Shown in pieces: positions 1 to 42,769 of a DNA stretch of 42,769 nt. Under the pieces are notes generated by a model, which was not told where the DNA came from, ran no database searches, and saw only the letters and a list, made by a program, of their open reading frames with translations. This DNA is from Bacillota bacterium (lineage in GTDB: Bacteria > Bacillota > Clostridia > Acetivibrionales > DUMC01): the NCBI GenBank assembly GCA_013314855.1, contig JABUEW010000026.1, forward strand, positions 1-42,769, given 5' to 3'. Made by a program: the position numbers and the translations under genes. Every line of letters begins with the position of its first letter. Within the stretch, counting starts at the first letter, position 1.

Positions 1-87
1 TAATTAATATAATCAATTCCAGGGCTTTATTTAATTACAGGGTTCATATTACCCTGTGGATAATATATTACAATGGTTTTAACGACG

Positions 88-166
88 CCTGTACTAAAGT
101 GCAGGGGTTATACTTTCGACTAAAAGTAGATTAAAGTAAATGTGGGTGTTGTGCAAACCTGCCACT
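88..166 (+). repeat. 79-nt structured repeat, copy A
   Basis: This copy matches the reverse complement of 2876-2954 over exactly 79 nt with no gap, at about 80% identity by eye. It starts CCTGTACTAAAGTGCAGG and ends AAACCTGCCACT. It can fold into three short hairpins: CCTG/CAGG, ACTTT/AAAGT, and GTGGGT with ACCTGC using G-T wobbles. It has no open reading frame of note. The rest of 1-185 is AT-rich with nothing else recognised. A mobile or structured RNA/DNA element is likely, but the family is unknown to me. Confidence 0.6.
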
Positions 167-185
167 TTACTTATTCTCCATGGTT

Positions 186-974
186 TTAGTAAATATCCGA
201 AAGCTTTTCAACCCTGCATTCTACCGTATACGGGTCAATCATTACATACTTTTCCGGAGAATTCAATATAAGCCTTTGTGCAGACTCAATGCGCTTGTAA
301 CGGCATTGCTGAACAATAGGTGTTCCAAAGCTGAATACCCTCATTTCACCTATCCGTTCAACAGCACGTTTTACACCTTCGTATATTTCACGGGCTGCCC
401 GCATGGGATGTTTACTGACAGCAAGATTCCTTCCAAGGCCACGTTTTGTATATACTGTTTCTACCCAGGGCAGGAATCTTTTAGCTTCCACTGTCCCCTG
501 ATAGTCACTCGCTACAAAAATTACAGGGACACCTGCAACTTCATTTGCCATTGCAGCATCTATTGCAATTTCTCCTACTTCAACTTCGTTAATTTTTACC
601 CACTGTAAGGTCTTTGAACTAAAGGTATGGCAAAGGACTCCGTCTATAGTATTATCCATTGGATGATATCCGATTAATAATACGCCTGCAAAGGTATTGT
701 CAATCCCAGGCCAGCGGTGCCTTGCCCCAGTTCCCATAACAATTTCACATCTGTCGTCCAGTTTATCATACTGAAGATTAAGGCTGCTGCCATGATTATC
801 CCATATATAAACTTCTGTGGCTCCCGAATCAAATAAAGCCGCTGCTGCTGCATTTGCTTCCCTCACAGCTTGTTGACAGGCAAATTGATAGTTAACGCCG
901 TCGGTTAAAGGCTGTTCAGGAGCACCCACGGTACAGGCAACTCCTTCCAAATCAACACCAATCATAAACTTCAT
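186..974 (-). CDS. M55 family D-aminopeptidase (DppA-like)
   Basis: This is a zinc-dependent D-aminopeptidase of the M55 family, whose known member DppA of Bacillus releases N-terminal D-amino acids, for example from D-Ala peptides. At 262 aa it has the usual length. The family residues line up at the expected positions: GVDLEG with Asp8 and Glu10, DNHG with His61, GYH with His104, CHTF with His116, and a Glu near 134 in the EVGEIAIDA stretch. A strong AAGGAGAG lies 7 nt before the ATG at 974. There is no signal peptide, so it is cytosolic. In other clostridia such genes sit beside peptide or sugar uptake genes; here the downstream neighbour is absent and the upstream one is a pseudogene. The substrate cannot be told from the sequence. 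Confidence 0.9.
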   Translation of the reverse strand: MKFMIGVDLEGVACTVGAPEQPLTDGVNYQFACQQAVREANAAAAALFDSGATEVYIWDNHGSSLNLQYDKLDDRCEIVMGTGARHRWPGIDNTFAGVLLIGYHPMDNTIDGVLCHTFSSKTLQWVKINEVEVGEIAIDAAMANEVAGVPVIFVASDYQGTVEAKRFLPWVETVYTKRGLGRNLAVSKHPMRAAREIYEGVKRAVERIGEMRVFSFGTPIVQQCRYKRIESAQRLILNSPEKYVMIDPYTVECRVEKLSDIY

Positions 975-1042
975 AAATCAACTCTCCTTTTCAAGTTCAA
1001 GGTTTTCGATGTCCGATACTTGGACTATCCTCTGTGATTCCC

Positions 1043-2733
1043 TCATCTCACATCCCAGAAAAACACATGTATTTTTTCATTCCCCCCAAGTAGTTAAGGG
1101 TATGAATCGGATTGCGCAGGTAGTTACATCTACAGGGATACGAACAAGCCTTTGATAGTTATTTCTTACTTCCAACAGCAAATGGTACTTACCCTAGCCA
1201 TCCTCTGTTGCAATTTGAAAATCCTTAACCAAAGTGTGCGGAACATGAAATGACGAATGACCTTCAAGCGGCCAAAAACATGGCATATTCTTAATTTCTC
1301 GGTTTAAATCACTGTCGAATACAAATCTGATCTCATTAATATGCTCAGCTTTTTCAAACGTGTATTCAACCCAGTCGCCCTTACTTCCGGTCCATCCGTT
1401 ATCCTCACTGCCAATTGGCCTGTCGAATCCATTTCTTAATACCTCTGCGCAACCCTGCGATGTTAAAATCCTGGCTCTCATTGTGAGCTCCGGTATCTCT
1501 CTTTTATGCCATAGAAGGTAACAGTCGTCTTCCATTAATAATTTTTGAAGTGTTGCGATCTCTTTTTCATAAACACCTCGTGGTGTTAAACCCTTTTTTA
1601 CGGCAATAGCCGCTGCAGTTCCAACCGCCTGTCCAATGACATTGCAGGTACCCATGACCCTTGTTGCACTCATAGCTGCATGTGTGGTACTTATATTTCT
1701 TCCCGCAAAGAACAGGTTTTCAATGTTTTTTGAATAAAGGCACCTGTAAGGTATGCCAAAGGGTGACGGTACAGAATGAAAAGTGGTCGGATACCCTAGG
1801 TGCTTAAATCCTGCAAGATGATGGTCATCCATACTCCATCCTCCGTAAGCCACTAAATCGTCAAACCTGCCCTGGGCCATTATATCATTCTGGGTCAGGA
1901 TGTGATCCCCTACGTAACGTCTGCTCTCCCTTTTACCGGGAAGAAAACCGATCCAGTCTATCACCCAGTTATCAACCCCGTGATCTCCATGGTTTTTCAT
2001 GTGGTCCCAAACCCCGAAAGCGATCTTCAATAATTCTTTTATCCACAGCACCTGTAAATGCAGTCATTGTACCACCGCCGCTTAATCCCATCATTCCTAT
2101 TCTATTCGGGTTTATCTCAGGCCTGGTTTCAAGATAATCAATACAGCGCATAGAATCCCATATATTAAGGGTCAAAGTATATATTCCCAAAATTGAACCT
2201 TTCATATAATTTATATCACATGGGTCACGTCCTGGGAAATGTGAATTATAACCTTTTTCACCATATACCCTTACCCTTGGAATAATGGTTAAAAAGCCTG
2301 CTTTTGTCATTTGTTCTCCATAATTATGATTGTGTGTTTTAATATTCTCTACATGCTCAGGAGATGATTTTATCCCTGCTATAGGTTCGTTCCCAAACGG
2401 ATTATGTCCATGACTGCACAAAATGGCCGGATTTGAACCATCCGGTTTCATTTCTTTAGGACGGAGGACATAGCAGGACACTGACATAAACTCTTCAGAA
2501 TTAAAAACAACTTTCTCCCTTATAATGTCGCCATCTTCGATTAAGTATTCAATCTCAGCATCAAGATCGACTTTTTTAGGAAATTCCCCCAGGAGTTCCA
2601 ACAATTTAGGATAGGATTTATCCTACCATATTGTCCAATCCTCTTTTGTCTTACCTTTAAATGCCAGTTCGGGTTCCCAGTCTGTAATTTTATTTTTCCA
2701 ATACTCATCCATTAAAAAATTACGTCTAGCCAT
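1043..2733 (-). pseudogene. Chimeric pseudogene: esterase N-part joined to FAD-oxidoreductase C-part
   Basis: The gene starts at ATG 2733 behind GAGGGGGG. It encodes MARRNFLMDEYWKNK and so on, and hits an in-frame TAG at 2623-2625. It then continues in the same frame as an alpha/beta hydrolase of the acetyl-xylan-esterase/dienelactone-hydrolase type, with nucleophile motif GLSGGG. At about 2030-2050 the hydrolase homology stops and another frame carries the C-terminal half of a FAD-dependent oxidoreductase (pfam12831 type: WIGFLPGKRESRRYVGDH, LFFAGRNIS). That half has a second in-frame TAG at 1194-1196, after which the homology goes on (NNYQRLVRIPVDVTT). Near 1085 one more frameshift leads to the natural-looking end IHVFFWDVR with TGA at 1043-1045. 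Two genes were therefore fused by a deletion and then decayed. No function is expected. Confidence 0.85.
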
Positions 2734-2875
2734 AAAAACCCCCCTCTTATTCATAATAACAATACTTGCATTTAGTAGCCATAGTACATCGTTATATTTG
2801 GTATATCTGGCATCACTTTACAAATAAATTATACCTTATACATTTGAATAATTCAACCGGATTCTTTGTTTTAAT

Positions 2876-2954
2876 AGTGGCAGGTTTATGTGAGACCTGC
2901 ATTTGCTTTAGTCGACTTTCGGCCGAAAATATAACCCCTGCACTTTAGTCCAGG
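2876..2954 (-). repeat. 79-nt structured repeat, copy B (inverted relative to copy A)
   Basis: This is the reverse-complement partner of 88-166 with identical length and ends. In this copy the 3' hairpin is perfect (GCAGGT/ACCTGC), and the middle hairpin is ATTTTC-GGCC-GAAAGT, where copy A has ACTTTC/AAAAGT. Several differences between the copies keep base pairing (T-G replaced by C-G), which suggests selection on structure. It lies in the intergenic stretch 2734-3095, which holds no gene. Confidence 0.6.
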
Positions 2955-2994
2955 TATCATTAAGTTTCGGAATGCCGGATAATATGTAAATTTG

Positions 2995-3039
2995 AAGCTG
3001 ACCTCATGTACTTATTGGTTTTTTACATGCGGTCAGCTT
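2995..3039. terminator. Long hairpin, possible terminator
   Basis: The inverted arms AAGCTGACCTCATGTA (2995-3010) and TACATGCGGTCAGCTT (3024-3039) pair over 16 bp with one mismatch around a 13-nt loop. The hairpin sits about 55 nt past the stop of the minus-strand solute-binding-protein remnant, as its terminator would. Neither side has a clean U-run, so the role is inferred from position. Confidence 0.45.
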
Positions 3040-3244
3040 TAAATTGTTATAAAATATGTCTGTATTGAATTTTAGATACTGAGTTGTATGTAGTTTTATT
3101 TTATTATTCCCAATGCCTTACTCTGCTTTTCACATTCATCCAGGTAAGCTTTGTAGTTATACTTAGTTTCCAACGTCTTTAAAAATTCATCGTATTTGTC
3201 GAGAGGTTCTTTTTTAAATAAAAACTTGATGATCATATCTCTAG

Positions 3245-4691
3245 GAGCCTGCCCGAAAACTCTACTTTAAAAAAGCTTCATTTATTTCCAGGCTTAATTT
3301 TATGGAAATTTATGTATAGTTATCTCTAAATAATATGTAGTTTTCTGAGTTATGCCGGTGGAATCCCGTATTTATATTCAGTTTTCATCCCCTTTTATTT
3401 CTCTCAACTCATCTGAGGACATAGTTCGTTCACCTCTTGAAATATCAGGTTTAGTTTTATTTTGTATATATTCCATAATCATTTTCACATTGTGATTTAT
3501 AGATGCCATAATAATCTGCCATTTTGTTTTCTTTTTGCCTCTGTACCGTGACTTTCGCCCACCATGTGATTGTTACCATGGGATATGCTCCTCTCTCCAT
3601 TTGCTCGTTTACTGTAATCTTTCTTGAATTCCTCAGTCTTTTGGTACACCCTCTGGTCCTGCAGTTTGTCTTCATAGGGATGGATCAATATCCGCCTCCC
3701 ATCTATCTTTACATTGGGTGCATTTTTCCCTTTGGGGACAATTTCTGCATGTTTTCTCCGAAAAATGGACCGAAAACTTTTTTCTTCCCTCGAGGACCTC
3801 TTTAGCTTTGAACTCCCTTACCTTGCCTTCAGGGCAGGTGACAGTACCTTCTTTTAAATCTATCTTAAATTCATCTTTTGTATAACCACCGGCTCCATTA
3901 TGACTGGACCTGACTTTAACACAAAACTCCATTTCCTCTTTACGTTTTTCCATCTCTTCAAAATCCGAATATGCACTGTCTCCATACATCTTTTTTATTT
4001 CTACACCATTACTCTTTGCTTCTTCAATAAGCTTACCCATATATCTCCCGTCCTCGGTGTTTGCACCGTCAACCTCAACAGCCACTAGGTTTCTTATACT
4101 CTTTATCATAATCGTTTCTCTGTATAAATATTTTCCTTCCTATTTCACTGTTAAAATATCTCTTTCGGTGCTCGGATAATGTATTTGCATCAATTCCATC
4201 AAAATCTCTTGGAGCTGTTATTGCATACTTTACCCTCTCATCAAACCTTGACTCGCCTTCAAATTCACGGTCCGAATACCCCTTTTCAAGCTGTACCAGC
4301 ATCCCTGCAAATGTGTATACAGGAGATACTGATGGCCTTCCGTAATAGGAAAACAACGGCTGGAATATTTTCTCGTCCAGATTTTCCAAGACCCATTTTC
4401 TCATTTTATGCCAGTAGCTGTTTTCCGGAATTTTCCCTTCCAACCAGTAATCTGAAAATGTTATTTGCTTTTCTACACGACCCATCATATTACATCACCA
4501 ATTTCTCCTTAGTTTTAATAATATTATAGCATAAATCTAGAGAAATTTAAAGATATATGTAAAATAATGAACATAATTTTAATAAATTAATTAATATCGT
4601 TAAATTTGTAGTATAACTCCTACTTTTATATTATGTATTACTATATTTTAACATTAAATGCATTATTTATAGTATGTCTTCGGGCAGGCTC
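3245..4691 (-). mobile_element. Degenerate IS1182-type insertion sequence
   Basis: The terminal inverted repeats are GAGCCTGCCCGAA at 3245-3257 and its reverse complement at 4679-4691, extending to 16 bp with one mismatch. The element is flanked on both sides by CTAG (3241-3244 and 4692-4695), a palindromic 4-bp apparent target duplication. At 1447 bp it is shorter than I expect for an intact IS1182-family element, in keeping with an internal deletion in the transposase. Flanking AT-rich DNA (4489-4678) has no gene. Confidence 0.85.
3385..4488 (-). pseudogene. IS1182-family transposase, broken
   Basis: The N-terminal part (4488-4140) carries a DUF772-type transposase N-domain, including YSDREFEGESRFDERVKYA. 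The C-terminal part is spread over other frames. One block (4109-3672) contains YGDSAYSDFEEMEKRKEE and the cysteine-rich CRNCPQREKCTQC typical of the DDE_Tnp_1_6 end. Another block (about 3688-3385) carries HPYEDKLQDQRVYQKTEEFK and a tail ending KGDEN. The middle, with the first catalytic Asp region, is missing at the frame change near 4100, and at least two frameshifts follow. It cannot make an active transposase. Confidence 0.85.
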
Positions 4692-4821
4692 CTAGGCGCA
4701 CAGGAGGGTTCACAGATTACTGTCCGCATGTTGTATGCATCACCCGGTTATCAACAAACAGTTAAAGGAGAAGAGGGGCAGGAGAAATAGAGAGGAATGG
4801 CCTGTCCGCATATAGAATAAT

Positions 4822-6086
4822 ATGGTGAAGAAAGCCAGTTCTTATAAATGGTTTATTTGGGTAACACTACTTTTTGCCTATCTGATCGTGATTTTTCACA
4901 GATGGTCTTTCGGGGTTATCGAAGATAATCTGTCCAGTAGCTTTTGCATGTCGGCGACAGCTTTTGCAGGGATTGGTTCAATGTATTTTTACGCATATGC
5001 GTTTATGCAGATTCCGTCGGGAATGCTTGCAGACAGCTTGGGAGCAAGGTTCACTGTAACGGTGGGTATGCTTCTGGCAGGTACCAGTTCTTTTTTATTC
5101 GGTTGCTCATCCAGTATTTTTTATATTTTTGCAGGAAGATTTCTTGTAGGTATAGGGGTTTCGGTAGTATTCATATCTATTTTAAAAATATTGTCAAAGT
5201 GGTATGAAGAGAAGAAATTCGGCACAATGACCGGATTAACATCCTTTATTGGAAACATCGGAGGGATCCTTACCCAATCCCCTTTTGTAATCATACTATC
5301 ACTGATATCCTGGCGGATTGCGTTTATAATGATAGGTACTATAACCTTGTTGATAGCCTTTCTATGCTTTGTCATTTTTAGAAATGATCCTGAAGATATA
5401 GGAATTTGCCTTGTTAAAAATAAAAAAAGGAAGTTGGAAAAACGAATAAAATCAGGATTACGCAAGCCTTGATAGAAATACTGAAAAATCCGTACACATG
5501 GCCGCCTTTTTTTATGAATGCAGGAATTTATGGGGCTTATCAGGCACTTGCAGGGGTCTGGGGGCAAAGTTATATAATGAAAGTTTACGGAATGAACAGA
5601 ATCACTACTGCTAATTACATGCTTTTGCTATTTATCGGCGCTGCCTTCGGAAGTGTCGTTATAGGTAAACTATCCGATATGTTATCAAAAAAAAAGCTTC
5701 CAATGATAATATTTGGAGCTGTTAATCTTGGATTATGGGTATTTATTGTTTTGCTTAACGATGGAAAAGTGCCTTTCGAAACACTGGGAATATTACTGTT
5801 TTTGCTTGGTTTCTCACAAGCTGCTATTATTTTATCCTGGGCTTGCGGCAAAGAGGTTAATAACCCAAGATTTGCAGGTATATCCATGGCGGTTGTAAAT
5901 ATAGGAGAGTTTTTAGGAGCTGCAATTGTACCTATGATTACAGGGGTGTTTTTGGATAAATATAAGAATTTATTAAGTGCCCAGCAAGTATACGCAAGGT
6001 CTTTTACTTGCTACCTTATAAGTGCAGCCTTGGGTTTTGTTTGTATATTTTTTATCAAGGAAACGAAATGCAGGAATATATTTTAA
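4822..6086 (+). pseudogene. MFS transporter split by a frameshift
   Basis: Two overlapping ORFs (4822-5472 and 5469-6086) together make a normal ~420-aa, 12-helix major facilitator. The first has six hydrophobic segments and the MFS loop GMLADSLGARF; the second has the other half with GKLSDMLSKKK. The second frame is open upstream of its TTG and reads IRITQALIEILKNPYTW, so the shift lies upstream of 5450, in the A-rich stretch 5415-5445 (the run near 5421-5427 is the obvious place). The substrate is unknown; anion/organic-acid symporters of this type are common. A sequencing error in a homopolymer would restore an intact gene. No clear ribosome binding site precedes the ATG. Confidence 0.75.
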
Positions 6087-6338
6087 GACTCTCATGCTTA
6101 CGGTTAACGAACTTGATGTGGATTTCAACGGCCAGTATAACACATTGGTTATTGCTCATAAAGACACACCTGGCTCAATATTATATTTATTGCAGAATCC
6201 TTAAGCACCCTCATTCCAGAGAACAGAGGCCAGAGAACAGAGAACAAATTTTGGAAATTACTTCAAAGCAATACTTAAAATCTGACATCTGATTTCTGTT
6301 GTCTATTTTCCAGTATGGGGAATCCCCTTTCCAAACCC

Positions 6339-6396
6339 CAGCGTATAGTAATTTAATTACCAAATATTAGGGTTTTTTATAAATTACTATACGCTG
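6339..6396. repeat. 17-bp perfect inverted repeat in the MFS-nagB convergent gap
   Basis: The arms CAGCGTATAGTAATTTA (6339-6355) and TAAATTACTATACGCTG (6380-6396) are perfectly complementary around a 24-nt AT-rich loop. The gap 6087-6435 otherwise holds only short purine-rich repeats (CAGAGAACA units at 6217-6246) and no convincing gene. The hairpin could terminate either convergent transcript or be the remnant of a small inverted-repeat element. It shares TATAGTAAT/ATTACTATA with the palindrome upstream of the next gene (7208-7227). Confidence 0.5.
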
Positions 6397-6435
6397 AAAA
6401 AGTATTCACAATGAACGACATTCACAAAGTATTTT

Positions 6436-7188
6436 TTACAAATACTTTGCCAGTACATCCTTATCTACTTCCGACGCAGAGTCTTCATCAAGGAAAAGGT
6501 TGGCATTTTTATGCCTTTTGAGCATGGTAGCAGGTATTATATTTGTCACATCATTTTCCAGTGTCAGTTTTATAGCATTTGCTTTTACTTTATAAGGGAC
6601 GCATGAAACTATTATATTGCATTGCATAATTTGGTGTACCGACATTGAAATTGCCTGCTTGGGAACATCATCCACCGTTGAAAACCACCCTTCCCTGACT
6701 TGCTGTTTTTTACAGGCTTCATCAAGACTAACAATAATATAAGGCTCCCTGGTATCGAAATCAGCCGGCGGGTCGTTAAAGGCAATATGGGCATTTTCCC
6801 CTATCCCTATTAACCCTAGGTGTATCGGTTCTCGACTAATTTCCTTATTTAGTTCAAGGATATTTTTTTCCACATCTCCTTCACCATCAACAAAAAATAC
6901 TTTTCCCGGATTTACAATGCTCACAAATCTTTCTTGCAGATATTTTCTAAAGCTCGCCGGATGTGTTATAGGCAGGTTTATGTATTCATCCAGATGAAAC
7001 ATCTCAACCTTACTCCAATCCAAATCCTCTTTGACTAGATACTTCAATGTATCAAATTGGGATGCTCCTGTAGATAAAACTATTCTGGCCTTATTGTATT
7101 TCTCTATGCTCTGTCTAATAATGTTTGCTGAAAAAGCTGCGGCAGCTTTACCCAATTCTTCTGAATTTTTAAATACTCTTACCTTCAT
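6436..7188 (-). CDS. Glucosamine-6-phosphate deaminase-like protein (NagB family)
   Basis: This is a NagB/RpiA-fold sugar-phosphate deaminase/isomerase. NagB converts glucosamine-6-phosphate to fructose-6-phosphate and ammonia. The N-part has LSTGASQFDTLKYL for phosphate binding, then FHLDEYI with the catalytic Asp. The usual G-x-G-x-DGHIAFNEP is altered to GIGENAHIAFNDPP: the Gly-His pair becomes Ala-His and the Glu of the Asp-His-Glu triad becomes Asp. It may thus be a NagB paralogue with a different substrate. The ATG at 7188 is preferred over the GTG at 7197, because AAGGGGAG sits 8-9 nt before the ATG. Length 250 aa. Upstream is a 20-bp palindrome (7208-7227), a likely operator. The ROK repressor at 10733-11962 is a plausible regulator. 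Confidence 0.8.
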   Translation of the reverse strand: MKVRVFKNSEELGKAAAAFSANIIRQSIEKYNKARIVLSTGASQFDTLKYLVKEDLDWSKVEMFHLDEYINLPITHPASFRKYLQERFVSIVNPGKVFFVDGEGDVEKNILELNKEISREPIHLGLIGIGENAHIAFNDPPADFDTREPYIIVSLDEACKKQQVREGWFSTVDDVPKQAISMSVHQIMQCNIIVSCVPYKVKANAIKLTLENDVTNIIPATMLKRHKNANLFLDEDSASEVDKDVLAKYL

Positions 7189-7207
7189 GCAAATCACTCC
7201 CCTTATT

Positions 7208-7227
7208 TATAGTAATCGATTACTATA
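7208..7227. promoter_or_regulatory. 20-bp perfect palindrome, candidate operator of the NagB-like gene
   Basis: TATAGTAATCGATTACTATA is its own reverse complement and lies 19 nt upstream of the ATG at 7188, just before the ribosome binding site. This is the usual place for a dimeric repressor. The regulator is not proved; ROK and LacI proteins of sugar loci bind sites of this size. The remainder of 7228-7504 is AT-rich and holds the leader of the radical SAM gene, with no recognised riboswitch. Confidence 0.55.
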
Positions 7228-7528
7228 TATATTCATAATATCAGATATCCAAGAAAGTATCAATAAGAAAAATACTAATCGGAAAAATTTTGTTTATCAT
7301 GTTTAAACCAAGAAAATAAAGGGCAGGTTAAAAATAAAACTTAACAATAATGTAATATATATATATCAAAATCTATGGTATGATAATAACATATAGTTAA
7401 AATCTCAGGGCTCGGGAAAGAATCCTATGGTAGTTTCTCAGAGTATTATCTTGGGATAAAGATAAAAATAATTGCAAAGTTTAATATTTAGAAAGGCTTA
7501 ATACTTGGAAAGGTTAAAGGTAGCAAAT

Positions 7529-9007
7529 ATGAAAATACTTATGGTGTATCCTACATACCCGAAAACATACTGGAGTTTCCATTATGCACTGAGATTTATA
7601 TCAAAAAAGGCCAGTTTCCCACCACTTGGTCTTTTAACAGTTGCATCAATGCTTCCTGAACATTGGGAAAAAAAGCTTATAGATATGAATGTATCAAAGC
7701 TTAAAGATAAAGATATTATGTGGGCTGATTATGTCTTTATAAGTGCAATGGTTATTCAAAGTAAATCTGCCCGGCAGGTCATAGACCGTTGTAAAGCGCT
7801 CGGCGTTAAAACTGTAGCCGGAGGACCTCTATTTACTTCAAGCTATGAAGACTATGGCGATGTTGACCATATTTTATTAAATGAAGGCGAAGTAACATTG
7901 CCTCATTTCCTTAAGGATTTAGAAAATGATACAGCAAAACACATTTATAAAGAAGATGGGTGGGCCGATATAGAAAAAACGCCAATCCCGTCATGGAACC
8001 TGATTAATATAAAAAAGTATGCATCAATGAATATTCAATACTCCCGGGGCTGTCCTTTCAACTGTGACTTTTGCAATATTACGGTCCTCTACGGGCATGC
8101 CCCACGTACAAAGCAAGCTTCACAGCTATTGAGAGAGTTAGATGCGCTTTATGAGGCAGGCTGGAGAGGCGGAGTATTCTTTGTTGACGATAACTTTATT
8201 GGCAATAAGAAAAAGTTGAAAGAAGAAATACTTCCAAGTTTAATTAACTGGATGTCTGAAAAGAAATATCCCTTCTCCTTTATGACGGAAGCTTCAATAA
8301 ACCTTTCCGATGATGAAGAACTGATGCAGCTAATGATCAAAGCAGGGTTTGATACAGTATTTATCGGAATTGAAACACCTAATGAAGATAGTCTTGTTGA
8401 GTGCAACAAACTTCAGAATAAAAACCGCGACCTTATAATGTGTATAAAGAAAATTCAGAGATACGGGTTACAGGTTCAGGGAGGATTCATAGTTGGATTT
8501 GATAATGATAATGTATCAACTTTTGACAAACTGGTAAATTTTATACAGGAAAGCGGAATAGTTACTGCTATGGTTGGCCTTTTAAATGCTCCAAAGGGGA
8601 CCAAACTATATAAAAGGCTGATGGGAGAAGGAAGGCTTTTACATGATATGTCCGGCGATAACACGGGTTTTACAATAAACTTTATACCGAAAATGAACCT
8701 TGAAATATTGATGAACGGATATAAACATATAATTAATACAATATATTCCCCAAAGCACTACTATGAAAGAGTGATAACCTTTTTAAAGGAATACAATCCT
8801 ATAAAACAAGGTGTACAACGAATAAAACTTATTGATATTACAGCATTTTTAAGGTCTGTTGTACAATTGGGAATTATCGGTAGAGAAAGGTTTTATTATT
8901 GGAAGCTGTTTTTTTGGTCATTATTTAAGCGTCCAAAACTTTTCCCTCTGGCAATATCATTTTCCATATATGGCTTTCATTTCAGGAAAGTATTTGAAAA
9001 TAATTAA
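7529..9007 (+). CDS. B12-binding-domain radical SAM protein
   Basis: The N-terminal ~140 residues form a Rossmann-like cobalamin-binding domain of the kind found in B12 radical SAM enzymes (KILMVYPTYP, then ISAMVIQSKSA, VAGGP, ILLNEGEVTLP). It is followed by a radical SAM core with the CxxxCxxC motif in YSRGCPFNCDFCNIT (Cys175, 179 and 182 counted from the chosen start). A C-terminal extension resembles DUF4070. Proteins of this architecture include hopanoid methylases and many uncharacterised methyltransferases of lipids and natural products. The start ATG 7529 has AAAGG 8 nt upstream; the upstream TTG at 7505 has none. Length is 492 aa. It stands alone, divergent from the NagB-like gene and convergent with DegT. 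The substrate is unknown. Confidence 0.85.
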   Translation: MKILMVYPTYPKTYWSFHYALRFISKKASFPPLGLLTVASMLPEHWEKKLIDMNVSKLKDKDIMWADYVFISAMVIQSKSARQVIDRCKALGVKTVAGGPLFTSSYEDYGDVDHILLNEGEVTLPHFLKDLENDTAKHIYKEDGWADIEKTPIPSWNLINIKKYASMNIQYSRGCPFNCDFCNITVLYGHAPRTKQASQLLRELDALYEAGWRGGVFFVDDNFIGNKKKLKEEILPSLINWMSEKKYPFSFMTEASINLSDDEELMQLMIKAGFDTVFIGIETPNEDSLVECNKLQNKNRDLIMCIKKIQRYGLQVQGGFIVGFDNDNVSTFDKLVNFIQESGIVTAMVGLLNAPKGTKLYKRLMGEGRLLHDMSGDNTGFTINFIPKMNLEILMNGYKHIINTIYSPKHYYERVITFLKEYNPIKQGVQRIKLIDITAFLRSVVQLGIIGRERFYYWKLFFWSLFKRPKLFPLAISFSIYGFHFRKVFENN

Positions 9008-9135
9008 GACCTACTTCATAGTCACTTATGAAAGTATCATGAGCGAAGAGTATAACGCACGCAGCAAGGCAAGGGATAAGGTGCAAGGTGCCCAGAGCAT
9101 TTATAACCGCAGCATAGGAGCATAGAACATATCGA

Positions 9136-9175
9136 AGCTTACCGGAGCTTACCGGTGTTTACCGAAGCTTACCGG
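9136..9175 (+). repeat. 10-bp tandem repeat, four units
   Basis: Four consecutive 10-mers are present: AGCTTACCGG, AGCTTACCGG, TGTTTACCGA, AGCTTACCGG. They lie in the gap between the convergent radical SAM and DegT genes (9008-9220), which has no other feature. The array is too short and compact for a CRISPR; it could be a slippage array. Confidence 0.6.
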
Positions 9176-9220
9176 TGCACATACAAAACACGCAAGGGCA
9201 CCTACACCGATTCCTATATT

Positions 9221-10468
9221 TTACTTTCCTACTTTCTTTGCTGCATTCTTAATACCTTTAATTATTGCGTCAAGGTCATCTTCAGTAAGTCTTGGATGAT
9301 GAGGAGTATTAAACTCTCTCCTGTAAAAAAATTCTTCAGCTATTGGGCATAAATCCTGTGCGTAACCCATTTTCTTAAGGCCTGTAAAGTGATATGTGGG
9401 TTGATAGTGGAGAATTCCCTGGATTCCTTCTTCCCTGTAAAGGACCCTCAGGAAATCATCCCTGCTTGCGCCTAATTCCTTTTCCTCGACACAGACAGTA
9501 TATAAGTGATAAACATGCTTACAGTTAGGATCTTCATAAACAGGGGTTATTCCCTTAATGCCTTTAATTCCCTCTGTTATATACCTGCCATATTCTATCC
9601 TCTTTTCATTAAGTTTGTCTAATTTTTTCAACTGTGCTATTCCAACAGCTGCCTGGGCTTCATTCATTCTATAATTATTGCCCCATTTCCCATAATAATC
9701 TACTACATCAAAGTGCGAAGGTATCCAGTAATCCTTTTGATCTTTCCAGTGTTCAAGGTTCATGCACCTAAGTTTTTCTATTCCTTCAGCATACTTGTCA
9801 TTATTGCATGTAATCATTCCTCCTTCACCTAATGTAGTCATATTCTTCAGTGAGTGGAAGCTGAAACATCCAAAGTCTCCTATGGAACCTGCTTTTCTTC
9901 CTTTGTATTCAGCTCCCGGAGCATGAGCACAATCTTCCAATACAACTAAATGATATTGTTTTGCAATTTCCATAATTGGGTCCATGTCCACCATCTGGCC
10001 TCCATAGTGGACAACATAAATTGCTTTAGTCCTGTTTGTAATTTTCTTTTCAACTTCTTCCGGGTCGATATTAAAAGTTCTGGGATCAATGTCTGCATAT
10101 ACAGGAGTTGCCCCTTCTTTAAGTATGACAAGAGATGTGGCTATAAAGGTATTTGGTGTAACAATTACTTCATCTCCGGGCCTTAAACCGATAACCTGTG
10201 AACATACATGCATGGCTGTAGTACAGTTGCTTACTGCAAAGGCATACTTGGTACCACAGTATTCTGCAAATTTCTTCTGGAATGTCTGAACCTGGGGGCC
10301 CATTGTAAGAGAGTCCTGCTTCATTGCCTCAAGGACTGCTTTTTCCTCTTCCTCATCGTAAATACTACCGAAGAATGAATATGGTACTTTTAAAACCACC
10401 CCTTCATCAACCTTGTAGCTACTGGTGATACCCCCTTCTGATTCCTTGCCGACGTTAACCTTACTCAT
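9221..10468 (-). CDS. DegT/DnrJ/EryC1/StrS family PLP aminotransferase
   Basis: This is a sugar aminotransferase-type protein, fold-type I and PLP-dependent, 415 aa from the ATG at 10468, which has AAAGGAGG 8 nt upstream; the longer frame to 10552 has no such site. The PLP lysine is in FSFHSLKNMTTLGEGGM (Lys208), the cofactor Asp is in LEDCAHAPGA (Asp179), and the WGNNYRMNEAQAA segment is also typical. Such enzymes aminate keto-sugar nucleotides for glycan, aminoglycoside or surface polysaccharide synthesis; some members are dehydratases. No sugar-nucleotide synthesis genes are adjacent, so the product is unknown. A role with the ROK repressor and SDR/MDR genes of this region is possible. Upstream 10469-10732 is AT-rich without a gene. 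Confidence 0.88.
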   Translation of the reverse strand: MSKVNVGKESEGGITSSYKVDEGVVLKVPYSFFGSIYDEEEEKAVLEAMKQDSLTMGPQVQTFQKKFAEYCGTKYAFAVSNCTTAMHVCSQVIGLRPGDEVIVTPNTFIATSLVILKEGATPVYADIDPRTFNIDPEEVEKKITNRTKAIYVVHYGGQMVDMDPIMEIAKQYHLVVLEDCAHAPGAEYKGRKAGSIGDFGCFSFHSLKNMTTLGEGGMITCNNDKYAEGIEKLRCMNLEHWKDQKDYWIPSHFDVVDYYGKWGNNYRMNEAQAAVGIAQLKKLDKLNEKRIEYGRYITEGIKGIKGITPVYEDPNCKHVYHLYTVCVEEKELGASRDDFLRVLYREEGIQGILHYQPTYHFTGLKKMGYAQDLCPIAEEFFYRREFNTPHHPRLTEDDLDAIIKGIKNAAKKVGK

Positions 10469-10732
10469 AAATAAGACCTCCTTTAAAAATATTAATATAG
10501 TAGTATAAATTATAAATAGTCCGCCAATCTCAAAGCATAATAAGCTTATCATTCCTGGGTCTTGAGACTTCTTAACACTTAATGTATCAGTACTTCAAAG
10601 GTTAGATATTAATTTATGCATTGTCTAAATTAATTATACACAAAAAAAGAAATACTTTCAAGATAAATTTTATTTTTCCCTAAATCTTTTCCTTACACTA
10701 TTTACCTTAAATTTTTAAATTCTTTTCCTAAA

Positions 10733-11962
10733 TTAAATTTCAGGTCCCATAAGGTCAAAAAGCTTATCGGTAACATATAATGACACCCCGGTTATAGCAC
10801 GTTCAGCATCAATATTAACTCTTTCATACTGTAAATTCTTTGTAAATTGCTCATAAGCCCTGGAATTTGCCTCCTCTAGAGCAATTTTATACACGTAGTC
10901 TGTAGTTAAAAGTACATCTCCATTTATAATTATTCTTTTTGGATTAAATATATTAATAATATTTGCAATTCCTATCCCTAAATATTGGCCGCACTCTGTT
11001 AGAACTTCCTGAACATCATAATCTCCCATTTCAAAAGCCTTTACAATAGTTTCATATGTTAAAGCCATACCCTTTTCCCTGATTAACTTTTTTAATACAC
11101 AACACCTGCCTTGCTGTAAAAGTTCATTGCATTGATTTATTACAGCATCTACGGAACACATGACTTCCAGGCATCCTCTGTTACCGCAAAAACAAGGAGG
11201 ACCGTCTTTTTTTACGGTAGTATGTCCAATTTCTCCAATTACAGCTTCATTAACTTCATTTTTATAAAAATTAATAATCCCTACTCCCATCGTAAGGTCT
11301 AGAAATATAATATTCTCTTCTGCATTTATGCCGTTTTTACGTAATACGGCCAATGCTTTTGTCTTTGAATTATTCTGTATATAAACAGGAAGGTGAAAAA
11401 GCTTTTCAAAATATTCTTTCAGCGATAATCCCTTCCACTTCATACTTGTAGATATTTCAAGCCTTTCATCATTTAGAACCAGGCCGGAAACTGCAATACC
11501 AATACCTACTACATTAGCAGATTTCAGTTTTTCAGCTTTATTCAACATTAAGCTTATTTCTTTTTCAATCATTTTTAAAATTTCATGTTCTTTTACTTCC
11601 TTGTCCAATCTCAAGGTTTTCCTTTCAATAATATTGCCAATATTGCCATCCAGGTCGGTAAAGGCTACATCAATACTGGAAGTCTCAATGTTAACGGATA
11701 TAATATTGGCAGCAGAAGGGTTAAACCTTATTAAAACAGCTTTTCTTCCTACCTCCTTTGAATCTACTCTTCCTACTTCCACGCACAGGTTTTTATCCAT
11801 CAAATATGTTACTATGTTTGTAACGGAAGATGGACTCAAGCCGGTATTCTTAGCAATATCCGGCCTTGCCACCTCCCCTTTCTGTCTTATAAAATTCAAC
11901 ACTTTTAATCTGTTTATTTTTTGCATTAATTGCACATTTCCAACTGCATTATCTATTTTCAA
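10733..11962 (-). CDS. ROK family transcriptional repressor (NagC/XylR type)
   Basis: The protein has an N-terminal winged helix-turn-helix (residues ~15-65, including ARPDIAKNTGLSPSSVTNIV) followed by a ROK sugar-kinase-like domain. The zinc site GHTTVKKDGPPCFCGNRGCLE has the expected His and three Cys. The N-terminal ATP loop is not of the kinase type, so this is a regulator rather than a sugar kinase. Length 409 aa is normal. It likely senses a sugar or amino sugar and represses nearby genes, with the NagB-like gene and DegT as the best candidates. It lies 47 nt downstream of the Eis-like gene and may be cotranscribed with it. Confidence 0.9.
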   Translation of the reverse strand: MKIDNAVGNVQLMQKINRLKVLNFIRQKGEVARPDIAKNTGLSPSSVTNIVTYLMDKNLCVEVGRVDSKEVGRKAVLIRFNPSAANIISVNIETSSIDVAFTDLDGNIGNIIERKTLRLDKEVKEHEILKMIEKEISLMLNKAEKLKSANVVGIGIAVSGLVLNDERLEISTSMKWKGLSLKEYFEKLFHLPVYIQNNSKTKALAVLRKNGINAEENIIFLDLTMGVGIINFYKNEVNEAVIGEIGHTTVKKDGPPCFCGNRGCLEVMCSVDAVINQCNELLQQGRCCVLKKLIREKGMALTYETIVKAFEMGDYDVQEVLTECGQYLGIGIANIINIFNPKRIIINGDVLLTTDYVYKIALEEANSRAYEQFTKNLQYERVNIDAERAITGVSLYVTDKLFDLMGPEI

Positions 11963-12009
11963 GCCTATCCTCCTTATTAATCATTTAGGGCATTTAGGGC
12001 CTATATAAC

Positions 12010-13200
12010 CTATATAAAGTTTAAACTTAGTGGATCAACAAATGGTATAGGAAATACTCTGCTGAAAAAATCAGCAAATACATCAAAATTCGATTCAGGC
12101 AAAAAGTCTTCCCTGCATACCTCAGCACCTCCAAAAATCATGTCATTTAACTTGGCTTTATCAAATATTATACATGTATACCCATTATAGGAAAAGCATG
12201 CACCTTTATCATCATTTATAAATTCCAGGTTGTCAATAAATCTATTATCATAGATTTCATAAAAATGCTGTTTTAAAGATTCCATAAATCCTTTGAAATT
12301 AACTATTTTTATTGTCCCGCTAAGCCTCTTTTCTTCTAGCGGTATATTTTTCTCTCTACAATAGTCTATAGCTGACTGGTGATAAGTCATAAGCCTCCCT
12401 TTTATGCTTTCAAGACCATATTCTTCTATAAGCTTGGAACATGCATCAATTATTAGTTCTCTTGGCCCGGCGCAGTCATATATAGTTGCTGTATTTCCGT
12501 CAATAACCATATAGAAGTAGGCTTTATAATTGCCTTTATCCTCAATTATATATGTTTTCTTCTGTGCCGACTTTTTCATAACAAACTTAGAAGAATTTAG
12601 CAACTCATAAAATTTATCATAATGGCGTACAAACCTTATGCTTTCCTGTCTATAAAGGTCCACAAGTTTCTCAAAACACTTCTGGCCAGATGTCTGGACA
12701 TTGAATTCCCTGATATTATAGTTACATGTATTGTAGTTATTTAACAAGTTATTTAGAGCTTTATTGCCGTTATTTCCAGTAATACTATAGACATACATTA
12801 ATCCTGCCGGCATACTTCCAATATTTCTATACAACCGCCTATCCCCGGATATTAGAAGTACATCAACACCCTCTTTGTTCATTTTATTAAGACAATCATC
12901 AAGAAGCATGGATGCATAACCTCTACCCCTATATTCTTTCAATGTAGCAACTCCCCCAAGAGATGCGATATTAATATTGCATCCGTATATGGATACTGTA
13001 CCTGGAAGATAATTTATATTTGAAACAGGCTTTCCATCTTCCACAATAACTCGTATATTATCTATATTTTCTTCGCAAAACAAATCAGGAAACTCTTGAA
13101 ACATTGACTGAGTAGCATCCTCAAAGTTACGGAAAACTTCATTGGACAGGCTTTCCACCAAAGGCAGTTCATCAACTCTTGCAGCTCTTGGTCCTTCCAT
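12010..13200 (-). CDS. Eis-like GNAT N-acetyltransferase with C-terminal SCP2-like domain
   Basis: The 396-aa protein has the three-part layout of Eis/YobR-type acetyltransferases: an N-terminal GNAT with the acetyl-CoA loop LKEYRGRGYASMLL (about residues 88-101), a second degenerate GNAT, and a C-terminal sterol-carrier-like segment. Proteins of this class acetylate amines of small molecules, including aminoglycosides in mycobacteria, but clostridial members are mostly uncharacterised. The start ATG 13200 follows AGGAGGG by 7 nt. The protein ends PLSLNFI, where Eis proteins have their carboxyl-terminal catalytic contribution. It is probably transcribed with the ROK gene downstream. Confidence 0.82.
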   Translation of the reverse strand: MEGPRAARVDELPLVESLSNEVFRNFEDATQSMFQEFPDLFCEENIDNIRVIVEDGKPVSNINYLPGTVSIYGCNINIASLGGVATLKEYRGRGYASMLLDDCLNKMNKEGVDVLLISGDRRLYRNIGSMPAGLMYVYSITGNNGNKALNNLLNNYNTCNYNIREFNVQTSGQKCFEKLVDLYRQESIRFVRHYDKFYELLNSSKFVMKKSAQKKTYIIEDKGNYKAYFYMVIDGNTATIYDCAGPRELIIDACSKLIEEYGLESIKGRLMTYHQSAIDYCREKNIPLEEKRLSGTIKIVNFKGFMESLKQHFYEIYDNRFIDNLEFINDDKGACFSYNGYTCIIFDKAKLNDMIFGGAEVCREDFLPESNFDVFADFFSRVFPIPFVDPLSLNFI

Positions 13201-13368
13201 TATATATCCCTCCTAAAGAAAGTTTTACACTCCAACCAGTCTTGCAATTTTTGCCGGCATTAGTTATGGCAAACAAAACGCCCTCTACTCCCCATAACAC
13301 TATCCCTTCCATTAAAATTAATTGTACTATATGGATAATTATTTTGCAATATGATAAAAATAAAGCCC

Positions 13369-13462
13369 TTAGAGGCTGTAGATTAGAACGGGAGATTAAC
13401 AAAAACGTTGTTCTAAATAAAGCAAGGTCGATTTTGCACATAGCTGAATTTACAGCCTCTAA
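13369..13462 (-). terminator. Long inverted repeat in the DUF6514-Eis gap, terminator-like
   Basis: The arms TTAGAGGCTGTA (13369-13380) and TACAGCCTCTAA (13451-13462) are perfect 12-mers, extendable to 16 with one mismatch. The 70-nt spacer contains its own small hairpin (AACAA/TTGTT). On the minus strand the second arm is followed by GGGCTTTATTTTTATC, a U-rich tail. It lies just after the DUF6514 stop, so termination or a small structured RNA is the likely role. Nothing else is seen in 13201-13483. Confidence 0.5.
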
Positions 13463-13483
13463 AGCCTGTAGTGATTATAAGTC

Positions 13484-13786
13484 TCACAAAAGGTCATCAA
13501 GAATAGGCTTAAGCCCTACTGGCGTTACCGTATTGTCTGCCAGTTTATCAACAACTCTGCTTGTTTCATTAACACAGCAGGAAAAATTAAGGACGCTATT
13601 TTCTTCAAAGCAGGTATCATTAATCTTTTTAACTATACTGATTCCATATACTTTTTTTCCGGCAAGCTCACTTTTGTAGTCAATATTACTTTCAAGCAAG
13701 TAATATTCGAGCTCCATAGGAATGTCGTGGAAATAATCGTTAGATTCTTTTAACACAAGTTTTCTCTTTAGAAATTTAGTAACCAA
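13484..13786 (-). CDS. DUF6514 family small protein
   Basis: A 100-aa clostridial hypothetical protein with the family pattern: an N-terminal YYLLESNIDYKSE strand, a central KKVYGISIVKKI, and the conserved end DNTVTPVGLKPILDDLL. The start is judged to be TTG 13786, because GGGAGG lies 10 nt upstream; the ATG overlapping this site is out of frame. The function of the family is unknown. Monocistronic, it is followed by the large hairpin at 13369-13462. Confidence 0.7.
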   Translation of the reverse strand: MVTKFLKRKLVLKESNDYFHDIPMELEYYLLESNIDYKSELAGKKVYGISIVKKINDTCFEENSVLNFSCCVNETSRVVDKLADNTVTPVGLKPILDDLL

Positions 13787-13961
13787 TTCATTTCTACCTC
13801 CCAAACTTCATATTTTTATTTATTACATTATTATTATACAATAATTTACTAAAAATTACAATAGTGTTAATTAATATTATTATATCCATTATATTATATG
13901 TCTGTTATATACTTTCAGGAGGAGAATTTAAGGTATCGTCTTTTTTTTTGCTCATCTTGAC

Positions 13962-14756
13962 TCATATTGATTTTTTACTTGTGGCTCGGGTAGCTCCCGT
14001 AGAAATGCCTCCATCAACAAGTATTGTTTGGCCTGTCACGTATTTGCTTTCGTCTGATGCCAGGAATATAATTATCCCATCAAGGTCATCAGGCTGGCCG
14101 GGGCGTTTCAGTGGTATTCTGTCGCATATATATTCAACCCATTCTTTATCTTCATACAGTACTTTGTTTTGTTCAGTTCTGAACCACCCGGGAGCAAGGC
14201 AGTTTACCGTTATACCGTATTTTCCCCAATCATCTGCCAGGCTCATGGTCATCTGTTTAACTCCGCCCCTGCTTGCACAATAAGGTGTAATTCCTGCATA
14301 ACCAAAGACACTGGTAACAGAGCCTATATTTATTATCCGTCCGTACTTTCTCGGTATCATCTTTCTCGCTACAGCCTGGGCAACAAAAAATGAACCCCGA
14401 AGATTGGTATCAAGGACTGTATTCCAGTCGTCCCATGTTATTTCCAAAGCAGGTTTCCTAATATTACAACCCGCATTATTAACAAGAATATCTATTTTCC
14501 CGTATTCTTCATACGCCTTTTCTACCATTTTTTGTATACTATTATAATCACAGACATCCAGTTCCACAGGCAATGCTTTTCTCCCCAGGGACTCAATTTC
14601 TCCCCTAAACTTCTCAAGAGAATTTATGTTCCTGCTTGTTATTACAAGGTCTGCACCGGCTCTTGCCAAAGCACGCCCAAAATATTGCCCCAACCCTCTG
14701 CTGGTCCCGGTAATTATTGCAACTTTTCCCGTTAAATCAAACATATTATCAGCCAC
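13962..14756 (-). CDS. Short-chain dehydrogenase/reductase (SDR), Arg at the catalytic Lys position
   Basis: A classical SDR of 264 aa. The nucleotide loop is TGTSRGLG (residues 16-23), followed by NNAG (about 93-96), catalytic Ser146 in NIGSVTS, and Tyr159 in PYCASRGG. The canonical YxxxK lysine is replaced by Arg163. The N-terminus and the GQTILVDGG end resemble gluconate/2-deoxygluconate dehydrogenases such as KduD and IdnO. It lies 30 nt downstream of the zinc dehydrogenase and is clearly cotranscribed with it, so the two probably act on successive or related polyol/keto-sugar intermediates. The substrate is unknown. Confidence 0.85.
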   Translation of the reverse strand: MADNMFDLTGKVAIITGTSRGLGQYFGRALARAGADLVITSRNINSLEKFRGEIESLGRKALPVELDVCDYNSIQKMVEKAYEEYGKIDILVNNAGCNIRKPALEITWDDWNTVLDTNLRGSFFVAQAVARKMIPRKYGRIINIGSVTSVFGYAGITPYCASRGGVKQMTMSLADDWGKYGITVNCLAPGWFRTEQNKVLYEDKEWVEYICDRIPLKRPGQPDDLDGIIIFLASDESKYVTGQTILVDGGISTGATRATSKKSI

Positions 14757-14786
14757 TTAAACCACTCTCCCAATATTTTATTTTTC

Positions 14787-15818
14787 TCACGGTTTTAATA
14801 TAACTTTCATTAAACCCGGTTCTTTATCATATAACCGTTTAAACCAGGCAGCACCCTCCTCCAATGGCGCAACGGCACTGATAAAAGTGTCTATATCAAC
14901 AGCACCCCCTGCTATCATATCAAGACATCTTTCATATTCTCCAGCTGAAGCGCAACTTCCATTCAAGGTAATTTCCCTGGTTACAACCAATTGTAAAGGC
15001 AGCTCAACAACAGGAGACAGATTTCCTACTATTGTTGCTAATCCACCTTTCTTCAGGCATTTTACTGCAATATCCAAAGTGGATGAAATACCTACTACTT
15101 CGAAAGATACATCTACACCCCTGTTTTTAGTAATATTATATATTTCTTCCACAACATTTCCCCCGTCTGCCTTAATCCCCGCAAAAGCGCCAAATTTTTC
15201 AGCAAACTGCAATTTGTCCGGGTCTATATCAACTGCTATCACCTTGCCGCACCCTGCATTTATCAATAGCTGAATAATAAGAAGGCCTATCATTCCCGCT
15301 CCGACTACGACAACATTATCATTAAGCTTTAAACTAGTCCTGTTTAGAGCATGAAGAGCAATAGAAAGCGGCTCAACCATTGCAGCCCTTTCAAAAGATA
15401 CAGTATCGGGAATTCTGTAAAGTATATGTTGAGGTACAGCCACATACTCAGCGAATGCGCCATTTTGACGGTATTCACTGCAGGATACCCCTAATACACG
15501 CCTGTTGTCACATAGGTTGATTTTCCCATTAAAACAGTAATAACACTTGCCGCAGTATATTGTAGAATCAAAGGTTACCCGGTCTCCCGGCTTAAAATTC
15601 CTCACGTTACTCCCGGTTTTATCAATAACACCGGAAGCTTCATGACCCATAATAATAGGGGGAATTCTACGCCCTGTACTTCCGTCCATACCGTGCACAT
15701 CACTTCCGCAAATAGAACATGCCTTTACCCTTATTAATACATCCTCAGGACCTATTTCGGGAGTTGGTACGTCCTCCACTTCAAACTTTTTATAATCTTT
15801 TAAAACTAGGGCTTTCAC
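14787..15818 (-). CDS. Zinc-dependent medium-chain dehydrogenase (sorbitol/galactitol-phosphate type)
   Basis: A 343-aa MDR enzyme. Catalytic zinc ligands are Cys37 (CSICGSD) and His59-Glu60 (MGHE). The structural zinc lobe has Cys89, Cys92, Cys95 and Cys103 (YCGKCYYCFNGKINLC). The cofactor loop is VVGAGMIGLL. It most resembles polyol or galactitol-1-phosphate 5-dehydrogenases, which oxidise a secondary alcohol with NAD. It is the first gene of a two-gene unit with the SDR. An AraC regulator lies just upstream on the same strand. An ATGTAATT/AATTACAT inverted repeat at 15845-15867 lies in the promoter region. Confidence 0.88.
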   Translation of the reverse strand: MKALVLKDYKKFEVEDVPTPEIGPEDVLIRVKACSICGSDVHGMDGSTGRRIPPIIMGHEASGVIDKTGSNVRNFKPGDRVTFDSTIYCGKCYYCFNGKINLCDNRRVLGVSCSEYRQNGAFAEYVAVPQHILYRIPDTVSFERAAMVEPLSIALHALNRTSLKLNDNVVVVGAGMIGLLIIQLLINAGCGKVIAVDIDPDKLQFAEKFGAFAGIKADGGNVVEEIYNITKNRGVDVSFEVVGISSTLDIAVKCLKKGGLATIVGNLSPVVELPLQLVVTREITLNGSCASAGEYERCLDMIAGGAVDIDTFISAVAPLEEGAAWFKRLYDKEPGLMKVILKP

Positions 15819-15844
15819 ACTATCACATCCTTATTATAGAATTA

Positions 15845-15867
15845 ATGTAATTTTAATATAATTACAT
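15845..15867. promoter_or_regulatory. Inverted repeat upstream of the zinc dehydrogenase
   Basis: ATGTAATT (15845-15852) and AATTACAT (15860-15867) form a perfect 8-bp dyad with a 7-nt spacer, about 27 nt upstream of the ATG at 15818. The position suits a repressor or activator site. The AraC protein encoded upstream or the ROK protein is a possible binder, but nothing in the sequence shows which. Confidence 0.35.
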
Positions 15868-15937
15868 ATGCATTATTAAACTCTTAACTTTATGCCTAAC
15901 TTTATGCTGGCCTACTTAAGAACTGTCTCTATAAGCT

Positions 15938-16789
15938 TTAGAATTTGTAAATGTGCTTGCTAATTTCCTGCTTGCTAATTTCCTGCTTGTTAATCCTCCT
16001 ATACCGTGAAGGGGTCATTCCCCGGATTTTCTTAAAAGCCTTACTAAAATGGAACTGGCTGGAATATCCAAGCCGGTCCGATATCTCGGATAGGGAAAAA
16101 GGGGTGTTTTTCAGCAATTCTTCAGCCATGCCTATCTTGAGGTTATCTACATACTTTTTAGGCTGCATTCCGGTAATATCTTTAAAAACCTGCCGGAACC
16201 TTCGTTCACTCAATCCTGCCATATCTGCCATGGTTTTTACCGAAATACTTTCCCACATATTAGATTTTATATGTACTATCACTTTTTCAATAGCCTCCCG
16301 GTGAGGGTTGCTGACTTCCCTGCTTTCTATATGCAACAGCCATTTATGAAGCAATATATTTAAAGTGGCTGAAGCTAATAAAAGGGATGCATTATCATTT
16401 TTCCTGAGAAGCTCCATGCAAGTATTACAATTGCCGGCTTCACCTTCCACATAGTCAACAAAAAAAACCTTGTTCAAGGGTAACTTTGTCCCCCAACCTG
16501 AAGCAAACTCAAACCACCAGAAATCCCATTTTTCACCACTACAAAAATAACGTCTCACCTTATCATGCTCAAAAAAGATAAGAGTACCAGGCCCTACAGG
16601 CATTTCTCCAATCCCTTCAATAGCTACTATCCCCACTCCTCCTGTTGTCCTTAAAGCTATCAAATCTTTATTTCCAACTCCCTTCTTCTTTACATCGTAG
16701 GTAGGGTCGGCATATACTACATATACTGTCCTCAGAGCTACGGGTTCTATTGCCATTGGCCTGTTGGTTATTGAAAAATCAAATTTCAT
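15938..16789 (-). CDS. AraC family transcriptional regulator
   Basis: The C-terminal ~100 residues contain two helix-turn-helix motifs (SVKTMADMAGLSERRFRQVF and LSEISDRLGYSSQFHFSKAF) typical of AraC/XylS proteins. The N-terminal ~170 residues form a cupin-like sensor. The ATG 16789 (MKFDFSITNRP) is favoured over the upstream ATG 16846 because the extra 19 residues look like translated promoter DNA; AAGG lies about 12 nt upstream, so the start is uncertain. The protein ends with a duplicated KQEIS unit made by a 15-bp direct repeat at about 15957-15990, probably slippage. It is divergent from the UroD-like gene, which it probably controls, and may also control the downstream dehydrogenases. 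Confidence 0.88.
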   Translation of the reverse strand: MKFDFSITNRPMAIEPVALRTVYVVYADPTYDVKKKGVGNKDLIALRTTGGVGIVAIEGIGEMPVGPGTLIFFEHDKVRRYFCSGEKWDFWWFEFASGWGTKLPLNKVFFVDYVEGEAGNCNTCMELLRKNDNASLLLASATLNILLHKWLLHIESREVSNPHREAIEKVIVHIKSNMWESISVKTMADMAGLSERRFRQVFKDITGMQPKKYVDNLKIGMAEELLKNTPFSLSEISDRLGYSSQFHFSKAFKKIRGMTPSRYRRINKQEISKQEISKHIYKF

Positions 16790-16972
16790 AAAAACATTAT
16801 ACCTTATAATTGCCGTAAAGTATATATTTTTTACCGGATTTAACATTTGATTTTGCAGGAATAAGTACTATTATATATATTAAGATAAAATAATATATGA
16901 TAGAAAAAGCGAAAAACATTTTAAAATTTAAAAAGATAAAAGATTAATGATTGTTTTTTCGGGGTGGTATTT

Positions 16973-18136
16973 TTGGATAGCAAAAGTTTATATGATGGAA
17001 TACATGCTATGGTGCCAAGAGAGAGTATGAATCCAGGGGCAAGAAAACTCCGCGACTTCTATGAAAAAAAGCCTGATGCTCCAATTTATCAGTGTGAATT
17101 CGGATTTTATTCCCTGGATAGATGGAAAAGAGAAGGCTATATAGATGACAACACAAACCTTGCAGAGCTTTTTGGTTATGATGAACCCGGAAGTTATAGT
17201 CTTGGTGGTCTGGGATGGTGTGAAGCCGCGTTTTATCCACCTTTTGATGTTAAAATAATTGAAGACAGGGGAGAACATGAGGTTGTTCAAGACCATGCCG
17301 GCCGGCATGTGCTGTATTTCAAGGGACGCAGGAGTGGGTTTATGCCTGAATACCTGGACCATCCGGTAAAAGATATGAAAACCTGGGAAGAAAACTGCAA
17401 ATGGCGTCTTGATCCTAAAACACCCGGCAGGTATACGGATTTGGAAAAAAAGGTAGAGCAAGCAAAAGAATGTGCCAAAAAAGGCATGATAATCGTACAG
17501 AACCTTATAGGAGGCTATATGTATCTAAGAAGCCTTATAGGGCCTGTAGATTTATTATATAAATTTTATGACGACCCTGAATTAATCTATGATTGTATGA
17601 AAACCTGGCTTGAACTCGCCGACGCAGTTATAGCAAAACACCAGGAATATTTAACACTGGATGAATTTTTTATAGCAGAAGATATCTGTTACAATGGTGG
17701 CCCCCTTATTTCTCCTGATATGATGAGAGAATTCCTCTTTCCATATTATCAGCAGCTTATTGCTAATATTAAGTCACGCCAGATAGATAAAAGCCGTCAT
17801 TTATATATACAGGTAGATACTGACGGTTTTGCGGAGCCTGTTATACCGGTTTATAAAGAAATCGGGATGGATTACATGAGTCCTTTTGAAGTTGCTTCAG
17901 GCTGTGATGTTGTAAGGGTTTCAAGAAATTATCCCGATTTGCTGATAAGAGGGGGTATGGATAAAAGGGTACTTGCCCAGGGGAAGGATGCCATAGACAA
18001 AATGGTGGACAACATAGTCCCAATTATGAAGAAAAGAGGGGGATATATCCCTGTATGTGACCATGGTGTGCCTGAAGAAGTAAGTTTTGAAAACTATATG
18101 CACTTCCGCAAAAGATTGCTGGAATTTGCCGATTAA
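16973..18136 (+). CDS. Uroporphyrinogen-decarboxylase-fold protein of a carbohydrate locus
   Basis: A 387-aa member of the UroD/MtaA superfamily. Recognisable segments are GLGWCEAAFYPPF, LYIQVDTDGF, IGMDYMSPFEVASG, YPDLLIRGGMDKR and the C-terminal PVCDHGVPEEVSFENY. True UroD acts in haem synthesis, but proteins of this branch sit next to sugar regulators and dehydrogenases and lack an assigned reaction. Some relatives are corrinoid-dependent methyltransferases. The start is probably TTG 16973, with GGGGTGG 5-6 nt upstream; the ORF can be extended to GTG 16964. It is divergent from the AraC gene. No corrinoid protein is encoded nearby, although the window has a B12-type radical SAM enzyme. Confidence 0.75.
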   Translation: MDSKSLYDGIHAMVPRESMNPGARKLRDFYEKKPDAPIYQCEFGFYSLDRWKREGYIDDNTNLAELFGYDEPGSYSLGGLGWCEAAFYPPFDVKIIEDRGEHEVVQDHAGRHVLYFKGRRSGFMPEYLDHPVKDMKTWEENCKWRLDPKTPGRYTDLEKKVEQAKECAKKGMIIVQNLIGGYMYLRSLIGPVDLLYKFYDDPELIYDCMKTWLELADAVIAKHQEYLTLDEFFIAEDICYNGGPLISPDMMREFLFPYYQQLIANIKSRQIDKSRHLYIQVDTDGFAEPVIPVYKEIGMDYMSPFEVASGCDVVRVSRNYPDLLIRGGMDKRVLAQGKDAIDKMVDNIVPIMKKRGGYIPVCDHGVPEEVSFENYMHFRKRLLEFAD

Positions 18137-18179
18137 AAATAAATATCCAGGACGTGTCCCTGAAGTTCACCTTGCCATG

Positions 18180-19262
18180 TCATTGTTTTCCTAACTGGTC
18201 CAAAATCACTTCAATAACCTTCATGGTCCCATTTCCCAAATTGCTGGCTTTCATCCTATTGATTATTGCTCTTCTTTCTTTATAAACATTTAAAGCAGTT
18301 TCCAGTAGAACAGAAGGATTTAAATCTTCTTCCCGCAAAACATAACTAAATCCCTTTTCTCTAAACGACTCTGCATTTAATATCTGGTCACCTCTACTTG
18401 CCCTCTTTGATAATGGTATAAGAAGATTAGGCTTTTTTAATGCCAGAAGCTCAAACAAGGTTGTAGCTCCGGCCCTCGATACAATCACATCCGACATTGC
18501 AAACAAATGGGGCTGTTCTTTAGTTACATATTCAAACTGTTTATATCCTTTCAAACCAAGAAGAGTATTGTCAACAGCTCCTTTCCCGCATATGTGGCAT
18601 AGCTGGAATGCAAACAGCAGTTCCTTTAATCCTGCCCTTACTACGTCATTTATAAACCTGGATCCTTGACTGCCGCCCATAATAAGCAATACCGGTTTTT
18701 CCGCCGTAAAACTGCACATCTTCCTGCCCACATTTGCATCTCCGGTAAACAACTCATTTCTTATGGGTATACCTGTCATACAGGCTTTATTCTTTTTAAC
18801 ATACTTATCAACATACTTCGCTGTTTCCGGGAAAGCATAGCATATTTTATCAGCAAAGGGAATAGACAACCTGTTTGCCAACCCGGGTGTTATATCTGAT
18901 TCATGGATGACAATAGGAATTTTAGATAAGTAAGCTGCCCATACTACAGGCGTTGCTACAAAGCCTCCCTTACTGAATATAATGTCCGGCTTTATTTTCC
19001 TTATTATCTTCATAGACTGCCACAAACCTTTTAGAATCCGTGCTGTATCTGTCAAATTTTCAAGATCAAAATACCTTCTCAATTTACCCGCAGTAATAGG
19101 GAAATATTCAACTTCCATATCCTCAATAAGTTTTTTTTCAATTCCTGTTTTAGTACCTATGTAATAAATATCAAAATTTAATTTCCTTAATTCAGGGATA
19201 AGTGCCATATTGGGCGTAACATGACCGGCAGTACCGCCGCCTGTTAAAATAATCTTTGCCAC
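18180..19262 (-). CDS. murG: MurG-like UDP-GlcNAc:lipid I transferase (orphan copy)
   Basis: A 360-aa GT28 glycosyltransferase. It starts AKIILTGGGTAGHVTPN, the donor-site glycine loop of MurG, has SKGGFVATP and HESDITPGLANR for the lipid acceptor side, and MGGSQGS at the second domain. MurG adds GlcNAc to lipid I at the membrane inner face in peptidoglycan synthesis. The start is placed at GTG 19262, since AGGAGAGG lies 9 nt before it; the TTG at 19271 sits too close to that site. It is not within a dcw cluster: no mur or fts gene adjoins it. It may therefore be a second, specialised copy, or the only copy displaced. It is convergent with the UroD-like gene 43 nt away. Confidence 0.88.
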   Translation of the reverse strand: MAKIILTGGGTAGHVTPNMALIPELRKLNFDIYYIGTKTGIEKKLIEDMEVEYFPITAGKLRRYFDLENLTDTARILKGLWQSMKIIRKIKPDIIFSKGGFVATPVVWAAYLSKIPIVIHESDITPGLANRLSIPFADKICYAFPETAKYVDKYVKKNKACMTGIPIRNELFTGDANVGRKMCSFTAEKPVLLIMGGSQGSRFINDVVRAGLKELLFAFQLCHICGKGAVDNTLLGLKGYKQFEYVTKEQPHLFAMSDVIVSRAGATTLFELLALKKPNLLIPLSKRASRGDQILNAESFREKGFSYVLREEDLNPSVLLETALNVYKERRAIINRMKASNLGNGTMKVIEVILDQLGKQ

Positions 19263-19373
19263 TTCCTTCAACCTCTCCTAACTCTATAAATAATACAACT
19301 TAATCTATTAAATTATATTTTCACATTTTAATTATATCACAGTATTTTACTCCAAAATTATATCACGGTATTT

Positions 19374-20549
19374 CTACTCTAGGCTTATAACTTTAAATTG
19401 CTTAAATAGTATGAATAAAATAACCATAATAGCGAGTAAAGCAAAGTTTACAATGGTGAAAACCAAAAGGTACTTACCAGGTTTTGAACCATTACTCTTA
19501 CAATATATCCGGAAAGAAATGAGACTTGCAAGAGAGGCAACAAGAGTGCCCATTCCACCTATATTTGCACCTACAAGCAAACCCGAATAATTATTGGTAA
19601 ACCCGGAAAGCATTACAGCAGCTGGCACATTGCTAATAAATTGACTTATTAATATTGTAATTAACATTTCACGGCCAGAAATAAGTTTCCCCAGAATGTT
19701 TATTACATCAGGCATATTTCTAGCATTACCGACAAAAATAAAGAAGCATATAAATGTTAGAAGTAAAGAATAATCTGCTTGCTTATACAATCTTTTATCT
19801 GCTATAAATACTATTACCATTAACAACACCGAAGCTATAACATAGTTTACTATATTGAACACTGATAACAAAGTTAATAGAAAAAGAGCAGAATACAAAA
19901 CTAATTCCTTTGTGTTACTAATCTTTACAATTTCTAAGCCAGTTACATCTACTGGCTCATTTTTTATAGCAAGTATACAGGTAAAGACAAGCAAACCTCC
20001 AATAACAACTACTGGTAACGTGGCAGTAAAAAAGTCGGCAGGAACTATATTGTAAAAAGAATATAGGTATAAGTTCTGAGGATTACCAACAGGTGTCATG
20101 GTACTTCCAATATTAGCTGCCGCTGTCTGTAACGTGATTATCCCAATAGCGAATTTCTCTTTTCCGGATAAAAATAACACAGACAGTGTAAATGGTACAA
20201 ACGCAATGAGAGCTACATCATTTGTAATAAGCATGGATGAGAAAAAACACAAAGCTATCAGTACTAAGGCCAGTTCCCTTGTATTCTTTGTTCTTTTTAA
20301 GAGCCATACGGCAGCTGCCGAGAATAAGTTCAACTTTATAAAGCCACTTATTACAAGCATTAGGCATAAAAGTAAAAGAATCACCTTGGTATCAATATAT
20401 TTTAGATAATTAAGGGAAGGATGGACAAAAAAGCAAGAAATAAGCGCAACTAAACTCGCACATAAAAGCACGACTTGCGATTTTATGAATTGTGTAAATA
20501 CATTAAGCAAATTTACTTTATTAACCTTTTCTATTATTTTACTTTCCAT
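19374..20549 (-). CDS. ArsB/CitM-type anion or organic-acid permease
   Basis: A 391-aa integral membrane protein with about ten hydrophobic segments. It carries the paired signature regions of the ArsB/NhaD/SLC13-like ion transporter superfamily: LITNDVALIAFVPF plus TPVGNPQNLYLY in the first half, and ISNVPAAVMLSGF plus GANIGGMGTLVASLASL in the second. Substrates in this group range from arsenite to citrate and sodium/proton, and the sequence does not decide. No arsenic genes are adjacent. The gene follows a truncated TIM-barrel fragment by 32 nt and may use that gene's promoter; its own ribosome binding site is weak. Confidence 0.8.
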   Translation of the reverse strand: MESKIIEKVNKVNLLNVFTQFIKSQVVLLCASLVALISCFFVHPSLNYLKYIDTKVILLLLCLMLVISGFIKLNLFSAAAVWLLKRTKNTRELALVLIALCFFSSMLITNDVALIAFVPFTLSVLFLSGKEKFAIGIITLQTAAANIGSTMTPVGNPQNLYLYSFYNIVPADFFTATLPVVVIGGLLVFTCILAIKNEPVDVTGLEIVKISNTKELVLYSALFLLTLLSVFNIVNYVIASVLLMVIVFIADKRLYKQADYSLLLTFICFFIFVGNARNMPDVINILGKLISGREMLITILISQFISNVPAAVMLSGFTNNYSGLLVGANIGGMGTLVASLASLISFRIYCKSNGSKPGKYLLVFTIVNFALLAIMVILFILFKQFKVISLE

Positions 20550-20581
20550 AAACTTATTTCACTCACCATCAAATCATATCA

Positions 20582-20779
20582 CTAAACTATCTTGACAATT
20601 TCAGAAACCCTTTGATTTGTCAAGTCCGAAATATCCGACGTTCCGTTATATACCCAATAATTACAATCTTTTTGGGAAAAACAGAGCTCAGTACACTTAA
20701 ACCCATGCTTTACCATAGTTTCAGCTGCTTCCTGGGTCGTCATATTTTTGAAACTCCGTGTAACAATTCCAATATTCAT
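20582..20779 (-). pseudogene. N-terminal fragment of a xylose-isomerase-like TIM-barrel protein
   Basis: The 65-aa ORF starts MNIGIVTRSFKNMTTQEAAE with AGGAG upstream. It carries the first strand-helix unit of the sugar phosphate isomerase/epimerase (AP-endonuclease-2-like) family, ending at NQRVSEIVKIV followed by TAG. Full members have ~270-300 aa, so about three quarters is gone; the DNA downstream leads straight into the permease gene. It is a deletion remnant and no activity is expected. Confidence 0.7.
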
Positions 20780-21205
20780 AAGAATTCTCCTCTCAACAAG
20801 AATATATCTTAGATTTTTAGTTTGTAAAACAGATAAATTTTAGCATACTGTAATTCTGTTTTCAATTTTAAATTTCCTGTTATTTTTAAAGCTATCACAT
20901 ATAATCTATCATACAGATAAGAGAAATACGGCCGCGAGGAGTATTGTAATCTTTTCATTATAAAGGAGCTTTATTAACTTCTTTTTATCTATTGGATAAG
21001 TATATAAGAGACTATGTTTGTAAAGAAAGGTATGAAGTGCATGTGTAGAACAGAAAAATGAAGAATAATAAGATAAAAACTAAAATTATTCTTACAATAT
21101 TATAACAATATGTGTTATAATTCAATTGTGTTATGATATTTAAATGAAAAACTTAGTTTAATTGCAAATAAATTAGTATTTTTATGAGCAAGGTGATGTT
21201 TAACA
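20780..21205. other. AT-rich intergenic region upstream of the PLD-type gene
   Basis: There is no convincing gene here. The end nearest the PLD-type gene contains two similar direct repeats, GTGTTATAAT and GTGTTATGAT (about 21112-21137), which overlap likely -10 elements and might bind a regulator. A GC-rich spot near 20930 (GGCCGCGAGGAG) stands out but encodes nothing visible. Confidence 0.3.
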
Positions 21206-21994
21206 GTGGTTGAAATAATAAGCGAACCTATAGGTGATAGGTTTTTTAATTTAGTTACAGATAGCAAAAATAAAATTCGGCTATGTGCTCCCTATATAAA
21301 GGAACCTATAATAAATAAAATATATTGTAATAAAAGACCTTATACAAAAGTAGAAATAATTTCTAATTTTAGTTTACCTAATTTTTACAATAAATCTTCA
21401 GATATTGAAGCTTTTAAAATCCCAATAAAAAATAAAGATAAGGTATATAATTGTCAGACACTTCATGCTAAGATTTATATTTTTGATGATAAGTATACAA
21501 TAATAACTTCATCAAATCTTACTTCGGCAGGATTTGAAAGAAATACAGAGTATGGCATTTTTATCAATGATTATATTTTAGTAAATCAAACAGTCAATGA
21601 TTTTAAAACTATTTGCCAAAAAGAAAATACAGGAGAAGTTAACGAAAACATAATTAATAGGATACAATCTATTTTAGAAAATATTTATTCGCCTAAAATA
21701 CTAGGTTTCAATATAAATGAACATACTGAGGCGGATAGCGTTTTACATGTGGATACAGAACTATTAACAAGTAATTTCAATAATTGGCAAAAGAAAACAT
21801 TTAAAGTTATTAACTTAATAAATAAAAATGAGTTTTCACTATCTGACGTATATGCTTATGAAAGTGTTTTTGCCGAAGCTTTTCCAAATAACAATACTAT
21901 TAGAGATAGTATAAGAAGAAATCTTCAAGAATTGAGAGATTTAGGCTTAATTAAGTTCTATGGAAATGGTATGTATAAAAAATTGTGGGGTTAA
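21206..21994 (+). CDS. PLD-fold protein with C-terminal winged helix, possible restriction-type nuclease
   Basis: The N-terminal ~125 residues form a phospholipase-D-like domain with one HKD-type motif: LHAKIYIFDDKYTIITSSNL, with His87, Lys89 and Asp94/95, then SSNLTSAGF and Glu115. The C-terminal ~60 residues (EFSLSDVYAYESVFAEAFP, then IRDSIRRNLQELRDLGLI, GNGMYKKLW) look like the winged-helix tail seen on Dam-replacing and other restriction-associated proteins. Single-HKD PLD nucleases act as dimers; BfiI is a restriction enzyme with this catalytic fold. The GTG start at 21206 has AAGGTGAT about 10 nt upstream. No methyltransferase adjoins it, and it is very AT-rich, so horizontal origin is likely. 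A repair or defence nuclease is the best guess. Confidence 0.65.
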   Translation: MVEIISEPIGDRFFNLVTDSKNKIRLCAPYIKEPIINKIYCNKRPYTKVEIISNFSLPNFYNKSSDIEAFKIPIKNKDKVYNCQTLHAKIYIFDDKYTIITSSNLTSAGFERNTEYGIFINDYILVNQTVNDFKTICQKENTGEVNENIINRIQSILENIYSPKILGFNINEHTEADSVLHVDTELLTSNFNNWQKKTFKVINLINKNEFSLSDVYAYESVFAEAFPNNNTIRDSIRRNLQELRDLGLIKFYGNGMYKKLWG

Positions 21995-22132
21995 ATAAGA
22001 CCTTACTATTATGTAGTTGCTTCTTTCCCTTGTCCCAGACAGACTTTACTTTCCAGATATAAGTGACATGTATTTTCTTTTTTGACTTAATGAACGCGAT
22101 ACACCATATAATAATTTTTTCATATCTATCTT

Positions 22133-22720
22133 TTACTTCCGATTATGTTTGAGATTCTTTCTTTTGGTCACTGAGAAACCAAAATATCCAAGGGATTGTT
22201 TCAAATTCCGGTATTCTCCATGCAAAAAGCATATAAGCCCCGCTTTCTCAAGACAAAGCTTCCCATTTTTGTCCAGCAACTTCTCGTCTACATTAACAGC
22301 AACAATTTCTCCTATAAACATAACATGGGAGCCAAGCTCAATAGCATCTCTTACTACACACTCAATGTTCACCGGGCTTTCTCCAATAAGCGGTACGTCT
22401 ACTTTAGAGGCTTTTTCAGCAGTAAGTTTCATAGCATCAAACTTATCTACATCACGGCCTGATTTTACTCCGCAATAGTCTGCAGCAAAAGCTAACTTTT
22501 CAGTAGTCAGGTTGATTACAAACTGGCCTGTTTCTTTTATTAATTGATAAGAATAACGCTCTTTCCGTACTGAAATTGACACCATGGGAGGTTTGGAATT
22601 GACAGTTCCCACCCATGCAAGGGTTATAATATTAGGCTTTTCATTCTTTCCCATACATGTAACCATTACCACCGGTACCGGATTTAGAATTGCCGATGGT
22701 TTCCAAACCTGCTTTGCCAT
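22133..22720 (-). CDS. Flavin reductase family FMN-binding protein
   Basis: The 195-aa protein fits the flavin reductase-like / split-barrel FMN-binding family: VTCMGKNEKPNIITLAWVGT, then PPMVSISVRKERYSYQLI, and FVINLTTEKLAFAADYCGV. These anaerobe proteins bind FMN and pass electrons; many act as flavoredoxins. The start ATG 22720 follows GGAGG by 7 nt. It is monocistronic. The gap to the divergent cupin gene (22721-22994) is AT-rich and contains only promoter-like sequence. Confidence 0.85.
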   Translation of the reverse strand: MAKQVWKPSAILNPVPVVMVTCMGKNEKPNIITLAWVGTVNSKPPMVSISVRKERYSYQLIKETGQFVINLTTEKLAFAADYCGVKSGRDVDKFDAMKLTAEKASKVDVPLIGESPVNIECVVRDAIELGSHVMFIGEIVAVNVDEKLLDKNGKLCLEKAGLICFLHGEYRNLKQSLGYFGFSVTKRKNLKHNRK

Positions 22721-22994
22721 TTGAGTTCCTCCATCTTTTCTATAATAATTATAATATGTTTATTATAAGTTTTATCATAACTTATTAATTACCGAATTTC
22801 AATGTTCAGTATAAATGGAAGCATTTTCTTCATAAAAATAAAATGCGCCCGTATAAATTAAGTATTACATACTTATTTATACATTATTTTTTTATACTTA
22901 GAGGATTTATAAGTTTTATGTAGAAATACTAAAAAGTAAGTTTTTAATTTAAATAATAAAAAAATGAATGATTTAAAAGAGAGGGTGATTTTCC

Positions 22995-23342
22995 ATGATA
23001 AAAAGAAGCGATGAAATGGTAAAGGAAATAAGGAACCGGATGAGAGGCGGAAACGGTGATGTTGAAATATGCCATATATTTAAGCAGGATGAATTGAAAG
23101 GGAAATCAAGGCTTTTTGCAAAAATCACATTGGAACCCGGTTGCTCAATAGGTCCTCATGAGCATGTTAATGAAGAAGAAATATTCTATATCCTGAAGGG
23201 TACTGCAACAGTGGACGACAATGGGAAAATAAGCCGGCTTAATCCGGGGGATGCATTACTTACGGGTGGAGGAGCTATGCATTCAATTGCAAACGCCGGT
23301 AATGAAATCCTCGAACTGATGGCTGTGATTATTCTTTATTAA
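22995..23342 (+). CDS. Small cupin-domain protein
   Basis: The 115-aa single-domain cupin has the two family motifs: GPHEHVNEEEIFYILKG (metal ligands His-x-His and Glu) and the second motif around GGAMHSI with one His. The substrate is unknown. The ATG is preceded by GAGGGTGAT. It converges on the citrate synthase gene with a GCTTGGCA/TGCCAAGC hairpin between them. Confidence 0.82.
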   Translation: MIKRSDEMVKEIRNRMRGGNGDVEICHIFKQDELKGKSRLFAKITLEPGCSIGPHEHVNEEEIFYILKGTATVDDNGKISRLNPGDALLTGGGAMHSIANAGNEILELMAVIILY

Positions 23343-23370
23343 ATTAAATTGACACTTATTAAAACCCCTT

Positions 23371-23393
23371 GCTTGGCATAATAACTGCCAAGC
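23371..23393. terminator. Bidirectional hairpin between the cupin and citrate synthase genes
   Basis: GCTTGGCA (23371-23378) and TGCCAAGC (23386-23393) are perfectly complementary around a 7-nt loop, in the 62-nt gap between two convergent stop codons. The flanking U-runs are weak, so termination efficiency is uncertain. Confidence 0.55.
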
Positions 23394-23404
23394 ACTTGGG
23401 CTTC

Positions 23405-24790
23405 TTATTCAACTCTGCTCTGTCTCATTGAAAGCAGCTCGGGGAAATACTGCTTGGCAAGGAATTCCATCTCTGCATCACCAATAACAGTAGTTCTGCC
23501 ATTTTCATATTCTTTATCAATCCATTGCTTGATCAAAGCAATTTTTTCGTTCCTTTTATCAATAGCCTTGTCGCCTTTAAGTGAAAAATAGTTGTTCAAC
23601 CATGCAGCAATTCCGGCTAATCCTGAATGTGCATCCACTACGACAACAGGAGGTTTACCCAAAATTTTAGTTGTATCAAATATGTTATAAATTTCTTCAT
23701 CCTTTAAAAGACCGTCTGCATGAATTCCCGCCCTTGTAGCATTAAAAGCTCTTCCAACAAAAGGTGTCCTGGGAGGTATTTCATAGTTGAGTTCATTTTC
23801 AAAATATTCTGCAATTTCCGTTATTACCCTTAAATTCATTCCCCCATCATTTCCCCGAAGCTGTACATATTCAATTACCATTGCTTCTAGGGGAGTGTTT
23901 CCTGTCCTTTCGCCAATTCCCAACAGTGAAGTATTGACAGCTGAAGCACCATAGAGCCAGGCAGTAGTAGAATTGGTTACAGTGCGATAAAAATCATTAT
24001 GTCCGTGCCATTCCAGCCATTCTGAAGGGACCTCGCCATAATTTACTAAACCGTAAATAATTTGAGGTACACTTCTCGGCAAAGCTACACCGGGTATGCT
24101 TACACCAAGGCCCAGAGTATCACAGGCTCTTACCTTTACAGGTATTCCAGCCTGCTTTGATAGTTCCATTAACTTATTTGCAAATGGAAGAACAAAACCA
24201 TAAAAATCAGCCCTGGTAATATCCTCAAAATGGCACCTGGGAATAATACCCGCTTCTAAGGCTGCTATAACTATTTCCAAATAACTATTCATAGCCTGGG
24301 TCCTGTTCATTTTCAATTTCTTAAATATATGGTAGTCAGAACAAGAAACAAGAATTCCTGTTTCTTTTATACCTATTTCTTTAACTAATTGAAAATCTTC
24401 TTTTCTGGCCCTGATCCACGCAGTAACCTGGGGAAAGTCATAGCCCTTTTCCATGCATTTTACTACAGCTTCCCTATCTTTTTTTGAATAAACAAAAAAT
24501 TCACTTTGTTTAATAATGCCGCTTCCATTGTCCAATTTGTGCAGTAAATCAAACAATTTGCATATCTCTTCCACAGTATACGGAGAACGCGACTGTTGTC
24601 CATCTCTAAAAGTAGTATCAGTTATACAGAGATTTTCAGGAATATTCATAGGAACAATCCTATGGTTAAACACTAATCTTGGAACTTCATTGTACGGATA
24701 TATGTTGCGAAATAGATTAGCCTCCTTTACATCTCTGTATTGAAATTCTATCTCCATCATTCTTGTAGATTTATTGTATTTAACGTTCAC
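23405..24790 (-). CDS. Probable (Re)-citrate synthase, isopropylmalate-synthase-like
   Basis: A 461-aa HMGL/DRE-TIM protein of the isopropylmalate/homocitrate synthase superfamily. The active-site entry is CITDTTFRDGQQSR (about 55-68) in place of the DTTLRDGEQ of LeuA. Metal ligands are HGHND (262-266), followed by GIGERTGNTPLE (291-302). It has a ~50-residue N-terminal extension and no LeuA C-terminal regulatory domain. This layout and the FRDGQQ form match, as far as I recall, the Re-citrate synthase described in Clostridium kluyveri, which condenses acetyl-CoA and oxaloacetate in anaerobes lacking GltA, feeding 2-oxoglutarate and glutamate. The GTG start 24790 has AAAGGAGG 6 nt upstream. 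A c-di-AMP riboswitch and terminator precede it. Homocitrate or another alpha-isopropylmalate-like reaction remains possible. Confidence 0.75.
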   Translation of the reverse strand: MNVKYNKSTRMMEIEFQYRDVKEANLFRNIYPYNEVPRLVFNHRIVPMNIPENLCITDTTFRDGQQSRSPYTVEEICKLFDLLHKLDNGSGIIKQSEFFVYSKKDREAVVKCMEKGYDFPQVTAWIRARKEDFQLVKEIGIKETGILVSCSDYHIFKKLKMNRTQAMNSYLEIVIAALEAGIIPRCHFEDITRADFYGFVLPFANKLMELSKQAGIPVKVRACDTLGLGVSIPGVALPRSVPQIIYGLVNYGEVPSEWLEWHGHNDFYRTVTNSTTAWLYGASAVNTSLLGIGERTGNTPLEAMVIEYVQLRGNDGGMNLRVITEIAEYFENELNYEIPPRTPFVGRAFNATRAGIHADGLLKDEEIYNIFDTTKILGKPPVVVVDAHSGLAGIAAWLNNYFSLKGDKAIDKRNEKIALIKQWIDKEYENGRTTVIGDAEMEFLAKQYFPELLSMRQSRVE

Positions 24791-24995
24791 AATATACCTC
24801 CTTTTCTAAATTTTACCATGTTATTATTTATGAAATTAGACCATTGGACAAAGCAGGATTTCTCAAAATAACTTTAAACCTGAACTTTATACCTGCCTCT
24901 CCTTTTAACAATCTTATACAAAACTTAAAATTCATCACTTTGGACTAAAACATGATAGAAACAAAGAGTAAAGCAAAGACTATCATTTAAAATTA

Positions 24996-25034
24996 AAAGC
25001 GGTTATCACCTAACCCGTTTGTGAAAACCGCTTT
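24996..25034 (-). terminator. Intrinsic terminator of the c-di-AMP riboswitch
   Basis: On the minus strand, AAAGCGGTTTTCAC and GTGATAACCGCTTT pair over 14 bp with one mismatch, followed by TTTTAATTTT. It begins 25 nt after the riboswitch core and ~205 nt before the citrate synthase start, the normal place for the expression platform. The leader between it and the gene (24791-24995) contains nothing else recognisable. Confidence 0.75.
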
Positions 25035-25059
25035 AAGGTAAAAGTCTCCCCCTTCCCCT

Positions 25060-25204
25060 CAAAGCTTCCGAGGTTAGCTGACGGATTCGGGCCGAAAGGA
25101 ATTAGCCCTACCGGAATGTCCAGCGGTTTTCTACCGTAGACCTTTACCGGATTCACCCCAGTATATTGGTTCCCCCGTATCCTGTAATTGAGTTATTTTA
25201 CAGG
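25060..25204 (-). ncRNA. Cyclic di-AMP riboswitch (ydaO/yuaA type)
   Basis: On the minus strand the conserved blocks occur in order: a 5' hairpin CCTGTAAAA...TTACAGG (25204-25181); GGGGGAACCAAT; GGGGTGAATCCGG; GGTAGGGCTAA; then CGAATCCGTCAGCTAACCTCG (25089-25069). These blocks and their spacing are the ydaO-yuaA signature, whose ligand is c-di-AMP and which usually turns expression off when ligand is bound. Known targets are mostly potassium transport, osmolyte uptake and cell-wall hydrolases. Here the next gene downstream is the probable Re-citrate synthase, not one of those. Confidence 0.93.
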
Positions 25205-25324
25205 AATTCAGCATTCACAACCTATTAGTTTATGTTATGAATTAATTTATGTTCTTGTGGTTTATTTCTTAATACAACTATTAAACTTCGTAATTATACT
25301 CTATTATATTCTATTATAGATTAT

Positions 25325-25353
25325 ATTTTATCATAAAAAATATAGGTTTACAA
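25325..25353 (-). promoter_or_regulatory. Candidate sigma-A promoter of the riboswitch transcript
   Basis: On the minus strand, TTGTAA (25353-25348) and TAAAAT (25330-25325) are separated by 17 nt, upstream of the riboswitch and downstream of the hydrolase stop at 25377. Transcription would start near 25318 and give a ~530-nt leader. Several alternative TATAAT-like boxes lie in the same AT-rich stretch. Confidence 0.4.
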
Positions 25354-25376
25354 TTATTTTTTGAAGGTATTTCTTG

Positions 25377-26339
25377 TTATTCACCACAAACATACTTATT
25401 TAGAAACTCAGCAATCTTTTTCTCATACCCTTCCTTATCAACGTTATATGCAGTGCCATGGCTGGCTCCGTCAACTATAAACAGTTCCTTTTCACTGCTG
25501 CAATTTTCGTACAACTTGTATACCATTTCCAAGGGCACAAAACTATCTTTACTTCCATGTATGAAAAGGATAGGGGTTTTTGATTTGCTTACCTGCCGTA
25601 ATGAAGAAGCCTCTTCAAAGTAGTACCCAGCCCTTATTTTTGTAAGAATGCTGGTGCTTTGCAAGAGAGGAAATGCAGGCAAGTGATACATTCTCTTAAA
25701 TTGGTATGCCAGCTGTTCCTTCACAGATGTATATGCACAATCGGATATAATAGCCTTTACATTACCCGGAAGCTGCTCTCCACTTGTCATAAGTACAGTG
25801 GCTCCCCCCATGGAAACCCCGTGAAGGACAATTTCCGCATTGTCTCCAACACGGTCAATAATATATTCAATCCACTTTACATAATCTTTTCTGTCATGCC
25901 AACCAAATCCTATATAATTGCCTTCGCTGCTGCCATGCCCTCTAGCATCGGGCATAAGTATGTTATATCCAAGGGTTTCATAAAAAAACTTTGCATAAAC
26001 TCCCATTGCTTTTGCCCACGAAGAGTAACCATGAGCAAGTATTGCCGTCCTGTTTGTTGGAGTTTTAGCTTCAAGATAGTACCCATGCAATTTTAAGCCG
26101 TCAAAGGATGTTATTTCAACCTCTTCAAATTCCTGTTCATAAACCCAGTTGCTATCAGTTTGTTCCATTTGGGCTACAGATAGGATCTCGACTGAGGCTT
26201 GCAGGTCTTCACTATCCCGTAAAAACTCTTTTGTATTACGGGCTATAGCTACTTTGTAAAAATAAAAACTACCGGTTATATCTCCTACAAGCAAAATAAT
26301 AATAAAAATTACCAGCAATACTTTTGTTAACATTTTCAT
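25377..26339 (-). CDS. Membrane-anchored alpha/beta hydrolase
   Basis: The 320-aa protein begins with one hydrophobic segment (residues ~4-28, VLLVIFIIILLVGDITGSF), consistent with an anchor and an outward-facing catalytic domain. The hydrolase core has the oxyanion motif LAHGYSSW, nucleophile elbow GVSMGG, the acid in HGSKDSFVP and the base in GASHG. It resembles the BAAT/YfhR-type Hydrolase_4 family of clostridia; substrates are unknown but are thought to be esters of lipids or cell-surface molecules. Either ATG 26339 or ATG 26333 could be used; AGGA lies close upstream. It is transcribed towards the riboswitch but stops ~170 nt before it. Confidence 0.8.
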   Translation of the reverse strand: MKMLTKVLLVIFIIILLVGDITGSFYFYKVAIARNTKEFLRDSEDLQASVEILSVAQMEQTDSNWVYEQEFEEVEITSFDGLKLHGYYLEAKTPTNRTAILAHGYSSWAKAMGVYAKFFYETLGYNILMPDARGHGSSEGNYIGFGWHDRKDYVKWIEYIIDRVGDNAEIVLHGVSMGGATVLMTSGEQLPGNVKAIISDCAYTSVKEQLAYQFKRMYHLPAFPLLQSTSILTKIRAGYYFEEASSLRQVSKSKTPILFIHGSKDSFVPLEMVYKLYENCSSEKELFIVDGASHGTAYNVDKEGYEKKIAEFLNKYVCGE

Positions 26340-26462
26340 CTTTTCCTGCTATCCTCATAAATACATTTTTTAGTGCTATTTAGTGCTATTATTAGATCGC
26401 AGATATAATAACATATACAACCGCAGTATTCAATTGTATTTACCATAAAATGCAGTGGTATA

Positions 26463-26926
26463 TTATGGTTTAGCGTACCCTGAAAAGTATCTTTTCCTTT
26501 TAAATTTTGCAGCAAATACTATACCGGCTACCATAAACAAGAAACATACTACTAGCATGGGCATAAGACGCGCATACTGTTGCAAAATCCCTCTGAAACT
26601 AGTATTTCCCTCGTTATGCAACTGATTATTATTTATATTACCCCGAGCCATATTATCCCGGGGGAAACCGCCCTGCCCGTCAGGGAAATTATCCTGTCCC
26701 CTGGGAAATCTGCCTTGCCCGCCTGGCAAGCCGCCCTGTACGTTAGGCAAACCGCCCTGCTGATCCGGAAAGCCGCCTTGCACGTTCGGAAAACCGTCTT
26801 GTCCATCCAAAATTTCTCCCTGCCTGTCTGCAAAAACTCTCTGTCCATCTGCCGGAAAGTTGTCCGCCTGTCTATCATTTTGTTGTTGAGGATTAAAGTT
26901 ATGTTTCGGGAATTTTAATTTGACAC
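26463..26926 (-). pseudogene. C-terminal tail of a Gly/Pro/Gln-rich membrane protein
   Basis: The minus frame holds imperfect repeats of the form GGFPDGQG/GGLPNVQG (about 26660-26830), then a hydrophobic helix (MPMLVVCFLFMVAGIVFAA) and a basic end KFKRKRYFSGYAKP. The frame upstream of ~26926 is only the antisense of a histidine kinase, so the original N-terminus is lost. Such repeat tails followed by a membrane helix occur at the ends of some clostridial CotH-like surface proteins; that link is a guess. The repeats are about 8 residues long, so the gene is prone to slippage. Confidence 0.5.
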
Positions 26927-27366
26927 AGACCCTAAACGGTGTTTTGCTGTCATTTGAGGCGGCTGTATTTGAAAGCGGTATCCGGCTTAAAACCAATATA
27001 CAGCCTGGTATCTTTTTCAATGGCGACAAAGAAAGCTTTGAGCGTCTGATAAATATTCTGATGGACAACGCGATAAAAAATACTCCCCAAGGCGGTGTTA
27101 TTTCTGTACTTTTGAGCTGTGATAGAGGGATTGTAAAGATTGTAGTAAAAAATACAGATCCGGGAATCCCTCCTGAAGATATTGATAAGATATTCGAGAG
27201 ATTTTACCGCTCCGATACTTCCCGTACCAGGGAAAGCGGCGGTTACGGCCTGGGCCTTGCAATTGCCAGAGCAATTGTCCAAAAACATCATGGGAGAATA
27301 TATGCCCAAAGCAATGTCAATGAAACTACATCATTTATTGTAGAATTGCCTCAGGGCCGAAAATGA
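26920..27366 (+). pseudogene. Histidine kinase C-terminal fragment (HATPase_c)
   Basis: The 148-aa ORF contains the ATP-binding domain of a sensor kinase: N box LMDNAIKNTPQGG, G1 box NTDPGIPPEDIDKIFERFYR, and G2 SGGYGLGLAIARAIV, ending in FIVELPQGRK. The membrane sensor and the phosphorylatable His domain are missing; homology starts abruptly near 26927, exactly where the opposite-strand repeat protein is also cut. The TTG that opens the ORF has no convincing ribosome binding site. Its 3' end overlaps the convergent ABC ATPase by 16 bp, so at least this end is ancestral. Confidence 0.8.
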
Positions 27367-29093
27367 AAACGAGTTTGCCCAATGTTGGTTTTGACCTTAA
27401 GTCCCCTGTAACGGTTTATGGCAGCTCCAAGCTCTAACTTTCTCGGAAGGGCGAGGTTCCCAGGATGGCCCGTATAGGGCGATATTTCATCTAACCCCTT
27501 TTGTTCAATAACCTTATATAGTTTGTCTAATGCCTCAGCTAATGTCAACCTGTCATCCAGAATCTTCTCGATTAAGTACATCAACATAACGGCAATACAG
27601 TTGGTCTGGCTGGTATCTACCAACTGTTCAATATTACTTAAATCAATTGCAGTTTTATTATATAACACGGTGTGAAGCCCCTTTGATTTTATCTCCCTGC
27701 CCTTCCTACCTTTGGGGAAGCTGGATTTTAATATAATTCTCGGGGTTATTTCTCCAAAAACTCCACTTGCCGGACTTTCCCTTACATACCGGGTTGTTTC
27801 GGCTATTTCCTTTGCCATTCCTGTAACATCCTTAGGAACATACTCATCCATCATTATAACTGTATCAGCCACATCAAAGTAATCTCCCGACCCGCCAATA
27901 ACCAGGACAGTTGACACCCTATGCTCGTTGTATAACTGTCTAACCCTGTCGATAAACGGGGTTATGGGTTCCTTTTCCTTAGCCACCAGCTTTTGCATTC
28001 TGCCATCCCGGATCATAAAATTTGTTGCTGATGTATCTTCATCTATCAATAAAAGCCCGGTTCCGATTTCAAGAGCTTCCATTATATTTGACGCCTGGGA
28101 TGTGCTTCCACTGGCATTATCCGTAGAAAACTCTTTTGTATCCTGACCATTGGGAAGATTATTAATAAATGGCGATATATTCACCTTTTCCACTTTACGC
28201 CCATCCTCAGCCCGGATTTTTACCGCATCGTCACGGGTAACAACATATTCTCTTCCATCACCGGCAATATGGTTATAAACCCCACGTTCCAACGCTTTCA
28301 GCAAAGTAGATTTGCCATGGTAGCCGCCACCCACAATCAGAGTAACACCTTCAGGGATACCCATCCCCTTGATTGGGCCTTTATTGGGAAGATTCAATTC
28401 TATTTCAAGACTTTCAGGGCTTTTAAAAGGAATAGCACCTTTTTTCATAGGGAAATCTGAAATTCCGCTCTCCCTGGGAAGTATTGCTCCATTGTTTATA
28501 AAAGCCACCAATCTTCTTTTTTTGATTTCATTCCGCATAAAAAACTGGTCTTCCGCAAGCTTTACCTGTTCTTTAAGCCTTTTTACATCTATATTTCTGT
28601 AGTAAAGGGAATTTTCTACAATTTGGGGCAATGCATTTGAAAATATAAAATCTGCCGCTCTGCCTAAAATTCTCCGGCCTTGAGCAGGAAGTCCCACTTC
28701 AAACCGGGCTTCCACTCTGGTATTGTCTATAACTACTGATGTGCGATTAAGTATCTCTTGGCCACAGTAGTCAATAGTGAGTATTCCGCTTTTACCGGAT
28801 CCTCCAACGCCATCGTAATATTTTTTTATGGATTCCCAAAAAACCCGCGTTAAAAAATCACATACTGCAATATTTTTGTGCGGTTTGTCATACAACTCCA
28901 GTGGAAAACCTGCATTTTCCATGGGTACAATAATCCTTGCCTTGGTAGGTGATGCGAAAGGGTCACCCTGGACATGGTCAATAGATAAAATGTAACCTTT
29001 GTACCTGTACTGCCCCATTATATCCTTATAAGCTTTATAACCTCTTCCATCTATTTCATACAGCTTTTGCCGAAGGTCAGTGTAGTTCTTCAA
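27351..29093 (-). CDS. ABC-class predicted ATPase (MRB1590/pfam09818 type)
   Basis: The 580-aa soluble protein matches the bacterial relatives of trypanosome MRB1590. It has an N-terminal domain with SIDHVQGDPFASPTKARI, a Walker A GGGYHGKSTLL, the signature-like TDNASGSTSQASNI, and Walker B LLLIDEDTSATNFMI, where the DEDTSATN block is diagnostic. The family is an ABC ATPase without membrane domains; nucleic-acid binding is proposed for MRB1590, and the bacterial role is unknown. The start is TTG 29093, with GGAGG 7 nt upstream. It is monocistronic and divergent from the YwaF-like gene. Confidence 0.9.
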   Translation of the reverse strand: MKNYTDLRQKLYEIDGRGYKAYKDIMGQYRYKGYILSIDHVQGDPFASPTKARIIVPMENAGFPLELYDKPHKNIAVCDFLTRVFWESIKKYYDGVGGSGKSGILTIDYCGQEILNRTSVVIDNTRVEARFEVGLPAQGRRILGRAADFIFSNALPQIVENSLYYRNIDVKRLKEQVKLAEDQFFMRNEIKKRRLVAFINNGAILPRESGISDFPMKKGAIPFKSPESLEIELNLPNKGPIKGMGIPEGVTLIVGGGYHGKSTLLKALERGVYNHIAGDGREYVVTRDDAVKIRAEDGRKVEKVNISPFINNLPNGQDTKEFSTDNASGSTSQASNIMEALEIGTGLLLIDEDTSATNFMIRDGRMQKLVAKEKEPITPFIDRVRQLYNEHRVSTVLVIGGSGDYFDVADTVIMMDEYVPKDVTGMAKEIAETTRYVRESPASGVFGEITPRIILKSSFPKGRKGREIKSKGLHTVLYNKTAIDLSNIEQLVDTSQTNCIAVMLMYLIEKILDDRLTLAEALDKLYKVIEQKGLDEISPYTGHPGNLALPRKLELGAAINRYRGLKVKTNIGQTRFHFRP

Positions 29094-29274
29094 TAACTTT
29101 CCTCCATTTCATCCATTTTAGGAATGCTCGTGCTTTAACTTTTAGCTTTATTATAACATAGAAATCTTTATGATAGAAATTGCATTTTTGTGAAAGGATA
29201 TTGCATTTTGTATGGCGAATATATAAACATAGTTGTATATAATGTATATATATAGTGAACAAGTGGTGAATAAA

Positions 29275-30006
29275 ATGAATAATTATTTTACACCTGATTA
29301 TAATGGCGAACCTTTTGAGTTGTTTTCCACAACTCATATTATTACCATTATTGTATTGGCATTAATAAATTTCTTCATAATATTTCATTATAAAAAGAAA
29401 AAAGAAGAGGAGAAACTTAAGAAAAGATTCCGTTACATATTAGCTCTCTTTTTGCTTCTTAACGAAACTGCATATACTACTTGGAGTGTTGTAACAGGTG
29501 ACTGGACTCCCGGCTACTCTCTTCCCCTTCACCTTTGCGATATGGCTATGTTTTTTTCTGTAATAATGCTTATTTCGAAAAATTACTTTTTATACGAAAT
29601 TACATATTTCTGGGGACTTGGCGGAAGCTTGCAGACATTGATAACCCCTGATCTTTACCCCTATTCCTTCCCGCATTTTATATATTTTAACTTCTTTTTT
29701 GCTCACAGTGCTGTAGTTACTGCAGTGTTATTTATGACTCTTGTTGAAGGGTTCAGACCTTTTAAAAAATCTATATTAAAAGCTGTTATATTTACAAATA
29801 TTTACATGGTGATTATATCAGCAGTAAACATTTTAACTGGCGGAAATTACCTATTTCTTTGCCACAAGCCAAACAGCCCTTCAGTTATAGATTATCTAGG
29901 TCCATGGCCCTGGTATATTTTAGGTCTTGAGATAGTAGGAATAGCTATTATGTGTATTCTTTATATGCCATTTTTTATAAAAGACCTGAAATCTTTAGAC
30001 AGTTAA
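29275..30006 (+). CDS. TIGR02206 (YwaF-like) integral membrane protein
   Basis: A 243-aa protein with about seven membrane helices and the family blocks LLNETAYTTWSVVTGDW, SLPLHLCDMAMF, FWGLGGSLQTLITPDL and the C-terminal YLGPWPWYILGLE. The function of the family is unknown. ATG 29275 is chosen because GGTGA lies 7 nt upstream and the longer frame from 29233 adds only promoter-like codons. The next 127 nt to the APH gene contain no gene. Confidence 0.85.
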   Translation: MNNYFTPDYNGEPFELFSTTHIITIIVLALINFFIIFHYKKKKEEEKLKKRFRYILALFLLLNETAYTTWSVVTGDWTPGYSLPLHLCDMAMFFSVIMLISKNYFLYEITYFWGLGGSLQTLITPDLYPYSFPHFIYFNFFFAHSAVVTAVLFMTLVEGFRPFKKSILKAVIFTNIYMVIISAVNILTGGNYLFLCHKPNSPSVIDYLGPWPWYILGLEIVGIAIMCILYMPFFIKDLKSLDS

Positions 30007-30133
30007 GCTTTTCAACTTTTGCAAGCATTGAGTATTCTTAATATGCTTATAGTTACTGCTTATGGTTTTGCCAGGTACAAATTTCCACTTAGGAATGCTT
30101 TATATTAATAGTGTTGATAAGTATACAGTATCA

Positions 30134-31030
30134 CTAGTTTAATCTGACGACTAAAGCTTGCTTTTCATCATCCGACTTTGCATAAAAATACGAGTTCAGA
30201 TACTCTGTCAAGTAGTAGAAAAACGAGTAATAGCAATAATAACAAAATCGGTTGGAATTCAATTGATAATCTATACCGTGATTTTTCAAAACCGTATTTA
30301 TAGTGTCTGTTTGTTTTTTATCCCATATAAAAAACCATGCATCTCGCTCAATTGGAGAAAGTTTAGGATAATCCCAGTCCACAATCGTCAGTTTTTCTCC
30401 ATCTATTATACAGTTACCACCCGCATCTCCATGAGTGATGTGGAATCCATCAAAATTAGTTTTACAACGGTCAGAGAATATTTGCAGTCGCATTGCATAA
30501 TGTTCAAGTAATTTCGTTTTGTCTGCAAGTAACAAAGCAACCTGTTTTGATATTTTGGAAGCCTGCAAGACAAGTTTGCTGTATAGTTCCTTATACTTTA
30601 CTACCACATCAGAATCAAAGGTTTCTTTTTCAAGTGATAAATTATCTGTTGGTAGATTATAGATTGGTGCAAGCTTTTCAAAGAGTTTGTCAATAGGATA
30701 ATCCTCGGTGTCTTCTCCCTCAACAAACTCAAAAATGCCCATTATACCGCCATTAAAGTCACAAAATAGATCACCGCTTTTTGTTTTTATAATTTTCGGT
30801 ATATAATCGATTCCGTTTCGTGTTATATAATCAATGATGGAAAAATTTTTTTTATAAATTGCCTTATGATAATCCCAATAATCAATTTTAACAAAGAACT
30901 TACTATCCTGCGTAACAGCGCTCCATGTTTCTCCAAAGAACCCACGCTTGGCAGGCGCAATACTAAGCAAATTCAAGCCATATGTTTTAAGGATAAAATA
31001 AGTAAGTATATCTAAATATACTTTGTCCAT
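30134..31030 (-). CDS. Aminoglycoside-phosphotransferase-family protein (APH/choline kinase fold)
   Basis: The third gene of a three-gene operon. It has the APH fold signatures: ATP-site Lys in KFFVKIDYW, the Brenner motif HGDAGGN with the catalytic Asp, and the metal Asp in IVDWDYPKLSP. The family phosphorylates hydroxyls of antibiotics or small metabolites; the drug, if any, cannot be named. Length is 298 aa from ATG 31030; the frame is open to 31057, overlapping the GNAT gene, so an earlier GTG start is possible. Translational coupling to the GNAT gene is likely. Confidence 0.8.
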   Translation of the reverse strand: MDKVYLDILTYFILKTYGLNLLSIAPAKRGFFGETWSAVTQDSKFFVKIDYWDYHKAIYKKNFSIIDYITRNGIDYIPKIIKTKSGDLFCDFNGGIMGIFEFVEGEDTEDYPIDKLFEKLAPIYNLPTDNLSLEKETFDSDVVVKYKELYSKLVLQASKISKQVALLLADKTKLLEHYAMRLQIFSDRCKTNFDGFHITHGDAGGNCIIDGEKLTIVDWDYPKLSPIERDAWFFIWDKKQTDTINTVLKNHGIDYQLNSNRFCYYCYYSFFYYLTEYLNSYFYAKSDDEKQALVVRLN

Positions 31031-31038
31031 ATTCTTCT

Positions 31039-31452
31039 TCACCACTCCTTTTTCCACATTTTACGGTGACAGATTGTTTCAAAACCGATAGCGGTATAAA
31101 ATTCAGGTACGCCGCTAAAGCAATAAGTTGCACCGAGTGCCTTTATTTTCTTCATTGCTTCGGTAAGTGCAATTGTGGCAAGTCCTATCCTGCGATATTC
31201 GGGAACAGTCGCAAGCGGCTCGAGATAAGCATACTTATTTATCTCATCGAACCACATCCCGGCAAAGCAGGCATAATCACCATTAGGAGCCTTGATTACA
31301 GTTGTTAAGTCTTTTCTGAAATTTGGGCACATTCCGTAATATTCTTTTGCGGTCAATCCAAACAATAACCGGTCATGGTATTTACCGTTCATAAACACTT
31401 CGTCTCTGACAATACCTTCCTGTCTGCAAGTTTTATAAATGTTTTGTTCCAT
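31039..31452 (-). CDS. GNAT acetyltransferase, short form
   Basis: A 137-aa protein equal to the C-terminal GNAT module of two-domain clostridial acetyltransferases: YACFAGMWFDEINKYAYLEP, the acetyl-CoA loop VPEYRRIGLATIAL, and the end FYTAIGFETICHRKMWKK. The N-terminal module seen in longer relatives is missing, yet the gene has its own good start (AGGAG, 9 nt before the ATG). It could be a functional short form or a truncation. It sits 15 nt after the nucleotidyltransferase and just before the APH gene, in one transcript. Confidence 0.75.
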   Translation of the reverse strand: MEQNIYKTCRQEGIVRDEVFMNGKYHDRLLFGLTAKEYYGMCPNFRKDLTTVIKAPNGDYACFAGMWFDEINKYAYLEPLATVPEYRRIGLATIALTEAMKKIKALGATYCFSGVPEFYTAIGFETICHRKMWKKEW

Positions 31453-31467
31453 AACAAATTTCTCCTA

Positions 31468-32511
31468 TCATAACGTGATTAAGTAATTTTTCAATTCATC
31501 AAAACTGATAAACTGCCTGATCTTTACCCCGTTGGTTGTCAACAGCTCAACAAATTTCACTTGATGATTTTGCGCTGCCGATACAAGCGGTTCCAGATTA
31601 TTGGGGTCGAACGCGCCAACTAAGTCGGGTAACTGAGTTGATGATACACCTGTGTCTTTTAGGGCTTGCTCAATCTCATTAGTTAATTCTGCGCTTGCGA
31701 ACAGAGCTGTAACTGCATCATGTGTTTCACAGGCATGATAAATTTTATTGTAAAAGTTTATCATTTCCTCATAAAACCCACTTAGAGCATCCGTAAAGGA
31801 AACTGCTTCACAAATCTTTTCTTTCTCTCGTAAAATAAGGGTTTCTGTGTTTTGTATCAGTTGTCCGTATGCTTTTTTGAATATATCAATATCACTGTCG
31901 GTAAACACTGTATCATACAGTTCCGAAAAGCCCTCCGGTACAAGCGGCATATTCAGTATTTCTTGTTTTAGTTTCCCACGGCCTCTTTTTACTGTAATTC
32001 TGTTCAATAGCGCAAGTGCATAGGTTACGGTATAAATAATGCCAATGGCATATATGCGACCGTCCGAAATGGTGTGTGCATTTAGAAGCCCCCAATAGTC
32101 TTTATATACTTCATTTAACTTATCGCTTGCTTTATGGATAAACTTTCTCCTGTCTCTTGTATCAAGCGCTTTTTGCTTAATCTGATTAAATCGCTCAATA
32201 TCTGCTTCGGATGAATAATAAAGTACCTTTCCCTCCGTAATGATAGATGTGGTTTTCTCATTAAAGTTTGCAATATGCTCCAGTCGTTCCCATGAAATCG
32301 GCCAATAATCAAAGCCAACTCCATCAAGAACGAATGTAAAACCAAGATTGTATCCACGTTCAGTATTAGGTACAAAAAACATATCTAAATCTGATCTACT
32401 GTGCGTTTCGCCATAAATATACGAACCCATAATGACTACCAATGCAATGTCATCCTTGTAGTCTGTTTTGATTTTTTCAATCAGCAATTCTGCTGCACGA
32501 ATCATATTCAT
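31468..32511 (-). CDS. ANT-like nucleotidyltransferase
   Basis: A 347-aa Pol-beta-superfamily nucleotidyltransferase. Gly29-Ser30 in VIMGSYIYGETHSRSDLD, Asp41 and Asp43, with Asp68 in VGFDYWPISWERL, make the full catalytic set. The C-terminal ~200 residues are helical, as in antibiotic nucleotidyltransferases (KNTase/AadA-like). It likely adenylylates a small molecule. It is the first gene of the operon, with GGGAGG 9 nt before ATG 32511. The transcript must read through an intrinsic terminator 16 nt upstream of the start, which implies inducible expression. The drug is unknown. Confidence 0.8.
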   Translation of the reverse strand: MNMIRAAELLIEKIKTDYKDDIALVVIMGSYIYGETHSRSDLDMFFVPNTERGYNLGFTFVLDGVGFDYWPISWERLEHIANFNEKTTSIITEGKVLYYSSEADIERFNQIKQKALDTRDRRKFIHKASDKLNEVYKDYWGLLNAHTISDGRIYAIGIIYTVTYALALLNRITVKRGRGKLKQEILNMPLVPEGFSELYDTVFTDSDIDIFKKAYGQLIQNTETLILREKEKICEAVSFTDALSGFYEEMINFYNKIYHACETHDAVTALFASAELTNEIEQALKDTGVSSTQLPDLVGAFDPNNLEPLVSAAQNHQVKFVELLTTNGVKIRQFISFDELKNYLITL

Positions 32512-32526
32512 ATCTAAATTCCTCCC

Positions 32527-32577
32527 AAAATAAAAAACTCCATTTTTAAACGATTAATTGATCGCCGAAAATGGAGT
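32527..32577 (-). terminator. Attenuator terminator immediately before the ANT-like gene
   Basis: On the minus strand, ACTCCATTTT (32577-32568) and AAAATGGAGT (32546-32537) form a perfect 10-bp stem, followed by TTTTTTATTTT. It ends only ~16 nt before the start codon, next to the ribosome binding site. A terminator placed inside the leader of a gene with its own promoter upstream is the layout of transcription attenuation. Confidence 0.85.
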
Positions 32578-32798
32578 TACTTATTGCGTTATTTACCCAA
32601 AAGAATACAGAAGCCCCTTTGGATATACCTTTGGATATAATTATAGCGCAACCAATGACAAACCGAATAAATTCGATTAAGCAATCCAAATTCCGACAAC
32701 AAATCAAAGCCCGTACAACCGGACTATTTAACCTATTATCAGTTAATTTGAGATTACTTTAAAATCATCGTCGCGCCTCATTTCAATAAATATATATT

Positions 32799-32827
32799 AT
32801 TATTTCATATTTTTTCTTTGTTGTCAA
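32799..32827 (-). promoter_or_regulatory. Sigma-A promoter of the drug-modification operon
   Basis: A consensus TTGACA (32827-32822) and AATAAT (32804-32799) are separated by 17 nt. It drives a leader of about 220 nt to the attenuator. The leader holds a tandem repeat TATATCCAAAGG twice (about 32617-32641), which could contribute to alternative pairing, and a possible 12-codon ORF at 32743-32781 without a clear ribosome binding site. Confidence 0.75.
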
Positions 32828-32891
32828 TTTTTAAAATTCAATAACACAGCCACATCGATATACCCTTCTCCGCGTTTATTGCCCAACTTTT

Positions 32892-33266
32892 CTAACACAT
32901 CCGCACCCCCTCGTCCTGTCCGGGTTCCCGGAAGGCTTCGCCCAGCTCGTAGTCTTGTTCGGCATTCCTTGTGTCGGCAAGCGTCCAGAGGACATGCCCC
33001 ATATCCTCGTTCAAAACAGTGCCCTGCTCGTTCAGCCACTGGTCCCGCACCACCTCCAGCGGGTTTTGAAAGCGCAGCAGATATTCCAGATAATCGGCAT
33101 TGCATCCGCCATTTCTCAATTCCTTGTAGACCAGGCTGGTGGCGGCGATTTTCCCTGCCTTTTCGATCATTTCCGTGGGATCAAGTGCCAACCATTCCTG
33201 AACACAGGAATTATAGTTTGTGTCCGGCTTTTCCAGCAGCTTTTGTTTCAAATCCTGTTCGTTCAT
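32892..33266 (-). CDS. DUF3848-like protein of an integrative element
   Basis: From ATG 33266 (AAAGGAGG, 7 nt upstream) the 124-aa protein begins MNEQDLKQKLLEKPDTNYN and contains YLEYLLRFQNPLEVVRDQWL and MGHVLWTLADTR. These resemble the N-terminal DUF3848 domain found in clostridial conjugative elements. The function is unknown. The frame ends at TAG 32892, but a second frame over 32910-32824 looks coding (ADVLEKLGNKRGEGYIDVA), so a frameshift or a deletion joint near 32900 may have cut the original C-terminus. The operon promoter for the ANT-like gene overlaps this end. Confidence 0.5.
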   Translation of the reverse strand: MNEQDLKQKLLEKPDTNYNSCVQEWLALDPTEMIEKAGKIAATSLVYKELRNGGCNADYLEYLLRFQNPLEVVRDQWLNEQGTVLNEDMGHVLWTLADTRNAEQDYELGEAFREPGQDEGVRMC

Positions 33267-33290
33267 CAGAAGACCTCCTTTCAGCATAAC

Positions 33291-33320
33291 AAAAAAAGAA
33301 CGGAGGTCATCCGCTCTTTT
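33291..33320 (-). terminator. Intrinsic terminator after doc
   Basis: On the minus strand, AAGAGCGGA and TCCGTTCTT pair with one G-T wobble around TGACC, followed by seven T. It lies 17 nt past the doc stop, separating the toxin-antitoxin unit from the DUF3848 gene. Confidence 0.8.
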
Positions 33321-33336
33321 TCGCCATGCACATTCT

Positions 33337-33711
33337 TTAATTATGCCGTAGAATCCACTCCAAGAGTTGCTTATCATCCATCTCGCCGGCGGCAAGCTTT
33401 AAGCCGGTTTCAATAATATCCTGATCCGAACAGGTTAGCTCGATGCGATTGATCTCCAGAAAAACCAGCATGGCAAGCATTCCGATTCTCTTATTGCCAT
33501 CTACAAAGGGATGATTTTTTACGATGGAATACCCCAAACGCGCCGCCTTCACCTCCAGTGTTTTATATACATATTCACCGCCAAAGGTCTGAAATGGAGC
33601 GTTGACCGCCGAGTCCAGCAGGTTCTCGTCACGAATCCCGTCCAATCCTCCGGTTTCCTTGATCAACGCGCTGTGCATCATCACGATTTGTGGGATGCTT
33701 AATCTTTTCAT
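33337..33711 (-). CDS. doc: Doc family toxin (Fic fold)
   Basis: A 124-aa Doc protein. Its Fic-type motif HPFVDGNKRIG (about residues 66-76) has the catalytic His and the nucleotide-binding residues. Doc phosphorylates elongation factor Tu and halts translation in the P1 phage system. It starts at ATG 33711, overlapping the end of phd by 4 bp, as in coupled antitoxin-toxin pairs. The motif is intact and the length normal, so it is probably active. Confidence 0.92.
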   Translation of the reverse strand: MKRLSIPQIVMMHSALIKETGGLDGIRDENLLDSAVNAPFQTFGGEYVYKTLEVKAARLGYSIVKNHPFVDGNKRIGMLAMLVFLEINRIELTCSDQDIIETGLKLAAGEMDDKQLLEWILRHN

Positions 33712-33950
33712 TTAGCCAGTTCCTCAAACGCCGTCCGGTGCTTTGCAATCAGGCGGCGGGCTATACTTTTCACATCCTCGTCAACTGCCATTTCCTCCGC
33801 CTGAAATTCGCTGAACTCTATGATAATATAACGCGGCACATTGTTTTTCAAAATGACCGCAACACCATTCTCATCAACCAAGCGCGCCACCTTGGAAAAA
33901 TTCTGATTGGCCTCGGTAATGGATACAAGGCTGTTTGTGTTGATATTCAT
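33708..33950 (-). CDS. phd: Phd/YefM family antitoxin
   Basis: The 80-aa protein has a typical Phd N-terminal DNA-binding half (NINTNSLVSITEANQNFSKV, then GVAVILKNNVPRYIII) and a flexible C-terminal tail that would wrap Doc. It precedes the toxin, as expected, and should repress its own promoter through the dyad at 33982-34005. Confidence 0.92.
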   Translation of the reverse strand: MNINTNSLVSITEANQNFSKVARLVDENGVAVILKNNVPRYIIIEFSEFQAEEMAVDEDVKSIARRLIAKHRTAFEELAK

Positions 33951-33970
33951 TCATAGCACCTCCTACTTCT

Positions 33971-34005
33971 ATTATACATAGAAATAGGATAAATTCAACC
34001 TATTT
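33971..34005 (-). promoter_or_regulatory. phd-doc promoter with embedded operator
   Basis: On the minus strand, TTGAAT (33998-33993), a 16-nt spacer and TATAAT (33976-33971) make the promoter. An AAATAGG/CCTATTT dyad (33982-33988 and 33999-34005) brackets the -35 box, so Phd binding would block polymerase. A good AGGAGG precedes the phd start. Confidence 0.65.
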
Positions 34006-34008
34006 TAT

Positions 34009-34524
34009 TCAAAACATCCCGCCGAGGGACTTGATGATCTCATAGCCGATGATGTCGAGATAGGTAAACAGGAAGCACATCAGCATGATGAAGGAGAAAA
34101 TCCGGATTTTGGGCGGTATCTTCTGCGCCTCACCCTTGAGTCTTTGCAGCTCCAGCACCTTAAAATCGTGGGCGAGCATCTGAAAATAAATCGCACCGTC
34201 ATCGCCACGCAGCACACCAATGAGTCCGCGCACTACATCAGAGAGTTGCGGTGAATTGAGCCTTGCCTCGAACCGCGTGAGTGCTGCCTCGTAACTTGAT
34301 GAGCGTATGTCTGCAGTCACGATGTCCAGTTCACTTGCAAAAGCAGTGCCTGCGTTTTTCTTAAAATTCTCCAGAATGGACAGCACATCGCGGCTGCTTT
34401 TCAACGACTGTTCGATGGTCGCCACAAACCTTGGCAGTTCGCTTTCGATCTGCTCTCGTTTGACCTTCAGCTGCTCATCCGCTTTTCTGGTTTCCTTGAA
34501 ATAGATCAGCACGGCGAGCCGCAC
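34009..34524 (-). pseudogene. C-terminal part of a TadC-like type II secretion F protein
   Basis: The 171-aa ORF carries the cytoplasmic helical domain of T2SSF/TadB-C proteins (ELPRFVATIEQSLKSSRDVL, then YEAALTRFEARLNSPQLSDV) and the last membrane segment IFSFIMLMCFLFTYLDIIGY, ending SLGGMF. The N-terminal half is missing: homology stops at about 34527, where GC-rich sequence changes sharply to AT-rich IS remnant. Such genes belong to clostridial integrative-conjugative elements. The internal ATG has no ribosome binding site, so it is a remnant. Confidence 0.7.
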
Positions 34525-34763
34525 GGTAGTTTACAAGTTATCTAAAATTAAACTAGGAACTATTCAAATAATACTTTCTTGAAAGATAGCATTTATAGGT
34601 AATCTACGACATGAGAATATTACTATATATTCAATTTAATTGTAGAACCCTGTAATTTTACCCAGTAATTATATTATATAAAGAGTTTTATAACTATATA
34701 TAGAACCTATATAATGTAATTATGATTAATATGACTACTATTAGTAAGTCGTTCAGGAGGTAA

Positions 34764-35088
34764 AAATGCATTTATATATATAAAAAAATAAAAAATAATA
34801 TTGAATACTATTATCAATGTAATTTAAAATTTATAAATAAACTAAAACCGTCCAACTATAAGGAATTATTAAAAATAAGCCTGGATCAATATAAGCAGTA
34901 TGTTACTGATAAGGGTGATGTATTTAATGATACAAAAATTTATGTAACAAATAAAAAATATATGGTACAGAAAAAAAGATAGTTATTAAATACAATCAAG
35001 CTCATTTTGATGCAGAACATAAAACATTAAATGAGCATTTACTAGAGACAGAAAAAGGGTTAAAAGAACTTGAAAGTAGATTAAATTG
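34764..35088 (+). pseudogene. Transposase remnant in an AT-rich insertion
   Basis: Two frames joined by a shift in the A-run near 34972-34979 give a continuous stretch: NKLKPSNYKELLKISLDQYK and KGDVFNDTKIYVTNKKYMV, then KIVIKYNQAHFDAEHKTLNE and GLKELESRLN with TGA at the end. It looks like an internal piece of an IS4/IS1634-like DDE transposase. The whole AT-rich block 34528-35090 separates the tadC and dam remnants; 34528-34763 holds no other gene. Confidence 0.5.
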
Positions 35089-35089
35089 A

Positions 35090-35597
35090 AGGATCAACGC
35101 CTCAAAGTCTTTATTCTCGATGACCGTATCCTTAAGCCTGCGGCTTCCCGACCATATCAGGTGGAAGGTTTTCCGGATATCAAAGGGCTGGCAGCTATAA
35201 GAGGTGCAGCCGCTGCCGTAGCTGTAGCGGATCAGCTTGAAGAAGGCGGCGGCGCGTTTTACGTCCGACATGGTCGCGTTTTCAATGAGGATCGATTTGA
35301 TTTCCTCAAACTGCGGCTCGATCAGATAGATCTGCGCCAGTTCCAGTTCCTCGTTTAAGTATTATTGGTGAATTTCTCCTTGAGCAAGTATTTTTTCAAT
35401 GCGGCAAACTCATCTCTACCGTTTAGCGGCAGAAAATTCAGTTCCTTAAGCAGAGCAAAGGGGCGTTCTTTTACGCACAGGAACAAATTGGCAAGGTCGG
35501 TGTTATAGTTATTATAGACCTCCATGCTTGTATCCGGTTTCCTGCCGAAGAGTACCCAACCGCCGCCGCCAAAGACCTCAATGTATCTTACAGTCAT
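35090..35597 (-). pseudogene. DNA adenine methylase (Dam, D12 class) remnant
   Basis: The minus frame begins YIEVFGGGGWVLFGRKPD, the cofactor-binding FGGGG motif of Dam-type methylases, and goes on through ERPFALLKELNFLPLNGRDEF. A frameshift near 35357 moves homology to another frame (EIKSILIENATMSDVKRAAA, then FFKLIRYSYGSGCTSY), which ends at the IS remnant. The N-terminal ~30 residues (with the GGK motif), the DPPY motif and the C-terminus are missing. It is broken at both ends: by the STAND gene on one side and the IS remnant on the other. Confidence 0.8.
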
Positions 35598-37857
35598 CCC
35601 TCTCCGATAGGATGCTCATAATGCGGTCCGATGACCAGGAGTCCCGGTAATGGCAGTGGTAAAGGAACAGCATTTCACCATAAGCTTGACGGTTAAGGTC
35701 GGAAGAACATGCCTTTATCTTATCTAACCACTCGTGCAATATTTCATTTGGGCAGCACCAGGGCATCACGCGGGCGATGGAATAGAAAGCGACCTGTTTT
35801 TCAAGGACCTGGGGGCAAGTCCTAATAACTGCGTCGTACATACGTGTAGCTTCTTCTGGATCACCATTGAACAGTACAGGCATATGCATCATGGTCAATG
35901 CCCATACGTTAGGATGCTTTTCATAACGTAGCCTGCTCTTGACGATACGTGCCCAATTGTTGTAATCAGGTGGTTGGCGTTCGAGATATCCTGCTGTAAT
36001 GGCACGTAACATGGTGCCACGGCCGTGGGGTAAGAAGAATAAACCACCCGTCCCGAATAGAATTGATCCTTTGATTTCTTTTGCTTTCTCCTCTTTGGGT
36101 TCATTCATTTCGGGCCAATTAGGTTCCGGGTGTTCTGCCACCCACTTTTCAAGTAGTGATAAAACTTCCTCAGGAAGACTATTTTCACGTCCAGCCAGTT
36201 TTTCAAAAGCTGACGCCGCTCCCTCACGAAAATGTCCTGAAGAAAATCCCCTTTTGTCCAGGTTTTCAACCACAGTAGTTAGCTCATTAAGCGGTAAGCC
36301 TGATTCAGCCAGACCATCTAAGCCAGCACCGGCATAGGTTTCATGCCGGCCGGGCTCAAGACTGGCAATCAAGCGGACGGCGCGATGTGGATCAATCTTT
36401 GCCAGTTCCCTAAACTCCCTCGACTGCTGTACCGAGCCACCGCTGCGGGAAAAATCCTCCCATCGACGCTTGGGGTTATCCCACTGAGTTCCGTCTGGCA
36501 ACTGATTGAATAAATTCATTAATTCGCCATCGGAGGCTTTAGCCATCTCATCAGCCTTTAACCGGGGACCGATCCACCCACCTGAAACACCGCCATCACA
36601 ATCAGCCGATCCTGGGAAAGCACGTTCTTCTTCCGCTTTTACTTGCCTGGTTCTTAGACTTAGATACTCCTTTAGCTCGTCACTCATGCCGTTAGTTTCG
36701 TGCCCCGCCTGTTCTAGGATAGAGGCAATTTGTCCCCAGGCCGGGAGTTCCAAGGTTACTTTTTCAGCGTTGACGCTGTTTAGCCTGACATCGTGGCGAC
36801 ATTCGAATTCGCGTGAAGACGCTATGATGTGTACACTTTTTTGACCAGAAAGATTATGGATGAGGTTTAACAATACGTTTAAACGGCCCGACTTGCGGTC
36901 GAGTAACTCGGAGACTGCGTCGAGCTGGTCTATGATCACGACGACTTTTTCCCTCTCAGCCAGGGCCAAGACACCATCTCTAACATCTAAGCTTAGGTCT
37001 AACACTTTTCGTAAATCTTCAACCGTATTGACGTCCGTGCTCAGCGTGTCGGCTTTGATTGCAAGCACGGGCATGCCTTTTTCCTTTAAATGGTGGGCAA
37101 GGGTTGAAAGCAAGGATGATTTACCTGAACCAGGACTGCCCAGGACCAAAGTGGTGGAGTGTTCTGATTCCTCGATGCGTTGAAGCAATTCCGTGAATTC
37201 TAGGAATTCTAGGCGCTCTATCTGTCGTCCGTCCATAAGGGTTCTTTGATAATTCAACAGTACGTTTGAAGCTAGCAAAAGTTCCTGCCGTAATCGATCA
37301 ATTGTAATTTCACGATGTCCCCCACCAAGGTTCAGCAGGATATCTGTTAAGTGTGCCTGGAATTTTTTCTCAAAATCCCTCGTTCCATCAAAAAAACAAG
37401 CTAGAGCCTGGTACTCATTAAAAATTGCTTCTCGAAAACGCCTTAAAGCCTCAAGTTGGTAATCATCTTGCTCATGAGGCGGGGCACTTTTTTTGTTAAA
37501 AAAGATACTAACCCTGGGGTGGCCTCCACCCTTTTCGTTCAGTTGCCGCGCCAAGTTCCACTCTTCCTCTGTACCGGTCATACCCAAGCCAGCGTCGCTG
37601 CCAAAGCGGTGCCAAAAAATAAAAACAAACCAGTCAGGATTAAATTTTTCCACGGCCACGTTAATGATGGATTGGGGGCGCCCAATATTAGAACATACGT
37701 CTTCCCAACCAAATACGTCCAAAGAAATATGATTTGCTCTGCAGATAGTTAATATAGTATGATCTTCGTTACAAACACGCCGCACTGCTTCTCTTTCCAA
37801 TATGCAATCGCCAGATGAAGCAATAAAAATCCGCAACTGCTTGACAGTATCAACCAC
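35578..37857 (-). CDS. STAND ATPase with DUF4062/TIR-like N-terminus, 3' truncated (defence-type)
   Basis: The 759-aa product opens with a DUF4062/TIR-like domain (residues ~7-178: LRIFIASSGDCILEREAVRR, NPDWFVFIFWHRFGSDAG, TGTEEEW). A P-loop STAND/NACHT-type ATPase follows, with Walker A GSPGSGKS at 240-247 and Walker B VVVIIDQLDA at 305-314. From ~395 on there is a helical-repeat region (WDNPKRRWEDFSRSGGSVQQ, then PHRAVRLIASLEPGRHET). The last six codons belong to the dam remnant, and homology ends at ILSERDD, so the C-terminus is lost; related proteins are, as I recall, about twice as long. Start GTG 37857 follows GGGGG by 7 nt. Related STAND proteins sense phage proteins and trigger the N-terminal effector. 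The region 37858-38137 has no gene. Confidence 0.7.
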   Translation of the reverse strand: MVDTVKQLRIFIASSGDCILEREAVRRVCNEDHTILTICRANHISLDVFGWEDVCSNIGRPQSIINVAVEKFNPDWFVFIFWHRFGSDAGLGMTGTEEEWNLARQLNEKGGGHPRVSIFFNKKSAPPHEQDDYQLEALRRFREAIFNEYQALACFFDGTRDFEKKFQAHLTDILLNLGGGHREITIDRLRQELLLASNVLLNYQRTLMDGRQIERLEFLEFTELLQRIEESEHSTTLVLGSPGSGKSSLLSTLAHHLKEKGMPVLAIKADTLSTDVNTVEDLRKVLDLSLDVRDGVLALAEREKVVVIIDQLDAVSELLDRKSGRLNVLLNLIHNLSGQKSVHIIASSREFECRHDVRLNSVNAEKVTLELPAWGQIASILEQAGHETNGMSDELKEYLSLRTRQVKAEEERAFPGSADCDGGVSGGWIGPRLKADEMAKASDGELMNLFNQLPDGTQWDNPKRRWEDFSRSGGSVQQSREFRELAKIDPHRAVRLIASLEPGRHETYAGAGLDGLAESGLPLNELTTVVENLDKRGFSSGHFREGAASAFEKLAGRENSLPEEVLSLLEKWVAEHPEPNWPEMNEPKEEKAKEIKGSILFGTGGLFFLPHGRGTMLRAITAGYLERQPPDYNNWARIVKSRLRYEKHPNVWALTMMHMPVLFNGDPEEATRMYDAVIRTCPQVLEKQVAFYSIARVMPWCCPNEILHEWLDKIKACSSDLNRQAYGEMLFLYHCHYRDSWSSDRIMSILSERDDCKIH

Positions 37858-38137
37858 TAAAAAACCCCCAAATTATTTCAAAAGAACTATTTCGATCTTA
37901 AGCACACAAAATGCGGTTAGGTTCATAAATGCCATGCTATGGATGTTTAAGCTCTCTACAACTTCCCATTATAGACATAATTATATCATAAATTTTGGTA
38001 AACTTGTTAAAAGACTTTTTTTCGGCTAATTTTTCAGAATATCATTCGTGCTTTCCTGGCGAGCTATATCCCCATATTTATCAAAGAAAATTCAGTCAGG
38101 CTATTAATACTTTTATGGTTGTTTATTTTATAAAAGT

Positions 38138-38172
38138 AAAAACCCGATCATTTTAAAAATAATCGAGTTTTT
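38138..38172 (-). terminator. Intrinsic terminator after the AbiE locus
   Basis: AAAAACCCGATCATTTT (38138-38154) and AAAATAATCGAGTTTTT (38156-38172) pair with two wobble-type mismatches. On the minus strand the hairpin ends in a T-run right after the toxin remnant's last stop. Confidence 0.7.
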
Positions 38173-38176
38173 ATTA

Positions 38177-38625
38177 TTAATTATCATCGTTTTTACCCTT
38201 CAAAAACTGCCTTTCAAAATCGCCAGAAAGCCTTATTTCATGCGGCTTTCGGCACGTTTTATCAGAACTATGCACTCCACATGCTTCGAGCGGCGAAAAA
38301 CGCTTAAAAGAAAACACGTGGGAAAGTATGCTTGCCATTATTTTGAAAGTCCTATAAACATCAACTTTACTATTTGAACCGCTTCCGCAGTGACCGGCCA
38401 ACCTTTTATTGTCGTATCCATATCAATGGTCGAACGGGCATCGAGCCCGACCATCGCTGCAACGAGCATTCCACCCTTTAAAACGAAGTTGTTTTTATAG
38501 TCCGACAAAGAAATGCGCTCGAGCAATCTTTCGAGTATATAGTTTCTGAGGAGTATTTGCGCATCAATATTTTTCTGTTTTGCCAGATTGCGAATTAATG
38601 CCTTTAACTGAGTAGCGGTCTTCAT
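38177..38625 (-). pseudogene. AbiEii/AbiGii toxin, truncated
   Basis: The 95-aa ORF (38625-38338) has the AbiEii N-terminal pattern: LKALIRNLAKQKNIDAQILL, FVLKGGMLVA and the nucleotidyltransferase DxD in TIDMDTTIKGWPVT. Intact toxins of this type have roughly 270-300 aa. After the DxD the frame ends at FIGLSK. A further ORF (to 38177) follows in another frame without recognisable toxin homology; its tail GDFERQFLKGKNDDN is of unknown origin. The toxin is therefore a fragment lacking most of its catalytic domain. Its start overlaps the antitoxin stop by 4 bp. Confidence 0.75.
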
Positions 38626-39215
38626 AACAGCACCTCCATATAATTTCTGAGAAGCTTGGTTACTTTGAAGGTTTCTGCATATTCCATAAGTTTAGGAATA
38701 TTTTTATCCATGCGCTTGGCATACCGTTTTAAAGCGTCGGTTAAAATTGAAATGTCCATTTTACTGCGGCTCCTAATCATATCGCAAACCGTCCTTTCCA
38801 TATTATAAGCCTTAACACTTCTGCCAAAAGGTGTGGTCAAAGTTGTTAAACCTACTTCATAAAGCTCCTTCCTGATCGAAAATACTATCAAGCCTTCATC
38901 TTTGATATTCTTTGTGTTATAACCAATTGGAACGGTTACACTGTAGATTAATGGATCCCTATCAGAGAGATCATGTAAAAACAGCGCAGTATCATGGGAA
39001 AATACAATAGCCGGTTTCCTGCGCTGCAGATAGTACATTTTGTCAGCCAATGCATCGGGAGTCAAATATACTCCATAGGCTATTCTCTCAAGCTTACCTT
39101 TTTCCACAAGCTGTGACAGATAAATTTTGGGAATGCCTTCTGCTACTATGTCTTTTGTGCAAATAAGTCCATCACTTTCTTCAATTATCTTTATGAGTTT
39201 TTCCATGTAACTCAA
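38622..39215 (-). CDS. abiEi: AbiEi family antitoxin
   Basis: A 197-aa type IV toxin-antitoxin antitoxin/repressor with an N-terminal winged helix (LICTKDIVAEGIPKIYLSQL, GKLERIAYGVYL) and the AbiEi C-terminal domain (IVFSHDTALFLHDLSDRDPL, YNMERTVCDMIR, DALKRYAKRMDK). It starts at TTG 39215, with AGGTGAG 4-5 nt upstream; ATG 39206 is the alternative. Antitoxins of this family repress their own promoter by binding inverted repeats, and such repeats are present at 39234-39279. It remains intact although the toxin is broken. Confidence 0.88.
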   Translation of the reverse strand: MSYMEKLIKIIEESDGLICTKDIVAEGIPKIYLSQLVEKGKLERIAYGVYLTPDALADKMYYLQRRKPAIVFSHDTALFLHDLSDRDPLIYSVTVPIGYNTKNIKDEGLIVFSIRKELYEVGLTTLTTPFGRSVKAYNMERTVCDMIRSRSKMDISILTDALKRYAKRMDKNIPKLMEYAETFKVTKLLRNYMEVLL

Positions 39216-39233
39216 TTAGCTCACCTACTCTAT

Positions 39234-39279
39234 TTTACTTTTATGCTAATATTGTATCCAACTTTAGCATAAAAGTAAA
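39234..39279 (-). promoter_or_regulatory. abiE promoter inside a perfect 16-bp inverted repeat
   Basis: TTTACTTTTATGCTAA (39234-39249) and TTAGCATAAAAGTAAA (39264-39279) are perfect complements with a 14-nt spacer. On the minus strand the -35 (TTTACT, 39279-39274) is in one arm and the -10 (TACAAT, 39256-39251) is in the spacer, 17 nt apart. This is what an AbiEi autorepression operator should look like. Confidence 0.8.
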
Positions 39280-39381
39280 CAACAAAATATTATTGACTAA
39301 ACAAAAATTGCCATCAAGCCACATTTAACGTGACCTGATGGGCCCATTTCTGTATCTGCTTTTTCATATTCAATTGCCCAT

Positions 39382-39966
39382 TTATTCTTTATCTGTAACA
39401 TCCTCTGTACCGCCACCAAAATACCACCCATGACTCTCTACAAAACGAATGAACCTTTCCAGGAAGTCATCGTGGGTCATGCATGGCTGGATAGATACAC
39501 ATCCATTAATTTTTATAACCCGCTCATTTTTTATTCCATCCGGCATTGGCAAAGCATCTGAAATTCGTTCAGCGGCTTTGACATATTTTTTTATTCTTTC
39601 ATTATCCTGCTCTGTAGGATTTTCAATTCTTGTCAAATCCATATTGTCACACAAATCCGCAAGCTTTACATGGCAAGCGGTTTCATTTGTTAGTATTCTG
39701 TTTATAAACTCGTCATAGCTTTCGTCAGCATGCTTTGTCAGGCAATCCAGAATAGTGATTACTTCCTCTGAAAATCCCTCTTTTCTAAGATCATCAAAGG
39801 TAATATCCGAATCCTCAACAACATCATGTAGTACAGCACATATTCTTTCCAGTTCATTTTTCCTGGACAACATCACCCTAAGCGGATGAAGGATGTACGG
39901 TTCTCCACCTTTATCAACTTGCTCGGAATGAGCACGATTAGCTATCTCTATTGGTTTATTCAACAT
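39382..39966 (-). CDS. HD-domain (p)ppGpp-hydrolase-like protein with extra C-terminal domain
   Basis: The first ~130 residues match the hydrolase domain of RelA/SpoT proteins and small alarmone hydrolases: HPLRV, AVLHDVVEDSDITFDDL (the HD pair), and KLADLCDNMD. There is no synthetase domain. A C-terminal ~50-residue segment (INGCVSIQPCMTHDDFLERF, ESHGWYFGGG) is separate and resembles small domains found on phage and accessory proteins. It may hydrolyse alarmones or related nucleotides. It lies upstream of the AbiE locus with its own frame, and the region 39967-40103 before the IS66 element has no gene. Confidence 0.75.
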   Translation of the reverse strand: MLNKPIEIANRAHSEQVDKGGEPYILHPLRVMLSRKNELERICAVLHDVVEDSDITFDDLRKEGFSEEVITILDCLTKHADESYDEFINRILTNETACHVKLADLCDNMDLTRIENPTEQDNERIKKYVKAAERISDALPMPDGIKNERVIKINGCVSIQPCMTHDDFLERFIRFVESHGWYFGGGTEDVTDKE

Positions 39967-40241
39967 TTCACTGCCTCCCCCTCTTCTATTTTACCAAGTT
40001 CATTAAATTTTCTTTTTTTATAAATGTGCAGCAAGCGCAACCACTACTTAATTTGAATATCCATTCTGAATAAAGTACAATAATCTACCAACTCATATTT
40101 CGCGTAAGTGCTCAATATCATGGGGTAAAGCTATTTACAGTTTATAGTAAATTATAATAAATTACATTTGCCATATCATGTGAAACATAGGATAATATAA
40201 GCAAAAGAATATTATGTTGATAGATATGGTGGATGTGAATA

Positions 40242-41696
40242 ATGGATTTTGAATATCGATCGGGTTTGATAGGAAAAATAAACATAGATGAAATTGACTT
40301 CAATAATGCACCTTTTGTCAAAGAGACAATGGAACTGGTATTGAACGGCTATGAGGAACTTTACTGCAAATATATTGAAATGTACAGAATAGCCCAAAGT
40401 TATAAAAACGAAGTAAATACGCTTAAAGGTGAGAAAGGTACACCTGATATAAAACCTAGTAAAAAAAGCACTACTCAGGAGGCTGTAAAAAACGATACGG
40501 ACACGATAGAACCACAGTCTAAGAAAAACTGGTCCAAATCCTCCTAAAAGGGAAAAATTAAAATAGACCGTGTGGAGATAATAAAGATAGATAAAAGTAA
40601 ACTGCCACAGGATGCTGAATTCAAAGGTTACGAGGAAATTACGGTACAGGAAGTTGTGATTAAAACGGATAATGTACTTTACAAGCGTGAAAAGTACTAC
40701 TCTCCATCTTTACACAAGGCGTATATCGCTGAGCTACCGGAAGAAGTAATAGATACAGAGTTTGGGCCTAATCTCAAGGCCTTGTGTGCAACCTTGTATT
40801 TTGACTATCGTGTAACGGAAAACAAGATAGTCAAGTTTTTAAATGAATTTGGCATTTCAATCTCCGAAGGTACGCTATCCAATATTCTGATTAAAGAGAA
40901 AGCAGATGTGCTTACAAAAGAGAAGTCGAAAATTTACATGGCAGGTCTCAAGAGTACAAAATACCAGCAGACGGATGATACCGGCTTTCGTGTAGATGGT
41001 GTAAACTGCTATGCACAAATTATGTGCAATCCTTATTATTCGGTCTATTTTGTAAACAGGAATAAAAATAGAGAAACTGTACAATCCATAGTTTCCAATG
41101 GTACAGGGAAAGTAGCTTTCTTCGATATACTTGTAAGCGATGATGTTCCACAATTTGACAAGGTTACCGATATAAGAGGATTATGCTGGGTGTATGAGTA
41201 CAGGCATTATAAAAAGCTTATTCCTTTTATTGATCGCAATAAGGAGTTAGTGGCAGAGTTCAAAGTCAAAATCAGCTCGTTCTATAAAGAGTTGAAAAAA
41301 TATAAGGAATCTCCCTCCGAGGCCTATAAGAATGAACTTTATGATAAATTTGAGAAACTGTTCAGTACAAAGACAGGCTATGATATGTTGGATGAGAGGA
41401 TTGAGTTGACCAGAGCCAAACGGTCTCAGTTACTTACAGTGCTGGAACATCCGGAAATTCCTCTGCACAACAATTTATCGGAAAATGGCCTTAGAGAGAT
41501 TGTTGTAAAACGCAAGGTGAGCTGTGGTACAAAAACCAATGAGGGAACCACAGCATGGGAGAATTACCTGACCATATCAGCAACCTGCAAAAAACTGGGG
41601 GTAAGCTTTTTTGATTACATAAAGGACATATTCTCCGGTAAAACACAGACTCTAAGACTTGCGGATTTGATAAGGCAAAAAAGCGTATGTTCATAA
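40242..41696 (+). pseudogene. IS66-family transposase, two compensating frameshifts
   Basis: The N-part (40242-40547) and main part (40572-41696) are in one frame separated by a TAA at 40545-40547. Between about 40520 and 40556 the conserved linker (KTGPNPPKREK) is read in a different frame. One A too many in AAGAAAAAC and one too few in GGGAAAAATT would restore a single ORF. The DDE domain looks complete: QTDDTGF with the first Asp, DILVSDDVPQFD, and LSENGLREIVVKRKVSCGTK with the Glu, followed by the YLTISATCKKLGVSFFDY end. As read, it is inactive; homopolymer sequencing errors could be the cause. Confidence 0.8.
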
Positions 41697-41711
41697 AGAA
41701 ACCCATCCGTT

Positions 41712-41939
41712 TTAACGAAATACGCCCTTTTGCCATGCCTTCAAGCCTTTAGTTTCTTTCAAATGATCTAACAGCTTTTTTAATCGCATGGCGTTACGCT
41801 CCAATCTTTCAACCTTGGGAACTTCTTTTTTGAATAATTTGATACTATCAATAAGAGTTTTTTTTACTTCCTCGGGATTATTTGTATCAACATTTCTTAG
41901 TCTTTCAATCATATTTTTCAACTTGGTTCCGATATCCAT
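41712..41939 (-). CDS. Small charged helical protein carried by the IS66 element
   Basis: A 75-aa ORF starting MDIGTKLKNMIERLRNVDTN, with AGAGAGG about 9 nt before the ATG. It is rich in Lys, Glu and Leu and is likely all-helical, with a C-terminal LKKLLDHLKETKGLKAWQKG. It lies convergent to the transposase and inside the IS inverted repeats, hence a passenger gene. I do not recognise the family. A role as a transposition regulator or a mere hitchhiker is possible. Confidence 0.5.
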   Translation of the reverse strand: MDIGTKLKNMIERLRNVDTNNPEEVKKTLIDSIKLFKKEVPKVERLERNAMRLKKLLDHLKETKGLKAWQKGVFR

Positions 41940-42095
41940 GCCCTATTACCTCTCTGTTATAATCTTATAATTTATTATCGCTTATATGTTTTGACGTAGC
42001 AAAGGTAATTTACCCCAGCTTATTGAGCACTTACACATTTACAGCTATATTATGTAAACCATATTTGATATATTTTTAGCAGGGATCCATTTTGA

Positions 42096-42643
42096 AAATT
42101 AACAATAGCCATGCTGACTACACTTAAAAAGTATGGTTACTCATATACTATCCCAGTACAAGATTTTACATCAAAGCAATTGAAGTTTATATGCCTGGTA
42201 TTGGCAAAGTTAAGTTGGCGATTGTCAAAAACGGCTATAACGTCACCTTTCAAAATACCAGGTTTATTATAACTGATATGCTTGATACTCCTGCTCAGGG
42301 TATTGTTAAAAAGTATCTTAAGTCGTTTGGGATATCGAAACCTTCTTCAGAGATATCAAGCAACACCTTAACTTTGAAAAAGTGCAGGCACGTGACCCTA
42401 AGAAGCTTGAAGGTTATTTCTCTGCAATGTTTTTTTCATTCATATTCATACAAATATTGCAAATTCAGAATAACCTCAATACAGTTGGTGAAACCTGTAA
42501 TCTTCTTACAGGATTTTGTGCAAATTAAAGTTAATAATGTTGTTTACATTATTAATGTAACATCAAAAGACCTTAAAAGTAAACAGGTAAATGATGTCAC
42601 AGATCCAGTAGCAACAACCATTTGGGACAAATTAAGTGCCTGA
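42096..42643 (+). pseudogene. Transposase C-terminal remnant, several frameshifts
   Basis: Pieces in different frames make a continuous DDE-transposase tail: FYIKAIEVYMPGIGKVKLAI and NTRFIITDMLDTPAQGIVKK, then DIETFFRDIKQHLNFEKVQA and RDPKKLEGYFSAMFFSF, then VYIINVTSKDLKSKQVNDV ending DKLSA. The catalytic Glu region (FFRDIKQHL) is recognisable as IS4-superfamily. The front is cut near the IS66 element, and a group II intron begins just beyond its stop. Confidence 0.7.
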
Positions 42644-42646
42644 TAT

Positions 42647-42769
42647 GTAGAGTAAAGGACAGGTGGCCACCTGCCCCTTCTCATCAAACCGTACGTGAAG
42701 TTTTCCCTCATACGGCTTTCCAATGTTCTTTCCTCCCTCAGCTTGCGGAGTATGAGGCTAGCGTCACTA
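42647..42769 (-). ncRNA. 3' end of a group II intron (domains V and VI), cut by the window edge
   Basis: On the minus strand, positions 42719-42686 form a 34-nt hairpin of exactly domain V size and type: AAAGCCGTATG, GAAAA loop region, CACGTACGGTTT. It is followed by a second hairpin, GGGGCAGGTGGCCACCTGTCC, then TTTACTCTAC, which fits domain VI with a bulged A and a 3' end in AC near 42647. The intron body and any reverse transcriptase lie to the right of the window. Confidence 0.8.

What the first reader, a model, noticed from the sequence alone, without database searches (positions are those of the whole stretch)
23405..25353. c-di-AMP riboswitch placed ahead of a probable Re-citrate synthase
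Seen: an unmistakable ydaO-type aptamer with a downstream terminator on the minus strand, and the next gene in that direction is an isopropylmalate-synthase-like protein with the FRDGQQ motif. Known: this riboswitch class usually controls potassium, osmolyte and cell-wall genes, and in Listeria c-di-AMP inhibits pyruvate carboxylase and so limits citrate and glutamate synthesis. Inference: this organism may reach the same end by RNA control, cutting citrate and hence glutamate (the potassium counter-ion) when c-di-AMP is high. I know of no description of a c-di-AMP riboswitch on a citrate synthase gene.
Basis: partly seen in the sequence, partly recalled or inferred. Interest (0 to 1): 0.78.

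Follow-up and report, generated by a model that had tools for sequence, protein, structure and literature searches.

The report
c-di-AMP riboswitch controlling second citrate synthase
An RNA switch of a kind that senses the messenger c-di-AMP sits directly in front of a spare citrate synthase gene, and the same pairing recurs in distant bacteria, which suggests that these cells turn on an extra carbon supply for making protective solutes when the messenger is low.

Summary
RF00379 matches at 25223-25048 (-) with 90.9 bits (cut-off 38); a mutually exclusive antiterminator/terminator follows, then a 461-aa Re-citrate-synthase-like gene ("ReCS2"). The pairing is conserved: of 20 ReCS2 genes found in whole genomes, 19 have a c-di-AMP riboswitch upstream and the twentieth is cut by a contig end. 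None of 105 other Re-CS genes examined has one; nor do 6 MAG members of the wider clade. In 7 of the 19 a glutamate-2,3-aminomutase-like gene (EAM; beta-glutamate, an osmolyte) lies between; in the window's own genome EAM sits elsewhere under its own c-di-AMP riboswitch. In 7 genomes of one genus, one of them Caldicellulosiruptor bescii, the aptamer ends 5-7 nt before ReCS2: a ribosome-site platform instead of a terminator. The own genome also has a Re-CS beside aconitase and a PF00285 citrate synthase. So the switch probably does not shut citrate down; it gates a dedicated extra citrate-to-glutamate/beta-glutamate supply for osmotic adaptation. Ligand binding, enzyme stereochemistry and the osmolyte role are inferred.

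The parts
25325..25353 (-). promoter-like site TTGTAA-17-TAAAAT with TG before the second hexamer, upstream of the aptamer
   Evidence: consensus match only, 9 of 12; not proof of a promoter
25048..25223 (-). c-di-AMP (ydaO/yuaA) riboswitch aptamer, RF00379
   Evidence: cmscan 90.9 bits, full length; 40 columns invariant among 20 aligned aptamers
25057..25065 (-). antiterminator 5' arm GCUUUGAGG, overlapping the 3' strand of aptamer helix P1
   Evidence: fold; pair counts in 13 leaders
25030..25038 (-). antiterminator 3' arm CCUUAAAGC, shared in part with the terminator's 5' arm
24989..25034 (-). intrinsic terminator: 9-bp stem with 4 inner pairs (25034-24996), then U tract
   Evidence: fold -16.1 kcal/mol, z -3.4; pair counts
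24797..24802 (-). Shine-Dalgarno AGGAGG of the Re-CS gene
   Evidence: read from the sequence
23405..24790 (-). ReCS2: Re-citrate-synthase-like protein, 461 aa, predicted target of the riboswitch

Best explanation
This is a c-di-AMP-type OFF riboswitch that directly controls a specialised paralogue of Re-citrate synthase (ReCS2). Shown by sequence: aptamer, mutually exclusive antiterminator and terminator, then ReCS2; the same switch recurs on ReCS2 in many genomes. Inferred from the known class: with c-di-AMP bound, helix P1 holds the antiterminator's 5' arm, the terminator forms and ReCS2 is off; when c-di-AMP falls (osmotic or K+ stress) the antiterminator forms and ReCS2 is made. Inferred from pathways: ReCS2 adds acetyl-CoA to oxaloacetate beyond the housekeeping citrate synthases, feeding citrate to 2-oxoglutarate to glutamate, and, with the EAM-like enzyme under a sister riboswitch, beta-glutamate: anionic solutes that balance K+ and osmotic pressure. 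In Caldicellulosiruptor the same gene is probably switched at translation.
For: Aptamer and platform. ReCS2: riboswitch in 19 of 20 genes from whole genomes, the other cut by a contig end; 0 of 105 other Re-CS genes examined (93 of them with 1.4 kb or more upstream), and 0 of 7 second copies in the Caldicellulosiruptor-type genomes. Direct, without EAM: 5 terminator-type genomes and 7 of the Caldicellulosiruptor type; two different expression platforms on one gene. EAM between switch and ReCS2 in 7, and beside ReCS2 in the cut one. Own genome: EAM under its own c-di-AMP riboswitch; of 20 aligned aptamers it and the window's are each other's closest (85.8%). 16 of 28 EAM genes of the class sample have a c-di-AMP riboswitch upstream. 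The other two riboswitches of the genome lie before copies of an NlpC/P60 cell-wall gene. A diadenylate cyclase domain is present. PMC9337991 (passages): a c-di-AMP riboswitch terminates transcription in vitro ahead of ablA, an osmolyte gene, and eam is named as a beta-glutamate osmoprotectant gene (there with Na+ riboswitches).
Against: No ligand-binding, RNA or enzyme data for any of these loci. 6 members of the wider ReCS2 clade from the named collection lack both riboswitch and EAM (L055-L060), so the enzyme can exist without the switch. All 10 riboswitch-linked EAM genes that I scanned score 611-641 bits, under the TIGR04368 cut-off of 650; the one scanned EAM that passes (G076, 684) has no riboswitch. 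No EAM was found in G001 (draft, 89% complete), and EAM in Caldicellulosiruptor was not searched. In G043 ReCS2 lacks about 130 residues near its N-terminus. Covariation of the terminator is modest: 184 of 500 shuffles reach its number of doubly changed pairs. A weak promoter in the window's spacer cannot be excluded.
Confidence: 0.7

Rival explanations
1. One reading: the switch is the cell's main brake on citrate and glutamate synthesis, an RNA counterpart of c-di-AMP inhibition of pyruvate carboxylase.
For: Same pathway step and the same messenger; glutamate is a K+ counter-ion (general knowledge; PMC8822347 seen as search listing).
Against: A Re-CS beside aconitase and a PF00285 citrate synthase exist in the same genome; the 7 Caldicellulosiruptor-type genomes likewise have a second Re-CS without a riboswitch.
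Confidence: 0.14
2. The riboswitch is a leftover of an EAM operon; after EAM moved away ReCS2 is read from its own promoter in the spacer.
For: EAM lies between switch and ReCS2 in 7 relatives; the spacer is 205 nt long with one 9-of-12 promoter-like match.
Against: Terminator and antiterminator are kept in the sister genome while the spacer is not; no EAM remnant (tblastn best E 0.84 in the window's spacer, 0.73 over the four spacers tried); direct pairing with 37 nt or less behind the platform in G152, G833 and 7 Caldicellulosiruptor-type genomes; in the tree the first branch of the clade has the direct arrangement (split supported 90/82).
Confidence: 0.07
3. ReCS2 is not a citrate synthase but another acyltransferase of the family (for example homocitrate or a new hydroxy-acid synthase) making a different osmolyte.
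For: The family is prone to misannotation (PMC12016533, passages); ReCS2 is a distinct clade, about 60-65% identical to the own housekeeping Re-CS.
Against: Far below the curated cut-offs of homocitrate, isopropylmalate and citramalate synthases (154 against 463 bits at best); FRDGQQ, HGHNDF and GERTGN motifs identical in the Re-CS copy of G016 and that of C. ragsdalei.
Confidence: 0.1
4. ReCS2 makes citrate that is itself the useful anion (counter-ion or exported chelator), rather than feeding glutamate.
For: No aconitase beside ReCS2 in the relatives' loci searched; a CitMHS-type permease lies 2.9 kb away in the window.
Against: Repeated operon link with an EAM-like gene, whose substrate would be glutamate. 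Linkage of the permease in relatives was not tested.
Confidence: 0.09

Closest known systems
c-di-AMP riboswitch (ydaO/yuaA, RF00379)
   Same: aptamer core, P1-overlapping antiterminator and terminator, predicted OFF logic
   Different: target is a citrate synthase paralogue; a ribosome-site platform in Caldicellulosiruptor
Na+/c-di-AMP tandem riboswitch on ablA of Dehalobacter sp. CF (PMC9337991, passages)
   Same: c-di-AMP riboswitch turns off an aminomutase gene for a beta-amino-acid osmolyte
   Different: here the glutamate rather than the lysine branch, no Na+ riboswitch found in the window, and the carbon-supply gene is controlled too
Re-citrate synthase of C. kluyveri and C. thermocellum (PMC6115520, passages)
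   Same: same protein family and active-site motifs
   Different: in C. thermocellum the gene lies beside aconitase; ReCS2 is a separate clade under a riboswitch
c-di-AMP control of pyruvate carboxylase (some bacteria; DarB in B. subtilis, PMC8822347, listing)
   Same: messenger acts on carbon flow towards glutamate
   Different: protein-level, one step earlier; here RNA-level on a paralogue

Membership tests
RF00379 c-di-AMP riboswitch | covariance score over the gathering cut-off | tested here: met
   90.9 against 38 bits
RF00379 c-di-AMP riboswitch | conserved core of the aptamer | tested here: met
   40 columns invariant in 20 aptamers including the window's
RF00379 c-di-AMP riboswitch | expression platform able to switch (antiterminator against terminator) | tested here: met
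RF00379 c-di-AMP riboswitch | binds c-di-AMP and lowers expression | not testable with these tools
   needs in-line probing and in vitro transcription
Re-citrate synthase (C. kluyveri type) | HMGL-like TIM barrel with FRDGQQ and HGHND motifs | tested here: met
   PF00682, 111 bits; motifs invariant in 7 aligned members
Re-citrate synthase (C. kluyveri type) | not an isopropylmalate, homocitrate or citramalate synthase by curated models | tested here: met
   all 20 NCBIfam matches listed are far below their cut-offs
Re-citrate synthase (C. kluyveri type) | similarity to an experimentally supported Re-CS | tested here: inconclusive
   64% identical to a copy beside aconitase in G016, whose 3,843,301-bp contig I recall as C. 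thermocellum ATCC 27405; the C. kluyveri protein itself was not at hand
Re-citrate synthase (C. kluyveri type) | Re-face citrate formation | not testable with these tools
   enzyme assay needed
Glutamate 2,3-aminomutase (TIGR04368), for the linked EAM genes | curated cut-off of 650 bits | tested here: not met
   best family each time, but 0 of 10 riboswitch-linked genes scanned reach it (611-641 bits; own genome 640.6); lysine 2,3-aminomutase is next at 421-462 bits, cut-off 525; hence called EAM-like

The most novel reading that the evidence does not exclude
Across several clostridial families and Caldicellulosiruptor, c-di-AMP controls a solute-synthesis regulon at the RNA level: a dedicated citrate synthase paralogue supplying carbon and, in the clostridial genomes, a glutamate-2,3-aminomutase-like enzyme turning it into beta-glutamate. 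The second messenger would thus gate the entry of carbon into the oxidative TCA branch for osmotic purposes, separately from housekeeping citrate synthesis, which also gives a reason why these bacteria keep two or three citrate synthases.
Probability: 0.55. Interest if true: 0.72.

Novelty: new variant of a known kind. Interest (0 to 1): 0.62.

Why it matters
c-di-AMP riboswitches are known on K+ transport, cell-wall and osmolyte genes (general knowledge and PMC9337991, passages); a carbon-entry enzyme of central metabolism would be a new kind of target. PMC6115520 (passages) calls it an open question why clostridia carry two stereotypes of citrate synthase; a riboswitch-controlled copy offers a concrete, testable answer for one extra copy. 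Because the pairing exists in C. bescii DSM 6725, a species in which gene deletions have been made and whose osmotolerance is studied for biofuel use (PMC7071700, listing and passages), the prediction can be tested directly.

Tried and rejected
Considered and dropped: (1) a stranded riboswitch: disfavoured by direct pairing in 12 of 19 genomes, with two platforms. (2) An EAM remnant in the spacer: tblastn on the spacers of four direct loci gave only hits with E of 0.1 or more. (3) A second RNA element in the leader: none up to E = 1. (4) The 'TAG inside' flag on the own second Re-CS: an ordinary 456-aa open frame, so intact. (5) The only citrate synthase of the cell: rejected. (7) Papers, by search listing unless said: 'c-di-AMP riboswitch' with 'citrate synthase' 0; 'ydaO' with 'citrate synthase' 5, passages read of 2, no link there; c-di-AMP, riboswitch and aminomutase 1, PMC9337991; with beta-glutamate 1, the same; six terms with osmolyte, glutamate and citrate 6, of which only PMC9337991 was opened; 'ydaO' with 'aminomutase' 1, the same; Caldicellulosiruptor with c-di-AMP 1, unrelated by title and abstract start; a five-term search 278, 15 listed. 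The library lacks most subscription papers, and Nelson 2013 is not held, so its target lists were not checked. No structure prediction was run; it would not settle stereochemistry.

Limits of the counts. The 105 other Re-CS genes come from capped lists: the best 80 of 591 relatives in genome contigs and at most 30 loci per genome search; 21 rows, among them weaker second copies in G022 and G023 (58-60%), got no locus and were not examined. ReCS2 was sought outside the order at E of 1e-212 or 1e-230 and below, so members under about 70% identity would be missed. Riboswitch presence rests on an nhmmer model built from alignment A1, checked by Rfam on a part of the loci. Pair counts used 13 of the 21 leaders listed; the 8 left out, and those of L141 and L037, have other terminator sequences or none that my pattern found. 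Trees: the 123-row tree was a quick one; the careful one used 56 hand-chosen rows (12 ReCS2, 6 near relatives, 30 other earlier rows, 8 new: 4 of 7 Caldicellulosiruptor-type ReCS2, 3 of 7 of their second copies, and G833).

Full report
OBSERVATION. Rfam RF00379 matches the minus strand at 25223-25048 with 90.9 bits, full model length; nothing else in Rfam reaches E = 1 between 24700 and 25500. The leader then carries two alternative hairpins. GCUUUGAGG (25065-25057), which overlaps the 3' strand of aptamer helix P1, can pair with CCUUAAAGC (25038-25030); the last bases of that arm are also the start of the terminator stem 25034-24996, followed by a U tract. Counted on 13 aligned leaders (of 21 listed), the antiterminator forms 92.3% of cells with changes on both sides of 3 of 9 pairs (1 of 500 shuffles reaches this number); the terminator forms 94.9%, with 8 cells changed on both sides (2 of 500) but only 2 pairs so changed (184 of 500). 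This is the OFF architecture described for the class in PMC9337991 (passages). The first gene downstream, 205 nt after the terminator stem, is 23405-24790: 461 aa, HMGL-like, FRDGQQ, behind AGGAGG.

WHAT THE GENE IS. NCBIfam has no model that claims it; homocitrate, isopropylmalate and citramalate synthase models match far below their cut-offs. PMC6115520 (passages) reports for C. thermocellum DSM 1313 a Re-CS gene 61% identical to the verified C. kluyveri enzyme, next to aconitase, with labelling support for Re activity, and a Si-type enzyme besides. The motifs FRDGQQ, HGHNDF and GERTGN are invariant in 7 aligned members. I call the window's protein ReCS2. The own genome also holds an intact second Re-CS (456 aa, 63% identical) beside aconitase, and a PF00285 citrate synthase in the same cluster. 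Only 206 nt upstream of that second Re-CS are on the contig, so a riboswitch there is excluded only by its relatives.

THE PAIRING IS CONSERVED. Genome searches with the protein (3, 58, 391, 33, 398 and 30 genomes, overlapping samples) brought 20 ReCS2 genes: 13 in the window's class and 7 in one genus of another class. A c-di-AMP riboswitch lies upstream on the same strand in 19; in the twentieth (G399) the contig ends inside EAM, and another contig of that genome ends inside an EAM fragment preceded by a riboswitch. Of 105 Re-CS genes examined outside the clade none has one (99 with at least 400 nt, 93 with at least 1400 nt of upstream sequence); nor have the 7 second copies in the other genus. 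In a tree of 56 rows all riboswitch-linked genes fall into one clade (support 100/99) of 23 rows; its other 6 rows, the named MAG loci L055-L060, have neither riboswitch nor EAM. Loss there, or repeated gain elsewhere, is not resolved.

TWO ARRANGEMENTS AND TWO PLATFORMS. (a) Direct with terminator: window, G001, G152, G833, G076, aptamer-to-start gaps 257, 203, 98, 98 and 329 nt; in G152 and G833 the U tract ends 37 nt before the start codon. (b) Through EAM: G050, G043, G128, G101, G178, G069 and G443 have switch, EAM, ReCS2 in a row on one strand; in G043 a racemase-like and a D-Ala-D-Ala-ligase-like gene lie in between and ReCS2 lacks about 130 residues near its N-terminus. (c) Direct at the ribosome-binding site: all 7 genomes of genus g374 in which ReCS2 was found (nhmmer; Rfam in 4 of 4 examined). 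One of them is Caldicellulosiruptor bescii DSM 6725, identified by its plasmid NC_012036.1 at 100%. The aptamer ends 5-7 nt before the start codon and GGGAGG lies just behind P1. All 7 hold a second Re-CS without a riboswitch. Of four such loci read more widely, aconitase follows closely in one (L210), begins about 2.8 kb downstream in another (L212), and is not seen within about 2.5 kb in two, C. bescii included (L206, L208). The tree splits (c) off first (90/82), so direct control may be the older state, but the changes of arrangement are few and weakly supported.

THE EAM LINK. In the own genome an EAM-like gene on another contig has its own c-di-AMP riboswitch; of 20 aligned aptamers it and the window's are each other's closest (85.8%), as if one switch had been copied when the pair was split. 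G152 shows the same split. In the class sample 16 of 28 EAM genes have a c-di-AMP riboswitch upstream: 16 of 21 at 66% identity or more to the own EAM, 0 of 7 below. In G053 a Na+ riboswitch, just over its cut-off (41.3 against 40.5 bits), precedes the c-di-AMP one. Glutamate 2,3-aminomutase is the best NCBIfam match of all 10 riboswitch-linked EAM genes scanned, but all lie 9 to 39 bits under its cut-off, and the one scanned gene over it (G076) has no riboswitch; hence 'EAM-like'. The genome's two other riboswitches precede identical copies of an NlpC/P60 gene, and one diadenylate cyclase domain is present.

MECHANISM. Shown: parts, their order, conservation, and the competing helices. Inferred from the class: bound c-di-AMP stabilises P1, frees the terminator's 5' arm and stops transcription; low c-di-AMP lets ReCS2 be made. 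Inferred from pathway knowledge: ReCS2 feeds 2-oxoglutarate and glutamate, and EAM turns glutamate into beta-glutamate, named an osmoprotectant product in PMC9337991. I therefore read ReCS2 as the dedicated carbon-supply arm of an osmolyte regulon, not as the brake on all citrate.

NOVELTY. The riboswitch is an ordinary member of RF00379; the target and the two-gene regulon are what looks new. My searches of the held library showed, in listings and in the passages read, no link of a c-di-AMP riboswitch with a citrate synthase; the original target lists (Nelson 2013) were not held, so this is not proof of absence. The nearest published case I saw is the c-di-AMP riboswitch on ablA of Dehalobacter sp. 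CF.

LIMITS. No expression, binding or enzyme data. Most genomes are drafts of unnamed origin. Further limits of the counts are under Tried and rejected.

Noticed in passing
L040 1347-7460 (G000:C4): A 6114-bp exact direct duplication (offset 12,540) that carries a c-di-AMP riboswitch, an NlpC/P60 SH3 gene and a competence-protein (ComEC-like) gene; real or an assembly artefact.
   Followed up: partly
L152 1019-1339 (G053): Na+ riboswitch (RF03071, just over its cut-off) followed by a c-di-AMP riboswitch ahead of an EAM-like gene: the tandem published for ablA, here on eam.
   Followed up: no
L037 2922-8743 (G043): Riboswitch, EAM, ornithine-racemase-like, D-Ala-D-Ala-ligase-like, shortened ReCS2, MscS channel in a row; the racemase/ligase pair beside a beta-glutamate enzyme is unexplained.
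   Followed up: partly
L136 1542-4162 and loci L135, L139, L173: An MreB gene follows ReCS2 on the same strand (MreB in L136, the others by blastp cluster).
   Followed up: no
window 42647-42720 (-): Group II intron domain at the end of the window (RF00029, 51.4 bits).
   Followed up: no
window 19377-20549 (-): CitMHS-type permease gene in the same window, 2.9 kb from ReCS2.
   Followed up: no
L038 4745-4892 (G001): TwoAYGGAY RNA just over its cut-off (44.4 against 43 bits) in the sister genome; not at that level in the window.
   Followed up: no
L055-L060: Relatives of ReCS2 (71-77%) in Actinomycetota, Oscillospiraceae and other clostridial MAGs without riboswitch or EAM.
   Followed up: partly
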